DNA of 64,000 bases from Caulobacteraceae bacterium (GTDB taxonomy: Bacteria > Pseudomonadota > Alphaproteobacteria > Caulobacterales > Caulobacteraceae). Positions within the stretch are counted from its first letter, which is position 1, and each line of letters starts with the position of its first letter. The notes under the pieces are model-generated. The model ran no database searches and had not been told where the DNA came from. It saw nothing but the letters and a program-made list of their open reading frames with translations. The stretch lies in contig JAIESL010000035.1 of the NCBI GenBank assembly GCA_019746095.1, forward strand, positions 1 through 64,000, given 5' to 3'. The translations under genes and the position numbers were made by a program. Below are positions 1 to 64,000 of this stretch, in pieces.

Positions 1-96
1 CCGAACCACACCGACGCCATGATGGACGATCTGGTCCGGGCCATGGATGCCCTGTGGACCCACTGCAATGTGGCGCGGATGCCGCGTGCCGCCTGA
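1..96 (+). CDS. hemA: 5-aminolevulinate synthase, C-terminal fragment (truncated by window edge)
   Basis: Frame +1 reads PNHTDAMMDDLVRAMDALWTHCNVARMPRAA*, resembling the C-terminus of alphaproteobacterial HemA (PSPVHDSGMIDHLVKAMDVLWQHCALNRA-type). Only 31 residues visible. Confidence 0.65.
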   Translation, partial: PNHTDAMMDDLVRAMDALWTHCNVARMPRAA

Positions 97-138
97 ACAG
101 CCTCTGGCGCTTGACGGACGTTTGAAACCGACCGTGGT

Positions 139-1419
139 CTAGCGAAACCGGCATTGCCCCTGGGTCGGATACCGGGCAAGGCAGTCCGCCTGAAACCCTG
201 TGGCATCAGGGGCTATGCCCGTGTCGATCCAGTTTTCCAGCGCGGACAGGACTGTCAGATAGCCTGCATCAGTCAGCTTGCTGTGCTGATCCTCGTCGGT
301 TGCTGCCTGGACCAGAAGATGCGACCGGCCCGCGGCGGCCACGGTCGCCGCATAGGCCGCCTCGACCGAATAGTTCACGGTCGGGTCGTGGAGGGCATGC
401 AGGGTCAGGGTCGGCAGGACGATCAGGCCCGACAGGTCTGCGTCATAGGCCAGGCGCGCCACGGCATCGGCATCCGCCGTGAACCGTTCGACGCCCGCGT
501 TCAGGGCCGCATCGTCTGACGAGCCTGCGTAGACACCGGCGGCGTTGTCGAACGGATTGAGGCCGCCCAGCCGCTCATGAACCAAGTCCTGGAACAGGAA
601 GGTCGCCCAGGACAGGTGACTCACCAACTGGTCTTCCTGCACGCCCGTCACCGCCAGGATATCGCGCAGGCGGCGGGCCTGTTCGGCGGTTCGGCGGGCC
701 GCGGGCCGGTCCACACCCGTGCAGGATTCGATGCGGCTCCGCAGCTCGGCCCGGGTCATCCGGCTCTCGCGCGGCAGGCCCTGCCAGACCGGATAGGCCG
801 GTTCGCCGACCGCCGGATGATTGCGACAGTAGAACTGATAGACGGCTCTCAGTCCGGCGCGGAACTGATAGGCGCGTGTGCCGCCCGAGAGCACACCATT
901 GGTGATCAGGACACCGTCGTAGTTGCGGCGGCCCTCAACATCGAGCGCATGAAGTTCCGACGCCTTGGCCGCGACGTTTCCGCCCCAGGACTGGCCATGG
1001 AGTATGGTGCGCTCGGGGCGGCCATGCAGCGACCAGAATATCCGGCGGCTGTTGTCCGTATCCTCCGCCGCCATCCGGACCCCATAGCCCCCCCGACGGA
1101 AGGTCGAGCCGATCCAGGCATAGCCCTGACGGACCATGACCGAGAACCGGTCCAGATCCTCAAGCGGGTCGGAAGCCTCGGGTGCGCCCGTGCGGGGTCC
1201 GCCGTGGGCATGGACGATCAGGTGCCTGTTCCACTGTGCCGGCATGGCGATGACGTACCAGGCCCCGTTGGCGTCCTGGCCGGACTGGCAATGGGTCCCC
1301 TCGCCGACCGAGGGCGGACAGGGGATGGCGCGGGGCGCGACCCCCGCGTCCGCTGATGCCGGCACCGGATGGCCGGCCAGAAGACCGGCCAGCAAGACCA
1401 GCAGCGCCGGCCCCTTCAC
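139..1419 (-). CDS. Secreted alpha/beta hydrolase
   Basis: 426 aa; N-terminal signal peptide; nucleophile elbow GQSWGG; C-terminal LHALHDPTVNY Asp region. Confidence 0.75.
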   Translation of the reverse strand: MKGPALLVLLAGLLAGHPVPASADAGVAPRAIPCPPSVGEGTHCQSGQDANGAWYVIAMPAQWNRHLIVHAHGGPRTGAPEASDPLEDLDRFSVMVRQGYAWIGSTFRRGGYGVRMAAEDTDNSRRIFWSLHGRPERTILHGQSWGGNVAAKASELHALDVEGRRNYDGVLITNGVLSGGTRAYQFRAGLRAVYQFYCRNHPAVGEPAYPVWQGLPRESRMTRAELRSRIESCTGVDRPAARRTAEQARRLRDILAVTGVQEDQLVSHLSWATFLFQDLVHERLGGLNPFDNAAGVYAGSSDDAALNAGVERFTADADAVARLAYDADLSGLIVLPTLTLHALHDPTVNYSVEAAYAATVAAAGRSHLLVQAATDEDQHSKLTDAGYLTVLSALENWIDTGIAPDATGFQADCLARYPTQGQCRFR

Positions 1420-1455
1420 GAGCGGTATCCTGCGGGGGAAGGGGCCGGCATGGGG

Positions 1456-4400
1456 TCAGAACACCTTCGTCAGGTTGAAGTACCAGTAGCGACCATAGGG
1501 CCGGTAAAGCGATCCCAGATAGCCCCCCGACGTCAGCGGCGGCTGTTCGTCGGTGATGTTGCGCAGGCCGAACCGGACCCGGGTGCGATCGGTCCAGCCA
1601 CCATCCTCGAACTCGTACTGGGCATAGACGTTGGTCGTCAGTTGGGACTCGACCTTCCATGGCACGCCCGTGGTGCTGAGGAAGCCGGTCTCCCGGACGG
1701 CACCGGTGTACTGGGTGAAGGTGCCGATCTGAAGCGGACCCTGGCTCCAGGTCAGCGACCCCGAGACCTTCCATTCCGGTCGACCGTTGGCACCCAGAAG
1801 ATTGCTGCGGATGGGCAGGGGCGTCGCCGGATTGATGGTTCCGGCATCCCGGGCGGCGTCGAGCGCATCGATCGCCGGACCGGCATCCCGTTCGAACTCG
1901 ATCAGCTGGGTGGCGTTGATCTGGACGCTGAAGCTGCCGAAGTCTGTTTCACGCTGGCGCCAGCTGGCAGCGAAATCCAGTCCCTCGACGTTCTGCGGCA
2001 GCAGGTTCACGAACCCGTCGCTGACCGACTGGATGGTCCCGACCGGGGCCAGGCCGGTGCCCGCGAAGAAGGCGATGTCATCGACGTTGGGAGCGGCCCG
2101 GACCACATTGGTGTTCGATGAACCGGTCAGTCGCGCCAGATAGTCCTGAGCCAGGGCCGTCTGTCCCCCGAGCAGGCCGACGATGTCTTCCTGCTGGATC
2201 CGCCAGCGGTCGACGGTGAAGACGAAGTCCCCGAACGATTCCGGCAGGAAGCGCGGCTCGAATACCAGACCGACGGATTCGCTGGTGCTCTCTTCCGGCT
2301 TGAGGTCAGGATTTCCCGAAACCCGGAGGGAATAGCTGATGGACTGGGCGCAGGCATTGAAGGTCGCGATCCGCCCGGCCCGCAGGTCTGCCTCGCACCG
2401 GTAGTAGTCATTGTTGGAGGCGAGACGCGAATAGGTCGTGGCGTTGGTCTGCTCCAGGTTCGGGGCCCGGAAGCCCTCGGAATAGGAGGCCCTGACCCGC
2501 AGCCCGTCGAACAGGTCCCAGGCCATGGCGATCTTCGGCTTCGCCACGTCACCGAAGTCGCTGTAATGCTCGTAGCGGCCGGCAAGCTGGAAATCGAGGC
2601 GGTGGACCAGGGGGATGCCCATCTCGGGCGAAACCACCGGGACGGCGAATTCGAGATAGGCCGAGGCGACATCCCGCTTGCCCTCGGTATCCGGGTTGGA
2701 ACTGACGGCTGACAGGTTGGAGATGTTGACTTCGCCGGTGACGGAATCGGTGAAGATGTTGGTGCCGTCCAGGTCGGAGTCACGCTCGTCACTCTGGGTT
2801 TCGTGACGGAACTCGAGGCCGAAGGCCATGCCGAGGTCCCCGCCCCAGAGGGTCATCAGGTCCGGCCGGCTGATGCGCAGGTCGGCCATGGTCAAGGTCG
2901 TCCGGGACACCCGCACCAGCTCGGTGCTGATTGCGTCGATGGCCGCCTGCGAGCTCGGGGTGCAGTCGCCGAAGGTGGTCGAGGCGACGCAGCCCCCATT
3001 GAACGGATTGTAGGCATTGGGCGTCGACAGGGCCAGGCTGGCCTGCAGGGCCGTTGAGTTGATGGCGTTGGAACTGTCCGTCGCTTCGGCCTCGGAATAG
3101 ACCAGGGCGCTTTCCCAGTCGAAGCCCATGTATTCGCCGCGAAGGCCGGCGAGGAAGCGCGACTGGAAGTTTTCCACGTCGACGATCTGGAAGCCTGCAT
3201 CGCTGAAGCGATAGTTGGTCAGACGAACCGGAAGGCCGCTGGTCGGCACATTGACCAGACCGCTCAACCGGTTCGGGTTGAGCGAACCATCGGCAAAGTT
3301 CACCGGACCGAACGGGTTCCAGTAGTTGGAGGCCGGGATCCAGATGGCGTTCAGATTGATGGTCGGCGGCTGGATGTTCTGGGTCGTCGCCGTGTAGTAG
3401 CCGATCTCCCCGAAGGCCTCGAGCCCCGGAGCCAGTTCATAATGGCCGGCAACAAACAGGTTCAGCCGCTCGACCTCGGGCGTCACCGTCGTGCCGGTCT
3501 GGGTGTCGTAGCGCAGGTCACGCTGCACGCCGCTCGAGCTGATGAAACCGGACGCGATACAGATGTCGGTCGCGATCGGCGCGGCGCAGCCGAAGCTCGT
3601 CGGCTGGATGTGAAATGAGCCGGCCGAGGTGGTCAGGGCCGTGGTGCCCCGCCGGATGGTGACGCTGGTACGGGCCTGGAGGTTGGCCCAGGGCCCCCGC
3701 GTCGCGCGGCCGTCCGGATCAAGGCTGGTCTCGAAACCGGGCTGATTGGCAAACAGGCTGCGCAGGTTTGACGTGGCCGTATAGGGCTGGTCCTCGGCCA
3801 AAAGGGCAGAGCGGTCCGTATAGTCGAGGAAGCCCGAGATGTTGCCGCGCGCGAAATTGCGGCCGGCAAAGATGTTGGTGGTGAACTCGGTCAGATTGGT
3901 CCCTTCGGCCCCACCGTACTGGGTCGAAATCCGCATTCCGTCGAAATTGCTGCGCAACACCGTATTGACCACGCCCGCGACCGCGTCGGCTCCGTAGATC
4001 GCCCCAGCGCCGTCGAGCAGGACTTCCAGTCGGCCGGTCCCGGCGACCGGAATGGCATTGGAGTTGTAGCTCAGAACCGGGACGGTGCCGGTGTCCGACG
4101 TGCCCTGGCTGGTAGGGTGGGTTATGATCCGGCGTCCGTTCAGCAGCACCAGGGTATTGCCGACGCCGAGCGACCGGAGGTTCACCGAATTGACGTCGCC
4201 GCGCGCCGCGTTCGAGGTCTGGGGGTTGTTGGCCGCGCTGAAAAGAACATCGCCCATCTGCGGGACGGAGCGAAACAGGTCGTCGCCGCTGACGGCACCC
4301 GTCGCCGTGATCTGCTCTTCGCTGACGACCACCACCGGCAGGGCCGTGTTGACCTTCGCGCCCCGGATGTTGGAGCCGACGACGACGACGTCGTCGAGGC

Positions 4401-4527
4401 TGCTGGTCGCCTCCGGATCGCCAGCAGGCACCGCCGGCGCAGATTGCGCCCAGGCCCCCGAAGCCGATGCCAGGATCGCCAGACCGGCGGCACCGCCGAG
4501 TAGCGTGGTCTTATGGATGTTTCTCAT
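1456..4527 (-). CDS. TonB-dependent receptor
   Basis: 1023 aa; signal peptide; plug domain (DDVVVVGSNIRG, SVNLRSLGVGNTLVLLNGRR); RVRASYSEGFRAPNLEQ; C-terminal beta strand ending in aromatic F. Confidence 0.92.
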   Translation of the reverse strand: MRNIHKTTLLGGAAGLAILASASGAWAQSAPAVPAGDPEATSSLDDVVVVGSNIRGAKVNTALPVVVVSEEQITATGAVSGDDLFRSVPQMGDVLFSAANNPQTSNAARGDVNSVNLRSLGVGNTLVLLNGRRIITHPTSQGTSDTGTVPVLSYNSNAIPVAGTGRLEVLLDGAGAIYGADAVAGVVNTVLRSNFDGMRISTQYGGAEGTNLTEFTTNIFAGRNFARGNISGFLDYTDRSALLAEDQPYTATSNLRSLFANQPGFETSLDPDGRATRGPWANLQARTSVTIRRGTTALTTSAGSFHIQPTSFGCAAPIATDICIASGFISSSGVQRDLRYDTQTGTTVTPEVERLNLFVAGHYELAPGLEAFGEIGYYTATTQNIQPPTINLNAIWIPASNYWNPFGPVNFADGSLNPNRLSGLVNVPTSGLPVRLTNYRFSDAGFQIVDVENFQSRFLAGLRGEYMGFDWESALVYSEAEATDSSNAINSTALQASLALSTPNAYNPFNGGCVASTTFGDCTPSSQAAIDAISTELVRVSRTTLTMADLRISRPDLMTLWGGDLGMAFGLEFRHETQSDERDSDLDGTNIFTDSVTGEVNISNLSAVSSNPDTEGKRDVASAYLEFAVPVVSPEMGIPLVHRLDFQLAGRYEHYSDFGDVAKPKIAMAWDLFDGLRVRASYSEGFRAPNLEQTNATTYSRLASNNDYYRCEADLRAGRIATFNACAQSISYSLRVSGNPDLKPEESTSESVGLVFEPRFLPESFGDFVFTVDRWRIQQEDIVGLLGGQTALAQDYLARLTGSSNTNVVRAAPNVDDIAFFAGTGLAPVGTIQSVSDGFVNLLPQNVEGLDFAASWRQRETDFGSFSVQINATQLIEFERDAGPAIDALDAARDAGTINPATPLPIRSNLLGANGRPEWKVSGSLTWSQGPLQIGTFTQYTGAVRETGFLSTTGVPWKVESQLTTNVYAQYEFEDGGWTDRTRVRFGLRNITDEQPPLTSGGYLGSLYRPYGRYWYFNLTKVF

Positions 4528-4559
4528 GTCTTGTCCTCCCCTTGTTGTGTCGACCGATC

Positions 4560-5918
4560 TCAGTCGGCCGTTACGACGTCTCGATCACCCGGGCCCGCCG
4601 CCGGATCCGGCGGTGCAGCCAATGCCTTGGGTCCGGACCCGAGCGCGGAGTGCAGCGCCGCCTGGTCGAGTTCCCCTTCCCAGCGGGCGACGACCAGGGT
4701 CGCGACCGCATTGCCCACGAAATTGGTCAGCGCCCGGCACTCACTCATGAAGCGATCAATGCCGAGGATCAGCGCCATCCCGGCAATCGGCACGGAAGGC
4801 ACCACGGCGAGGGTCGCTGCCAGGGTGATGAAGCCCGCGCCGGTAATGCCGGCGGCCCCCTTGGAACTGAGCATCGCCACAAGCAGGAGCAGGATCTGGT
4901 CCTGCAGGCTCAGCTCGATGTTCATCGCCTGGGCAATGAACAGGGCCGCCATGGTCATATAGATGTTGGTGCCGTCCAGGTTGAAGGAATAGCCCGTCGG
5001 GACGACGAGGCCGACCACGGACCGCTTGGCCCCCGCGCGCTCCAGCTTCTGCATAAGGCTCGGCAGCGCCGCCTCTGACGAAGAGGTGCCGAGCACCAGC
5101 AGCATCTCTTCCTTGAGGTAGGAAATCAGCTTGAAGATGGAGAAGCCGCTGGCCCAGCAGACCGCGCCCAGCACCCCGATCACAAAGACGAAGGACGTCA
5201 GGTAGAAGGTCGCGATCAGGGCGGCGAGGTTGGCGATCGCCCCGATGCCGTAAGCACCGATCGTGAAGGCAAATGCGCCGAAGGCCCCGACGGGGGCCGC
5301 CTTCATCAGGATCGCGACCAGCTTGAACATGATCTGGCTCAGGGCGTCGAGCGCGCGGTGCACCGGTGCCGCGGCATCTCCGACCATAGCCATGGCAATC
5401 CCGAACAGGATGGCCACGAACAGGGTCTGCAGGATGTTTCCCTCGGAGAAGGCGCTGACCAGCGTGGTCGGGATGATGCCCATCAGGAAGCCGACGATAG
5501 TCGTGTCATGGGCCGCTGCGGTGTACTGCGATACCGCCCCTGCGTTCAGCGACGCGGGGTCGATGTTCAGCCCGCGGCCCGGCTGGACCACATTGGCGAT
5601 GACGAGGCCGATGATCAGGGCAAGGGTCGAGAAGAAGAAGAAATAGGCAAAGGCCTTGGCCGCCACCCGGCCGACCTTGCCCAGATCGCGCATACCGGCG
5701 ATGCCGGTGGCAATCGTCAGAAAGATCACCGGGGCGATGATCATCTTGACCAGCTTGATGAAGGCGTCGCCCAGCGGCTTCAGGCTCTCGCCGAAGTCGG
5801 GCCAGAAATGACCGACCGTCCCGCCCGCCACGATCGCCAGCAGAACGATGAAATACAGGCTGCGATAGAAGGGTCGGCGCGCGACGGGCGCTTCGCCGGT
5901 GGCGGCTGGATGATACAA
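4560..5918 (-). CDS. dctA: C4-dicarboxylate:cation symporter (DAACS family)
   Basis: 452 aa; [36 protein letters not shown] and [33 protein letters not shown] motifs; divergent from dctBD. Confidence 0.93.
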
Positions 5919-6024
5919 ACGACCTCCCCTGGGGTCCCTGCCGGACTCCGGTCAATGCCACGCTCTGACTGGCGCGATCACGTCTAGTATCGACACCCTG
6001 AAGAGCAGGACAAGACATCGCCCT

Positions 6025-6040
6025 AGCCGACATTGCGCCT
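6025..6040 (-). promoter_or_regulatory. Weak candidate sigma-54 -24/-12 promoter for dctA
   Basis: Minus strand AGGCGCAATGTCGGCT keeps the GG-N10-GC spacing but matches few other consensus positions. Confidence 0.25.
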
Positions 6041-6088
6041 TGAACAGGAAGGATTATTTCAGACTGCTCTTCTGATTTCCTGCTAATT

Positions 6089-6106
6089 TGTGCGATAATC
6101 CGCACA
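6089..6106. promoter_or_regulatory. Candidate DctD binding dyad 1 (TGTGCG-ATAATC-CGCACA)
   Basis: Perfect 6-bp arms with 6-bp spacer, between divergent dctA and dctB. Confidence 0.6.
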
Positions 6107-6121
6107 CACCTGTTGGACTTT

Positions 6122-6139
6122 TGTGCGCATTTCCGCATA
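6122..6139. promoter_or_regulatory. Candidate DctD binding dyad 2 (TGTGCGCATTTCCGCATA)
   Basis: Imperfect 18-bp dyad of the same type, 33 bp centre-to-centre from dyad 1; lies just upstream of dctB ATG 6148. Confidence 0.55.
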
Positions 6140-6147
6140 GTCGTTGG

Positions 6148-7953
6148 ATGCTCGGTGCGGCCTCTTCCCTGACCCAGTGGCGACTGTTCGGCGCTGTCTG
6201 GATTCTGGTCGCGATAGGGGTCGTCCTGACGAGCGGCGAGCTCGCAAGGCGAGACGCAAGGGAGTCCGCAGAGCGGCAGGCGGCAACCGCGAGCGCGCTC
6301 CATGCCGCCGTGCTGCGCAGCGAACTGGAACGGCACAGATCCCTGCCCATGGTACTGGCCCAGGACCCCGATCTCGCGGCCCTGCTGAGCCGGCCGGATC
6401 CGTCCAAGGCCGCGCTTCTGAACCGGAAGTTCGAGTTCCTCGCGAAGGATGTTCGCGCAGCCGCAATTTATGCGCTCGATGCCGATGGACGCACCCTCGC
6501 AGCCAGCAACTGGCGTCTGCCGACCAGTTTCGTTGGGTCCAGCTACCGGTTCCGCCCCTATTATTTCGACGCGATGCGAAACGGCCAGGCGGCCTTCTTC
6601 GCCCTCGGCACCGTCAGCGGGAGGCCCGGCCTCTATCTGTCGCGGCGGGTCGACGACCGGTCCGGTCGCCCCCTCGGGGTGATCGTGGCCAAGGTCGAGT
6701 TCGATGCCCTCGAGGCTGACTGGCGTGCCTCGGGCGAACCGACCTATGTCACAGACGCCGACGGTGTGGTGGTGATCACCACGGTGCCGGCCTGGCGATT
6801 CCGCACGGCGCGACCGCTGTCGGCCGATCTGCGGCAGCGGCTGGCAGCGACCCAGACGGCGGGCTCGACCATTCCGGCTCCCCTCCCCTTTGACACCGAC
6901 GGCACCGCACTGGTGCGGGTTTCGTCGGACATTCCGGCCGGGATGTATGCGGTCGCCTCCGACCCCATTCCCGACACCGGCTGGCAACTGAACCTGCTCG
7001 CTCCGTCCGGCGAGGCCATATCGCGCGCGGTCGCCCTTGCCCGCTGGCTCGGGGCCCTGACCGTGGCCCTGCTGGCCGCCCTGACCGGAATCCTGCTGCG
7101 GCGCCGCCAGCGCGCGAGGGCCCGGGCGACCGAGGCCGAACAGGCCCGCATCGAACTCGAGCGGCAGATCGACCTGCGGACCGCCGAACTGCGATCCACC
7201 AATGATCAGTTGAGCCACGAGATCGAGGAACGGCGGCGACTCGAGACCGTTCGTCATGACCTCCAGGACGAACTGATCCAGGCCAACAAACTGGCCACCC
7301 TGGGCCAGATTGCCGCCGGGGTGGCGCATGAGATCAACCAGCCCATCGCGGCGATCCGCACCCACGCCGACAGTGCTGCGGTACAGCTGCAGCGCGACGA
7401 CAGCGTCGGTGCGCTTCGATCGCTCGCCAATATCGACCGGCTGACCGAACGGGTCGGGGTCATCACCGATGAACTCCGAGCCTTTTCGCGCAAGACGCGG
7501 TCAGAGACCCTGGCCGTGGGTGTCGACGGTGCCATCGACGGTGCGCTGTTGCTGGTGGCCGGACGTCTGAGGGAGAAGGGTATCGTCCTCGAACGACGCC
7601 GCGCCGCTGCTGGCCTTGCGGTCCGCGCCGAGCGTAACCGACTGGAGCAGGTGGTTCTGAACCTGCTCCAGAACGCGGTCGAGGCCCTGGACGGGGTCGC
7701 GGATCCCGTTGTCTCCCTGGGGGTCGAGGTCAAGGGCAAGCATGTCACCATCCGGGTTACCGACAACGGCCCCGGGGTCGCACCGACCGTCCGAGACCGG
7801 CTGTTTACCCCGTTCACGACGGACAAGCCCGACGGCCTGGGTCTCGGTCTGGTCATCAGCCGGGATATCGTCGCGGCCTTCGGCGGTGAACTGTCGCTCG
7901 AACCTTCCGCCACCGGCGCGCGGTTCGCGATCCGTCTGGCGAAGGCGTCATGA
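6148..7953 (+). CDS. dctB: C4-dicarboxylate sensor histidine kinase
   Basis: Periplasmic sensor domain, HisKA (GVAHEINQPIAAIRTHADSA) and HATPase (DNGPGVAPTVRDRLFTPFTTDKPDGLGLGL). Start set at ATG 6148 rather than track start 6088, because 6088-6139 carries the DctD-like dyads. Confidence 0.88.
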   Translation: MLGAASSLTQWRLFGAVWILVAIGVVLTSGELARRDARESAERQAATASALHAAVLRSELERHRSLPMVLAQDPDLAALLSRPDPSKAALLNRKFEFLAKDVRAAAIYALDADGRTLAASNWRLPTSFVGSSYRFRPYYFDAMRNGQAAFFALGTVSGRPGLYLSRRVDDRSGRPLGVIVAKVEFDALEADWRASGEPTYVTDADGVVVITTVPAWRFRTARPLSADLRQRLAATQTAGSTIPAPLPFDTDGTALVRVSSDIPAGMYAVASDPIPDTGWQLNLLAPSGEAISRAVALARWLGALTVALLAALTGILLRRRQRARARATEAEQARIELERQIDLRTAELRSTNDQLSHEIEERRRLETVRHDLQDELIQANKLATLGQIAAGVAHEINQPIAAIRTHADSAAVQLQRDDSVGALRSLANIDRLTERVGVITDELRAFSRKTRSETLAVGVDGAIDGALLLVAGRLREKGIVLERRRAAAGLAVRAERNRLEQVVLNLLQNAVEALDGVADPVVSLGVEVKGKHVTIRVTDNGPGVAPTVRDRLFTPFTTDKPDGLGLGLVISRDIVAAFGGELSLEPSATGARFAIRLAKAS

Positions 7954-9284
7954 GTTTTCAGGTCCTGAACCGCGTCGCGCTGATCGACGACGACGACGCC
8001 TTCCGTCAGGCCCTGGCGGAGCGGCTGGAATTGGACGGGCTGGGCGTCGCCGCCTTTGCCTCGGCGGAGGCCGCGCTCAAGGTGGTGAATGAGCGGTTCG
8101 AGGGCGTGGTCGTCACCGACCTGCGCATGCCGGGCATGGACGGCCGGCAGCTCGTCGAACGCCTCAATGGTCTCGATCCGGACCTGCCGGTGGTGATGAT
8201 GACCGGCCATGGCGACATTGCCGAAGCCGTCGATTCGATGAAGCGCGGGGCCTATGATTTCCTGGCCAAACCCTTTGCGCCGGAACGGCTGATCGGGACG
8301 CTCGGCCGGGCGCTCGAGAAGCGCGCCCTGGTGCTGGATAACCGCCGCCTCGCCGCCCAGGCCGCCGACGACGAGGGTTCGATCCCGCTCAGTGGTTCCA
8401 GCCGGTCTGTCGAGGCGCTCCGGGCCGCGATCCACAGGCTGGCGGACGCCGGGGTGGACGTGCTCATCGAGGGTGAAACCGGCTCCGGCAAGGAGGCTGT
8501 CGCGCGCGCTATCCACAATGCTGGACGACGGCGACTGCGTCCCTTCGTGGCGGTCTCCTGCGCCGCCCTGCCGGAGAGCGGGCTGGAAAGCCTGCTTATG
8601 GGCGACGCCGTCGGCCCCTCGGGCACCTTCCGGCGACGCCAGGGACAGGTCGAACAGTCACATCAGGGCACCTTGTTCCTGGATGAGATCGATCTGGCCC
8701 CACGCGCCGCCCAGTTGCTGCTGCTGCGGGTGCTGGAGGAACGCGAGGTTCATCCCGTCGGGGCAATGGAGCCACATGCGCTGGACCTGCGCATCCTCGC
8801 GGCGACCAAGGGGGACCCGGTCGAGGCCGTGGCGGGCGGGCGTCTGCGCGAGGATCTCTACTACCGGCTCAACGTCGTCCGCCTGCGGACGCCGCCCCTG
8901 CGCGAGCGCCGGGATGACGTGCCCCTGCTCTTCGCGCGCTTTCTGGGTCGCGCGGCAGGCCGGCTGAACCGCGAAACGCCCCCCATAGATCATGCGATCC
9001 GACGACGCCTGCTGGAGCACGACTGGCCCGGCAACCTGCGGGAGCTGGCGAACTACGCCAGCCAGGTGGCGGTCGGTCTGGCACCGCTTGCCCCGGACTC
9101 CCTGTCCGAGGACGGGCTGGTATCCCGCGTCCAGGCCTATGAGGCCGAGCTGATCCGGGAAGCCCTGACGCGGCACCGCGGCGACATCCGCCAGGTCACG
9201 GCTGAACTCAGGATTCCCCGCAAGACCCTGTACGACAAGATGGCCCGGCACGGCCTCAATCCGGCCAGCCACCGCAACCGCTAG
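7950..9284 (+). CDS. dctD: sigma-54-dependent C4-dicarboxylate response regulator
   Basis: Receiver (VALIDDDDAFRQAL, VTDLRMPGMDG), AAA+ (GETGSGKEAVARAIH), C-terminal Fis-type HTH; ATGA overlap with dctB. Confidence 0.9.
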   Translation: MSFQVLNRVALIDDDDAFRQALAERLELDGLGVAAFASAEAALKVVNERFEGVVVTDLRMPGMDGRQLVERLNGLDPDLPVVMMTGHGDIAEAVDSMKRGAYDFLAKPFAPERLIGTLGRALEKRALVLDNRRLAAQAADDEGSIPLSGSSRSVEALRAAIHRLADAGVDVLIEGETGSGKEAVARAIHNAGRRRLRPFVAVSCAALPESGLESLLMGDAVGPSGTFRRRQGQVEQSHQGTLFLDEIDLAPRAAQLLLLRVLEEREVHPVGAMEPHALDLRILAATKGDPVEAVAGGRLREDLYYRLNVVRLRTPPLRERRDDVPLLFARFLGRAAGRLNRETPPIDHAIRRRLLEHDWPGNLRELANYASQVAVGLAPLAPDSLSEDGLVSRVQAYEAELIREALTRHRGDIRQVTAELRIPRKTLYDKMARHGLNPASHRNR

Positions 9285-9323
9285 CCCCAGGACACATCGG
9301 CGACTTCAGCCTTCCGTCAGCAT

Positions 9324-9346
9324 CCGGCCCCGGACGGTATGGCCGG
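9324..9346. terminator. Possible bidirectional terminator hairpin between convergent dctD and gltB
   Basis: CCGGCC (9324-9329) / GGCCGG (9341-9346) between convergent stops; no clear U-tract. Confidence 0.3.
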
Positions 9347-12300
9347 TCAAGCGCGCCGCGCCTTCTCGGCCGCCCCTCCCTCTGTCACCGGCAGGACCTG
9401 CCGGAACCGGGTGACAGCGTCTGGCCAGGTCTCGATGAGCCACCGCGCCAGGGGCGAGCCCGTTTCCGCTGCATGTCGGGTCACGAGACCCTTCAGCCGT
9501 TCCGCCGCATCACCGATGACGGCACCGCCGATGACCGAGTCGGCATTGAAGCGTGCCCCGGCATCACCGGCCGGATCGAGCACGAACGCCTCACCGCCCG
9601 ACATCCCGGCCCCGAAATTCCAGCCCGTCGTGCCCAGGATCACCACGGTTCCGCCGGTCATGTATTCGCAGCCGTGTGCACCACAGCCCTCGACCACCGC
9701 CGTTGCGCCCGAGTTGCGGACGGCGAACCGCTCGCCCGCGGCACCCGCCGCGAACAGGGCACCGGAGCTGGCACCGTACAGGCAGGTGTTTCCGATCAAC
9801 GCCTCACCGGCGGCCCATGATGTCGGCCGCACGATGATCTCGGCACCCGACAGCCCCTTGCCGACATAGTCATTGGCCTCACCGTCCAGCTCGACGCGCA
9901 GGCCGGTCATGCCCCAGGCGGCCAGGGACTGACCGGCCGCGCCCCGCAGCTTGAGCGTCAGATGGCCGGCCGGCAGGGTCGAGCCGTAGCGGCGCACAAT
10001 GTGCGAGGAGATGCGCGCCCCGATGGCCCGCTGGGTGTTCGTCACCGCATAGGTCAGGGACATCTTCTCACGCCCATCGAGGAAGCGGGCGGCGTCCTCG
10101 ACAATGCGGGCGTCCAGTGTATCCGGCACGGCATTGTAGGGAGCTTCGGCCGAGCGGGCTTCACCCTCTCCGACCCGGACCAGAAGTGGGTTGAGGTCGA
10201 GATCGTCCAGATGGGCGTCGCCGCGCGACACCTGGCGCAGCAGATCGGTCCGGCCGACCGCCTCATGCAGGGATCGCAACCCAAGGGAGGCCAGCACCTC
10301 ACGCGTCTCCTCGGCGATGAAGGTGAACAGATTGACGACCTTGTCGGGCGTGCCGGTGAACATGGCGCGCAGCCGTTCGTCCTGGACGCAGACCCCGACC
10401 GGACAGGTGTTGGAATGGCACTGACGAACCATCAGACAGCCGACCGCGATCAGGCTGGCCGTGCCGATGCCGAACTCCTCCGCGCCCAGGATGGCGGCAA
10501 TGACGATGTCGCGTCCCGTACGCAAACCGCCGTCGGTGCGCAGTCGCACATGACCGCGCAGGCCATTCAGGCTAAGCACCTGATGCGCTTCGGACAGGCC
10601 CAGTTCCCAGGGCATGCCGGCGTGTTTGATCGAGCCGAGGGCCGAGGCTCCCGTGCCCCCGTTATGGCCGGCGATCAGGATCACATCGGCCTTGGCCTTG
10701 GCGACGCCCGCAGCAACCGCGCCGATGCCCGAATGGGACACCAGCTTGACCGTCACCCGCGCGTCCGGATTGACCTGTTTCAGGTCGTAGATCAGCTGGG
10801 CCAGATCCTCGATCGAATAGACATCGTGATGCGGCGGTGGGCTGATCAGGCCGACGCCCGGCGTCGAATGGCGCATACGGGCGATGAATTCAGTGACCTT
10901 GAACCCCGGCAGTTGCCCGCCCTCGCCGGGCTTGGCCCCTTGCGCCACCTTGATCTCGATCTCGCGGCACTGGTTCAGATATTCGGCCGTCACGCCGAAC
11001 CGGCCCGAAGCGATCTGCTTGACCGCGCTGTTGGCATTGTCGCCATTGGGACGCGGCTGATAGCGATCCGGGTCTTCGCCGCCCTCGCCGGAAACCGACC
11101 GGGCCCCGATCCGGTTCATGGCAATGTTCAGAGTCTCGTGCGCCTCCGGCGACAACGCCCCGAGGGACATCCCGGGCGTGACGAACCGGCGGCTGATGTC
11201 GTGCACGCTCTCCACCTGGTCCACCGCAACCGGGCTGGCCTGGCGGAAGTCGAGCAGGTCGCGCAGGGCCGTAGAGGGCAGTTCCCGCACCCGGCGGCTG
11301 TAGGCCTTGAACCGCCCGTAGTCGCCGCGCGTGGTGGCGTCCTGAAGCCGGTGGATCAACTCAGCATCCCAGCCGTGGGTTTCCTCGCCTGCCCGGATGC
11401 GGTGCGAGCCGCCGATGCGCAGCGAAGGGTGCCAGGTCTCGAAGCCGCGTGCCGTCTTGCGGATGACCTGGGCCTCGATCCCGGCCAGGCCAATGCCCGA
11501 AATGCGCGAGGTCATGCCGGGAAAGAACTCCGCCACCAGGGCGCGTGACAGCCCCAGGGCCTCGAACTCGCGGGCCCCGCGATAGGCGGAAATGACCGAG
11601 ATGCCCTTCTTGGCGAGGATCTTCATCAGGCCGGCCTCGACGGCGGCCTTGTGGTTCAGACAGGCGGCGCGCAGCGTCAGCCCCGGATAGCGCCCGCCCT
11701 CCAGCCGCTCGAGAAAGGTCTCCTGGGCCAGCCAGCCGTTGACCGCCGTGGCCCCGACACCGACCAGGACCGCAAAGGCATGGGCGTCGATCGCCTCGGC
11801 CGCGCGCACAACCAGCGAGCAGAAGGTCCGCAGACCTTCGTCCACCAGCCGGCCATGCACGGCCGCGGTGGCCAGGATCATGGGGATCAGCGGTCGCCCC
11901 TCGCCCATCCGTTCGTCGGTCAGGACGATCAGCCCCGCCCCGTCGCGCGCCGCCGCCACAGCCTCGTCCCGGATGCGGTCCAGCGCCTGTTTCAGCGAGC
12001 CACTTCCCGCCGGGAAGGTGCAGTCGATGACTGTGGTTGCACCCGCCCCGACCACATCCAGCATGCGGTCGTACATGCCGGTGGTCAGCACCGGGCTGTC
12101 GAGCACGAACACCTTCGTCTGGGTCTCGTCCTGGGCGAGGATGTTGCCGAGGTTCTTGAACCGGGTCCGCAGACTCATCGCCCCGGCCTCACGCAGCGGA
12201 TCAATCGGCGGATTGGTGACCTGGGCGAAGGCCTGGCGGAAATAGTGGGCGAAGGGCCGGTCCTGATCCGACAGCACAGCCGGTGGCGCGTCATCGCCCA

Positions 12301-13810
12301 TGGAGGCGACGGCCTCCTTGCCCTCCCCGGCCATGGGATCCAGCAGGGTGTCGATGTCTTCCTGGGTCCAGCCGACCGCAGCCTGGAACCGGGTCAGGGC
12401 CTCGCCCGAAAGACGGCGCGGTTCGGGACCCGGACCGACGAGCGGCTCCAGCTCGATCATGTTCGACAGCCACTGGCGATACGGCAACGCCGTCGCCAGC
12501 TGGTCTACCGTCTGGGTCTCGTCGTAGAGAACGCCCGCCTCCAGATCGACCGAGATCATCCGCCCGCCGCCGATGTGCAGGCGTCGCTTGATGCGGTCGT
12601 CGGCGATCCCGGTCATGCCGACCTCGGAGCCACAGATCAGCAGGCCGTCGATGGTCTCGGCCACCCTGAGCGGGCGCAGACCGTTGCGGTCCTTGCCCGC
12701 CACGACCCAACGGCCATCGGTGGCACAGACGGCAGCGGGCCCGTCCCATGGCTCCATCACGGCGTTGCAATAGGCATAGAGGGCGCGGTGCTCATCCGAG
12801 ATCACGCCCTCAATGGGGGCCTCGGGCATCAGCAGGGCCTTAACCATCGGGGCCGGTCGACCGGCACGGACCAGCACCTCGAACACATTGTCCAGCGCCG
12901 CCGAGTCGGAGCCGCCAGCCTGGATCACCGGCTTGACGATACCGTCGTCCGCGCCGAAGGCCTCGGCCGTCATGCGGATTTCGTGGCTACGCATCCAGCC
13001 GGCATTGCCGCGCAGGGTGTTGATCTCGCCGTTGTGGGCCAGCATCCGGAACGGCTGGGCCAGCCGCCACTCCGGGAAGGTGTTGGTCGAATAGCGCTGG
13101 TGGAACAGGGCGACATTTGCCTCGACCTGCGGGTCGTTCAGGTCCGGATAGAAGTCCGCCAGCGCCTGGGCCAGCATCATCCCCTTGTAGATGACTGACC
13201 GCGCCGACAGGGAGCAGATGTAGAAATGCTGCAGGCCCGAGGCCGTCGCCCGCGCCTCGATCCGGCGACGTAGAAGATACAGCGCCCGCTCCAGGGCCTC
13301 GCCGTCCAGACCGTGCGGCGCGCTGAGCATGATCTGCTCAATCTCGGGCCGGGTCGCAGCCGCCCTCTGGCCCAGAACCAGCGCATGGGTCGGAACCTGA
13401 CGCCAGCCGTACAGCCAGAACCCGCCCGCCATGACTTCGCGTTCGACGATCGTGCGTGCCCGCTCCTGTGCTGCAAGGTCGACACGCGGCAGGAAGATCA
13501 TCCCGACGGCGATCGGCCCGGGCCGGGGCTCATGCCCGGCATCGCGCACCTGGGCCTCGAAGAAGGCGCGCGGCAACCCGATCAGGATTCCGGCCCCGTC
13601 GCCCGACTTGCCGTCCGCATCGACCGCGCCACGGTGCCAGATCGCCTTCAGCGCCTTGAGCGCCAGATCGATCACCTCGCGCCGCGGCTTTCCGTCGATG
13701 GCGGCCACCAGACCCACGCCGCAGGCGTCCCGCTCTGATGCTGGGTCATAGGCGTGGCCGTCGATCAGCCGCTGGCGCTCGCGCGCATAGTGTTCCGGGT
13801 CGAAGGTCAT
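9347..13810 (-). CDS. gltB: Glutamate synthase (NADPH) large subunit
   Basis: 1487 aa; N-terminal class-II GATase after CGVG; HQRYSTNTFPEW; glutamate synthase central/FMN domains (GEGGEDPDRY, PGEGGQLPG); C-terminal GXGXG region. Confidence 0.97.
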   Translation of the reverse strand: MTFDPEHYARERQRLIDGHAYDPASERDACGVGLVAAIDGKPRREVIDLALKALKAIWHRGAVDADGKSGDGAGILIGLPRAFFEAQVRDAGHEPRPGPIAVGMIFLPRVDLAAQERARTIVEREVMAGGFWLYGWRQVPTHALVLGQRAAATRPEIEQIMLSAPHGLDGEALERALYLLRRRIEARATASGLQHFYICSLSARSVIYKGMMLAQALADFYPDLNDPQVEANVALFHQRYSTNTFPEWRLAQPFRMLAHNGEINTLRGNAGWMRSHEIRMTAEAFGADDGIVKPVIQAGGSDSAALDNVFEVLVRAGRPAPMVKALLMPEAPIEGVISDEHRALYAYCNAVMEPWDGPAAVCATDGRWVVAGKDRNGLRPLRVAETIDGLLICGSEVGMTGIADDRIKRRLHIGGGRMISVDLEAGVLYDETQTVDQLATALPYRQWLSNMIELEPLVGPGPEPRRLSGEALTRFQAAVGWTQEDIDTLLDPMAGEGKEAVASMGDDAPPAVLSDQDRPFAHYFRQAFAQVTNPPIDPLREAGAMSLRTRFKNLGNILAQDETQTKVFVLDSPVLTTGMYDRMLDVVGAGATTVIDCTFPAGSGSLKQALDRIRDEAVAAARDGAGLIVLTDERMGEGRPLIPMILATAAVHGRLVDEGLRTFCSLVVRAAEAIDAHAFAVLVGVGATAVNGWLAQETFLERLEGGRYPGLTLRAACLNHKAAVEAGLMKILAKKGISVISAYRGAREFEALGLSRALVAEFFPGMTSRISGIGLAGIEAQVIRKTARGFETWHPSLRIGGSHRIRAGEETHGWDAELIHRLQDATTRGDYGRFKAYSRRVRELPSTALRDLLDFRQASPVAVDQVESVHDISRRFVTPGMSLGALSPEAHETLNIAMNRIGARSVSGEGGEDPDRYQPRPNGDNANSAVKQIASGRFGVTAEYLNQCREIEIKVAQGAKPGEGGQLPGFKVTEFIARMRHSTPGVGLISPPPHHDVYSIEDLAQLIYDLKQVNPDARVTVKLVSHSGIGAVAAGVAKAKADVILIAGHNGGTGASALGSIKHAGMPWELGLSEAHQVLSLNGLRGHVRLRTDGGLRTGRDIVIAAILGAEEFGIGTASLIAVGCLMVRQCHSNTCPVGVCVQDERLRAMFTGTPDKVVNLFTFIAEETREVLASLGLRSLHEAVGRTDLLRQVSRGDAHLDDLDLNPLLVRVGEGEARSAEAPYNAVPDTLDARIVEDAARFLDGREKMSLTYAVTNTQRAIGARISSHIVRRYGSTLPAGHLTLKLRGAAGQSLAAWGMTGLRVELDGEANDYVGKGLSGAEIIVRPTSWAAGEALIGNTCLYGASSGALFAAGAAGERFAVRNSGATAVVEGCGAHGCEYMTGGTVVILGTTGWNFGAGMSGGEAFVLDPAGDAGARFNADSVIGGAVIGDAAERLKGLVTRHAAETGSPLARWLIETWPDAVTRFRQVLPVTEGGAAEKARRA

Positions 13811-15264
13811 GCGGCCGCCCTCGCCCGACTGGACAGCCAGGCTTCGATTTCAGCAGCGGCATCCTGTCCGTCCTTGACGGCCCAGACCACCAGTGAGGCT
13901 CCGCGCACAATGTCTCCCGCAGCAAAGACACCCTCCAGCGTCGTGGCCTTGGTGTGACCGGCGGTGCGGATCGTCCGCCAGTCGGTCAGGGCCAGGTCGG
14001 GTTCCGCGAACGCGCCCGGTATATCCTCAGGCTCGAAGCCCAGGGCCTCGATCACCAGATCGGCCGCCAGATCGAACTCGCCGCCCGGAACCGGCTCGAC
14101 ACTCCAGCGACCGTCGGATGACTGACCCGTCAGGGCCATCCGCTGCGCCCGAACGCCGGTCACCCGATCAGCCTCGCCCAGCACCGCACGCGGCGTGGCC
14201 AGCCATTCGAAGACCACGCCTTCCTCCTCGGCATTGGCGACCTCACGCGCGCTGCCCGGCATGTTGTTGCGATCGCGACGGTACAGACAGATGACCGAAG
14301 TCGCGCCCTGACGGACCGCCGTGCGCACACAGTCCATGGCCGTGTCGCCCCCGCCGATCACCACCACCCGCTTGCCCGCCGCGTCCAGCGCACCGCTGTC
14401 GAACGCCGGGACCGCATCGCCCAGTCCCTTGCGGTTGGAGGCGATCAGATAGTCCAGGGCTGCAATCACCCCGGTCGAGCCGCAGCCCGGTGCCGTCAGC
14501 CGCCGCGCCTGATAGACCCCCGTGGCCACCAGAACCGCATCATGCGCGGCCCGGACGGCCGTGAACGGCAGGCTCCCGCCGACATCGACCCCCAGCCGGA
14601 ACTCCACGCCGGCCTCGGCCAGCCGGTCGAGCCGTCGCTGCACCACGGGCTTTTCCAGCTTGAACCCCGGAATGCCGTACATCAGCAGGCCGCCCGCCCG
14701 GTCTTGCCGGTCGTAGAGGGTCACTGCATACCCGGATGCCCGCAGCCGGTCGGCCGCAGCCATCCCTGCGGGTCCGGCACCGACGATGCCGACGGACTGG
14801 CCGCGCTCGACCCGCGGCCGGATGGGTGCGATCCAGCCGTTCTCGAATGCCATATCCCCAAGCCAGCGTTCGACTGCGCCGATGGTCACCGTCTCCCAGC
14901 CCGACTGCTCGAGCGTGCAGGCCCCCTCGCACAACCGGTCCTGGGGACAGATGCGGCCGCAGATTTCCGGCATGGTGGAGGTCGCCTCGGACTGTCGCCA
15001 GGCCTCTTCGGCGCGCCCTTCGGCGGCGAGCTTCAACCAGTCGGGGATGTTGTTCTGAAGCGGACAGCCGGTCTGACAGAAGGGCACCCCGCACTGGGCA
15101 CAGCGGCTCGACTGGCTCGACCCCGCTACGGGGCCGAAGTCGGCATAGATCTCGGCGAAATCACGCACGCGCTCCGTCGCCGGTGCCTTGGCCGGTGCCG
15201 TCCTCGGCACGACCACAAATGTCTGGTTTGACGACGCCACTTCGATCCTTTCGCTACCGCACAA
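13807..15264 (-). CDS. gltD: Glutamate synthase small subunit
   Basis: 485 aa; CAQCGVPFCQTGCPLQNNIPDW Fe-S motif; GAGPAGMAAADRLR; overlaps gltB by 4 nt. Confidence 0.96.
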   Translation of the reverse strand: MCGSERIEVASSNQTFVVVPRTAPAKAPATERVRDFAEIYADFGPVAGSSQSSRCAQCGVPFCQTGCPLQNNIPDWLKLAAEGRAEEAWRQSEATSTMPEICGRICPQDRLCEGACTLEQSGWETVTIGAVERWLGDMAFENGWIAPIRPRVERGQSVGIVGAGPAGMAAADRLRASGYAVTLYDRQDRAGGLLMYGIPGFKLEKPVVQRRLDRLAEAGVEFRLGVDVGGSLPFTAVRAAHDAVLVATGVYQARRLTAPGCGSTGVIAALDYLIASNRKGLGDAVPAFDSGALDAAGKRVVVIGGGDTAMDCVRTAVRQGATSVICLYRRDRNNMPGSAREVANAEEEGVVFEWLATPRAVLGEADRVTGVRAQRMALTGQSSDGRWSVEPVPGGEFDLAADLVIEALGFEPEDIPGAFAEPDLALTDWRTIRTAGHTKATTLEGVFAAGDIVRGASLVVWAVKDGQDAAAEIEAWLSSRARAAA

Positions 15265-15398
15265 TGCTTAGGGTCGGTCAGGCGACTCAGCAACTTACGT
15301 GCAAACCGTGCGCTTCAAGCCACCAATGTTGGAAAAACAAACCGGCCGGACGCGCCTGAAAGCAACGTCCGACCAGTTCATCTTGTGCGACGCAGATA

Positions 15399-16115
15399 TC
15401 AGAACAGGAATTTCAGCGTCGCGACCGCCCGGTCATCAGACAGCGGCCCGTCCACGTCGGTGTCGTGATAACGAAGATCGATGGCGACATTGTCTGTGAC
15501 GGCATAGGCCACGCCGGCGTTCCAGGTCGCATAGTCGTCGTTGACGTCGAGCGATTGATGTCCGAAGGCCCCCGACACCGTCCACTGGGCGGCCGGCGAG
15601 AACGAGGCATTGGCCTCGACATAGGTGGCCTCGTCATCGGCTCCGAAGAAGTCCGGCGACCAGTATACCGAAGCGCCCAGTGTGACCGGTCCGAAGGCGC
15701 GGGAGGCGGCCGCCTTCAGTTCGGCGTAGTCATAGTCCGCAGCGCCGGGTTGCGAGGTATAGAGGTAGCCTACGACGCCGACATCAACGGCGAAGCCGGA
15801 TACCTCGCTGCGATAGCCTCCGTAGAGATCGATTTCAGCATCGGTGCTGTCGCCGAAGTCGACATTGGAGGCCCAGGCACCGGCGTAGAAGCTGCCGACG
15901 GTCAGGTCCACGCCGCCGAAGATGGCGGGGTCTTCACTGGTCTGGCTGTAGCCGCGGAAGACATAGTCGCTGGTCGCGCCGAGATTCCAGGCGATCTCCG
16001 GCGTCTCCTGGGCCGAAACGGCCGAGGCGGTCAGCAGCACGGCCATGGCGGCGGCGCAGGCAAAAATGGTTTTCATGCTCATATCCCCTTGTTGTCGTTG
16101 ATGTTCGAGACGCAC
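15399..16115 (-). CDS. TorF-family putative porin
   Basis: Signal peptide; WNLGATSDYVFRGYSQTSEDPAIFGGVDLTVGSFYAGAWASNVDFG is typical of this outer-membrane family. Likely start at MKTIFACAAAMAV (about 16076). Confidence 0.8.
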   Translation of the reverse strand: MRLEHQRQQGDMSMKTIFACAAAMAVLLTASAVSAQETPEIAWNLGATSDYVFRGYSQTSEDPAIFGGVDLTVGSFYAGAWASNVDFGDSTDAEIDLYGGYRSEVSGFAVDVGVVGYLYTSQPGAADYDYAELKAAASRAFGPVTLGASVYWSPDFFGADDEATYVEANASFSPAAQWTVSGAFGHQSLDVNDDYATWNAGVAYAVTDNVAIDLRYHDTDVDGPLSDDRAVATLKFLF

Positions 16116-16168
16116 GCAGACTGGTTGGCGACGCGGAGGGGAGGCTCCGCGTCGCCGGCGGATGGTGG

Positions 16169-17530
16169 TCAGACGCCTTCCATCACCTCGCCATGCAGAT
16201 GGCCGTCGAGGCCGTCGTCTTCCTGGCTCTCGGTCACCCGCAGGCCAGTGGTGAATTTGCAGACGATCAGGATCAGGAAGGTCACCACAGCGCTCCAGCC
16301 GATGGTGACGCCGAGGCCCCAGATCTGTTTGGCGACCGTCGCACCCTCGGCGACCCCGTTGACAGCGGCGGAGGCGAACACGCCGGTCAGGACGGCTCCA
16401 AGAATGCCGCCCGCGCCGTGAATGCCGAAGGCGTCGAGGCTGTCATCGTAACGCAGCAGCTTCTTGATCCAGACTGAGGCGGCGTAGCAGACCGGACCTG
16501 AAGCCAGGCCGATGATCACGGCGCCTCGCGGGTCGACGAGTCCCGCCGCCGGAGTGATGGCCACAAGCCCGGCGATCAGGCCGGAGAGCACGCCGATCAG
16601 CGACGGCTTCTTCTTCTCCATGACCTCGACGATCTTCCAGGTCAGCGACCCGGCCATGGCGGCGAGGATGGTGTTCAGCAGGGCGACGGAGGCAATCGAG
16701 TCCGCCGTCCAGGCCGAGCCCGCATTGAAGCCGATCCATCCGACCAGCAGAAGGGAGGCGCCGATCATCGTCAGCACCGGATTGTGGGCGACGATGCTCT
16801 CCTTGCCGTAGCCCTTCCGGGCACCGAGGAAGATGGCGCAGACCAGGCCGGCCACTCCCGCATTGACGTGCACCACGGCGCCGCCAGCGAAGTCCAGCAC
16901 GCCCGCAGAACCAAGGAAGCCACCGCCCCAGACCCAGTGACAGATGGGGGCATAGACCAGCAGGGTCCACAGGCCCGTGAACAGCAGCAGGCCCGAGTAT
17001 TTGATCCGCTCGGCGAAGGCCCCCGCGATCAGCGCCGGCGTTATAATGGCGAAGGTCAGCTGGTAGGCGATCCAGAGATACTCGGGCAGGCCGGGCGCAA
17101 GACTGTGCGCGGTCGACGGCGTGACCCCGTTGAGGAACAGGGACTGGAACGAGCCGATCACGCTTTGCACCTCATCGCCGGAATAGCCGGCGATCGGCTG
17201 GCCCACCCCGAATGAAAGGCTGTAGCCGGCGATGAACCAGGCCAGGGTGACCACCGAAGCCACACCGAGCGACTGTGTGATGGTGGCGATGACGTTCTTG
17301 CGTCTGACCATGCCACCGTAGAAAAGCGCCAACCCCGGCAGGGTCATCAGCAGGACGAGCGCCGTAGACGTCAGGATCCAGGCGGTCGCGGCCCCATCGA
17401 GCGCCAGCGTTGCCTGGTGAGCAAGAAGCGCCGGTTCAGGCGCGGCGGCCGCAGCCGCAGAAGCCGTTCCGGCTACCCCGCAAAGCAGAAGGACGAAAAC
17501 GCCCGCAAGTCCGATCCGAAGTCGTGTCAT
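16169..17530 (-). CDS. amtB: Ammonium transporter
   Basis: MTRLRIGLAGVFVLLL signal; DGAATAWILTSTALVLLMTLPGLALFYGGMVRRKN; FAGGAVVHVNAG; GIHGAGGILGAVLTG. Start set at ATG 17530 (GGGGGAT SD) rather than track start 17617. Confidence 0.95.
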   Translation of the reverse strand: MTRLRIGLAGVFVLLLCGVAGTASAAAAAAPEPALLAHQATLALDGAATAWILTSTALVLLMTLPGLALFYGGMVRRKNVIATITQSLGVASVVTLAWFIAGYSLSFGVGQPIAGYSGDEVQSVIGSFQSLFLNGVTPSTAHSLAPGLPEYLWIAYQLTFAIITPALIAGAFAERIKYSGLLLFTGLWTLLVYAPICHWVWGGGFLGSAGVLDFAGGAVVHVNAGVAGLVCAIFLGARKGYGKESIVAHNPVLTMIGASLLLVGWIGFNAGSAWTADSIASVALLNTILAAMAGSLTWKIVEVMEKKKPSLIGVLSGLIAGLVAITPAAGLVDPRGAVIIGLASGPVCYAASVWIKKLLRYDDSLDAFGIHGAGGILGAVLTGVFASAAVNGVAEGATVAKQIWGLGVTIGWSAVVTFLILIVCKFTTGLRVTESQEDDGLDGHLHGEVMEGV

Positions 17531-17796
17531 CTGATCCCCCAAGCGCTCATTACGCATTTGCGAAATCTTTACCGCAATTGCGAAGTGCGCAAGGGGCATC
17601 AATGAGCAATCCGCCATATTCTTGCAGCGCGCTCATCTTATGCCCGTTTATAGGGCATAGTTTTCTATTTTTTGTTCATCAAATGCATGATCGTGACGAT
17701 TGACGATCATTTACAGCAATTCGCACTCGCAGCATTTTTTCCGGCCAATCCGAACCGTGGCCCTGCCAGCGCAGGAAGTCGCCCGAGCCGGGCGAC

Positions 17797-19893
17797 TCAG
17801 CGAACCTCCAGGTCGAGCGCCCGGGCGATGCTGCTCCAGGGGATGTATTTGTAATTCTGAAGCTCGCCCGGAAGCACGTTCCGCCCGTCCTGGGCGATCA
17901 TGGCACCGTGTTCGAACCCGGGCCCCAGATTGGCGCTGGTGACCTCAAGACCATCCGTTTCGGAGACGCCGTCGATGCCTGAACGCGCATCAGCGACCAC
18001 GGCGAACGATCCCAGATAGGCCTGGTCACCCTCCCGCCGATAGACGGCATAGGTGTTGTTGCCCTGGCTTGAAGCGATCAGATAGCCGCGACCGCCGCCC
18101 AGGTCATAGAGGCCAATGCCCTCCATATCGTCCTTGATGGCCGGGTTGGTGTCGACCCGGTCCACCGCGATCATGGCGTTCCCGCCGTCCGGCTCGGCAC
18201 CCAGGCGCCACAGGCCAACATCTTCCTCATTGACGAACAGGACGCCGGTCTCGTCATCCGCCACACAGCCTTCGACCTGCGACTCGAAGGCAAAGTCGCG
18301 CACCCGTTCGGCCCGCACCCGCCCGTTGCCAGCGTCGATCAGTTCCCACTGCCGCTTCTCGCCATTGCTGTCGTTGATGAAGACAAAGGACTTGCCGGAC
18401 CGCGGGCTGCGATACAGGCACAGGCCGTAGGGGTCGCCCTGGCCTGTCGGCTGCAGGCCATCCGCGATATCGACGAGCTGACGATTCACTGTGTCCAGAC
18501 GATAGAGGGCGATCGACTTGCGGGTCCGGTCGCTGGCGGCGACCAGAACGATCGGCTCTCCGCCCAGCATGAAACCGGTCCTCAGGTCGACATTGTTCAT
18601 CTTGCCGTCCGGCAGATGCTGAACCACCCGCCCCTGCATGTCGTAGAGATAGAGGCCCGACTTCTTGTCGGTGGCCACCACCAGACTGGCCGCAGGATCG
18701 ACCGGATTGGCCCAGATCGCGGGATCATCGGCGGCATCGCCATGGCTCAGCACCGGCACGGTCTCAAACGTCGCGACAACTGTCGGGACCGGAGCAAGGG
18801 CGGGGGCCGCCGACCCGCGCGGCGCCCCGGCCCGCAGGTTCAGCGGCCCGGCCAGTTCGGTGATGGAGACCAGTTTGTAGTCGGCCCCGGTTTCCGCATC
18901 CTCGTCGGCCGCCAGCAAACCGCCGGCCGGCAGGCCAGGCCCCATGGCCGTGCCAGTCGCAAACAGGCCGCCGGGTTCACCGACCAGGGCACCGGACGGT
19001 GCGGCGATCCGGGCCATTCCGATCCAGGCATCATCGGCGTCGCGGTCATAGGCATAGAGGCGACCGCCCGAGGCATCGGACGCGATCAGATAGCGGGCTC
19101 CGGCACCGCCGTCATACAGCGCCACCCCGCCCACCTCTTCCGAAATCCGGCCCAGACGGGGGGCATCGATCAGGACAGGTGTCGCGTCGGTCTCGGGGTC
19201 GCCGTTGAATCGCCAGATGCCGACCGCCTGTTCGGACACGTAGACCTGGCCCGTCGCGTCGTCGGCGACACAATGCTCGGCCGGCGAGGGAAGACCCAGA
19301 CGACGGCTCTGCCGGCTGTCGACCCGGCCCTGGTCATTGATGAAAACCAGCTGCTGATCGAACTCCCCGCCGTCTCCGACCGCGATCACATAGAGACCAC
19401 CGTCCGAAGCGTTGCGCAGAAAACAGACACCCTCGACCGCAAAACCCAGCGGGACAGAGCGGGCCCCGACCTCGCTGAGGGTGCCCCCGCTCATCGCGAA
19501 ATAGCGCAGGCTGTTGTCGGTGACATCCGTGGAGACGATCAGGGTTGTGGACCGCCCGGCGAGGTCGAAGCCCTGCCGGACATCGAGACTGGCGGCCTCT
19601 CCCGCCGGCGTTGAGCCCAGACGCTGACCGGCCAGGTCATAGACCTCCAGGCCCCCCAGTCCGGCCGAGCCGACAATGCGGCCGGCGGGGGGGTCGCTGG
19701 CGTCCTGCAGCAGCACCGCCTTGTTGACCTGACCCAGGGCAGCGGCCGTCGTAGCCACCATCGCTCGAACCGTGGCGGGCTCAGACGCGGCGACCGGCCC
19801 GGTTTCCGTCGTGGCGGTGGCGCAGGCCGAAAACCCACACATCGCCGCCGCCAAGCCCATCGCGTACACAAACTTCCCTGACCGCCGCTGCAT
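17797..19893 (-). CDS. Beta-propeller phytase, tandem dual domain
   Basis: 698 aa; two homologous halves (DVRQGFDLAGRS...VADDATGQVYVSEQAVGIWRF...GARYLIASDASG and DLRTGFMLGGEP...VADDETGVLFVNEEDVGLWRL...GRGYLIASSQGNNTYAVYRR). Confidence 0.85.
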   Translation of the reverse strand: MQRRSGKFVYAMGLAAAMCGFSACATATTETGPVAASEPATVRAMVATTAAALGQVNKAVLLQDASDPPAGRIVGSAGLGGLEVYDLAGQRLGSTPAGEAASLDVRQGFDLAGRSTTLIVSTDVTDNSLRYFAMSGGTLSEVGARSVPLGFAVEGVCFLRNASDGGLYVIAVGDGGEFDQQLVFINDQGRVDSRQSRRLGLPSPAEHCVADDATGQVYVSEQAVGIWRFNGDPETDATPVLIDAPRLGRISEEVGGVALYDGGAGARYLIASDASGGRLYAYDRDADDAWIGMARIAAPSGALVGEPGGLFATGTAMGPGLPAGGLLAADEDAETGADYKLVSITELAGPLNLRAGAPRGSAAPALAPVPTVVATFETVPVLSHGDAADDPAIWANPVDPAASLVVATDKKSGLYLYDMQGRVVQHLPDGKMNNVDLRTGFMLGGEPIVLVAASDRTRKSIALYRLDTVNRQLVDIADGLQPTGQGDPYGLCLYRSPRSGKSFVFINDSNGEKRQWELIDAGNGRVRAERVRDFAFESQVEGCVADDETGVLFVNEEDVGLWRLGAEPDGGNAMIAVDRVDTNPAIKDDMEGIGLYDLGGGRGYLIASSQGNNTYAVYRREGDQAYLGSFAVVADARSGIDGVSETDGLEVTSANLGPGFEHGAMIAQDGRNVLPGELQNYKYIPWSSIARALDLEVR

Positions 19894-20003
19894 GATTCCG
19901 CTCCCTGCCGATGCGGGGCCTATCGCCGGAATTTGTGACAGTTCGTTTGCCCGGAGCCCAACGACACCGCGTCAAATCCGCCGGGCAGAACCCGGTCGGC
20001 GCT

Positions 20004-21260
20004 TCACCCTCGTTCGGCAGTGCCGAAACGCTCAATCCGGAACGGCGAGAGATCGATCGCGGGCTCCGCCCCCTGGGCAAGCGCGGCCGACAGTTCTGCG
20101 GTAATCGCGGCCATGGTCAGGCCGAGATGCTGGTGGCCGAAGGCGTAGAGGATGCGTGGATCGCGCTCCAGCTGGCCGATGGCGGGCAGATAGTCGGGCA
20201 GGGTCGGACGCGGACCCACCCACCGATCCGGCCGGGGGGAGAAGCCTATGCCGAGGTCGGCGAGCCTTCGCTCGAGCGCCTGCCATTTGCGGGCATCGCC
20301 CGGTGCGTCGGGCGAGCCGAACTCGACAAAACTGGAGGCACGAAGTCCGCTGGTGAAGCGCGACACCACCATCGAATGCTCCTCGAACACCGTGGGAGGC
20401 AGGGTCTCATCCCAACCGTGCTCGGCGCTCTGCACCGAATAGCCGCGCTCGCCGATCACCGGGGCCGCGACGCCGAGATCGCGCATCAGCCGGCCCGCCC
20501 AGGCCCCGGCGGCGACCAGGGCACCGTCCGCTTCTCGCACACCCCCGCCGTCAAGATGTGCCGCGATCACCAAACCGGCGGAAAGACGGGTGACCCGGGC
20601 GTGAACCACCTCGCCTCCGACTGCCAAAAAGGCGGCCATGATGGCATTGCGCGCGGCCTGGGGCTCGCTGACCTGAGCCGTGCCGGAGAAGCGGATTCCG
20701 GCGACCGGTACCCGCGCCATCACCGCCGCATAGGGAGCGAGGTCGGCGGCCTGCATCGGCCGGAAGCCCGCACTCCCCGTCGGCGACCGTTCCCACCCCC
20801 GGAGGCCTTTTTCAGCGGCCCTCTCCGTCATCCAGACAATGGCGTGGCCATCGGGCCCGACGACGCCGGGCGCGCCGGAGAATTCCGCCAACCGGCGCCA
20901 GGCCGGCAGGGCATGGGCGAGAATGCTGGTCAGGGCCGCCTGCCCGCGCGCGTGCCGGCCGGGGTCCGAGGCCGCGATGAAGCGCAGCGCCCAGGGCCCC
21001 CAGAGGCCGGCGTCCCGCCAGCGGAAATCCAGCGGCCCTCCCAGACCGAACAGCCGGCCGGGAAAGGTACGCAGGCTCTCGCGCGAGGCCAGGGGCGAAA
21101 CCTGTTCGGCGGCGATGTGGCCAATGTTGCCGAACGAGGCCGCGCGGCGCGGATCGCCCGGGTCGATCAGGGTCACGGCAAAACCTGCTGCCTGCAGCCG
21201 CAGCGCCGAGGCGGCCCCGACCAGGCCGCCACCGATGACGAGATAGGACTTGGGCTGCAT
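20004..21260 (-). CDS. FAD-dependent D-amino-acid / D-hydroxyproline dehydrogenase (DadA family)
   Basis: N-terminal VIGGGLVGAASALRLQAAGFAVTLID; C-terminal YAFGHQHLGLTMAAITAEL; located in the hydroxyproline locus. Confidence 0.82.
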   Translation of the reverse strand: MQPKSYLVIGGGLVGAASALRLQAAGFAVTLIDPGDPRRAASFGNIGHIAAEQVSPLASRESLRTFPGRLFGLGGPLDFRWRDAGLWGPWALRFIAASDPGRHARGQAALTSILAHALPAWRRLAEFSGAPGVVGPDGHAIVWMTERAAEKGLRGWERSPTGSAGFRPMQAADLAPYAAVMARVPVAGIRFSGTAQVSEPQAARNAIMAAFLAVGGEVVHARVTRLSAGLVIAAHLDGGGVREADGALVAAGAWAGRLMRDLGVAAPVIGERGYSVQSAEHGWDETLPPTVFEEHSMVVSRFTSGLRASSFVEFGSPDAPGDARKWQALERRLADLGIGFSPRPDRWVGPRPTLPDYLPAIGQLERDPRILYAFGHQHLGLTMAAITAELSAALAQGAEPAIDLSPFRIERFGTAERG

Positions 21261-21286
21261 CGGACTCCCGTTGCCTCGAACTCAGG

Positions 21287-21298
21287 ATCGTATACGAT
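21287..21298. promoter_or_regulatory. Candidate GntR operator ATCGTATACGAT (copy 1)
   Basis: Perfect 12-bp palindrome between divergent dehydrogenase and DapA-family genes; identical to 25080-25091. Confidence 0.7.
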
Positions 21299-21329
21299 AA
21301 TGGCTTAAGTCACTGGAAGCGAGGACCCG

Positions 21330-22226
21330 ATGTCGATTTCCTGGGAGGGCGTAATCCCCGCCGCCACTACGCAGTTCTCAGCGGATTTCTCGATCGATTT
21401 TGACTCCACCGCCGAGGTGCAGGATGGGCTGATCCGGGACGGCGTGCACGGCCTGATCGTCATGGGCACCGTGGGAGAGAACAACTCGCTCGACGCCGAC
21501 GAGAAGCGCGCCATGCTGGCCGCAACCGTGAAGACCGTGGCCGGGCGCGTGCCGGTTATCGCCGGTGTCGCCGAACTGGACACCCGCCGCGCGGCGGCCT
21601 TCGCCCGCGACGCCGAGGCCATCGGTGCCGACGGCCTGATGGTCCTGCCGGCCATGGTCTATGTGCCGACCCAGGCTGAACTGGCCTCGCATTTCCGCAC
21701 TGTGGCCGAGTCCACGGGCCTGCCGATCATGCTGTACAACAACCCGCCGGCCTATCGGGTCAGCATCGGCTTCGAGGCCCTGCATGCCCTGTCGGACCTG
21801 CCCAATGTCGTCGCCCTCAAGGAGAGCGCCCCCGATACCCGCCGGTTCACGGACCTGCTGAACGAGTTCGGCGACCGCTATGTCCTGTTCGCGGGGCTGG
21901 ATGATGTGGCGCTGGAAGGCCTGATGCTGGGCGCCAAGGGCTGGGTCTCCGGCCTGACCAATGCCTTTCCCAAGGAGTCGCTGGCCCTGTGGGATGCCTT
22001 CAAGCGCGGCGACATGCAGACCGCCCTGGCCATCTATCGCTGGTTCATGCCCCTGCTGCACCTCGACGCTGATCATGACCTGGTCCAGTCGATCAAGATC
22101 GCCGAACAGGTCATGGGACGCGGTCACGAACGCGTCCGCCCCCCGCGCCATCCGCTGGTCGGTGCCCGCCGGGCCGAGGTGATCGCCATGGTCGAAAAGG
22201 CCGCCGCCACCCGCCCGGTCCTCTAG
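21330..22226 (+). CDS. Dihydrodipicolinate synthase family protein, probable pyrroline-4-hydroxy-2-carboxylate deaminase
   Basis: DapA fold: GVIPAATTQFSADFSID, GLIVMGTVGENNSL, MLYNNPPAYRVSI, VALKESAPDTRR. Specific function assigned from neighbourhood. Confidence 0.85.
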   Translation: MSISWEGVIPAATTQFSADFSIDFDSTAEVQDGLIRDGVHGLIVMGTVGENNSLDADEKRAMLAATVKTVAGRVPVIAGVAELDTRRAAAFARDAEAIGADGLMVLPAMVYVPTQAELASHFRTVAESTGLPIMLYNNPPAYRVSIGFEALHALSDLPNVVALKESAPDTRRFTDLLNEFGDRYVLFAGLDDVALEGLMLGAKGWVSGLTNAFPKESLALWDAFKRGDMQTALAIYRWFMPLLHLDADHDLVQSIKIAEQVMGRGHERVRPPRHPLVGARRAEVIAMVEKAAATRPVL

Positions 22227-22227
22227 G

Positions 22228-23229
22228 ATGGCCCGGCACGTCTTCCGCTGCATCGACGGTCACACCGCCGGCAATCCCGTGCGGCTGGTGATCGAAGGCG
22301 CGCCAGAGCTGACCGGCGACAGCATGAGCGCCCGGCGGCAGGACTTCATGGCGCGCTACGACTGGATCCGGACCGGCCTTTGTTTCGAGCCCCGCGGACA
22401 CGACATGATGAGCGGCGGCTTCCTCTATCCGCCGACGACCCCGGAGGCCGATGTCGGCATCCTGTTCATCGAGACCAGCGGCTGTCTGCCGATGTGCGGC
22501 CACGGGACCATCGGCATCATCACCTTTGCGCTGGAGCACGGACTGATCACCCCGCGCATACCGGGCAGGGTCATCGCGGAGGTCCCGGCCGGCACGATCG
22601 AACTGGACTATGTGCAGGACGGAGCTCGCGTCCGTTCCGTGCGCATCCGCAACGTCGCCTCCTGGCTCGACAAACAGGGCATAGAGATCGAGGTGCCGGA
22701 CTTCGGCCCTCTCACGATCGATGTGGCCTATGGCGGAAATTTCTATGCCATCATCGAGCCGCAGGGCCCCTACCCCGGGCTGGACGCCCTCGGGGCCGCG
22801 CGCATCCTCCAGCTTTCGCCGGTGATCCGCTCGCTCCTGCGCGAAACCTTCACCCCGGTGCATCCACTCGACCCGACCATTCGCGGCGTCTCCCACCTGC
22901 TCTGGGCGGACGTACCGAAGGGCGAGGGGGCAGACGGGCGCAATGCCGTCTTCTATGGCGACAAGGCCATCGACCGCAGTCCCTGCGGCACCGGCACCTC
23001 CTCGCGGCTGGCACATCTGCATGCCACCGGCCGCCTGCCGGTCGGCCAGGCCTTCGTCCACGAGAGCTATATCGGCAGCCGGTTCACCGGTCGCGTCGAA
23101 GCCGAGACAGAGGTCGGCGGCCGGCCCGCCATCATTCCCTCGGTCGAGGGCTCGGCCATCGCCACCGGCCTGAACGAGATCTGGATCGACGACGAAGACG
23201 TCTTTGCCCACGGCTTCCAGGTCGTCTGA
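22228..23229 (+). CDS. 4-hydroxyproline 2-epimerase (proline racemase family)
   Basis: IDGHTAGNPVRLV; TSGCLPMCGHGTIGIITFALEHG; DRSPCGTGTSSRLAHLHATG (two catalytic Cys motifs). Confidence 0.92.
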   Translation: MARHVFRCIDGHTAGNPVRLVIEGAPELTGDSMSARRQDFMARYDWIRTGLCFEPRGHDMMSGGFLYPPTTPEADVGILFIETSGCLPMCGHGTIGIITFALEHGLITPRIPGRVIAEVPAGTIELDYVQDGARVRSVRIRNVASWLDKQGIEIEVPDFGPLTIDVAYGGNFYAIIEPQGPYPGLDALGAARILQLSPVIRSLLRETFTPVHPLDPTIRGVSHLLWADVPKGEGADGRNAVFYGDKAIDRSPCGTGTSSRLAHLHATGRLPVGQAFVHESYIGSRFTGRVEAETEVGGRPAIIPSVEGSAIATGLNEIWIDDEDVFAHGFQVV

Positions 23230-23231
23230 GG

Positions 23232-23882
23232 ATGTCGTCCCGCGCGCCGCGCCCGCTGCCGGATCAGGTTCTTGCCGAGGCGCGGGAGCGGATCCTGTCC
23301 GGACGTCTGGCGGCTGATACCCCCATCCGTCAGGACGCCCTGGCGCTCGAACTGGGGGTCAGCAAGATCCCCCTGCGCGAGGCCCTGGCACGGCTGGAGA
23401 GCGAGGGACTGGTCGTCTCCCATCCCAACCGCGGCTACATCGTCCGGCCGCTGTCGCGCACCGACGCGGAAGACGTCTTCGACCTTCGTCTGCGCATCGA
23501 ACCGAACGCCTGCGTTCTCGGCGCTCTCGGCGCGGATCAGGCCGCCCGGGACGCAGCCTGCGCCGCCCTGGCTGCGCTCGACACCGCACTGCGCGACGGG
23601 TTGGCCGATGTCGGTCGGCGCAACCGCGAATTCCACCTGGCGCTGGTTCGTCCCTCCGGTCGTGATGTCACCATCGAGACCGTCGACCGGCTGCTGGCCC
23701 TGTCGGAACGCTATGTGCGGGTGCATCTCGGCGAGCACCGCCGCCTCGACCGCGCCAGCCACGAGCACGGGATCCTGCTCCAGGCCTGGCTTGAGCGCCG
23801 GACCGAAACGGTGCGTCGCGAAGCCCGCGCCCACATCCGCGCGACCCTGTCGGACCTGCGCGCCCAGTTGCCGGAGGTCTAG
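23232..23882 (+). CDS. GntR-family transcriptional regulator (FCD C-terminal domain)
   Basis: MSSRAPRPLPDQVLAEARERILSGRLAADTPIRQDALALELGVSKIPLREALARLESEGLVVSHPNRGYIVRPLS. Start at ATG 23232; the track ORF extends this frame back over the epimerase gene. Confidence 0.9.
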   Translation: MSSRAPRPLPDQVLAEARERILSGRLAADTPIRQDALALELGVSKIPLREALARLESEGLVVSHPNRGYIVRPLSRTDAEDVFDLRLRIEPNACVLGALGADQAARDAACAALAALDTALRDGLADVGRRNREFHLALVRPSGRDVTIETVDRLLALSERYVRVHLGEHRRLDRASHEHGILLQAWLERRTETVRREARAHIRATLSDLRAQLPEV

Positions 23883-25051
23883 CCGGCGGGCCAGGCCGGG
23901 ACGTCGGCGAACGGATCATCGAGACTGTGCTGGGGCCGGGTGAACCACTGCGGCCCGGCGTCGGTCATGTGGAAATGATCCTCCAGCCGTACACCGAACC
24001 GGCCCGGTACGACGATCATCGGCTCGTTGGAGAAACACATGCCCGTCGCCAGCGGGGTGGCATCGCCCTTCACCAGATAGGGCCCCTCGTGGATGTCCAG
24101 ACCGATGCCGTGGCCCGTCCGGTGCGGCAGTCCGGGCCGGCTGTAGCCAGGGCCGAAGCCATCCGCCTCCAAAGACCGCCGGGCCGCTGCATCGACGGCC
24201 TCGCAGGCAAGTCCGGGCCGGGCGGCATCAAAAGCCGCGGCCTGGGCCCGCTTCTCGGCCTCCCAGACGCGGCGAACCTCGGGCGTCGCCTCCCCGAACA
24301 CATAGGTGCGGGTGATGTCGGAGCTGTAGCCGTCGATCCGCGTGCCGGTGTCGATCAGCACCACATCGCCGGACTGTAACGCCCTGTCGCCCTCCCCGCC
24401 GTGCGGCAGGGAGGTGTCCTCGGCGAAGGAGACGATGCAGAAGGAGTTGCCCGATCCGCCCAGGGCACGATGCTGCTCGTCGATGAAGCGGATCACCTCC
24501 GAGGCGCGCTGGCCGGCATGGAGCGTTTGGCGGGCGCGCCGGTGAACCTCGATCGTGATGGCTTTGGCGTGGGACATCAGGGCGATCTCGGCGGGCGATT
24601 TACGGCTCCGCAGGGCATGTATCAGCGGCCCGGCATCAGCGAGGCGGGCATCGTCAATCTCGCCGCGCAGGCTGCGGTACATGGCCAGCGCCATCCGCTC
24701 ATCGACCGCCATCCGGCCGGCGGGCCCGATCCGGTCGGCGACCAGACGCCAGGGGCTCTCGTCTTCCTCCCAGGTCAGGACCTCACCCGGCAGGCTGATC
24801 AGCCCCTCGATCTTCTCCAGCTCAAACTGCGGCGTGATGTAGTCGAGTCCGCCCGACGCATGGACCATGGCCCCCACCAGGCGTTCGGAGGCGTACCAGT
24901 CGATACCGGTGAAATAACGCAGGCTCGACGTCGAGCCGAGCAGCACGGTCCCGACCCCCGCCGCCTCCATCCCGCGCCTCAGCCCCGCCAGACGTCCCTG
25001 TCGCTCGGCCACGCCAATCGGTGCGGGCACCGTTGCTGACACGCTGACCAT
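23879..25051 (-). CDS. M24-family Xaa-Pro aminopeptidase/dipeptidase
   Basis: VVLIDTGTRIDGYSSDITRTYVFG, GLPHRTGHGIGLDIHEGPYLV, CFSNEPMIVVPGRFGVRLEDHFHMT metal-ligand motifs. Confidence 0.9.
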   Translation of the reverse strand: MVSVSATVPAPIGVAERQGRLAGLRRGMEAAGVGTVLLGSTSSLRYFTGIDWYASERLVGAMVHASGGLDYITPQFELEKIEGLISLPGEVLTWEEDESPWRLVADRIGPAGRMAVDERMALAMYRSLRGEIDDARLADAGPLIHALRSRKSPAEIALMSHAKAITIEVHRRARQTLHAGQRASEVIRFIDEQHRALGGSGNSFCIVSFAEDTSLPHGGEGDRALQSGDVVLIDTGTRIDGYSSDITRTYVFGEATPEVRRVWEAEKRAQAAAFDAARPGLACEAVDAAARRSLEADGFGPGYSRPGLPHRTGHGIGLDIHEGPYLVKGDATPLATGMCFSNEPMIVVPGRFGVRLEDHFHMTDAGPQWFTRPQHSLDDPFADVPAWPAG

Positions 25052-25079
25052 GGCCCGCTCCGTCGTCGCTGGATTGAGT

Positions 25080-25091
25080 ATCGTATACGAT
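25080..25091. promoter_or_regulatory. Candidate GntR operator ATCGTATACGAT (copy 2)
   Basis: Perfect 12-bp palindrome between divergent M24 peptidase and TauE/SafE genes; identical to copy 1. Confidence 0.7.
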
Positions 25092-25130
25092 CGTGCTCAG
25101 TTGGAACCCGAACGACAAGGGGGAAAGATC

Positions 25131-26000
25131 TTGGTCCTGACAATTCTGCTGACGGCCCTGACCCTGCTGGCGACGGTCTTCGTCGTCGTGCTGGGGCGCG
25201 CTGCCCTCAAACGCGGGACCGGCACACCCCGACCCGAGGCCGTCATCCTCGGTGCCGTCGCCAATTTCTTCGACACCCTCGGCATCGGCTCCTTCGCCCC
25301 GACTACGGCCTGGCTGAGGTTCCGCAAGATGACGCCCGACAGCTTCATCCCCGCGACCCTGAATGTCGGCCACGCCCTGCCCACCATGGTGCAGTCGGCG
25401 GTCTTTCTCGTGCTGCTGGGCGTACATGTCGACCCCATGCTGCTGGTCTCCTGCATCATCGCAGCCGTCGCCGGGGCCGTGGTCGGGGCACCGCTGATGG
25501 TCCGGGCCCCGGTTCGGGTGGTGCAGGCGATAGTCGGCGTGGCCCTGCTGATCGCCGCAGCCCTCTATGCCATGAGCAATCTGGACCTGATGCCCATCGG
25601 CGGGACCGCCACCGCGCTGGCGCCCCGCCTGATGTGGATCGCTATCGCCGGCCATTTCATCATGGGCATGCTGATGTCGTTCGGGATCGGCCTCTACGCC
25701 CCGGCCCTGATCATGCTCAGCCTGCTGGGCCTCGACCCGCGCCTGGCCTTCCCGATCATGGCAAGCGCCTGCGCCTTCCTGATGCCGACCACCGGTTTCC
25801 GCTACATCAACGCCGAGCGCATCGACCTGCGGATCGTCATCGGCATCGCGCTGGGCGGCATACCCGCCGTTCTGGTCGCGGCCTTCCTGGTCAAGGAAAT
25901 GCCGATCGAGCCTTTGCGCTGGGCCGTCGTGGTCGTGGTCCTCTACGCCGCCGCCCTGCTGCTGCGGACAGCGGCCAGGGGGGATGCCGCGAAGGCCTAG
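25131..26000 (+). CDS. Sulfite exporter TauE/SafE family membrane permease
   Basis: Multiple TM segments; ILGAVANFFDTLGIGSFAPTTA. Start set at TTG 25131 preceded by AAGGGGGAAAG; the track start 25050 would place the operator inside the CDS. Confidence 0.8.
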   Translation: MVLTILLTALTLLATVFVVVLGRAALKRGTGTPRPEAVILGAVANFFDTLGIGSFAPTTAWLRFRKMTPDSFIPATLNVGHALPTMVQSAVFLVLLGVHVDPMLLVSCIIAAVAGAVVGAPLMVRAPVRVVQAIVGVALLIAAALYAMSNLDLMPIGGTATALAPRLMWIAIAGHFIMGMLMSFGIGLYAPALIMLSLLGLDPRLAFPIMASACAFLMPTTGFRYINAERIDLRIVIGIALGGIPAVLVAAFLVKEMPIEPLRWAVVVVVLYAAALLLRTAARGDAAKA

Positions 26001-27781
26001 TGCCGGACCCGGACGTAGTCGCCCGGAGCAGCGGTGCCGGCCTTCAGCTTGCCTGACCCGACCTTGCGCGCCTTGACCTTGTCGTCGGCCGCGGCCGCGT
26101 CGAGCCAGCCCTGCCACTCGGGCCACCACGAACCGGGCTTCTGCCCCGCGCCGGCCAGCCAGGCCTCGGCGTCAGCGGGAGCGTCGTCATTGGTCCAGTA
26201 GCCGTGCTTGTTGGCGGCCGGCGGATTGATCATCCCGGCATTGTGGCCCGAGCCGCCCAGCAGGAAGCGCGTCGGTCCGCCGAAGAAGTGGCGACCGGCA
26301 TAGGTGTTCTTCCAGGCCGAGACATGGTCGTCCTTCAGAGCCACGATCATCACCGGTGTCTCAATGGCCTTGAGGTCCAGGGTGACGCCGTCGATCTGGA
26401 CCCCGCCGTCCTTGAGCTGGTTTCCACGAAGGATCTGGCGGCCGTATTCCTTGAGCATCCGCGCCGGGATGCGCGAACCGTCGTCGAACCACCACAACAG
26501 GTCGGAGGCGCGCACCTCGTCGCCGAGCAGATAGTGGTTCACCACCGACGACCAGATCAGATCGTTGGCGCGCACCGCCGAGAACAGCTTGGTCAGGTCG
26601 TGCGCCTCGACATAGCCCTTCTCGTCCAGATAGCGGTCGAAGGCGTTCAGATCGTCTTCACTCGTGAACACCGACCATTCGCCCATGTCGCCGAAGTCGA
26701 CCAGGGTCGCGATCAGGGTGGCCGAGGCTATGCGATCAGCGCGACCGGTCTGTGCGAGATAGGCCAACGTCATGGCCGAGAGCGTGCCGCCCAGGCAGTA
26801 GGACACCAGATCGGCGTCGGCCTCGCCCGTCGCGGCCTCGACCGCGTCGAGGGCCGCGATGACGCCGTCCTTCACATAGGCGTCCATGCCCGTGTCGGCG
26901 TGGCTCTCGTCCGGATTGGCCCAGGAGATGACGAAGACGGTGTGCCCCTGATCCACCAGCCATTTGAGATAGCTGGCCTTGGGCGTCAGATCGAAGAGAT
27001 AGTATTTGTTGACCAGCGGCGGCACGAACAGCAGCGGGCGGCGATAGACCGTGTCGGTCGTCGGCGCATACTGGATCAGCTCCATCAGGTCGTTCCTGAA
27101 CACAACGGCACCCGGGGTGGCGGCGACGTTGACGCCCAGTTCGAAATCATTCGGCGCGCGGCGGCTGACCAGCCCCTGCCCCTTGCCGACGTCCTCAAGC
27201 AGATTGGACAGGCCGGTCATCAGGCTCAGGCCTCCACTCTCGATGGTCCGGCGGGCGACCTGCGGATTGGTGTGAGGGAAGTTGGTGGGTGCCAGCGCAT
27301 TCATCATCTGCCGGCTGGCGAAATCGACCTGGGCCCGGGTCGCGTCATCGACCGGGGCGACGGCGACGAACTCCTGCAGCTGGCGCGCGGCCAGCAGATA
27401 GGCCTGTTTCAGATAGTCGTAGACGGGCTCGTCGCTCCAGGCCGGATCGGCGAAGCGTCGATCGCCCTTCGCGGGGGCCGCGACAGGGGCGGTCTCCCGG
27501 CCCAGGGCCCGCTCACCCATGGTGCGCCAGAGGGCGGTCCAGTCGTTCCAGTTCTTCGCCTGGGCCTCGAACAGGGCAGACGGTCGGGTCAAGACGGCGG
27601 TATTGAAGTCGATCATCGCCCGCGTCAGCGTCGTCGGATCATACGGCAGAACCTGGGGCGTGGCCGCCTGGACCATGGTGGTGCGGACCGCTGCGGCGGC
27701 GTTCTGCATCAGGGTGGTCAGGGCCTCCGCCACGACGGTCGGATCGGGCAGCTGGGGAACCGGCGGCGAGGAAACGGTCAT
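25997..27781 (-). CDS. phaC: Class I poly(3-hydroxyalkanoate) synthase
   Basis: VSYCLGGTLSAM lipase-like box, PPLVNKYYLFDLTPKASYLKWLVDQGHTVFVISWANPD, GGSGHNAGMINPPAANKHGYW. Start set at ATG 27781 (MTVSSPPVPQLP). Confidence 0.95.
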   Translation of the reverse strand: MTVSSPPVPQLPDPTVVAEALTTLMQNAAAAVRTTMVQAATPQVLPYDPTTLTRAMIDFNTAVLTRPSALFEAQAKNWNDWTALWRTMGERALGRETAPVAAPAKGDRRFADPAWSDEPVYDYLKQAYLLAARQLQEFVAVAPVDDATRAQVDFASRQMMNALAPTNFPHTNPQVARRTIESGGLSLMTGLSNLLEDVGKGQGLVSRRAPNDFELGVNVAATPGAVVFRNDLMELIQYAPTTDTVYRRPLLFVPPLVNKYYLFDLTPKASYLKWLVDQGHTVFVISWANPDESHADTGMDAYVKDGVIAALDAVEAATGEADADLVSYCLGGTLSAMTLAYLAQTGRADRIASATLIATLVDFGDMGEWSVFTSEDDLNAFDRYLDEKGYVEAHDLTKLFSAVRANDLIWSSVVNHYLLGDEVRASDLLWWFDDGSRIPARMLKEYGRQILRGNQLKDGGVQIDGVTLDLKAIETPVMIVALKDDHVSAWKNTYAGRHFFGGPTRFLLGGSGHNAGMINPPAANKHGYWTNDDAPADAEAWLAGAGQKPGSWWPEWQGWLDAAAADDKVKARKVGSGKLKAGTAAPGDYVRVRH

Positions 27782-27797
27782 GGCGCAGACTTTCCGC

Positions 27798-27986
27798 TTA
27801 GAGCGAGACAAGAACATCCACGGCCGCGCAGTCGCGCGGGGCCACGAACAGCAGGGCCAGGGCACGGTCGGGGTTCTCGGCCGCCCAGACAGGGCAAGGC
27901 GCGTCGAAGGCATCGATCAGCGCGGCTGTCGGCATCGGAACAGCGGTCCGGATTTCGGGCGTATAGGCGACGGAGTCGAAGGCCAT
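27798..27986 (-). CDS. Small hypothetical protein (62 aa) upstream of phaC
   Basis: Short ORF co-directional with phaC, ends 16 nt before its start, no other candidate in the gap; coding status uncertain. Confidence 0.45.
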   Translation of the reverse strand: MAFDSVAYTPEIRTAVPMPTAALIDAFDAPCPVWAAENPDRALALLFVAPRDCAAVDVLVSL

Positions 27987-28062
27987 GACGGTGTCCTAGG
28001 AACGGAGACGTTCGGATGCCGTCGATATGCCATGGCTTTTCTGCTCTTGCGATGCCACGATA

Positions 28063-28089
28063 TGCGCAATCATTGTGCATTTTTGCACA
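28063..28089. promoter_or_regulatory. Overlapping inverted repeats upstream of lysR
   Basis: TGCGCAAT-C-ATTGTGCA (28063-28079) and TGTGCA-TTTT-TGCACA (28074-28089), directly before SD GGAGGGG and GTG 28099. Confidence 0.5.
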
Positions 28090-28098
28090 GGAGGGGCG

Positions 28099-28998
28099 GT
28101 GGCCGATTTCAACTGGAACGACCTGCGTGCCTTTCTCGCTGTGGCCCGGTCCGGACGGCTGACCTCGGCCGCAGCGCGGGTCGGGATGGACCATACGACG
28201 GTGGCCCGGCGCATCGCAGCGCTTGAGGAGGGCTTGGGGGCGCGACTGTTCGACCGAAGCCCCCAGGGCTATGCCCTCACGCCACACGGCGAACGGCTGA
28301 TGCCGACGGCAGAGAAGATCGAGAGCCTGACCCTGCTGGCCGCCAATGAACTGGGTGAGGCGGACCAGGCCCTGTCCGGCACGGTGCGGATCGGGGCCCC
28401 CGAAGGCTTCGGCAGCTATGTCCTCGCCCCCCTCATGGCGAAGCTGGCCGACAGACATCCCGGACTGGACATCCAGCTGGTGGCCATTTCGGGTGTGCTC
28501 AGCCTGTCCAAGCGCGAAGCCGATATCGCTGTGACGCTCAGCGCACCACGCGAGGGACGGCTGATCTCGCGGAAGCTCACCGACTACGGCCTCAGCCTCT
28601 ACGCGGCTCCCGCCTACCTCGATGCCCGCCCGCCGATCCGGACCCGCACCGACATGGCCGGCCAACGCTTCATCGGCTACATAGGCGACCTGCTCTACGC
28701 TCCCGAGCTCGACTATATGCAGGCGCCGGACGTCGACATTCATGTCGCCCTGCAGAGCTCCAACCTCATCGCCCAGCTTCAGGCGACCCTCGCCGGTGCC
28801 GGCCTCTGCGTCCTGCCGGACTTCATCGCCGCACGGGAGACCGGACTGCGGCGGGTCCTGCCCGACGCCGTCCACCTGGACCGCAGCCTTTGGCTGGTGA
28901 CCCATGCCGATCTCAAGCCGCTGGCCCGCATCCGGGCTGTGACGGCGATGATCGTCGAGGCGGTCAAGGCCGACCGAGCCATGTTCACAGGCGGCTAG
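28099..28998 (+). CDS. LysR-family transcriptional regulator
   Basis: VADFNWNDLRAFLAVARSGRLTSAAARVGMDHTTVARRIAALEEGLGARLFDRSPQGYALT; GTG start with strong SD. Confidence 0.9.
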   Translation: MADFNWNDLRAFLAVARSGRLTSAAARVGMDHTTVARRIAALEEGLGARLFDRSPQGYALTPHGERLMPTAEKIESLTLLAANELGEADQALSGTVRIGAPEGFGSYVLAPLMAKLADRHPGLDIQLVAISGVLSLSKREADIAVTLSAPREGRLISRKLTDYGLSLYAAPAYLDARPPIRTRTDMAGQRFIGYIGDLLYAPELDYMQAPDVDIHVALQSSNLIAQLQATLAGAGLCVLPDFIAARETGLRRVLPDAVHLDRSLWLVTHADLKPLARIRAVTAMIVEAVKADRAMFTGG

Positions 28999-29036
28999 GT
29001 CTGGACTTCGGTCCCGGACTGTTTCAAGCTTAAAAT

Positions 29037-31334
29037 ATGTCCTTGGAACGCGCTGTCAGAAGCATCGCCGTGGTCGGAGCCGGGCCCGGTGGCCTGTACC
29101 TCGCCATTTCCCTCAAGCTGCGCGATCCGTCGCTGGATGTCATCGTCCACGAACGCAACCGCCCGGACGACACCTTCGGCTGGGGCGTGGTCTTCTCCGA
29201 CCAGACCCTGGCCAATCTCAAGGCCAATGACCCCGAGACAGCGGCGCTCATCGAGGCCGCCTTCGTCCACTGGGACGACATCGATGTGCACATCCACGGC
29301 CAGACCGTCCGGTCGGGTGGACATGGATTCGCCGGCATCGGCCGGCAGCGCCTGCTGACCATCCTGCAGGAACGCGCCCGCTCGCTCGGGGTCGAACTGA
29401 GGTTCGAGGATGAGGTCGCCGACATCCGCGCCCTGCCCGCCGACGTCATCGTCGCCGCCGACGGCCTGAACAGCCGCATCCGCAACGATCACCCCGAGGT
29501 CTTCGGCGTCGACATCGACGTCCGGACCAACAAATACATCTGGCTGGGCACGAAACAGTCATTCGATGCCTTCACCTTCGCCTTTGTCGAGACCCCGCAC
29601 GGCTGGATCTGGGCCCACGCCTACCAGTTCGAGCCGGGAGCCTCGACCTTCATCGTCGAATGCTCCGAGGCGACCTGGCGCGGCCTCGGCTTCGACGTCA
29701 TGGACCAGGACCAGACCTGCCGGGCGGCCGAGGGCCTGTTCGCGGACTGGCTGGGCGGCCATGCCCTGATGAGCAATGCCCGGCACCTGCGCGGTTCGGC
29801 CTGGCTCAACTTCCCGCGCGTCGCCTGTTCCAACTGGCGCGACGGCAAGATCATCCTGCTGGGTGACGCCGCCCACACGGCGCATTTCTCCATCGGCTCC
29901 GGGACCAAGCTGGCCTTCGAGGATGCCATCCGGCTGGCCGAGACCCTGACCGAAGCCGATGACCTGGATGCGGGCCTCGCCGCCTATGAGGCCGAGCGAC
30001 GGGTCGAGGTGCTCAAGCTGCAGAGTGCGGCCCGCAACTCCACCGAATGGTTCGAGACCATCGACCGCTATGTCGGCCTCGACCCCCTGCAGTTCACCTA
30101 CAGCCTGCTGACCCGCAGCCAGCGCGTCAGCCATGAGAACCTGCGTCTTCGCGACCGTGACTTCCTGACGGGCGTCGAACGCTGGTTCGCCGACAGCGCC
30201 GGCGCTTCGTCCACGGACATTCCGCCGCCGCCCATGTTCGCGCCACTGACGCTGCGCGGCCTGACCCTGCCCAACCGCGTCGTCGTCTCGCCCATGTGCA
30301 TGTACTCGGCCGAGGACGGCCTGGTCGACGACTTCCACCTTGTGCACCTCGGCAGCCGGGCGCTGGGTGGCGCGGGGCTGATCTTCACCGAAATGACCGA
30401 CGTCGCCGCCGATGCCCGCATCACGCCGGGCTGCGCGGGGATGTACCGCCCGGAGCATCGCGACGCCTGGCGGCGGATCGTCGACTTCGTTCATGCCCAG
30501 GGATCGCGGGTCGCCATCCAGCTGGCCCATGCGGGCCGCCGCGGATCAGTCGAACGGCCCTGGGGCCCCCGCGCAGATCAACCTCTCGAGGACGGCTGGC
30601 CCCTGATCGCCCCCTCCCCCGTTCCGTGGACGGACAGGGACCAGACACCGCGCGAAATGAACCGGGCCGACATGGGCCGCGTGCGCGACGACTTCGTCCG
30701 GGCGACGCGCTGGGCCGACGAAGCCGGCTTCGACATGGTCGAGCTGCACTGCGCTCACGGCTATCTGCTCTCGTCCTTCCTGACCCCCCTCTCCAACCAC
30801 CGCACGGACGAATACGGCGGCCCGGTCGGGAACCGGCTGCGTTTCCCGCTTGAGGTCTTCACCGCCATGCGCGCCGTCTGGCCGCAGGACCGGCCGATGT
30901 CCGTGCGACTGTCCGCGACCGACTGGGTCGATGACGGCCTGACGCCTGAGGACTCCGTCATCATCGCCCGCGCCTTTGCGGACGCCGGCTGCGACCTGAT
31001 CGATGTCTCGGCCGGATCGACCACACCCGATGCCCAGCCCGTCTATGGCCGCATGTTCCAGACCCCGTTCAGCGACCGCATCCGCAACGAGGCGGGCGTG
31101 GCGACCATCGCCGTCGGCAACATCTACGAGACCGACCACATAAACAGCATCCTCGCCGCCGGCCGGGCCGACCTGTGTGCCCTTGCCCGGCCTCATCTGG
31201 CCGATCCCAACTGGAGCCTGCGTGCGGCCGCAGAACTGGGCTGGAGGGGGATCCGGCCGCCGGTCCAGTATCTCGCCGGCTTCGCCCAGCTGGCCCGGAA
31301 CCTGGAGAGGCAGCAGCAGGCGGGGCCGGTATGA
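29037..31334 (+). CDS. Bifunctional FAD monooxygenase / OYE-type NADH:flavin oxidoreductase (2-aminobenzoyl-CoA monooxygenase/reductase or salicylyl-CoA 5-hydroxylase type)
   Basis: 765 aa fusion: N-terminal FAD monooxygenase ([42 protein letters not shown]) and C-terminal old-yellow-enzyme domain ([57 protein letters not shown]). Confidence 0.88.
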
Positions 31335-32092
31335 GCCTGACCGGACACCATGCCGTCGTCACCGGGGCGGGCTCGGGCATCGGCCGGGCCACCGCCGAAC
31401 GCCTGGCCGAGGCTGGCTGCCAGGTCACCCTGATCGGCCGTCACCTCGCCCGACTGGGTGAGACCGCTGACCGCATCGGCGACCTCGCCTTCCCCGCCCC
31501 CGCCGACGTCACCGACGCCGACATGCTGGCCGCCGCGATCGAGGCGGGACGCGACCGGTTCGGGCCGGTCGACATCCTCATCAACAATGCCGGGGCCGCC
31601 AGCTCGGCCCCCTTCCTCAAGACCGACGCCGACGCCTTGCGCGCCATGCTCGCGCTCAATCTCGAGGCACCGGCCGAGGCCGCCCGTCTGGTCCTGCCTG
31701 GCATGCTGACCCGCCGCCGGGGCCGCATCGTCAATGTCGCCTCGACCGCCGGGCTCAAGGGCTATCCCTATGTCTCGGCCTATGTCGCGGCCAAGCACGG
31801 CCTCGTCGGCCTGACCCGCGCCCTCGCGCTGGAGGTCGCCAGCAAGGGTGTCACCGTCAACGCCGTCTGCCCCGGTTTCACCGACACCGATCTGGTCGCC
31901 CGGTCGATCGAAGCCATCACCGGCAAGACCGGCCGAAGCGAGGACGAAGCCCGCGCGGCCCTGTCCGCCTCCAATCCGCAAGGGCGGCTGATTACGCCGG
32001 ACGAGGTCGCCACGACCATTGTCTGGCTCTGCAGCGACGGTGCCTCGGGGGTCAACGGCGCCGCCGTCCCGGTGGCAGGCGGTGAGCTTTGA
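31331..32092 (+). CDS. SDR-family oxidoreductase (3-hydroxyacyl-CoA dehydrogenase-like)
   Basis: [56 protein letters not shown]. Start ATG 31331 (ATGA overlap). Confidence 0.88.
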
Positions 32093-32607
32093 TGCCTGCC
32101 CTCGCCGCGCTGCCCGACCGTATTCTCCCCGACAGACTGGGCGGCGCGCCCGACGGCAAACGGTCCCTGCGTCTCTGGCTGCGTCTGCTGACCTGTTCGA
32201 CCCGGATCGAGCAGACGGTCGCCCAGCGGCTGCGCGACGATTTCGGCTCCACCCTGCCCCGGTTCGACATGCTGTCGGCGCTGGACCGCGCGGGTGAGGC
32301 AGGCCTGACCATGGGCGAGGCCGCCGGCATGCTGATGGTCTCCAACGGCAACGTCACCGGCCTGGCCGCGCGGCTCAAGGCTGACGGCCTGATCGAGGCC
32401 ATGGCCGGGACCGATCGGCGGGTGCAGCGCGTCCGCCTGACGCCTATCGGCCGGACCCGTTTCACCGCCATGGCCCAGGCCCATGAACGCTGGATCGAGG
32501 CGCTGTTCGCCGACCTGACCACGGACGAGGCCGACGACCTGACCCGCCTGCTGGAGCGGACCAAACGGTCGCTGCATGCGACCACTTTCGAGGAGCTGAA
32601 CGGATGA
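32092..32607 (+). CDS. MarR-family transcriptional regulator
   Basis: Winged [53 protein letters not shown] junction with the SDR gene. Confidence 0.85.
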
Positions 32608-33416
32608 AGGCGCGCGACTACAAGGCGGCCCATTTCCTGTGGACGGTGGATGAACACGGCGTGGCCTTGCTCACCCTCAACCGCCCCGAGCGCAAGAACC
32701 CGCTGACCTTCGAATCCTATGCCGAAATGCGCGACCTGTTCCGTGCCCTGGTCCACGCCGACGACTGCAAGGTCGTGATCGTCACCGGTGCCGGCGGAAA
32801 CTTCTCATCGGGCGGCGACGTGCACGAGATCATCGGCCCGCTGACCGAAATGGACATGCCGGCCCTGCTCGCCTTCACCCGGATGACCGGTGATCTGGTC
32901 AAGGCCATGCGCGGCTGTCCCCAACCGGTGATCGCCGCGCTGGACGGCGTCTGTGTCGGCGCCGGTGCCATCATGGCCATGGCCTCGGACCTCCGGATCG
33001 CGACACCGCGGACGAAGACCGCCTTCCTGTTCACCCGTGTCGGCCTGGCCGGTTGCGACATGGGTGCCTGCGCCATCCTGCCCCGCCAGATTGGTCAGGG
33101 CCGGGCCTCCGAACTGCTGTTCACCGGCCGCGTCATGACCGCCGACGAGGGTGAGCGCTGGGGCTTCCATAACCGTCTGGTCGAGGGTGAGGCCCTGATG
33201 GAGACGGCGCTGGAGCTGGCGCGTTCCCTGGCCCGGGGCCCGACCTTCGCCCACGGCATCACCAAGAACCAGCTCAACGTCGAATGGGACATGAGCCTGG
33301 ACGCCGCCATCGAGTCCGAGGCCCAGGCCCAGGCCATCTGCATGAAGACGAATGACTTCCGCCGCGCCTATGAGGCCTTCGCGGCCAAGCGCGAGCCGGT
33401 GTTCGAGGGGAACTGA
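32604..33416 (+). CDS. Enoyl-CoA hydratase family protein
   Basis: [69 protein letters not shown]. Confidence 0.92.
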
Positions 33417-33418
33417 CC

Positions 33419-34585
33419 ATGGCGGACCGCACCTTTCTGGACTGGCCCTTCTTCGACGACCGCCACCGCGCCTTCGCCGCCGATCTGGAAGCCTGGGCGG
33501 ACCGGACCGATGCGGTGAAACTGCACGGCGATCACGACCTGGACGGCGACTGCCGCACCATCCTCAAGTCGCTGGCCGAGGGTGGCTGGCTCCGCAATGC
33601 CGTGCCCGATGCGGCCGGCAAACTCGACGTCCGCACCCTGTGCCTGACCCGGGAGACGCTCGCCCGTCGTTCCGGCCTCGCTGACTTCGTCTTCGCGATG
33701 CAGGGTCTGGGCTCCGGCCCCATCAGCCTGTTCGGCACCGACGCCCAGAAGGCCCGCTGGCTTCCGGGCGTGGCCGCGGGCGAGACCATCGCCGCCTTCG
33801 CCCTGTCCGAGCCCGATGCCGGTTCGGACGTCGCCGCCCTGTCGACCAACGCGCGCCGGGACGGCAACCATTGGGTGCTGGACGGCACCAAGACCTTCAT
33901 CTCCAACGGCGGCCTCGCCGACCGCTATACGGTCTTCGCCCGCACCGGCGAGGGGACGGGTGCCAAGGGCCTGAGCGCCTTCGTTGTCGATGCGGACACG
34001 CCCGGCTTCGGGATCGTCGAACGCATCCCCCTGATGGCCCCGCACCCGTTGGCCACCATCCGGTTCACCGACTGCCGCATCGACGCTGACCGCATCCTCG
34101 GCGCGCCCGGCGAGGGCTTCCGCATCGCCATGGCCACCCTGGACGTGTTCCGCTCGACCGTGGCCGCCGCCGCGCTCGGTTTTTCGCGCCGCGCCCTCGA
34201 CGAGGCTGCGGCCCGCACCACCGCCCGCCGCCTGTTCGGGGCACCGATGAGCGACCTGCAACTGGTCCAGGCCTCGATCGCCGACATGGCCCTGAAGATC
34301 GATGCTTCTGCCCTGCTGATCTACCGCGCCGCCTGGCTGAAGGATCAGGGCGCGCCGCGGGTCACCCGCGAGGCCGCCATGGCCAAACTCTTCGCCACCG
34401 ACGAGGCCCAGGCTGTCATCGACGCGGCGGTCCAGCTGTTCGGCGGCCTCGGCGTCGTCGCCGGCCATCCGGTCGAGCGGCTGTATCGCGAGATCCGTGC
34501 CCTGCGCATCTATGAAGGGGCCTCCGAGGTGCAGAAGATCGTCATCGCCCGCCAGGTTCTGGCCGGGATCGGTGGAGGTGCCTGA
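33419..34585 (+). CDS. Acyl-CoA dehydrogenase family protein
   Basis: [41 protein letters not shown]. Confidence 0.93.
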
Positions 34586-36189
34586 TGGGGACCAGCGCCC
34601 ATCTCGACCGGTTCGTTCTCGACCATCTGCCGGCGGCGGACCAGCAGCCCGACCTTGTTTTCGACCTGCCCGAACTGGCCTATCCCGCCCGTCTGAATGC
34701 CGCCGTTGAACTGCTGCGTCGGGCGATCTCCGCTGCGGGCCCCGACGGCCGGGCCCTGATTGATCACGACCACGAATTCTCCTGGTCCCGCGTGGATGCG
34801 ATCTCCGGCCGGATGGCGCGGGTGCTGGTCGAGGAGATGGGGCTGGTGCCGGGAAACCGGGTGCTGCTGCATGGCCCGAATTCCGCCTGGACCGTCATGG
34901 CCTGGTTCGCGATCCTGAAGGCCGGCGGCGTTGTCGTGGCCACCATGCCCATGCTGCGCGCGGCGGAACTGTCGACCGTGATCGAAAAGGGCCGGATCAG
35001 CCACGCGCTGGTCTATCAGACCTTTGCGGACGTCGTGGCCGAGGCGCGGGCGTCGGCACCTTCGCTGACCCGGATGATGGACTCCGCCGCCCTGCAGAAA
35101 GCCGCCCAGGCCCTGCCGCCAGGTTTCCGCTTCGACCCGGTCGAAACCGCCGCCGACGACCCGGCCCTGATCGCCTTCACCTCGGGCACCACCGGCAAGC
35201 CCAAGGGCTGCGTCCATTTCCATCGCGACATCCTTGCCATGGCTGACACCTTCGGCCGCCATGTCGTCGGCCTGACCCGGGTCGATGTCGTCGTCGGCAC
35301 CCCGCCCATCGCCTTCACCTTCGGGCTCGGCGGACTGGTGGTCTTCCCTGCGGCCGCGGGCGCCGCCACCGCCTTCGCACCGCGCCCCGGGTTCGACGCC
35401 CTGGCGGAGACCATCGAGCGTTGCCGCGCCACTACCCTGCTCACAGCCCCGACCGGCTATCGAGCCCTGCTGAAGCTGACCGCCGCGCACAACCTCTCGA
35501 GCCTGCGCACCTGCATTTCGGCGGGTGAGGCCCTGCCGGCCGCCACCTCGGACGCCTGGCATGACGCCACCGGCGTGCGCATCATCGACGGCATCGGCTC
35601 GACCGAGATGACCCACATCTTCATCTCGGCCTCGGGCGATGACATCCGTCCGGGTGCCACCGGCAAGGCCGTACCGGGCTATGAGGCCCGTATCATTGAC
35701 GCACACGGCCGTACCCTGCCGGCCGGCGAGACCGGACGGCTTGCGGTTCGCGGCCCGACCGGCTGCCGCTATCTCGATGACGACCGACAGGCCGTCTATG
35801 TCCAGAACGGCTGGAACCTGACCGGCGACGTCTATCGCCTCGATGAGGACGGCTATTTCTGGTTCGTGGCCCGCTCCGACGACATGATCGTCTCGTCCGG
35901 CTACAACATCGGCGCGCCCGAGGTCGAAAACGCCCTGCTGCGCCACTCCGCCGTCACCGAAGCCGCCGTGATCGGTGTTCCGGATTCCGAACGCGGCCAG
36001 ATAGTGAAGGCGTTCGTCGTCCTCGGCGACGGCCATCACGCCTCGGATGAACTGAGAACCGCGCTCCAGGAGCATGTGAAGCAGGTCATCGCCCCCTACA
36101 AATATCCCCGCGCCCTCGATTTCGTGGACGCCCTGCCCAAGACACAGACCGGCAAGCTGCAGCGCTTCCGGCTCAAGGCGGATGCATGA
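34585..36189 (+). CDS. AMP-binding acyl-CoA ligase, probable 2-aminobenzoate-CoA ligase / benzoate-CoA ligase family
   Basis: P-loop AFTSGTTGKPKGCVHFHRD; GIGSTEMTHIFIS; KTQTGKLQRFRLK. Substrate inferred from family style and operon. Confidence 0.88.
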   Translation: MGTSAHLDRFVLDHLPAADQQPDLVFDLPELAYPARLNAAVELLRRAISAAGPDGRALIDHDHEFSWSRVDAISGRMARVLVEEMGLVPGNRVLLHGPNSAWTVMAWFAILKAGGVVVATMPMLRAAELSTVIEKGRISHALVYQTFADVVAEARASAPSLTRMMDSAALQKAAQALPPGFRFDPVETAADDPALIAFTSGTTGKPKGCVHFHRDILAMADTFGRHVVGLTRVDVVVGTPPIAFTFGLGGLVVFPAAAGAATAFAPRPGFDALAETIERCRATTLLTAPTGYRALLKLTAAHNLSSLRTCISAGEALPAATSDAWHDATGVRIIDGIGSTEMTHIFISASGDDIRPGATGKAVPGYEARIIDAHGRTLPAGETGRLAVRGPTGCRYLDDDRQAVYVQNGWNLTGDVYRLDEDGYFWFVARSDDMIVSSGYNIGAPEVENALLRHSAVTEAAVIGVPDSERGQIVKAFVVLGDGHHASDELRTALQEHVKQVIAPYKYPRALDFVDALPKTQTGKLQRFRLKADA

Positions 36190-36608
36190 ACCCCCAGATC
36201 TTCACCACCGAACGTCTCGTGCGCTTCGCCGACTGCGATGCAGCCGGGATCGTCTTCTTCCCGCGCTATTTCGAGATGCTGAATGGTGTGGTCGAGGACT
36301 GGTTCGCCGGTCCGCTTCAGGCCTCGTTCCGCGAAATGCACGTCAACCGCCAGGTCAGCGTTCCGACGGCGGCCGTCGAGGCTCGCTTCATCGCTCCGTC
36401 GCGGCTGGAAGACGAACTGACCTTCGCCCTCACGGTCACCAAACTGGGCCGCTCATCCTGCAGTCTCCGCCACCGGATCAGCGCCGATGGATCCCTGCGT
36501 TTCGAGGCGAGCCAGACCTTCGTCTACGTCGGCCGGTCACTTAAGCCCGAGCCCTGGCCCGAAGATCTGCGCGCCCGCATGGCAGACTATCTGGAGACAG
36601 CCGAATGA
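36186..36608 (+). CDS. Acyl-CoA thioesterase (hotdog fold)
   Basis: VRFADCDAAGIVFFPRYFEMLNGVVEDWF 4-hydroxybenzoyl-CoA thioesterase-like motif. Confidence 0.88.
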   Translation: MNPQIFTTERLVRFADCDAAGIVFFPRYFEMLNGVVEDWFAGPLQASFREMHVNRQVSVPTAAVEARFIAPSRLEDELTFALTVTKLGRSSCSLRHRISADGSLRFEASQTFVYVGRSLKPEPWPEDLRARMADYLETAE

Positions 36609-37000
36609 ACCGCGTCCTGCTGCCCGAGGGCTGGCCGCGCCCGAAGGGCTATTCCAACGGCGTCGAGGCCGCCGGCCGCATGGTCTTCGTCGCTGGCCAG
36701 ATCGGCTGGACGCCCGAAGGGGCCTTTGTAGAGAAGGGGTTCGCCGGCCAGTTCCGCCAGACCATCGAGAATACGCTCGCGGTCCTCGCGGAGGCCGGGG
36801 CCGGACCGGAACACATCGTCCGCATGACCTGGTATGTCGTCGACAAGCGCGAATACCTGGCCAGCCTGCTCGACATCGGGGCCGCTTGGCGCGCGCTGAT
36901 CGGCCCCCACTATCCGGCCATGGCCGTGGTCGAGGTCAAGGGGCTGATCGAGGACGCCGCCCGGATCGAGATCGAGACGACCGCCGTCATTCCCGCATGA
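36605..37000 (+). CDS. RidA family (reactive intermediate/imine deaminase) protein
   Basis: GYSNGVEAAGRMVFVAGQIGWTPEG; VRMTWYVVDKREYLASLLDIGAAWRALIGPHYPAMAVVEVKGLIEDAARIEIETTAVI. Confidence 0.88.
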   Translation: MNRVLLPEGWPRPKGYSNGVEAAGRMVFVAGQIGWTPEGAFVEKGFAGQFRQTIENTLAVLAEAGAGPEHIVRMTWYVVDKREYLASLLDIGAAWRALIGPHYPAMAVVEVKGLIEDAARIEIETTAVIPA

Positions 37001-37038
37001 GGCTTGGCACCGTGCGATTCCGGGGCCACAGCTAGACC

Positions 37039-37944
37039 ATGCGGCTTCACGACGACGTCCTTGGCTCACTCGAGGCCGAGGCCCTGCAGATTTTCCGGGA
37101 GGTGGTCGCCGAGTGCGAGCGGCCCGTGCTGCTGTTCTCGGCCGGCAAGGACTCGGCTGTCCTGTTGCACCTCGCGCGCAAGGCCTTCTTCCCGGCCGTG
37201 CCGCCGTTTCCCCTGCTTCACGTCGATACGATGTGGAAATTCCGGGAAATGTACGCCTTTCGAGACCAGGCCGCCGAGACCGCGGGCATGACCTTGCGGG
37301 TTCACCGCAACCCGGAGGCCGTGGCCGAGGGCATCAACCCTTTCGACCACGGTGCCAGTGTCCATACGGATATCTGGAAGACGCAGGGCCTGAAGCAGGC
37401 GCTCGACGCCGGACGGTTCGACGCGGCCTTCGGCGGCGCGCGCCGCGACGAGGAGAAAAGCCGCGCCAAGGAGCGGATCGTCTCGGTCCGCACCGCCGCC
37501 CACGGATGGGACCCGAAGCGCCAGCGCCCCGAGCTCTGGAACCTCTACAACACCCGCCTTCACGACGGAGAGTCGGTGCGGGTCTTCCCCCTGTCGAACT
37601 GGATAGAGCTGGATATCTGGCGCTACATCCAGCGTGAGAATATCGCCCTGCCCTCCCTCTATTTCGCCGCTGACCGGCCCGTGATCGAGCGTGACGGTGC
37701 CCTGCTGATGCTCGACGACGACCGTATGCCCCTTCGCGCCGGAGAGGCCGCACGGATGCGTCGCGTCCGCTTCCGCACACTCGGCTGCTGGCCCCTGACC
37801 GCGGCCGTCGAAAGCGATGCCGCGACCCTGGACGCTGTGGTGCGCGAGGTCCGTGAGGCGTCCATGTCCGAGCGTCAGGGTCGGACCATTGACCACGACC
37901 CCTCCGCCTCGATGGAGCAGAAGAAGCGCGAGGGTTATTTCTGA
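37039..37944 (+). CDS. cysD: Sulfate adenylyltransferase subunit 2
   Basis: [22 protein letters not shown]-loop; [48 protein letters not shown]. Confidence 0.96.
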
Positions 37945-39794
37945 TGACCTCGCTCCCCGATACCGGCCCCCGCCAGATCGTGCGCCTGATCACCTGCGGC
38001 TCGGTTGATGACGGCAAGTCGACCCTGATCGGCCGCCTGCTGTATGACGCCGGAGCCATCCCGTCCGACCAGCTCGCGGCCCTGCCGTATCTGGACGGCG
38101 CGCCAGACCTGTCCTTTCTCGTCGATGGCCTCGCCGCCGAGCGCGAGCAGGGCATCACCATCGACGTCGCCTACCGCTTCTTCGACATCGGCGAGCGCCG
38201 CTTCATCCTCGCCGACACCCCTGGGCACGAGCAGTACACGCGCAACATGGTCACCGCCGCCTCGACGGCAGACCTCGCCATCGTTCTGGTCGATGCCCGC
38301 AAGGGCGTCCTGACCCAGACACGCCGGCACAGCCGGCTGCTGGCCCTGCTGGGGGTCCGCCGGGTCGTGCTGGCGGTCAACAAGATGGATCTGGTGGACG
38401 GAGCGCAGGACCGCTTTGACGCCATCGTCGCTGACTACCGCGACTTCGCCGACCAGATCGGCCTGACCGACATCACCCCTGTCCCGACCTGTGCGCGAAC
38501 CGGAGAGAACGTCTCGGCCCCGGGTGCCCTGACGCCCTGGTATTCGGGGCCCGGCCTGATGGCACACCTCCGCACCGTCACACTGCCGGAGACGACATCC
38601 GGTTCATTGCGCATGACGGTGCAGGGCGTCAGCCGACCGAACGCAGACTTCCGTGGCGTTTCGGGCAGGATCGTCGCAGGTCAGGCCCGGCCCGGGAACC
38701 CTGTCCGCATTCTGCCCTCGGGTGTCAGCGCGGCGATCGACCGTATCGTCACCCTGGACGGCGATCTGGACGAGGCTCGGACCGGCCAGTCTGTGACCCT
38801 GACCTTGACCCCGGACGTGGACGTCTCGCGCGGCGACCTGATCGCAGCCGCCGGAGACCCGCCCGAAGTCGCCGATCAGTTCGAGGCCCATCTGGTCTGG
38901 ATGTCCGACCGCCCGCTGCTGCCCGGCCGCTCCTACTGGCTCAAACTGGGCGCGACGACGGTGCCGGCCCGGATCAGCGACCTGCGGCATAAGGTCAATG
39001 TCGATACCGGCGAGCGGCTGGCCGCACCGACCCTGGGGCTGAACGATATCGGCCTGTGCACCCTGGCGCTGGATGCGCCGATCGCCTTCGAACCCTATGC
39101 CGCCAATCGCGATCTGGGCGGCTTCATCCTGATCGACCGGATGACCAATGAGACCGCCGGGGCGGGAATGATCCGCTTTGCCCTGCGACGCTCCGCCAAT
39201 GTGCGGCCGCAGGCACTCACGGTCAGCCGCGCCGACCGGGCCGGACTCAAGCGGCAGGCACCGCTGGTGCTGTGGTTCACGGGCCTGTCCGGCGCGGGCA
39301 AGTCGACCATCGCCAACCGCGTCGAGCAACGGCTGTTCTCCGAGGGCCTGCATTCGGTGCTGCTGGACGGCGACAACGTACGTCACGGTCTCAACCGCGA
39401 CCTCGGCTTCACCGATGCCGACCGGGTCGAAAACGTCCGCCGGGTGGCCGAGGTGGCGCGGCTGATGACCGACGCAGGCCTGATCGTCCTGGTGTCCTTT
39501 ATCTCGCCCTTCCGTGAAGAGCGGCAGATGGCCCGTGAGTTGATGGAGCCCGGCGAGTTCGTCGAGATCTTTGTCGACGTTCCGCTGGCCGTGGCCGAGG
39601 CGCGTGACGTCAAGGGCCTCTATGCCAAGGCCCGGGCCGGTCAGCTGAGCCATTTCACCGGCATCGACAGCCCCTATGAAGCCCCCGCTGCGCCCGAACT
39701 GAGGATCGATGCCGCCGCCTGTTCCGCGGATGAGGCGGCCGAGCGGATCATGGCCTTCGTCCACGCGGCCCAGACGGCCCGACGCACAGGCTGA
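37944..39794 (+). CDS. cysNC: Bifunctional sulfate adenylyltransferase subunit 1 / adenylylsulfate kinase
   Basis: GTPase ([35 protein letters not shown]) fused to APS kinase ([35 protein letters not shown]). Confidence 0.96.
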
Positions 39795-39798
39795 GACG

Positions 39799-41118
39799 TC
39801 AGGCGGCGTATTCCGCTACCGTAAACGTCGCCTCCAGCGACAATGCCCTCGCCGGCGGCCGCTGCTCTTCCGGCCGCAGGTCCTGCGCTCTCGAAACGAT
39901 CGTCATCGGCCCGGTCGTCAGCTTCGCCAGCTGGACCACCGCGCTGTCGAAGGTGAAGATGTGGGCATAGTCGCCGTGGCCGCTGTGGCCTGAGTGGTCG
40001 CCCTCCTCCGCGCTGCCGAAGTGCACGAAGGTCGGCGAAACGCCCAGATCGACCCGCCCCTTTTCCGTCAGGACGCTGGTGGCGATGGCCCGGCCGGTCA
40101 GGTTTTCGGACCGCTCATAGGCGACGACCCCGGTCCCCTCGACCGTCACCCGACCCGGTGCCTCACGCAGCATGCGCACGACCTCGGCGGGCAGCTCCAG
40201 ACGGACGGAGCCGTCGCTGGAATCGGCATCGACACGCACGGAGACCTGGTTCGTCGAGATCGGAGCTCCACCCAGCGCACCCGGCGGCAGGGCGAAGACT
40301 CGCAGCGGATACAGGGCGTCATAGCCATAGCCGAGGCCGCGCGTGGAGGTGATGCGCGAGGCCAGCCAGCGCCCGGTCTGCCGGCCGTCCGGGCCGGTGA
40401 ACCCGGCCATGGAGACGTCCTTCCACGGTCGTGGGTAGGCACTGTCGCCGTTCTTCTGGTGCCAGGTCGCCCAGACCCGGTCGACATTGCAGTGATGCAG
40501 CCAGAAGACCGGGTCCAGCGCCGCGGTGCGGGTGCTGGACATATAGCCGCCGACCAGCATGTGGATGATGTTGTGGCCATAGGCCTCGACCCGGCCCGCG
40601 GCCCGTTCACGGCCGCAGAAGGCGTCGAAATTGTCGTCCGAAACCCGGGCCACATCGCGGCTCTGGGCGAACCGGGCCTTCTGGAAATCAAGCGTCTCGG
40701 CGGCCGGATCGCGCTGGCGCTCGAACAGGGGCGAGGTCGGGTCCAGCACCCAGGGCGGCAGGAAGCGATCCACCTGCCAGTCCCAGTAGGGCATGGCGAA
40801 AGTGGCATGGCCGGTCAGCTGGGCGATGATCCGCTCCATATGGGCCACCTGCAGCCGGTGCCAGGGCAGGAAACGCCAGTTGCCGTGCTCGGCGCGCTGG
40901 GCATGGAGCCGGTTCTGCGCGTCCCAGGACAGCGCGTCCGAGCGGCGCTTCATGATCCGGACGCCCTCGGCGAAGGCCATGATGTCGTCGCTGGCCGAAC
41001 TCAGCGAAGAAGCCGCCTTCCGCACGCGCCGGGAGTCCTGCGCCCAGGCCTCGCCGGTCGCGAGCGCGGTCATCAGACCACCCGCCCCCGCCAGCGCACC
41101 TCGTCGGTTCAGCAACAT
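39799..41118 (-). CDS. Secreted tyrosinase / polyphenol oxidase family protein
   Basis: Twin-Arg-type leader MLLNRRGALAGAGG; CuA HAQRAEHGNWRFLPWHRLQVAHME; CuB HNIIHML...LDPVFWLHHCNVDRVWATWH. Confidence 0.88.
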   Translation of the reverse strand: MLLNRRGALAGAGGLMTALATGEAWAQDSRRVRKAASSLSSASDDIMAFAEGVRIMKRRSDALSWDAQNRLHAQRAEHGNWRFLPWHRLQVAHMERIIAQLTGHATFAMPYWDWQVDRFLPPWVLDPTSPLFERQRDPAAETLDFQKARFAQSRDVARVSDDNFDAFCGRERAAGRVEAYGHNIIHMLVGGYMSSTRTAALDPVFWLHHCNVDRVWATWHQKNGDSAYPRPWKDVSMAGFTGPDGRQTGRWLASRITSTRGLGYGYDALYPLRVFALPPGALGGAPISTNQVSVRVDADSSDGSVRLELPAEVVRMLREAPGRVTVEGTGVVAYERSENLTGRAIATSVLTEKGRVDLGVSPTFVHFGSAEEGDHSGHSGHGDYAHIFTFDSAVVQLAKLTTGPMTIVSRAQDLRPEEQRPPARALSLEATFTVAEYAA

Positions 41119-41241
41119 GGATCGGCCCCCGCCTTCAGAACGCCGTTACGCTTTCAGACCCGCGGGCCCCTGTCCATCACCATCGCCCGCAGGTTGTCGT
41201 GCCTTGCCGGGTTCAGATCAGACCGAGGCCGCATCACCCGG

Positions 41242-42873
41242 TCAGGGGACCGGGGCGGCCTCCGCACCTTGCGACAGCTGTGGCGGCCGTCGCTCATGGG
41301 TCCGCTGCTCATAGGCGTGGCCCAGAGACAGGATCCGGGCATCGTCCCATTTGCCGCCGATGAAGCTGATCCCGACCGGCATGCCCCGGTCGAAGCCCAT
41401 GGGCACGGTCAGGTGCGGATAGCCGGCGACCGCCGCCAGTGAGCTGGATGAACCCTGCGGATTGTCATTATCGTCGCGGTCATTGGTCCAGGCCCGCGAG
41501 GTCGTCGGCGCGACCAGGGCCACCACATTGTGCGTGGACATCATCCGGTCGATCCCCTCCGGCCCCGCCGCCCGGAACGAACGCGCGCGCGCCTCGACAT
41601 AGGCCGGGTCTTCCAGCCCTGACGTGGCCTCGGCGCGGATGAACAGCTCCTGGCCGAACAGCGGCGTCTCGCGCGGCTCGGCGGCGTTGAAGGCGATCAG
41701 GTCGGCCAAGGTCCGGGTCGGGACCTGCGTCGGGTCGGTCGAGGCCAGATAGGCGTTCAGATCGACCTTCAGCTCGGTCATCAGCACCTGGAAACTGGCC
41801 CCGACGGCCTGCAGGTCCGGGCCCTCGGTGATCTCGACCAGTTCGGCTCCCGCGTCGCGCATGGACTGCAAGGCCCGCTCGAACTCCGCCTGCGTCTCGG
41901 CCGAATAGTTGGCGATCAGGAACCGCATCACCCCGATCCGGGCACCGCTCAATGACCCGGCGTCCAGCGCAGCGCGATAGTCGACCTTGCGCGCATCGGC
42001 CTCGACGGTGGCGGGGTCCATCGGGTCGGATCCGGCGATGACGCTCAGCACGATGGCCGCGTCCTCGACCGTCGTCGTGATCGGTCCGGCGGTGTCCTGC
42101 GAATGGCTGATCGGCACAATGTGGGTGCGCGAAACCAGACCCACGGTCGGCTTGAACCCGACCACCCCATTGACCGAGGCCGGGCAGACGATCGAGCCGT
42201 TGGTCTCGGTGCCGATGGCGGCCGGGGCCAGACCCATGGCGACTGCCGTCGCGCTGCCCGAGGACGAGCCGCACGGGGTCCGCGCCGGATCGTAGGGGTT
42301 CAGCGTCTGCCCACCGACAGCACTCCAGCCGCTGATGGAATTGGTCGAGCGAATGTTGGCCCATTCGGACAGATTGGCCTTGCCCAGGATAACGGCCCCG
42401 GCCTCACGCAGCCGGGTGACCAGCGGGGCGTCCCGCCCGGGGGCATTGTCGACCAGCGCCAAAGAGCCGGCGGTTGTCGGCATGTCTGCCGTCTCGATAT
42501 TGTCCTTGAGCAGGATCGGCAGACCGCCAAGCGCACCGCCCGGGCTCGGCAGGGGCTGATCTCCCTGCAGGGCCGGACTGACCGCGATGACGGCGTTGAA
42601 GGGCTCCGGCCCGATCGTGTCGACGCTCCGGATCAGCACCAGCGAGCCTTCCAGCGCGCCCGTGCCCGGGTAATGCCCATCCACAATCGCCGCGACAGTC
42701 GGCGGCTGGAAAATCCGGCCGCCGTCCTCACCGGGCAGGGTCCAGCTTCCGTCGCCATTCGGTGTGGCACAGCCGCCGAGAGACAGCGCCGCCAGCGCCC
42801 CCGCAATCAGTCCTGCGCGGCGGGTGCCCGCGAACCGATCGTGCGATCGAGGAAGTCCAGATAGGTGCGCCAT
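41242..42873 (-). CDS. Amidase-signature family protein, predicted lipoprotein
   Basis: PILLKDNIETADMPTTAGS; GGQTLNPYDPARTPCGSSSGSATAVAMGLAPAAIGTETNGSIVCPA; lipobox ALSLGGCA. Confidence 0.93.
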   Translation of the reverse strand: MAHLSGLPRSHDRFAGTRRAGLIAGALAALSLGGCATPNGDGSWTLPGEDGGRIFQPPTVAAIVDGHYPGTGALEGSLVLIRSVDTIGPEPFNAVIAVSPALQGDQPLPSPGGALGGLPILLKDNIETADMPTTAGSLALVDNAPGRDAPLVTRLREAGAVILGKANLSEWANIRSTNSISGWSAVGGQTLNPYDPARTPCGSSSGSATAVAMGLAPAAIGTETNGSIVCPASVNGVVGFKPTVGLVSRTHIVPISHSQDTAGPITTTVEDAAIVLSVIAGSDPMDPATVEADARKVDYRAALDAGSLSGARIGVMRFLIANYSAETQAEFERALQSMRDAGAELVEITEGPDLQAVGASFQVLMTELKVDLNAYLASTDPTQVPTRTLADLIAFNAAEPRETPLFGQELFIRAEATSGLEDPAYVEARARSFRAAGPEGIDRMMSTHNVVALVAPTTSRAWTNDRDDNDNPQGSSSSLAAVAGYPHLTVPMGFDRGMPVGISFIGGKWDDARILSLGHAYEQRTHERRPPQLSQGAEAAPVP

Positions 42874-45065
42874 TGCTGCAGCTGCCTTTCGTTGCCACGC
42901 ACACCGTGGCGCTGGCCGGGATAGAGCATCATCTCGAACGGCACGCTGCGGCTCTGCAGACCGTCGATGATGCGGGTGGCGTTTTCGAAGATGACATTGT
43001 CGTCGGCCATGCCGTGAAGCAGCAGAAGCCGCCCGGTCAGCAGGTCCAGCTGGTCGAGGACGTCGGAGGCGGCATAGCCTTCGGGGTTGGCCCCGGGCGT
43101 CGACATGAAGCGTTCGGTGTAGTGGGTGTCGTAGAGGCTCCAGTCGGTGACGGGAGCCCCCGAAATGGCCGAGGTCAGGCCCATCGCCGGCTCGGTCAGC
43201 ATGTGCAGGGTCATGAAACCGCCATAGCTCCAGCCCATTGCCGAGATACGATGATCCGCAACAAATGGCAGCGACCTCAGATAGTTGATAGCCAATACCT
43301 GATCTTCGATCTCAGGTTGGCCCATGCGCAGATACAGGGCCTGTTTGAAGGCTGCCGAGCGGTCGCCCTCGCCGCGGTTGTCGAGGCGGAAAACGATATA
43401 GCCGGCCTCGGTCAACAGTTGATTGGTCGCGCCCTGCCAGCTGCGGCGGACGCCACCGCCGGAGGGACCACCATAGACCTGCATGACCACCGGATACTGT
43501 TTCGAGGGGTCAAAGCCGGGCGGGGTGGTCATCTGCCAGACCAGGGTCTCGCCATGGCTTTCCAGCGTGCCGAAGGTCACCGCACCGCGGCGTGAGACAT
43601 AGGGATAGATGGGATGGTCGGCATCGAGCCGGTTCTCCTCGATCCACCGCACGAAGGTCCCGTCGGCGCGATAGAGGGCCGACTGCGCCGGCGTGTTCAG
43701 GTCGGTGTAGTTGCCGACATAGGCCGTGCCCGTCCGGTTCATCGACGCGCCCCACCAGCCGCCACCCGGCGTCACCGCCACGGGCGTCACGGTCCGGCGC
43801 AGGCTGGCGCGGAACATCTGCTGTTCGATCGGCAGCTCCGCCCCGTCACGCATCGAGGCCGTGAAGAAGACCTCGCCCGTCCGCTGGTTGACCCCGTTCA
43901 GGGTCTTGACCGGCCAGTCGCCCGAGGTGATCGCCCGGATGCGGCGGCCGTCGCGGTTGTAGAGATAGAGGTGCCGCCAGCCTGTCTCTTCCGACGACCA
44001 GATGAAGTTGCCGTTTTCCAGGGGCGTGAAATCGTCGGTCAACGGCACCCAGGCATCCGAGGTCCGCGTCAGGATCACGCGCGAGGCCCCCGTCGCCGGG
44101 TCGACGCTCAGCAGGTCCAGCGTCTTCTGGTCGCGCGACTGGCGCTGGACATAGAGGGTGCGACCGTCAGCGGACCAGTCCACCCGCGCCAGGTAGATGT
44201 CGGGGTTGGCACCCAGGTCGACCTTCGTCCGCTGGCCGGAGTCCCGGTCATGCACAAACAGTTCAACCACCGCATTGGGCCGACCGGCGCGCGGATAGCG
44301 CTGCTCGATCACACTGGCCCCGCCGCCGGTGATGTCGAGCCGCGGAATGATGTCGACCGTGCTCTCGTCAGTGCGTTGCAGGGCGATGCGACGCTCGTCG
44401 GGGCTCCACCAGTAGCCGGTGTCGCGATTCATCTCTTCCTGGGCGATGAACTCGGCCGTGGCCCAGGTGATCAGGCCCTCGCCATCCGTCGTAACGGCCG
44501 TCTCGCGATTGCCGTTCAGGTCCAGGACAACCAGGTCCTGATCCCGGACAAAGGAGACAAAACTGCCCCGGGGCGAGACCTTGGCATCGATCTCGTCGGC
44601 CTCGGTCTCCGTCAGGCGGCGCACCGCCCCGCCCGCGCGTTCCGCGAGGAAGATGTCACCCTCCAGCGGGGCGAGGATGTAGCGGCCCTGCTGGTCCCAG
44701 GAATATTCGACCACGCCGCGCTGGCTGATCCGCATCCGCTCGCGCCGGGCCTTCTCGGCCTCGGACAGTTCGCCGGCGTCGGGGACCAGGGCCCGGGCGT
44801 CGATCAGCTTGAACGGCTCGCCCTCACCGGTTGGCGCGGCCCAAAGATCCAGCACGTCAACGTCGTCTTCCCGCGAGCGCAGGAAGGCCACCAGCTCTCC
44901 ATCCGGAGACAGGCTGACGCCGCGCGCCACCGGCCCGGCCAATGACGGATTGGCGAACACCCGCTCGGGCGTCAGGACCGCAGGATCCGCGGCTTGCGCC
45001 ATCACGGCGGTGAACGGCGAAAGGGCCGCGAGGAACAGGGTGGAGGCGAGGAGTTTGTTGCGCAT
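42807..45065 (-). CDS. S9 family peptidase (DPP IV-like)
   Basis: N-terminal DPPIV beta-propeller; catalytic GWSYGGFMTLHML; LLLLHGMADDNVIF; C-terminal GQRHGVRG. Start set at ATG 45065 (MRNKLLASTLFLAAL signal peptide). Confidence 0.92.
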   Translation of the reverse strand: MRNKLLASTLFLAALSPFTAVMAQAADPAVLTPERVFANPSLAGPVARGVSLSPDGELVAFLRSREDDVDVLDLWAAPTGEGEPFKLIDARALVPDAGELSEAEKARRERMRISQRGVVEYSWDQQGRYILAPLEGDIFLAERAGGAVRRLTETEADEIDAKVSPRGSFVSFVRDQDLVVLDLNGNRETAVTTDGEGLITWATAEFIAQEEMNRDTGYWWSPDERRIALQRTDESTVDIIPRLDITGGGASVIEQRYPRAGRPNAVVELFVHDRDSGQRTKVDLGANPDIYLARVDWSADGRTLYVQRQSRDQKTLDLLSVDPATGASRVILTRTSDAWVPLTDDFTPLENGNFIWSSEETGWRHLYLYNRDGRRIRAITSGDWPVKTLNGVNQRTGEVFFTASMRDGAELPIEQQMFRASLRRTVTPVAVTPGGGWWGASMNRTGTAYVGNYTDLNTPAQSALYRADGTFVRWIEENRLDADHPIYPYVSRRGAVTFGTLESHGETLVWQMTTPPGFDPSKQYPVVMQVYGGPSGGGVRRSWQGATNQLLTEAGYIVFRLDNRGEGDRSAAFKQALYLRMGQPEIEDQVLAINYLRSLPFVADHRISAMGWSYGGFMTLHMLTEPAMGLTSAISGAPVTDWSLYDTHYTERFMSTPGANPEGYAASDVLDQLDLLTGRLLLLHGMADDNVIFENATRIIDGLQSRSVPFEMMLYPGQRHGVRGNERQLQQWRTYLDFLDRTIGSRAPAAQD

Positions 45066-45489
45066 GCGGCGGACGCTAGCGGTCGTTTCGGCCGGCGTCA
45101 TCCCCGATTTCGCACGGCGGGTGGAGGGGGCGGGAATACACCATGGAGCCGGAAAAATCGGGCGCGATCGCTTGGGTGCCCCGGTACACCTCACCCGACC
45201 GGCCTCCGGGTCTGCATATCGTTGCCCTGCTGTGTCCCGAACCGTCAAAATTCCCTGTCCCCGTGGCCCTTTCACATAGAGGCACAGGGCTGCGTCAGCT
45301 TCGGTCGCAGGCCGGAGGGCGGCGGTCGGGCGAGGTCGGATCGGGGGGTGGGAAGACACGGTCAGGGGCGAGAAGGGATGCGATGATCAGGGGCGAGAAG
45401 ACAGCATCGGGCCGGGTGGCTGCGGAACATTTTCGACGCGACAACCGCATCCCTTCCCCACTCGCCTCTCACCCCCTAAGAAGCGCGCA

Positions 45490-46305
45490 ATGACCGACGT
45501 CGCCGCCTCTCCGCCGCCTGCGAAAGCATCCGCCTTCCATGAGCTGGAAGTGCTGTGGGTGCGTCACTGGACCGACCAGCTGTTCAGCTTCGCCATCGCC
45601 CGGCCCGAGGACTTCCGCTTCCGCTCCGGCGAGTTCGTGATGATCGGCCTGCCCGGTACAGACGGCGGCAAGCCGGTCCTGCGCGCCTATTCCATCGCCA
45701 GCCCCGGCTGGGCCGAGGAGCTGGAGTTCCTGTCGATCAAGGTCCCCGACGGCCCCCTGACCTCGCGCCTGCAGAAGATCCAGCCCGGCGACACTGTCCT
45801 GATGGGCAAGAAGCCGACCGGCACCCTGGTGCTGGATGCCCTGACCGGGGGTGAGCGGCTGTGGCTGATCGGAACCGGCACAGGCCTGGCCCCCTGGCTC
45901 AGCGTCGCCCGCGATCCGGACACCTACAGCCGCTTCGGCCATGTCGTGGTCTGCCACACGGTCCGCCACGCGGCCGACCTGACCTATCGCGACTTCCTGA
46001 CCTCCGGCATCCACGACGACCCGTTGATCGGCGAGGAGGCCAGGGCCCAGCTGACCTACTATCCGACCGTGACCCGCGAGCCGTTCGAACACCGCGGCCG
46101 GATCACCGACCGGATCAGTTCGGGTGCCCTGTTCGACGACCTCGGCCTGCCGCACGGCTTCTCGCCGGAGCACGACAGGGTGATGCTGTGTGGCTCCATG
46201 GCCATGATCAAGGAAACCGCCGAACTGCTGGAAGGCTTCGGCATGAAGGAAGGCTCGAACGCCGAGCCGGGCGACTATGTGCTGGAGCGCGCCTTTGTCG
46301 GATAG
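45490..46305 (+). CDS. fpr: Ferredoxin--NADP+ reductase
   Basis: FRSGEFVMIGLPG, LRAYSIASPGWAEELEFLSIKV, GTGTGLAPWLS, C-terminal DYVLERAFVG. Confidence 0.93.
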   Translation: MTDVAASPPPAKASAFHELEVLWVRHWTDQLFSFAIARPEDFRFRSGEFVMIGLPGTDGGKPVLRAYSIASPGWAEELEFLSIKVPDGPLTSRLQKIQPGDTVLMGKKPTGTLVLDALTGGERLWLIGTGTGLAPWLSVARDPDTYSRFGHVVVCHTVRHAADLTYRDFLTSGIHDDPLIGEEARAQLTYYPTVTREPFEHRGRITDRISSGALFDDLGLPHGFSPEHDRVMLCGSMAMIKETAELLEGFGMKEGSNAEPGDYVLERAFVG

Positions 46306-46621
46306 CGTCACGATCGATCCGCGCACCGCGCCGGAGAACTGCAGTTCCATGGTGGAGGTCCGTCAGGGCGTGGACGCCCTGGACCGCGCCCTCGTCGTGC
46401 TCCTGGCCGAGCGCCAGCGCTATATGGACGCCGCCGCCCGCATCAAGCCGGACCGCTCGGTGGTGCATGACGACGCCCGCATCGAGGATGTGGTCGCCAA
46501 GGTGCTGGCCGCCGCCGGCCCTGCGGGCCTGTCGCCCGCCATCGCCGAGCCGGTGTGGCGCACCCTGATCGACCGTTGCATCGCGCATGAGTTCGACGCG
46601 TTCGACCGGACGCGCGGTTAG
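46277..46621 (+). CDS. Chorismate mutase
   Basis: AroQ-like helical: VDALDRALVVLLAERQRYMDAAARIKPDRSVVHDDARIEDVVAKV. True start may be TTG 46295, overlapping the FNR stop. Confidence 0.82.
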   Translation: MCWSAPLSDSVTIDPRTAPENCSSMVEVRQGVDALDRALVVLLAERQRYMDAAARIKPDRSVVHDDARIEDVVAKVLAAAGPAGLSPAIAEPVWRTLIDRCIAHEFDAFDRTRG

Positions 46622-46627
46622 CGTCTA

Positions 46628-46679
46628 CTCCCCGCCGTGCAGGGAGCGGGACCATCCTGAGGCGAAGGCAAAGGATGGT
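46628..46679. repeat. Structured intergenic element with two consecutive hairpins
   Basis: CTCCC...GGGAG (46628-46646) and ACCATCCT-N13-AGGATGGT (46651-46679) between convergent stops. Confidence 0.5.
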
Positions 46680-46691
46680 GGAGTGGGCCGG

Positions 46692-47045
46692 CTACCCCCG
46701 CAGCGACCTGAGCATCAGCGCGTGCCGGTAGGCCGCCACATCGGCCAGGGCGATTTCCAGCGCGTCACGCACCCGGTCGAGCAGCGGCGGGGCTGTGGCC
46801 TTGTCCACGGCCTCGGCCGTCTGGCAGGCCTGTGCCAGCGCCCCCGCACCGATGCCCGCCGCCGCGCCGCGGATCGTGTGCACCCCGTCGCGCCAGCCCT
46901 CCTCGCGCACATCCAGCAGCGGCGACCACATCGCGGCCTGCTGGGCGAACAGGCCCAGCACCTCTTCCGTGATCGCGTCGTCGCCGCCGGTCATCCGTTC
47001 CAGCACGGTGAAGTCGACCGCGCCGGACAGGTCGCGCAACGCCAT
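46692..47045 (-). CDS. Hpt (histidine phosphotransfer) domain protein
   Basis: MALRDLSGAVDFTVLERMTGGDDAITEEVLGLFAQQA...VHTIRGAAAGIGAGALAQACQTAEA with Hpt motif. Start set at ATG 47045. Confidence 0.8.
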   Translation of the reverse strand: MALRDLSGAVDFTVLERMTGGDDAITEEVLGLFAQQAAMWSPLLDVREEGWRDGVHTIRGAAAGIGAGALAQACQTAEAVDKATAPPLLDRVRDALEIALADVAAYRHALMLRSLRG

Positions 47046-48514
47046 CAGCCCGCCGTCTCTTCGCCCTTGGCCAGTCGGGAGTTCCAGGCCGACCAGCCGA
47101 AATAGACGAGCAGGCCGACGGCGTTCCAGATCAGGAACCACATCTGGGTCCGGGCCGAGAGGCTGAAGAAGAAGACGATACAGCCGACGATGGTGATCCC
47201 GCCGACCAGCCACCACAGCGGGGCCTTGAACAGGCGCGGCCGGTGCGGATCGCGGATGCGCAGGACGATCAGGCAGACGCCCACCGCCGCAAAGGCCGCC
47301 AGGGTTCCGGCATTGGCCAGCGAAGCCAGTTCATCCAGCCGCATGACCCCGGCCAGTCCGGCCACCACGATGGCGGTGAAGATCGTCACCACCGCCGGCA
47401 CGCCGCGCGCTGACACCTTGGCCAGACGACGCGGCAGCAGGCCGTCACGCGCCATGCCGAGGAAGATGCGGCTCTGGCCGAACAGGAAGGCCAGCAGGAC
47501 GGTCGGCAGGGCGACCACGGCCGAGACCGCGATCCACTGCGCCGCCGTGCCCTGCCCCATTTCGCGCAGGATCAGGGCCAGGGGCTCGGGGCTTTCAGCG
47601 AAGCTGGCTACCGGCCGGGCACCGATCGCAGCAGCGGCCACGACCAGATAGAGGGCCGTGCACACAACCATCGAGCCGACGATGCCGATGGCCAGGTCAC
47701 GCTCGGGCCGTTTGGTCTCTTCCGCCGCCGTCGAGATGGCATCGAAGCCGTAGAAGGCGAAGAAGATGATGGCCGCCGCCGCCATGACCCCGGTCTGGAC
47801 CACGGGCTGGCCGGTGATCTGCTCGGCGAACGGCAGGGCCGGCGCGCCGAAGCCATTGGGCATGAAGGGGGTGAAGTTGGCAGGGTCGAAGGCCGGCAGG
47901 GCGATGGCCACAAAGGCGATCAGGGCAACGATCTTGATGACCACCAGGATGGCGTTCAGCGTGGCGCTCTCGCGGGTACCCAGCAGCAGCAGGCCCGTCA
48001 CCACGGCGATGATGAAGACGGCCGGCAGGTTTATCAGCCCGCCCTCGACGTGCGGTCCCGCCGCCAGCATGGCCGGCAGTTCAACGCCCATCCCGGCGAG
48101 GAAGCCGACCGCATAGCCCGACCAGCCCACGGCCACCGCCGACACCACCAGCGAGTATTCGAGGATCAGGCTCCAGCCCACGATCCAGGCGATCAGCTCG
48201 CCCAGCACGGCATAGGAATAGGTATAGGCGCTGCCTGCCGCCGGCATCATGGTCGAGAGTTCGGCATAGGCCAGGGCGGCGCAGGCGCAGACCAGTCCCG
48301 CCAGGGCGAAGCTGATCATCACCGCCGGTCCGGCCAGCCCGGCCCCGACCCCGATCAGGGTCAGGATGCCGGTGCCGACAATGGCACCGACGCCCAACGC
48401 CATCAGATGCGGCCAGCCCAGGGTCTTCTTCAGCGCCGGTCCGTCGTGCGGGGCCAGCATGGCGTCGATCGAGCGCCGGCGGTTCCAGAAGGCCATGGTC
48501 GTTTTCCCCGTCAC
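47045..48514 (-). CDS. APC-family amino acid permease
   Basis: GVGAIVGTGILTLIGVGAGLAGPAVMISFALAGLVCACAALAYAELSTMMPAAGSAYTYSYAVLGELIAWIVGWSLILEY. Confidence 0.92.
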   Translation of the reverse strand: MTGKTTMAFWNRRRSIDAMLAPHDGPALKKTLGWPHLMALGVGAIVGTGILTLIGVGAGLAGPAVMISFALAGLVCACAALAYAELSTMMPAAGSAYTYSYAVLGELIAWIVGWSLILEYSLVVSAVAVGWSGYAVGFLAGMGVELPAMLAAGPHVEGGLINLPAVFIIAVVTGLLLLGTRESATLNAILVVIKIVALIAFVAIALPAFDPANFTPFMPNGFGAPALPFAEQITGQPVVQTGVMAAAAIIFFAFYGFDAISTAAEETKRPERDLAIGIVGSMVVCTALYLVVAAAAIGARPVASFAESPEPLALILREMGQGTAAQWIAVSAVVALPTVLLAFLFGQSRIFLGMARDGLLPRRLAKVSARGVPAVVTIFTAIVVAGLAGVMRLDELASLANAGTLAAFAAVGVCLIVLRIRDPHRPRLFKAPLWWLVGGITIVGCIVFFFSLSARTQMWFLIWNAVGLLVYFGWSAWNSRLAKGEETAG

Positions 48515-48697
48515 CGCTCCCCGGCGGCTGATTCACAGGACCTTAGCCCGTCCTGCGACAAACCGAAACGGACCCCTGAATCTCCTTGCGCGCGAGCGGC
48601 ATTGCCATTAGGTACCCGCGCTCTCTGCAACCGGTCCCGGACCGGCGCACGCGCAGATCGCACGGGCCCTGCAAGGCTCCGCGCAGACGAATGGTCA

Positions 48698-48773
<76 letters not shown>

Positions 48774-48927
48774 TCGTCCTTTTCCACACCCCGTAGAAGG
48801 TGTCCCGGCGCGAGGCGGCGCATCTGCTGGACTTCCGCCCCCCGACAATGTTCATCTCCCCCGGCCAAGGACGCGGCCGCGGAGCGCGGCGGGAGACGTC
48901 CGCACATGTCCCCGGGGATGACACATC

Positions 48928-51900
48928 ATGAAGCGCGCTTTTCTGACCACGGTCGCCTTGCTGGCGATCGCCGGCGCCGCCGCTGCCCAGACGCCTCAAC
49001 CCGTCCCGCCGACCGCCGCCCCGCCCGTCCCCGGACCGGTCGAGCCGCAGGCGGCCGCCGTCGCCGCCCCGGCCGAGACGCCCAAATGGGACGTGCAGAA
49101 CCCGCCCGGGCCGGCGCGCGACATCTCCATTGATGTGACCCGCGGGACCTGGATGTCGCTGGACGTCAGCCCCGACGGCCAGACCATCGTCTTCGACATG
49201 CTGGGCGACATCTATGTCATGCCCGTCAGCGGCGGCGAGGCGCGGGCCATCGCCTCGGGCGTGGCCTGGGACATGCAGCCGAAATGGTCGCCCGACGGCC
49301 GCCACATCGCCTTCACCTCGGACCGGGCCGGCGGCGACAACATCTGGATCATGGAGGCCGACGGCTCCAACCCGACCCAGGTATCGAAAGAGAGCTTCCG
49401 CCTGCTGAACCAGCCGGAATGGTCGCCCGACGGCCAGTTCATCGTGGCGCGGAAACATTTCACCTCGTCCCGCTCGCTGGGGGCCGGCGAGCTGTGGATG
49501 TACCACCGCTCGGGCGGCAACGGCGTGCAGATGACCGAGCGCCGCACGCAGCAGAAGGACACGGGCGAGCCCGCCTTCTCGCCGGACGGCCGCTATGTCT
49601 ATTTCAGCGACGACGCCACGCCGGGGGCGACCTTCGAATACTCCAAGGACGTCAACGACCAGATCTACATCATTCGCCGTCTCGACCGCCAAACCGGCGA
49701 GATCGATCCCTATATCACCGGCCCCGGCGGTTCGATCCGTCCGACGCCCTCGCCCGACGGCCGGTCGATCGCCTTCATCCGCCGCGTTCGCTACCAGTCG
49801 ACCCTCTATGTCATGGACATCGAGTCCGGGCGCGAGACCGCGATCTTCTCGGGCCTCGACCGCGACCTGCAGGAAACCTGGGCCATCCACGGCGTCTATC
49901 CGGCGATCAGCTGGACCCCCGACAACCGCTCCATCGTCTTCTGGGCCGACGGCCGCATCCAGCGCGTCGAGGTCGCCAGCCAGGCGGTCGCGGACATTCC
50001 CTTCCATGTCGCCGATACACGCCGGGTGCAGGACACGGTCCGCTTCCCCGTCGAGGTCGCGCCGGACACCTTCGACGTCCGCATGATCCGCTGGGCCCGC
50101 CCCTCGCCGGACGGGACAAAGGTGGTCTTCGAGGCCCTCGGTAATCTGTGGATCCGCGACCTGCCGACCGGGACCGCGCGCCGGCTGACGCGCCAGAACG
50201 ACCATTTCGAACTCTATCCCAACTGGTCCCGCGACGGCCGCTCCATCGTCTATACGACCTGGGACGACCAGGCGCTTGGCTCGGTCCGGGTGGTCCCGGT
50301 CTCGGGCGGCGTCGGCCGCGTCGTGACCCCGCGCCCCGGCCACTATGTCGAGCCGGTGTTCTCGCCGGACGGTCGCACGGTGGTCTATCGCGCCACCGGC
50401 GGCGGCTCGCTGATGTCGGCCCTGTGGACCCGCGATCCCGGCATCTATCGTATCCCGACGGCTGGCGGAGAGCCGGTCCTTGTGACCGAAGAGGGATCGC
50501 GGCCCCAGTTCGCCGCTGAAGACGACCGCCTGTTCCTGTCCAGCCGCGAAGGGACCAGCCAGACCCTGATCTCGGTCGATCTGGACGGCAGCGACGAACG
50601 CACCCACCTGACCTCGGAATGGGCCAGTGAATTCGCCGTCTCACCCGACGGGAACTGGATCGGCTGGACCGAGCGGTTCAACGCCTATGTCGCCCCCTTC
50701 GTCATGGCGGGCCGGCCCGTCGCCATCAGCGCCGAAGGCAAGTCCCTGCCCCAGGCCCGGGTCACCCGCGACGCCGGCGAATGGCTGAGCTGGTCGGGCG
50801 ACTCGCAGCGGCTGCAGTGGTCGCTGGGGCCGGAACTGTTCACCCGCGACCTGAACCAGGCCTTCACCTTCGTCGACGGCGCGCCGGACGAACTGCCCAA
50901 GCCGGACGAGGCCGGTATCAACCTCAGCTTCAGCGCCCAGGCGGACATGCCCGAAGGCCGGATGGCCCTGACGGGTGCCCGACTGATCACCATGAACGGG
51001 ACCGAGGTGATCGAGAACGGCGTCGTCATCGTCAACGGCAACCGGATCGAGGCCATCGGTCCGGCGTTCAGCACCCCGGTGCCGGCCGGCGTCCCGGTCA
51101 TGGACATGGCCGGCAAGACCATCATGCCGGGCCTGATCGACGCCCACTGGCACGGCCCCATGGGGTCGGACGAGATCATCCCCGAACAGAGCTGGGTCAA
51201 CTACGGCTCACTGGCCTTCGGTGTGACCACGATCCACAACCCCTCGGCCGACACCAGCGAGATCTTCGCCCACAGCGAACTCGGCCGGACCGGCCGTGTC
51301 GTGGCACCGCGCATCTTCTCGACCGGCACCATCCTGTACGGGGCCACCACCGCCTTCACCGCCCAGATCGACGGCCTCGACGATGCCCTGTCGACCCTGC
51401 GACGCATGCAGGCGGCCGGAGCCTGGAGCGTCAAGAGCTACAACCAGCCCCGGCGTGACCAGCGCCAGCAGGTCATAGAAGCGGCGCGCCAGCTGAATGT
51501 GATGGTGGTGCCGGAGGGCGGCTCGCTGTTCCAGCACAATATGTCGATGATCGTCGACGGCCACACCACGATCGAGCATTCGATCCCGCTGGCCCGACTG
51601 TATGACGACGTCCACCAGCTGTGGCGGCAGACCGGCGTGGCTTACAATCCGACCCTGGCGGTGGCCTTTGGCGGCAGCTACGGCGAGAACTACTGGTACC
51701 AGGAGAGCGAGGTCTGGAACCATCCGATCCTGACCCAGTATGTCCCGCGCCGACTCCTGGACGCCCGTGCCCGCCGGCCGGTGACCCTGCCCGACAATGA
51801 GTGGAACCACATCTCTGTTGCCCGTGAGGCCACGCGCCTGTCCGAACAGGGGGTCGCCGTCCTCATCGGCGCCCACGGTCAGCGCGAAGGCCTGGCAGCG

Positions 51901-52251
51901 CACTGGGAGATGTGGATGCTGTCCCAGGGCGGCATGGCACCGCTCGATGTGATCCGGGCCGGCACCCTGAGTGGCGCGCGCGCCCTGGGCCTGGACCGGG
52001 ACCTCGGCTCGCTGGAGGTCGGCAAACTGGCCGATATGGTGGTGATGGAGCAGAACCCGCTGGAGAACATCCGCAACACCACCTCGATCGCCTTCACCAT
52101 CGCCAACGGCCGCGTCTACGACTCCGGCATGAACGAGGTCGCGCCGCGCCAACGGGCCCGTGCGCCCTTCTGGTTTACCGAGGCAGGCGGCGAAGGCTGG
52201 GCTGCCGGCACGAGCGAGGCCGAGGCCGAGGCCGACGGTCACGGTCACTGA
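48928..52251 (+). CDS. TolB-like beta-propeller / amidohydrolase (M38) fusion, secreted
   Basis: 1107 aa; signal peptide; WSPDGRHIAFTSDRAGGDNIW repeats; KTIMPGLIDAHWHGPMG amidohydrolase motif; GSLEVGKLADMVVM; His-rich tail DGHGH. Confidence 0.9.
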   Translation: MKRAFLTTVALLAIAGAAAAQTPQPVPPTAAPPVPGPVEPQAAAVAAPAETPKWDVQNPPGPARDISIDVTRGTWMSLDVSPDGQTIVFDMLGDIYVMPVSGGEARAIASGVAWDMQPKWSPDGRHIAFTSDRAGGDNIWIMEADGSNPTQVSKESFRLLNQPEWSPDGQFIVARKHFTSSRSLGAGELWMYHRSGGNGVQMTERRTQQKDTGEPAFSPDGRYVYFSDDATPGATFEYSKDVNDQIYIIRRLDRQTGEIDPYITGPGGSIRPTPSPDGRSIAFIRRVRYQSTLYVMDIESGRETAIFSGLDRDLQETWAIHGVYPAISWTPDNRSIVFWADGRIQRVEVASQAVADIPFHVADTRRVQDTVRFPVEVAPDTFDVRMIRWARPSPDGTKVVFEALGNLWIRDLPTGTARRLTRQNDHFELYPNWSRDGRSIVYTTWDDQALGSVRVVPVSGGVGRVVTPRPGHYVEPVFSPDGRTVVYRATGGGSLMSALWTRDPGIYRIPTAGGEPVLVTEEGSRPQFAAEDDRLFLSSREGTSQTLISVDLDGSDERTHLTSEWASEFAVSPDGNWIGWTERFNAYVAPFVMAGRPVAISAEGKSLPQARVTRDAGEWLSWSGDSQRLQWSLGPELFTRDLNQAFTFVDGAPDELPKPDEAGINLSFSAQADMPEGRMALTGARLITMNGTEVIENGVVIVNGNRIEAIGPAFSTPVPAGVPVMDMAGKTIMPGLIDAHWHGPMGSDEIIPEQSWVNYGSLAFGVTTIHNPSADTSEIFAHSELGRTGRVVAPRIFSTGTILYGATTAFTAQIDGLDDALSTLRRMQAAGAWSVKSYNQPRRDQRQQVIEAARQLNVMVVPEGGSLFQHNMSMIVDGHTTIEHSIPLARLYDDVHQLWRQTGVAYNPTLAVAFGGSYGENYWYQESEVWNHPILTQYVPRRLLDARARRPVTLPDNEWNHISVAREATRLSEQGVAVLIGAHGQREGLAAHWEMWMLSQGGMAPLDVIRAGTLSGARALGLDRDLGSLEVGKLADMVVMEQNPLENIRNTTSIAFTIANGRVYDSGMNEVAPRQRARAPFWFTEAGGEGWAAGTSEAEAEADGHGH

Positions 52252-52272
52252 CGAACAGGGAATGACAGGTCA

Positions 52273-52296
52273 GGCGGGGCCGTTCGCGGTCCCGCC
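52273..52296. terminator. Possible bidirectional terminator hairpin
   Basis: GGCGGG (52273-52278) / CCCGCC (52291-52296) between convergent stops at 52251 and 52305. Confidence 0.35.
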
Positions 52297-52304
52297 GCTG
52301 TCGC

Positions 52305-53069
52305 TCAGCCTTCGAGTAGCGAGGGTCCGGGACGCTTCATCCACGGCGGCTCTGGCATCGACCGGCGGGCGGCGGCCTGGGCCTGTGTCCAGCGCAGGTG
52401 CAGGTCGGCGAAATAGGAATCGTCCTCCTCGATCCGCCGCTGGTCGCCGCTGAAATAGTCCCGGCGCAGGGTCAGGACATCGAACGGTGCGCCCACACCG
52501 ACGTTCGAACGCATCGTGGTCGAGAAAGAGATCAGCCCCAGTTTCACAGCCTCGGCCAGCGGCGTGTCGAAGGCCAGGCCGCTCTCGAGTATGGGCTTGC
52601 CGTATTTCAGCTCACCGATCTGGAGATAGGGCGTGTCGCGCCCGCATTCGATGAAATTGCCCTGGCTGTAGATCAGGTACAGGGCCATCTGCCCGCCGTT
52701 GATCTGGCCGCCCAGCAGCATCGAGGCCGAGGTGTTCAGACTGTCCGCCTCCAGCGCCGGCGCGATCGACAGCCGAACACTGCGCAGGGCGTGACCCAGT
52801 ATCTGGGCGCAGCGGAACAGGGTTGGTGCCGTCTCCAGCGTCTCGGCCGGCTCCCCGACGTTCAGATGGACCCCTTCCCGCGCCATGGCCAGGGCCGTCT
52901 GGGTGACGGAGAGATTGCCTGCGGTGCAGATGCCCAGCACCCGATCGCCCGGGCGATCGACGACATGGAGCTTGCGATAGGTCGAGATACTGTCGACGCC
53001 CGCATTGGTCCGCGTGTCGGCGATCATCGCCAACCCGTCGTCAACCAGCATGCCCACGCAATAGGTCAT
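52305..53069 (-). CDS. Proteasome-type Ntn-hydrolase peptidase (Anbu family)
   Basis: MTYCVGMLVDDGLAMIADTRTNAGVDSISTYRKLHVV, N-terminal T2 nucleophile; start set at ATG 53069. Confidence 0.9.
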   Translation of the reverse strand: MTYCVGMLVDDGLAMIADTRTNAGVDSISTYRKLHVVDRPGDRVLGICTAGNLSVTQTALAMAREGVHLNVGEPAETLETAPTLFRCAQILGHALRSVRLSIAPALEADSLNTSASMLLGGQINGGQMALYLIYSQGNFIECGRDTPYLQIGELKYGKPILESGLAFDTPLAEAVKLGLISFSTTMRSNVGVGAPFDVLTLRRDYFSGDQRRIEEDDSYFADLHLRWTQAQAAARRSMPEPPWMKRPGPSLLEG

Positions 53070-53142
53070 GCGGCGCGCACTCCCCACCGCCCGTCCGTCA
53101 TGAGGCTCACGGTAACAGATTCCCGCGACAGGTAACCCACGC

Positions 53143-53970
53143 TCATGCCTGTTGCTGGCCCTGTTGCATGTCGGCGTCGCGCACATTCAGCCGCACGGCC
53201 AGCCGCTCTCCGCCGCCGCCGTAGCTGGCCCCGCGCACCGGGGCCGCGCCGCGATAGTCCAACCCCGCCGCGACGCGCACATAACGGTCGGTGGCGCAGA
53301 TGCCGTTGGCGGGATCGAAGCCGACCCAGCCGAGGTCCGGGACCCAGGCCTCGGCCCAGGCATGGGCCGCTTCCTGGTCGTCCTTGCCGTCACGGCGCAG
53401 CAGATGACCCGAGACATAGCGGGCCGGCACCCCCATCTGGCGGGCGCAGGCGATGAAGACATGGGCGTGGTCCTGACAGACACCCCGGCCAAGGGCCAGA
53501 ACCTCAGCCGCCGTATGGGTGGGGGTGGTCACCCCGACCTCAAAGGCCACTGAACCATGGATACCGGCCATCAGCCGGTGCAATCGCTCGAGGGGCGGAT
53601 GGGCCGAGAACTCCGAGGCGAAGACCCCGATCAGCTTGTCACGCCGGGTCAGGGCGGTGTCGCGCAGAAAGACCAGGGGTGACAGCGTCTCCTGCCCTGC
53701 GGGAACGACCCCCGCCGTATCCGTGGTCACCACCTCGCCCGAGACCCGGACCGTCAGGCTCTGGGTCGGCTGTTCGGTGTAGAGGGTGTGGACGATGTTG
53801 CCGAAGGCGTCCTCGGACTGGCGCAGGCGCGCGTCGACATCGGTCTCCACCCGCCAGTTGCGGACCTGCTGGGCCTCGGACGAGCGCGGTGTCAGCCGCA
53901 GGGTCTGGATGATGAAACGGGCCGCCCGGTCGTAGGCATAGGTGGTCGCGTGGTCGATCCTGATACGCAC
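53143..53970 (-). CDS. Transglutaminase-like cysteine protease family protein
   Basis: LALGRGVCQDHAHVFIACARQMGVPARYVSGHL; AHAWAEAWVPDLGWVGFDPANG (Cys-His-Asp). Confidence 0.93.
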   Translation of the reverse strand: MRIRIDHATTYAYDRAARFIIQTLRLTPRSSEAQQVRNWRVETDVDARLRQSEDAFGNIVHTLYTEQPTQSLTVRVSGEVVTTDTAGVVPAGQETLSPLVFLRDTALTRRDKLIGVFASEFSAHPPLERLHRLMAGIHGSVAFEVGVTTPTHTAAEVLALGRGVCQDHAHVFIACARQMGVPARYVSGHLLRRDGKDDQEAAHAWAEAWVPDLGWVGFDPANGICATDRYVRVAAGLDYRGAAPVRGASYGGGGERLAVRLNVRDADMQQGQQQA

Positions 53971-53973
53971 GGG

Positions 53974-54906
53974 TCAGCTCAGATACTGGTCATGGATGGC
54001 CTGACCCAAGCGGCCGTTCTCGGCGAGGAAGGCCTGGATGTATTCGTGCAGGCCCGACTGGAAGATGTCGTCCATGCGGGAGTTGTCGAACGCCCGCATC
54101 CGTTCCGCCGCCAGCCGCTGAGCCGGGCCGCGGCGACCGTAGTCGTGGGCCAGTCGCTCGAGGTAGCGCACGATCGAGGCCTGGCAACTGGCCAGGGACC
54201 GCGGCATCTGCCGGTTCAGCACCAGCAGATCGGCGACCAGCCAGGGCTTGACGCTGTCGCGATAGACCCAGCGATAGGCGGTCAGGGCCGAGACCTCGCG
54301 CAGCAGGGTGGTCCACTGGAAATAGTCCAGCTGGCCCCCGACGCGTTCGCCCTCGGGCAGCAGCAGATGGTATTTCACGTCCAGCAGCCGCGCCGTGTTG
54401 TCGGCCCGTTCGATGGCCGCACCCAGCCGCAGGAAATAATAGCCGTCGTTGCGCAGCATGGTCCGCGAGGTCGCGCCCTCGACCGACAGGGTGACGGTCT
54501 TCACCCATTCGAGGAAGCGGGCGAACTCATCGCGCCGGGTCGGCTGGCCCTGCTCCTCCAGCCCGTTCCAGGCCCCGTTGATCGCCTCCCACAGTTCGAC
54601 CGTCAGGGCCGTGCGCACCGAGCGGGCATTGGTCCGGGCCCGGGTGATGCAGGCGGTGATCGATGAGGCATTGTTCGGCGCGAAGGCCAGATACTCACGC
54701 ACCGACTTCTCGGTCGGCGACCGGCCCAGGGCCCTGGGTGCACCGGCCGAGGCCAGGGCACTGGCCCAGACCGTCTCGGCATCGCCGTCGCCGCGCGTCG
54801 GGATGGCGGCGAGACGGAGCGTGGCCTCGAGGATTCGCGCCAGGAAGTCCGCCCGCTCGATATAGCGGCCGGTCCAGTACAGGCTGTCTGCAGTTCTCGA
54901 AAGCAT
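53974..54906 (-). CDS. Alpha-E domain protein (DUF403)
   Basis: MLSRTADSLYWTGRYIERADFLARILEATLRLA; ARTNARSVRTALTVELWEAIN. Confidence 0.94.
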   Translation of the reverse strand: MLSRTADSLYWTGRYIERADFLARILEATLRLAAIPTRGDGDAETVWASALASAGAPRALGRSPTEKSVREYLAFAPNNASSITACITRARTNARSVRTALTVELWEAINGAWNGLEEQGQPTRRDEFARFLEWVKTVTLSVEGATSRTMLRNDGYYFLRLGAAIERADNTARLLDVKYHLLLPEGERVGGQLDYFQWTTLLREVSALTAYRWVYRDSVKPWLVADLLVLNRQMPRSLASCQASIVRYLERLAHDYGRRGPAQRLAAERMRAFDNSRMDDIFQSGLHEYIQAFLAENGRLGQAIHDQYLS

Positions 54907-56318
54907 CAGACGTCCAGCACCCAGGTGTCCTTGGTCCCGCCGCCCTGGCTGGAGTTGACCACCAGCGAGCCGGGCTTCAGCGCCACCCGCGTCAGGCCGC
55001 CGGGTGCCACCTTGACCCCGTCCGGGCTCGACAGGACGAACGGTCGCAGATCCACGTGGCGACCGTGCAGCTCGCCCTTGTCCAGCGTCGGGGCGGTCGA
55101 CAGGTCCAGGGTCGGCTGGGCGATGAAGTCATCGGGGTCGTTGATCAGCTTCTTCCGGAAGGCCTCGATCTCGGCCCTGGTCGCGGCCGGTCCCACCAGC
55201 ATGCCGTAGCCGCCCGAGCCGCCGACCTCCTTGACCACCAGCTGGTCCAGTTTCGACAGCACCTCCTTCAGCGCCTCCGGCTCGCGGCAGCGCCAGGTCG
55301 GGACATTCTTCAGAATCGGCTCCTCGCCGGTGAAGAAGCGGATGATTTCGGGCATGTAGGTATAGACGGCCTTGTCGTCGGCCACCCCGGTGCCGACGGC
55401 ATTGGCCAGGGTCACCGTCCCCGCCTGATAGGCCGTCATCAGGCCGGGCACACCGAGGCTGGAGTCCGGCCGGAAGGTCAGGGGGTCGAGGAAGTCGTCA
55501 TCGATCCGGCGATAGATGACATCGACCTGCTGACGGCCCTGGGTCGTGCGCATGAAGACCTTGCCGTCGTCGACGAACAGGTCGCGCCCCTCGACCAGAT
55601 CGACGCCCAGTTTGTCGGCCAGGAAGGAGTGTTCGTAATAGGCCGAGTTGAACGGCCCCGGTGTCAGAACGACGATGGTCGGATCACTGCCCGCCGCCTC
55701 GGGTGCCGACCCGCGCAGGCTGGCCAGCAGCATGTCGGTATAGGTCTCGACCGGACGCACCGGATAGTCGGCGAACAGGTCGGGGAACAACCGCATCATC
55801 ATCTCGCGGTTCTCCAGCATGTAGGAGACCCCGGACGGCGTGCGGCAATTGTCCTCGAGCACGTAGAAACCATCCTCGCCGGTCCGAACGAGATCGACAC
55901 CGGCGATATGCACCCAGACCCCGCGCGGCGGACGCCGCCCCTGCATCTCGGGCACATAGTGGGGGTTGGTCAGGATCAGCTCGGCCGGCACGACCCCGGC
56001 CTTCAGACACTCCTGCGCGCCATAGACGTCGGCGAGGAACAGGTTGATCGCCCGGACCCTCTGGGTCAGCCCGGCCTCCAGCCCGGCCCATTCGGCCGCG
56101 CCGATGATGCGCGGCACGACATCGAACGGGATCAGCCGCTCGCTGGACTCGGCATCGCCATAGACGGCGAAGGTGATGCCCATGCGGCGGAAGAACAGCT
56201 CCGCCTGGCGCGAGCGCGCCTGCAGGAGTCCATCCGGGGCATCGGCCAGCCAGCGCGCGAGTCCGCGATAGCTTTCGCGGACTCCCCCGCCGTCACCGGA
56301 CATCTCGTCGAAGGCCAT
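54906..56318 (-). CDS. Circularly permuted type 2 ATP-grasp protein (DUF404/DUF407)
   Basis: RRPPRGVWVHIAGVDLVRTGEDGFYVLEDNCRTPSGVSYMLENRE; VVKEVGGSGGYGMLVGP; ATGA overlap with alpha-E gene. Confidence 0.94.
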   Translation of the reverse strand: MAFDEMSGDGGGVRESYRGLARWLADAPDGLLQARSRQAELFFRRMGITFAVYGDAESSERLIPFDVVPRIIGAAEWAGLEAGLTQRVRAINLFLADVYGAQECLKAGVVPAELILTNPHYVPEMQGRRPPRGVWVHIAGVDLVRTGEDGFYVLEDNCRTPSGVSYMLENREMMMRLFPDLFADYPVRPVETYTDMLLASLRGSAPEAAGSDPTIVVLTPGPFNSAYYEHSFLADKLGVDLVEGRDLFVDDGKVFMRTTQGRQQVDVIYRRIDDDFLDPLTFRPDSSLGVPGLMTAYQAGTVTLANAVGTGVADDKAVYTYMPEIIRFFTGEEPILKNVPTWRCREPEALKEVLSKLDQLVVKEVGGSGGYGMLVGPAATRAEIEAFRKKLINDPDDFIAQPTLDLSTAPTLDKGELHGRHVDLRPFVLSSPDGVKVAPGGLTRVALKPGSLVVNSSQGGGTKDTWVLDV

Positions 56319-56405
56319 GCCGCTCCCGCTGCAACGTTCGTGCAGCGTGGCCCGACAAACGGCGCTGGCGCAACAGGAATGTTGCGCCGCCGCAAAGGAT
56401 CAGTG

Positions 56406-56783
56406 TCAGCGCGACTGGACCGTGGTGACCCGTCCGGGCGTGACCGTCACCTTGGTATAGCCCTCGGTCCAGGTGTTCTGGCTCAGGACCTCGCCCGCGC
56501 CCACGTCCCAGCAGCCGGCGGAGAGGGTGAAGGTATAGCTGCCGCCCGGCGGGATACTGTAGCCGGACGGCAGACGGTTCAGGCCGTAGGTCAGGGCGTT
56601 GCAGTCCGACACCACCACCACATCGATCGAATTGGTCCGCGAGACATTGCGAATCTGCAGGCCGCCCGTGGGCTCGCCCGGCCGGATCAGCTCGCCGCCG
56701 GTGATCAGCGAGGCGCAGCCGCCGAGGCCGCCGGCCAGGCCGATGATGGTCGCCGCAGCCGCGGCGCGAACAAGCGTTTTCAT
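56406..56783 (-). CDS. Small predicted lipoprotein, function unknown
   Basis: Signal peptide with lipobox LGGCA; 125 aa. Confidence 0.7.
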   Translation of the reverse strand: MKTLVRAAAAATIIGLAGGLGGCASLITGGELIRPGEPTGGLQIRNVSRTNSIDVVVVSDCNALTYGLNRLPSGYSIPPGGSYTFTLSAGCWDVGAGEVLSQNTWTEGYTKVTVTPGRVTTVQSR

Positions 56784-56861
56784 GGAATCTCCCTCCGGTT
56801 CCGCGCGCAGATCACCACGCGCGGGGCCGGTCAGGGCCTGTCGATTCCTGACGAACGCCGG

Positions 56862-59318
56862 TCAGGGAGCGGGGGTCGGCACCGCTCGCGGCCCGGCATT
56901 CTTGAGATACCGGTCCAGCCAGCGGGCCATCTCCCACTGGGTGTGGCCGACCGATTCCCGCGCCCGGTAGCCGTGCGCCTCGAGCGGCAGGACGACGTAC
57001 CGGACATTGGCCCCGTTGCCCTTCAGGGCCGCATAGAAGCGCTCGGACTGGATCGGGAAGGTGCCGGAGTTGTCGTCAGCCTCACCGTGGATCAGCAGGA
57101 TCGGCTCATTGACCCGGTTGGCGAAGGTGAAGGGCGACATTTCCGTATAGGTGTCCCCGGCCTCCCAGTAGGTGCGCTGCTCGGCCTGGAAGCCGAACGG
57201 GGTCAGGGTGCGGTTATAGGCACCCGAGCGGGCGATGCCGGTACGGAACAGGTCGGTGTGGGCCAGCAGGTTGGCCGTCATGAAGGCCCCGTAGCTGTGC
57301 CCGCCGACGGCGATCCGGTCGCGGTCGGCCACGCCCATCTCGACCACCGCATTCACCGCCGCCTCGGCACTGGCGGTCAGTTGCTGGATATAGGTGTCAT
57401 TGGGCTCGGCCCCGTTGACGCCGACGATGGGCATGGAGGGATCGTCCAGCACGGCATAGCCCTGGGTCAGCAGGAACAGATGGCTGATGCCGCCCGGCCG
57501 GGTGAAACGGTTGGCGGTGTCGACCACCTGCCCGGCCACGGCGGCGTCGGTGAACTCGGCCGGATAGGCCCACATCACCAGAGGCAGCGGCCCGTCGCGG
57601 TCCTTGTCATAGCCGGCGGGCAGATAGAGCGTGCCCGACAGCTGCACCCCGTCGGCGCGGGTGTAGCTGATCAGCTGTTTCGTCACCCCCGCCATCTGCG
57701 GGGCCGGATCCGGGAAGCTGGTGAGCGGTGTCGCATCAGCGTCCAGATCACGGACAAAGAGGTTCGGCGGGTCGTTGCGGGTCTCCCGCCGCGTCACCAT
57801 CCGGCGACCGTCCTTGTCGAGGATGCCGACGACGCTCTCATAGACCCCCTCTGCCGAGGTCCAGATCCGTTCGGTCGCGCCGGTGGTCAGGTCCAGGGTC
57901 GACAGGAAGGGATACTCCCCCGCCCGCGTCGCCCCCGCCCCGGTCATAAGCACCCGCGATCCGTCGGCAGTGAACCGCATGACCGGGAAGCCGCTGGCAT
58001 TGGGTTCGGTCACCGGAGTGCCGGGGTCGTTGTAGCGGTCCTGATAGTTCCGCTCCAGCAGGACACTCTCCTGTCCGGGGCTGGAGGGATCGACCAGATA
58101 GCGGGTCTCGCGCCGGCTGTTGAACTGTCGGCTGACGACCAGCGCCGTATCGGCATCGCCCCAGACCACGCCGGCGTAGCGGTCCTTCAGATCGATCAGC
58201 GGCGACGGCGCGGCGTCAAACGGTGCCTCGAGCGTATAGACCCGGTCACGCACCTCGGCCGGGGTGCGCGGATCGCCACCGTCCTGGGCCTCGACCCAGA
58301 CCAGGGTCGAGGGCGCGTCGGCCCGCCACTGGGCCGAGCGCGGGCCCGGTGCCACGGCATCAAACGGGGTCGGGATGTTGTCGCGCAGCGGCAGGTCGGC
58401 GACCCGGTGCACCACCACACCCTCCAGGTCCGTCACCAGCACCTCGGCGGGAAACAGCGCAGCCGGTACGACATAGCTGTAGGGCCGCTTCACCCGGGTC
58501 TGCAGGACATAGCGCCCGTCGGGCGAAACGCCTGCGCCCAGATAGACCGCCGGAGCCCCGAGGGTCCGCGCCCGCCCCTCCAGCGGAACCACGGTCAGTT
58601 GCGAGGTGAAATAGTGTTCGAACAGGGCCTCGTCGCCGGCGTTGGACAGCAGGTCCTGATAGGTCCGGGCGGGGGCCGTGCGGCCCATGCTTTCCTCAAC
58701 GATCGGCCCCTCGGGCGGACGGCTCATGTCCGGCGCAGGGCCACGTCCCGCCGGTGTCATCCGGACCAGCAGACCCGAGCTGTCAGGCAGCCAGTCGAAG
58801 GCACCGCCGCCCGCGGCATTGACCCGGGCGTCGGTCAGCTTGCGCGCGGTGCCGGTGGCCACATCCACGACCCAGAGCTCCAGACCGGTCGGCGCATCCA
58901 TCAGCAGGGCCACCGAGCGGCCGTCCGGCGACCAGCCGGGCGAGAGGAAGCGGGAATCGGCCGGCAGGCTCACCGCAAGCGCGGGTCCGCCCGCGACGGG
59001 CTGGAAGCTGAGGCCGGTCAGCCAGGTCACCCGACTGTTGGCCTGGCCATTGTTGCGCGGATTGATCCGGTATCCGGCCAGCCGCAGCATGGGCTCGGCC
59101 ATTTCCGCGATCGGCGGCAGATTGGCGCGGTCGAACAGGGCCAGCGTCGTCCGGTCGGGCGACAGGCTGGGCGTCGGGGTCGGCCTGGTGTCGAGAATTT
59201 CGGCGATCGGGGCCGGGGGCTGCTGATAGGTCCGGCCTTCCTGCGCCAGCACGGGACCGGCCAGGGCGGCCAGCAGCACAAAGGCGGGCAGGGCCCGGCC
59301 GAGCAGACGATGACGCAT
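56862..59318 (-). CDS. Prolyl oligopeptidase family S9 peptidase
   Basis: Propeller then GGHSYGAFMTANLLAHTDLF; PILLIHGEADDNSGTFPIQSERFYAALKGNG; LPLEAHGYRARES. Confidence 0.93.
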   Translation of the reverse strand: MRHRLLGRALPAFVLLAALAGPVLAQEGRTYQQPPAPIAEILDTRPTPTPSLSPDRTTLALFDRANLPPIAEMAEPMLRLAGYRINPRNNGQANSRVTWLTGLSFQPVAGGPALAVSLPADSRFLSPGWSPDGRSVALLMDAPTGLELWVVDVATGTARKLTDARVNAAGGGAFDWLPDSSGLLVRMTPAGRGPAPDMSRPPEGPIVEESMGRTAPARTYQDLLSNAGDEALFEHYFTSQLTVVPLEGRARTLGAPAVYLGAGVSPDGRYVLQTRVKRPYSYVVPAALFPAEVLVTDLEGVVVHRVADLPLRDNIPTPFDAVAPGPRSAQWRADAPSTLVWVEAQDGGDPRTPAEVRDRVYTLEAPFDAAPSPLIDLKDRYAGVVWGDADTALVVSRQFNSRRETRYLVDPSSPGQESVLLERNYQDRYNDPGTPVTEPNASGFPVMRFTADGSRVLMTGAGATRAGEYPFLSTLDLTTGATERIWTSAEGVYESVVGILDKDGRRMVTRRETRNDPPNLFVRDLDADATPLTSFPDPAPQMAGVTKQLISYTRADGVQLSGTLYLPAGYDKDRDGPLPLVMWAYPAEFTDAAVAGQVVDTANRFTRPGGISHLFLLTQGYAVLDDPSMPIVGVNGAEPNDTYIQQLTASAEAAVNAVVEMGVADRDRIAVGGHSYGAFMTANLLAHTDLFRTGIARSGAYNRTLTPFGFQAEQRTYWEAGDTYTEMSPFTFANRVNEPILLIHGEADDNSGTFPIQSERFYAALKGNGANVRYVVLPLEAHGYRARESVGHTQWEMARWLDRYLKNAGPRAVPTPAP

Positions 59319-59383
59319 GATAAACTCCCCAAACCACCGGCCCGGATGGGCTGCGGCACGCTAGGGGCCGGTTGTGGCTCCGG

Positions 59384-59881
59384 TCAAGGCGCGGGCGGTG
59401 CCGGTTCCTGGCTCGGGAACCGCATTTCGCGCGCCGCCATCCAGGCCTCGCGTACACCCTGTCGCGGCATGTCGACCCCGAACACGGCCAGTTGTCCGAC
59501 CCAGACCTCAGACATCTGCTGGACCGTGCCCTGCAGCCAGGACGGGGCCTGCTGCCGCGACCAGTTCAGCGGCGAGACGGCGTTGAACACCAGCAGGAAG
59601 AGCGCGCTGACGAGGATCGTGCGGCTGGTCCAGCGGCGGTCCCGGGCCGCAAGGCCTTCGTCGTCGAGCGGCGGGGACGGCGGAAAGGCGAACCGCCCCA
59701 GGGCCGCCAGCCGGTTCTCGCGGGTCGGCAGGTCGTGGGCGTCGGCGCTCTGGTTCCAGTCGCTCAAGGGATCGCCCGGCCCGGAGGTCAGGCCGTCATC
59801 CAGCGGCGGAAAGGGCGACTCCTGCCGGTAGACCGGAAACGGCTCCAGCGGGATTTCGTGTCGATCGCGCTCGTCGGTCAT
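59384..59881 (-). CDS. Single-TM hypothetical protein in O-acetylation operon
   Basis: 165 aa; one predicted TM (TILVSALFLLVFNAVSPL); immediately downstream of MBOAT gene. Confidence 0.65.
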   Translation of the reverse strand: MTDERDRHEIPLEPFPVYRQESPFPPLDDGLTSGPGDPLSDWNQSADAHDLPTRENRLAALGRFAFPPSPPLDDEGLAARDRRWTSRTILVSALFLLVFNAVSPLNWSRQQAPSWLQGTVQQMSEVWVGQLAVFGVDMPRQGVREAWMAAREMRFPSQEPAPPAP

Positions 59882-59896
59882 CGTCGCTTCAACGCC

Positions 59897-61297
59897 TCAG
59901 AACTGGAAATAGATGAAGGGGGCCACGCCTTCCGGACGGACGGCCTCGACCAGCAGTATGGCCGCCCCGATCAGCAGGCCGAGGGTCAGCGAGGGGGCCG
60001 CCTTCATCCGCTCGGCCACGCCCTCGATGGCGCGCGGCGGCAGCCAGTGCATGGCAAGACCACCGACGATCAGGGTCAGCAGCAGGGGCGTCAGCATCGT
60101 CACCGGTCCGACCCGGCCGAGCCCCTCCAGCATGGCCATGGCCAGTTCGAAATTCTCGGCGCGGAACAGGATCCAGCCGAGGCAGACGATGTGGAAGGTC
60201 ACCAGTACCCCGATCACGGTCGGCACCACCTTGCGGTCGCCGAAGGCTGCCCGACCCAGTCGCTCGATGACCTGCACCCCGCCGTGCAGGGCACCCCAGG
60301 CCAGGAAGGTCCAGGCCGCCCCGTGCCACAGGCCGCCCAGTACCATGGTGATGAAGACGTTGACGCAGGACGCGAACAGCCCCTTTCGCCCGCCGCCCAG
60401 CGGCACATAGAGGTAGTCCCGCAGCCAGCTCGACAGGCTGATATGCCAGCGCCGCCAGAAGCTCTGCATGGACGAAGCCCGGTAAGGCTGGTCGAAATTC
60501 CGCGGGAAGGAATAGCCCAGCAGGGCCGCCAGCCCGATGGCCATGTCTGAATAGGCCGAGAAGTCGCAGTAGATCTGGACCGCATAGCCATAGACCGCCG
60601 CGGCGATGTCGACGGCCCCGTAGGCGGTGGGGTCAAAGAAGACCGGATCGACCAGGTTCACCGAGAGTTCGGACGCGATCACCGTCTTCTTGAACAGGCC
60701 CCAGACGATCAGCAGCAGGCCGTGGGTCGCCATGGCCCGCGACAGCCGCGGGGCCTGGTCGAACTGCGGCAGCAGGTCCGAGGCCCGCACGATGGGCCCC
60801 GCCACCAGATGCGGGAAGAAGCTCATCAGCAGCATGACGTCGAGCAGGCTCTTCGCCGGGGGCGTCTTGCCGCGATGGACGTCCACGACATAGCTGATGC
60901 CCTGGAAGGTGAAGAAGGATATCCCGACCGGCAGGACGATCTGCAGCAGGGGCAGGTCCCGTTCCCAGCCGAACCGCATCAGCAGGTCGCCGGCCTGTTC
61001 GATGAAGAAGCCGTAGTATTTGAAGAAGCCGAGGATCAGCAGATTGGCGGCGACGCCGAGGCCGACCAGCCAAGCCTTCTTCACCCCCGGTTGCCGCGCG
61101 ATCAGCGCCCCGACCGCCCAGTTCAGCACCGCCGAGGCGATCAGCAGGGCGACGAAACGCCAGTCCCACTGGGCAAAGAAGAACCAGCTGGCCAGCAGCA
61201 GGAACACCTTGCGCCGCCCGTTCTCGCGGTCCAGCGACCAGGCTGTGAAATAGACGAAAAGGAAGAAGACGCCGAAGGCGAGAGTTGGAAACAGCAT
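59897..61297 (-). CDS. MBOAT family O-acyltransferase (AlgI/PatA-like)
   Basis: FFKYYGFF; GISFFTFQGISYVVDVHRGKTPPAKSLLDVMLLMSFFPHLVAGPIVRASDLLPQF; FWRRWHISLSSWLRDYLYVPLGGGRKG; GLWHGAAWTFLAWGALHG. Confidence 0.95.
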   Translation of the reverse strand: MLFPTLAFGVFFLFVYFTAWSLDRENGRRKVFLLLASWFFFAQWDWRFVALLIASAVLNWAVGALIARQPGVKKAWLVGLGVAANLLILGFFKYYGFFIEQAGDLLMRFGWERDLPLLQIVLPVGISFFTFQGISYVVDVHRGKTPPAKSLLDVMLLMSFFPHLVAGPIVRASDLLPQFDQAPRLSRAMATHGLLLIVWGLFKKTVIASELSVNLVDPVFFDPTAYGAVDIAAAVYGYAVQIYCDFSAYSDMAIGLAALLGYSFPRNFDQPYRASSMQSFWRRWHISLSSWLRDYLYVPLGGGRKGLFASCVNVFITMVLGGLWHGAAWTFLAWGALHGGVQVIERLGRAAFGDRKVVPTVIGVLVTFHIVCLGWILFRAENFELAMAMLEGLGRVGPVTMLTPLLLTLIVGGLAMHWLPPRAIEGVAERMKAAPSLTLGLLIGAAILLVEAVRPEGVAPFIYFQF

Positions 61298-62545
61298 TTA
61301 TTCCCCTCCCCCGCGCCGCGCTGACCAGGCCGCATAGGCCGTCATCAGGTCGGCATGCAGAACCCCGCCGATCCAGTCGGCACCGGCGGAACTGAAATGC
61401 ACCCGGTCGCGCAACATGAAGGGTTCGTCCCTTGTCGCCAGTCGATCCGCTGAACAGTCGCCGCCCATCCGCCCGTGCCAGTCCCAGAACGCCACACCCA
61501 TGTCGGCGGCGACCCGCCGTTGCACGTCCCGCACCACCGCCAGCGAAGGCGGCGGGCTGCGACGGCCATCGGCACTGCAGCCGTCGGACACCCCGCTGCG
61601 AAGCGCGTCGGGCGCGCCGAGCAGCATCAGCGAGGCCCCCGGTGCCAGTCGCCGCAGGCGCACGATCTGTCCTCGCAGCAGGGCCTCATAGGCCCGGGGG
61701 TCCAGTCCGTCGTCGAACCCTTCATTGGTGCCGAAGGCCAGTATGATCAGCGCCGGTCGCCAGGCGTTCAGCTCGCGCGCCACCACGGACTGGTCGCGTC
61801 CGGCCAGGTCCTTCAGGGTCGCACCGACCACGCCCAGGTTGGACAGCTCGACACCGGCCGGGGTGTTGGTCAGACGGACTGCGTGGAGGGAGAGGGAGTT
61901 GTCGAGCGCCCGCAGCGCGACCTGGCCGTGCGCCCGCTCGGGCCGCAGGGACAGGCAGCGGCCCTCCTCGAACGCCACGGTCCAGATCTCGTCACCGGCG
62001 ACGACCTCAAGCCGTCCAGGCCCCGCGCCGCAAAGCTCGATCCGCAACAGGGCCCGCGAGGTTGCATCCCGGCGGAGGGTCAGCGTACTTCCGGGCCGGA
62101 CGGTGATCGCCTGTACCCCGGTCAGCCCGACCCCCACCCGGACATAGCCCGTATTGCCGACCAGCGGCGCGAGCGTGGTGGTCCAGCCGCTGGCCGCCAC
62201 CTCGACCTGCCTGGGCGCATAGCCGTCATAGGGGATGCCGGGCGGCAGGACGCCGCGTCCACCGTCGCCGAACCGCGCCTGCAACGCCGTCCTCAACCGG
62301 CCGGTAATGCGGTCGCCCGCCGTGTGGCTGTCGCCGATCTGGAGGATGTGCACGGGCGCGCGACCCCGCCCGGCTTCCACCTGCGCCAGGGCCTCGAACA
62401 CTCCGGACAGGGCCTCGGGCTGGCACAGGCCGTCGGGACAGGCTGTGACTCCAGGCGTGGGTACGTCAGCCGGTCCATAGGGCGTCTGGGCGGCCGCGCT
62501 GGACGCCAGAGCAGCCGCGACGAGGGCCCCGGCGAACCGCTTCAT
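61298..62545 (-). CDS. SGNH/GDSL hydrolase, Ape1/PatB-like
   Basis: Signal peptide; HILQIGDSHTAGDRITGRLRTALQARFGDGGRGVLPPG; ILAFGTNEGFDDG; DRVHFSSAGADW. Confidence 0.82.
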   Translation of the reverse strand: MKRFAGALVAAALASSAAAQTPYGPADVPTPGVTACPDGLCQPEALSGVFEALAQVEAGRGRAPVHILQIGDSHTAGDRITGRLRTALQARFGDGGRGVLPPGIPYDGYAPRQVEVAASGWTTTLAPLVGNTGYVRVGVGLTGVQAITVRPGSTLTLRRDATSRALLRIELCGAGPGRLEVVAGDEIWTVAFEEGRCLSLRPERAHGQVALRALDNSLSLHAVRLTNTPAGVELSNLGVVGATLKDLAGRDQSVVARELNAWRPALIILAFGTNEGFDDGLDPRAYEALLRGQIVRLRRLAPGASLMLLGAPDALRSGVSDGCSADGRRSPPPSLAVVRDVQRRVAADMGVAFWDWHGRMGGDCSADRLATRDEPFMLRDRVHFSSAGADWIGGVLHADLMTAYAAWSARRGGGE

Positions 62546-62547
62546 GC

Positions 62548-63480
62548 TCAGGCGGCGGGCGCTGCGGGCGGCGGGGTGACCGGACGCGCCGCCTGCGGGC
62601 GATCCAGTCCGGCGTCACGCTTCAGCCGCGCCGCGACCGGCGCGCTCATGCGCAGATAGCCAGCCATCGACATGTGAATTCCATCGCCGGCGCGCATCAG
62701 GACCCGGCGTCCGCCGTCGGTCGGCAGATAGGCCTCATAGCCGCCATCGGCATTGGAGGTCAGGCCCTCGGTCCCGATATAGGGCACGCCAAGCGCCCGC
62801 ATCCGGGCCTCGACCACGCCGTTGATCAGCATCATCTTGTCGTCGAAGCTGTCGCGCTTCATCCGCGGCAGGCCGACCCAATAGACCGCGACATCCCGGC
62901 TGCGGAGCAGGGCGACCAGATCGTCGATCCGCTTGGCATAGGCCGCCTTCCAGCCCTCGGTGCCGAACATGTGGACGACGCTGCCTGTATCAATGCCCTG
63001 GGCGTCATTGGTGCCGAACAGCATGACCGCGACATCGACGGGCTGCTCGTCGAGCTGGGCCTGGGTCCTGGCCTGGATGTTCACATAGTCGTAGCGGCTC
63101 AAACCGGTCGAGACCTGCGAGAATTTGAGCACCGTGAGGTTCGGCTGGTCCTGCAGGTCGCGGTACAGGCCCGCGTACAGGCCGTCGGCCATGGAGTCCC
63201 CGAACACGCCGATCCGCAAGGGACCCCGCGCCAGCCGCTCGTTCAGCGGGGTCAGGCGGGTGATCGCCGGAGCGGGTGTGGCCACGGGGGCAACGGGAGC
63301 CGGCGCGGCTGCCGGTGCGGGCGGCGCGGACGCCGCGGCCTTGTCACCGAGCATGAGGGTCGGATGGCGCAGCCACGCACGACCGTCCGGCGTCAGCGCC
63401 AGTCCGGCCAGAACGCCGATCACGAAGACCGCCGTCAAAGCGTTGATGCCAGCGCGCAAAACGTCCCCCGACTGAACCAC
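62548..63480 (-). CDS. SGNH/GDSL hydrolase (DUF459-like), membrane anchored
   Basis: N-terminal TM; RIGVFGDSMADGLYAGLYRDL; VMLFGTNDAQGID; DGIHMSMAGYLRM. Confidence 0.82.
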   Translation of the reverse strand: MVQSGDVLRAGINALTAVFVIGVLAGLALTPDGRAWLRHPTLMLGDKAAASAPPAPAAAPAPVAPVATPAPAITRLTPLNERLARGPLRIGVFGDSMADGLYAGLYRDLQDQPNLTVLKFSQVSTGLSRYDYVNIQARTQAQLDEQPVDVAVMLFGTNDAQGIDTGSVVHMFGTEGWKAAYAKRIDDLVALLRSRDVAVYWVGLPRMKRDSFDDKMMLINGVVEARMRALGVPYIGTEGLTSNADGGYEAYLPTDGGRRVLMRAGDGIHMSMAGYLRMSAPVAARLKRDAGLDRPQAARPVTPPPAAPAA

Positions 63481-63563
63481 GTCCAGTCCGACCTTTTACC
63501 CTATCCCCCTGATCTGGCCACCACGTGCCCGCGTCGCGGGAAGATAAAGGTTAACCGGGAGGG

Positions 63564-63977
63564 TCAGCCGAACCGGCGTTCGGCCCAACGCGCGCTGAGA
63601 TATCCGCCCAGCGCCGAGACGCTCGTCAGGGTCGTGCCCCAGGCCAGGTCGATCAGGGTGAGGTGCAGCGACCAGACCTTCAGCGTCGCCTGGTTGGTCA
63701 GATCATAGGTGGCGTAGGCCACAAACCCCAGCACAGCCCCGTTGATGACCGCCCGCTGCCAGGCCCCCTTGCGCAGGGCCGGGGCGATGGCGAGGAAGAC
63801 CGTTCCGAAGATGGAGATGAGATAGAAGGCGACCGCCGCCTGCATGTCCGGCTTTTCGGCCAGGATCGGCCCGAGCACCGGCCTGTAGAGCCGGTCGAGC
63901 ATATTGCTCAGCCAGACCGCGTCGATGGCCGCGAAAGTCACGCCGGCACCCAGATAGGCGAAGATGTATTTGATCAT
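63564..63977 (-). CDS. DUF2177 family membrane protein
   Basis: 137 aa, four predicted TM; MIKYIFAYLGAGVTFAAIDAVWLSNMLDRLYRPVLGPILAEKPD...GFVAYATYDLTNQATLKVW. Confidence 0.85.
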   Translation of the reverse strand: MIKYIFAYLGAGVTFAAIDAVWLSNMLDRLYRPVLGPILAEKPDMQAAVAFYLISIFGTVFLAIAPALRKGAWQRAVINGAVLGFVAYATYDLTNQATLKVWSLHLTLIDLAWGTTLTSVSALGGYLSARWAERRFG

Positions 63978-64000
63978 GGCTTCAGATCCTCAAGCCGGCT

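Follow-up and report, generated by a model that had tools for sequence, protein, structure and literature searches.

A GTATAC-core palindrome as the predicted operator of a VanR-type GntR regulator at a hydroxyproline locus of a Caulobacteraceae bacterium

Several described GntR regulators of the FCD type provide points of comparison for the locus analysed here. Atu1419 of Agrobacterium fabrum, a VanR-type FCD GntR protein whose structure is available with DNA (PDB 6za3), binds ATGTATACAT palindromes that lie over -10 boxes, and its zinc ligands are Asn137, His141, His192 and His214 (PMC7797058). For hydroxyproline catabolism, one report describes HypR regulons predicted across Proteobacteria for 13 taxonomic groups, of which three are alphaproteobacterial, and HypR of Sinorhizobium meliloti as a negative regulator with hydroxyproline as inducer (PMC5343134). 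A third system is HypR of Streptomyces coelicolor (SCO6294), for which the operator CTNTGC(A/C)ATGTCAC has been reported (PMC6608401).

The window analysed here, meaning the whole stretch of 64,000 nucleotides, comes from contig C136 of a draft genome of 3.05 Mb, with Brevundimonas as its closest relatives that bear a name, and it carries six adjacent genes that make up a hydroxyproline locus. Genes were assigned with Pfam and NCBIfam, the oxidoreductase and the DHDPS-family lyase to family level only. The minus-strand gene at 20004..21260 encodes an FAD-dependent oxidoreductase of the DAO family (PF01266), probably a D-hydroxyproline dehydrogenase to judge from the locus. Diverging from it on the plus strand are a DHDPS-family lyase (21330..22226; PF00701), which its surroundings suggest is a 1-pyrroline-4-hydroxy-2-carboxylate deaminase, a 4-hydroxyproline epimerase of the proline racemase family (22228..23229; NF010578, 527.6 bits against a cut-off of 376), and a predicted VanR-type FCD GntR regulator (23232..23882; PF00392 and PF07729). 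Gaps of only 1 and 2 bp separate these three genes, which therefore probably form one operon with the regulator gene last. Convergent with gntR, and overlapping it by 4 bp, is the minus-strand gene for an M24 family metallopeptidase of the creatinase/prolidase type (23879..25051; PF00557, PF01321), probably a prolidase-like supplier of hydroxyproline. The sixth gene, on the plus strand at 25131..26000, encodes a TauE/SafE family membrane protein (PF01925) and begins with TTG; in an alignment, this start and a purine-rich stretch upstream of it are conserved in relatives.

The first-pass annotation had located a perfect 12-bp palindrome, ATCGTATACGAT, at 21287-21298 and again at 25080-25091, at distances of 27 nt from the dehydrogenase start, 32 nt from the deaminase start, 29 nt from the M24 peptidase start and 40 nt from the TTG of the TauE/SafE gene, and all of these positions and distances proved exact. 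The first copy (predicted operator 1) sits halfway between the divergent dehydrogenase and deaminase genes, within their 69-bp gap, and the second (predicted operator 2) lies between the divergent M24 peptidase and TauE/SafE genes; neither is assigned a strand. Because they occupy two divergent intergenic gaps, two operators would be enough to cover all six genes. The sequences flanking the two copies are dissimilar, which argues that they are not parts of one duplicated segment. Direct reading suggests a candidate -10 element for the deaminase operon, GATAAT (21296..21301, plus strand), which overlaps operator 1 at its right edge and is shared by the window and five relatives; the candidate is weak, since a strict consensus scan, which detected no sigma-70 promoter at either operator, gave no match there.

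The palindrome is rare as well as repeated. Perfect palindromes of at least 12 bp number 27 in the window, and only ATCGTATACGAT is present twice. A pattern search of the whole 3.05-Mb genome returned the same two exact copies and no match with one mismatch, while the roughly 30 matches with two mismatches have a broken GTATAC core in all but one case. The original estimate of about 0.004 expected copies in 64 kb assumed equal base composition; at the real G+C of 67.6% the expectation drops to 0.0004 in the window and 0.019 in the genome. That annotation had also reasoned that many copies scattered at unrelated genes would speak against its model, and the genome has no other exact copies. A looser pattern, WTNGTATACNNW, added only one place genome-wide. 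The third GTATAC place in the genome, TTCGTATACCAT on contig C117, precedes a 354-aa reading frame by about 220 bp and overlaps another reading frame; it has no visible link to hydroxyproline and was set aside as a chance occurrence.

In the regulator, the N-terminal GntR winged helix-turn-helix (PF00392, 54.3 bits) and the C-terminal FCD domain (PF07729, 59.5 bits) both score above their cut-offs. VanR-type proteins have six FCD helices and FadR-type proteins have seven. The AlphaFold2 model has six (residues 76-212, pLDDT 88.8) and on that basis makes the protein an FCD GntR regulator of the VanR type; among its structural neighbours are PmiR, McbR, AlkR and both the DNA-bound and the DNA-free form of Atu1419. 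The parallel with Atu1419 extends to the DNA, in that both systems have identical short GTATAC-core palindromes in two promoter regions of the local catabolic cluster, the regulator's own included. The predicted operator ATCGTATACGAT, with its conserved GTATAC core, carries the GT(N)xAC signature of FCD/VanR-type operators. Metal-binding FCD members have a site of Asp/Asn and three His; for the zinc ligands of Atu1419 the candidate counterparts, judging by alignment, are N131, H135, H179 and H201, which are invariant in 12 regulator sequences. Atu1419 nevertheless differs in the outer bases of its site (ATGTATACAT versus ATCGTATACGAT here), in its pathway, which is hydroxycinnamic acid degradation, and in sequence, with about 27% identity in the Foldseek match. 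It does provide a documented case (PMC7797058) for the earlier assertion that FCD regulators bind GTATAC palindromes.

The likeness to S. meliloti HypR is one of gene content, an FCD GntR gene clustered with genes for hydroxyproline epimerase, dehydrogenase and deaminase, although the rhizobial cluster includes genes for an ABC transporter and none of the M24 or TauE/SafE type. The S. meliloti GntR closest to our regulator in sequence (40.8% identity) adjoins TRAP transporter genes, not hyp genes, and HypR was therefore taken instead to be the GntR protein of the hyp cluster (L166). This protein is 29.6% identical to the regulator here over 196 aa, and the two occupy separate places on long branches of the tree. 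By these comparisons the regulator and S. meliloti HypR are not close orthologues, and given a predicted HypR-like role without sequence orthology we place it among the VanR-type FCD regulators. On S. meliloti pSymB, TTTGTCGACAAA-like sequences can be seen by eye near hypR and the deaminase gene, and some GTATAC occurs elsewhere in the cluster. Streptomyces SCO6294 is likewise an FCD GntR repressor of hydroxyproline genes and is autoregulated, but its operator is of unclear symmetry, in contrast to the fully symmetric palindrome ATCGTATACGAT.

Both palindromes are kept in five close relatives whose regulators are 85-92% identical to this one, and also in the named Brevundimonas loci L084-L090. 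In an alignment of both gaps from the close relatives the 12-mer is invariant, and further blocks are conserved too. A second Brevundimonas lineage has a regulator about 50% identical and a different gene order. The site ahead of its deaminase gene is exact or nearly so, another, directly upstream of a gene for an Ldh_2-family dehydrogenase, is exact, and a degenerate one, ATTGTATMTGAT, lies between the TauE and M24 genes at a position orthologous to operator 2. This lineage thus retains the deaminase and TauE/M24 operator positions of the window despite the rearrangement.

The wider survey scanned bacterial genomes with an alignment of the regulator and yielded 80 named loci that encode relatives of it. 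Most of these come from Sphingomonadales and Caulobacterales, while Rhizobiales, Parvularculaceae and Betaproteobacteria contribute one locus here and there. A deaminase homologue, counted at 60% identity or more, was present in 60 of the 80. In 59 of these 60 loci the 150 bp ahead of the deaminase gene contain GTATAC, always 35-49 bp from the start. The background over the loci is 0.0185 per 150 bp, and the second most frequent palindromic hexamer reaches only 19/60; as the loci are related, the nominal binomial probability of such a count is not to be taken at face value. The sixtieth locus (L098) has ATCGTATATGGT, one core base off, at about the same place. From 48 distinct sites outside the close clade the consensus is TATCGTATACgnTAT. 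When gene order changes, the sites follow the promoters, whether of the deaminase gene, the dehydrogenase/gntR pair, gntR alone or the Ldh_2 gene. In loci whose gntR and dehydrogenase genes diverge, the gap between them holds one site and a second precedes the deaminase gene farther away; a gntR gene that stands alone can have its own site, as in Duganella (L129) and a Burkholderiaceae MAG (L120), about 40 bp upstream. Outside the clade of the window, M24 genes are mostly without a site within 150 bp of their own start, and many of them sit just downstream of the dehydrogenase gene.

Site, regulator and hyp genes are found together in Caulobacterales, in Sphingomonadales and in a small number of further lineages. 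In a set of 101 related genomes, 12 encode an orthologue of the regulator (49-100% identity), and 11 of these have the exact 12-mer, as against 8 of the 89 genomes lacking an orthologue (Fisher p = 5e-9). Read at one locus each, the eight show mostly extended palindromes that resemble hairpins, for example CCGATCGTATACGATCGG, and in one case a copy within overlapping reading frames; two of the eight genomes (G037 and G081) have further copies. On the protein side, the helix-turn-helix stretch VSKIPLREALxRLE shows little or no variation wherever the operator is kept, in proteins whose overall identity is only about 50%. The stretch is almost the same, however, in a clade of nine Sphingomonas paralogues encoded away from hyp genes, eight of which have no nearby GTATAC, and it is therefore no proof of specificity by itself. 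The protein evidence is compatible with a specificity shared by the paralogues, and hence the assignment of the operator draws on co-occurrence and position.

The suggestion that the GntR protein controls the six genes through two operators gains computational support from both the 59/60 loci and the 11/12 versus 8/89 genomes. We put at roughly 90% the probability that the protein encoded at 23232-23882 binds both palindromes and controls all six genes, its own included. A VanR-type FCD GntR dimer would sit on each ATCGTATACGAT, with GTATAC as the core and one half-site per subunit, and would block two divergent promoter pairs, those of the dehydrogenase gene and the deaminase-epimerase-gntR operon and those of the M24 and TauE/SafE genes. 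Hydroxyproline or a pathway intermediate, bound in the FCD domain with its candidate metal site, would then release the regulator. Since the regulator gene lies within the deaminase operon, the protein would also control its own level.

Repression rather than activation is what we infer from the position of the sites, from rhizobial HypR and from Atu1419. It is unlikely, though conceivable, that the GntR protein binds the same sites mainly as an activator, or represses one promoter of each pair and activates the other. For Streptomyces HypR, one target promoter is reported to be less active in a hypR deletion, and activator-like site positions have been discussed (PMC6608401). The sites here, at 27-40 bp from the start codons, probably overlap -10 or start-site regions, which favours repression, as do the -10 boxes beneath the Atu1419 sites (PMC7797058) and the negative, hydroxyproline-induced regulation ascribed to rhizobial HypR (PMC5343134). 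Less probable still is the idea that the palindromes are bound by another factor, with the local GntR protein acting elsewhere. The genome encodes only two FCD proteins, the local one and one on contig C130, and either this second protein or an unlinked regulator of amino-acid catabolism might be proposed for such a role; the near-identical helix-turn-helix of the Sphingomonas paralogues likewise allows for shared specificity. Against this, the 12-mer keeps company with orthologues of the local regulator, the fetched neighbourhood of the second FCD gene (L171) has no exact site, and the sites ahead of solitary gntR genes in L129 and L120 are what autoregulation by the regulator itself would predict. 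That the palindrome forms a hairpin, in an RNA or as a terminator, or is some other non-regulatory repeat, as the extended copies in regulator-less genomes might suggest, is hardly credible when its symmetry here stops at 12 bp without a loop, its copies lie between divergent rather than convergent genes, a strict scan found no terminator-like sites at the operators, and its conservation tracks promoters across several families.

Control by the local GntR protein through the two palindromes looks to be of an ordinary, familiar type, and the operator-regulator pair appears to be undescribed: no paper naming the operator was found in the searchable literature. Whether a VanR-type FCD-GntR clade with operator ATCGTATACGAT, distinct from rhizobial HypR, took over hydroxyproline control in Caulobacterales and Sphingomonadales, and whether in Brevundimonas the regulon then gained a separately controlled peptidase and TauE/SafE protein, strikes us as an evenly balanced question. 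If this is true, the TauE/SafE protein becomes a candidate carrier for the hydroxyproline pathway. The assignment would give an operator and a regulon to regulators named only 'GntR family' in many Caulobacterales and Sphingomonadales genomes, and would connect hydroxyproline use with an M24 peptidase and with a TauE/SafE membrane protein that is so far uncharacterised; the pair could also serve as a hydroxyproline sensor.

A likely final enzyme of the pathway is encoded elsewhere. In locus L058 of the second Brevundimonas lineage, the operator-bearing Ldh_2 gene is followed by an aldehyde dehydrogenase gene. The genome studied here yielded no Ldh_2 homologue. A homologue of the aldehyde dehydrogenase, 84% identical to the L058 protein, is encoded on contig C108; it is a likely alpha-ketoglutarate-semialdehyde dehydrogenase and probably completes the pathway. 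It was considered as a further target and rejected, the best upstream match having four mismatches, and with this unlinked gene devoid of an operator, the reach of the local regulon would be confined to the early steps.

In the S. meliloti hyp cluster (locus L166), palindromes resembling TTTGTCGACAAA lie close to hypR and to the deaminase gene, and sequences resembling TTGTATAC lie close to the genes for the aldehyde dehydrogenase and the ABC transporter; the stretches concerned are L166 2390-3376 and 5870-7830. Judged from sequence, the two kinds of site may possibly constitute a mixed HypR operator set.

Close paralogues of the FCD-type GntR regulator form a Sphingomonas clade (loci L099, L106, L115, L118, L125, L127, L136, L144 and L157), in which the helix-turn-helix stretch is nearly identical to that of the regulator itself. 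The genes of this clade are distant from hyp genes, and GTATAC sites are absent in most. In genomes that lack the regulator, the exact 12-mer is found at L072 1501 and 1634, L080 1501 and L083 1501, and is often the centre of a longer perfect palindrome, e.g. CCGATCGTATACGATCGG; these longer palindromes in the three loci look like hairpins.

A putative operator region is common to the M24 peptidase gene and the TauE/SafE-family gene (25131-26000), whose product, associated with the hydroxyproline cluster in two lineages of Brevundimonas that differ in gene order, is a candidate transporter for the hydroxyproline pathway. Elsewhere in the window, the 698-aa protein encoded at 17797-19893 contains two phytase-family (PF02333) stretches and is apparently a tandem beta-propeller phytase. 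A 765-aa protein (29037-31334) fuses an FAD-binding monooxygenase domain to an NADH:flavin oxidoreductase (OYE) domain, and its gene is adjoined by that of a LysR regulator (28027-28998).
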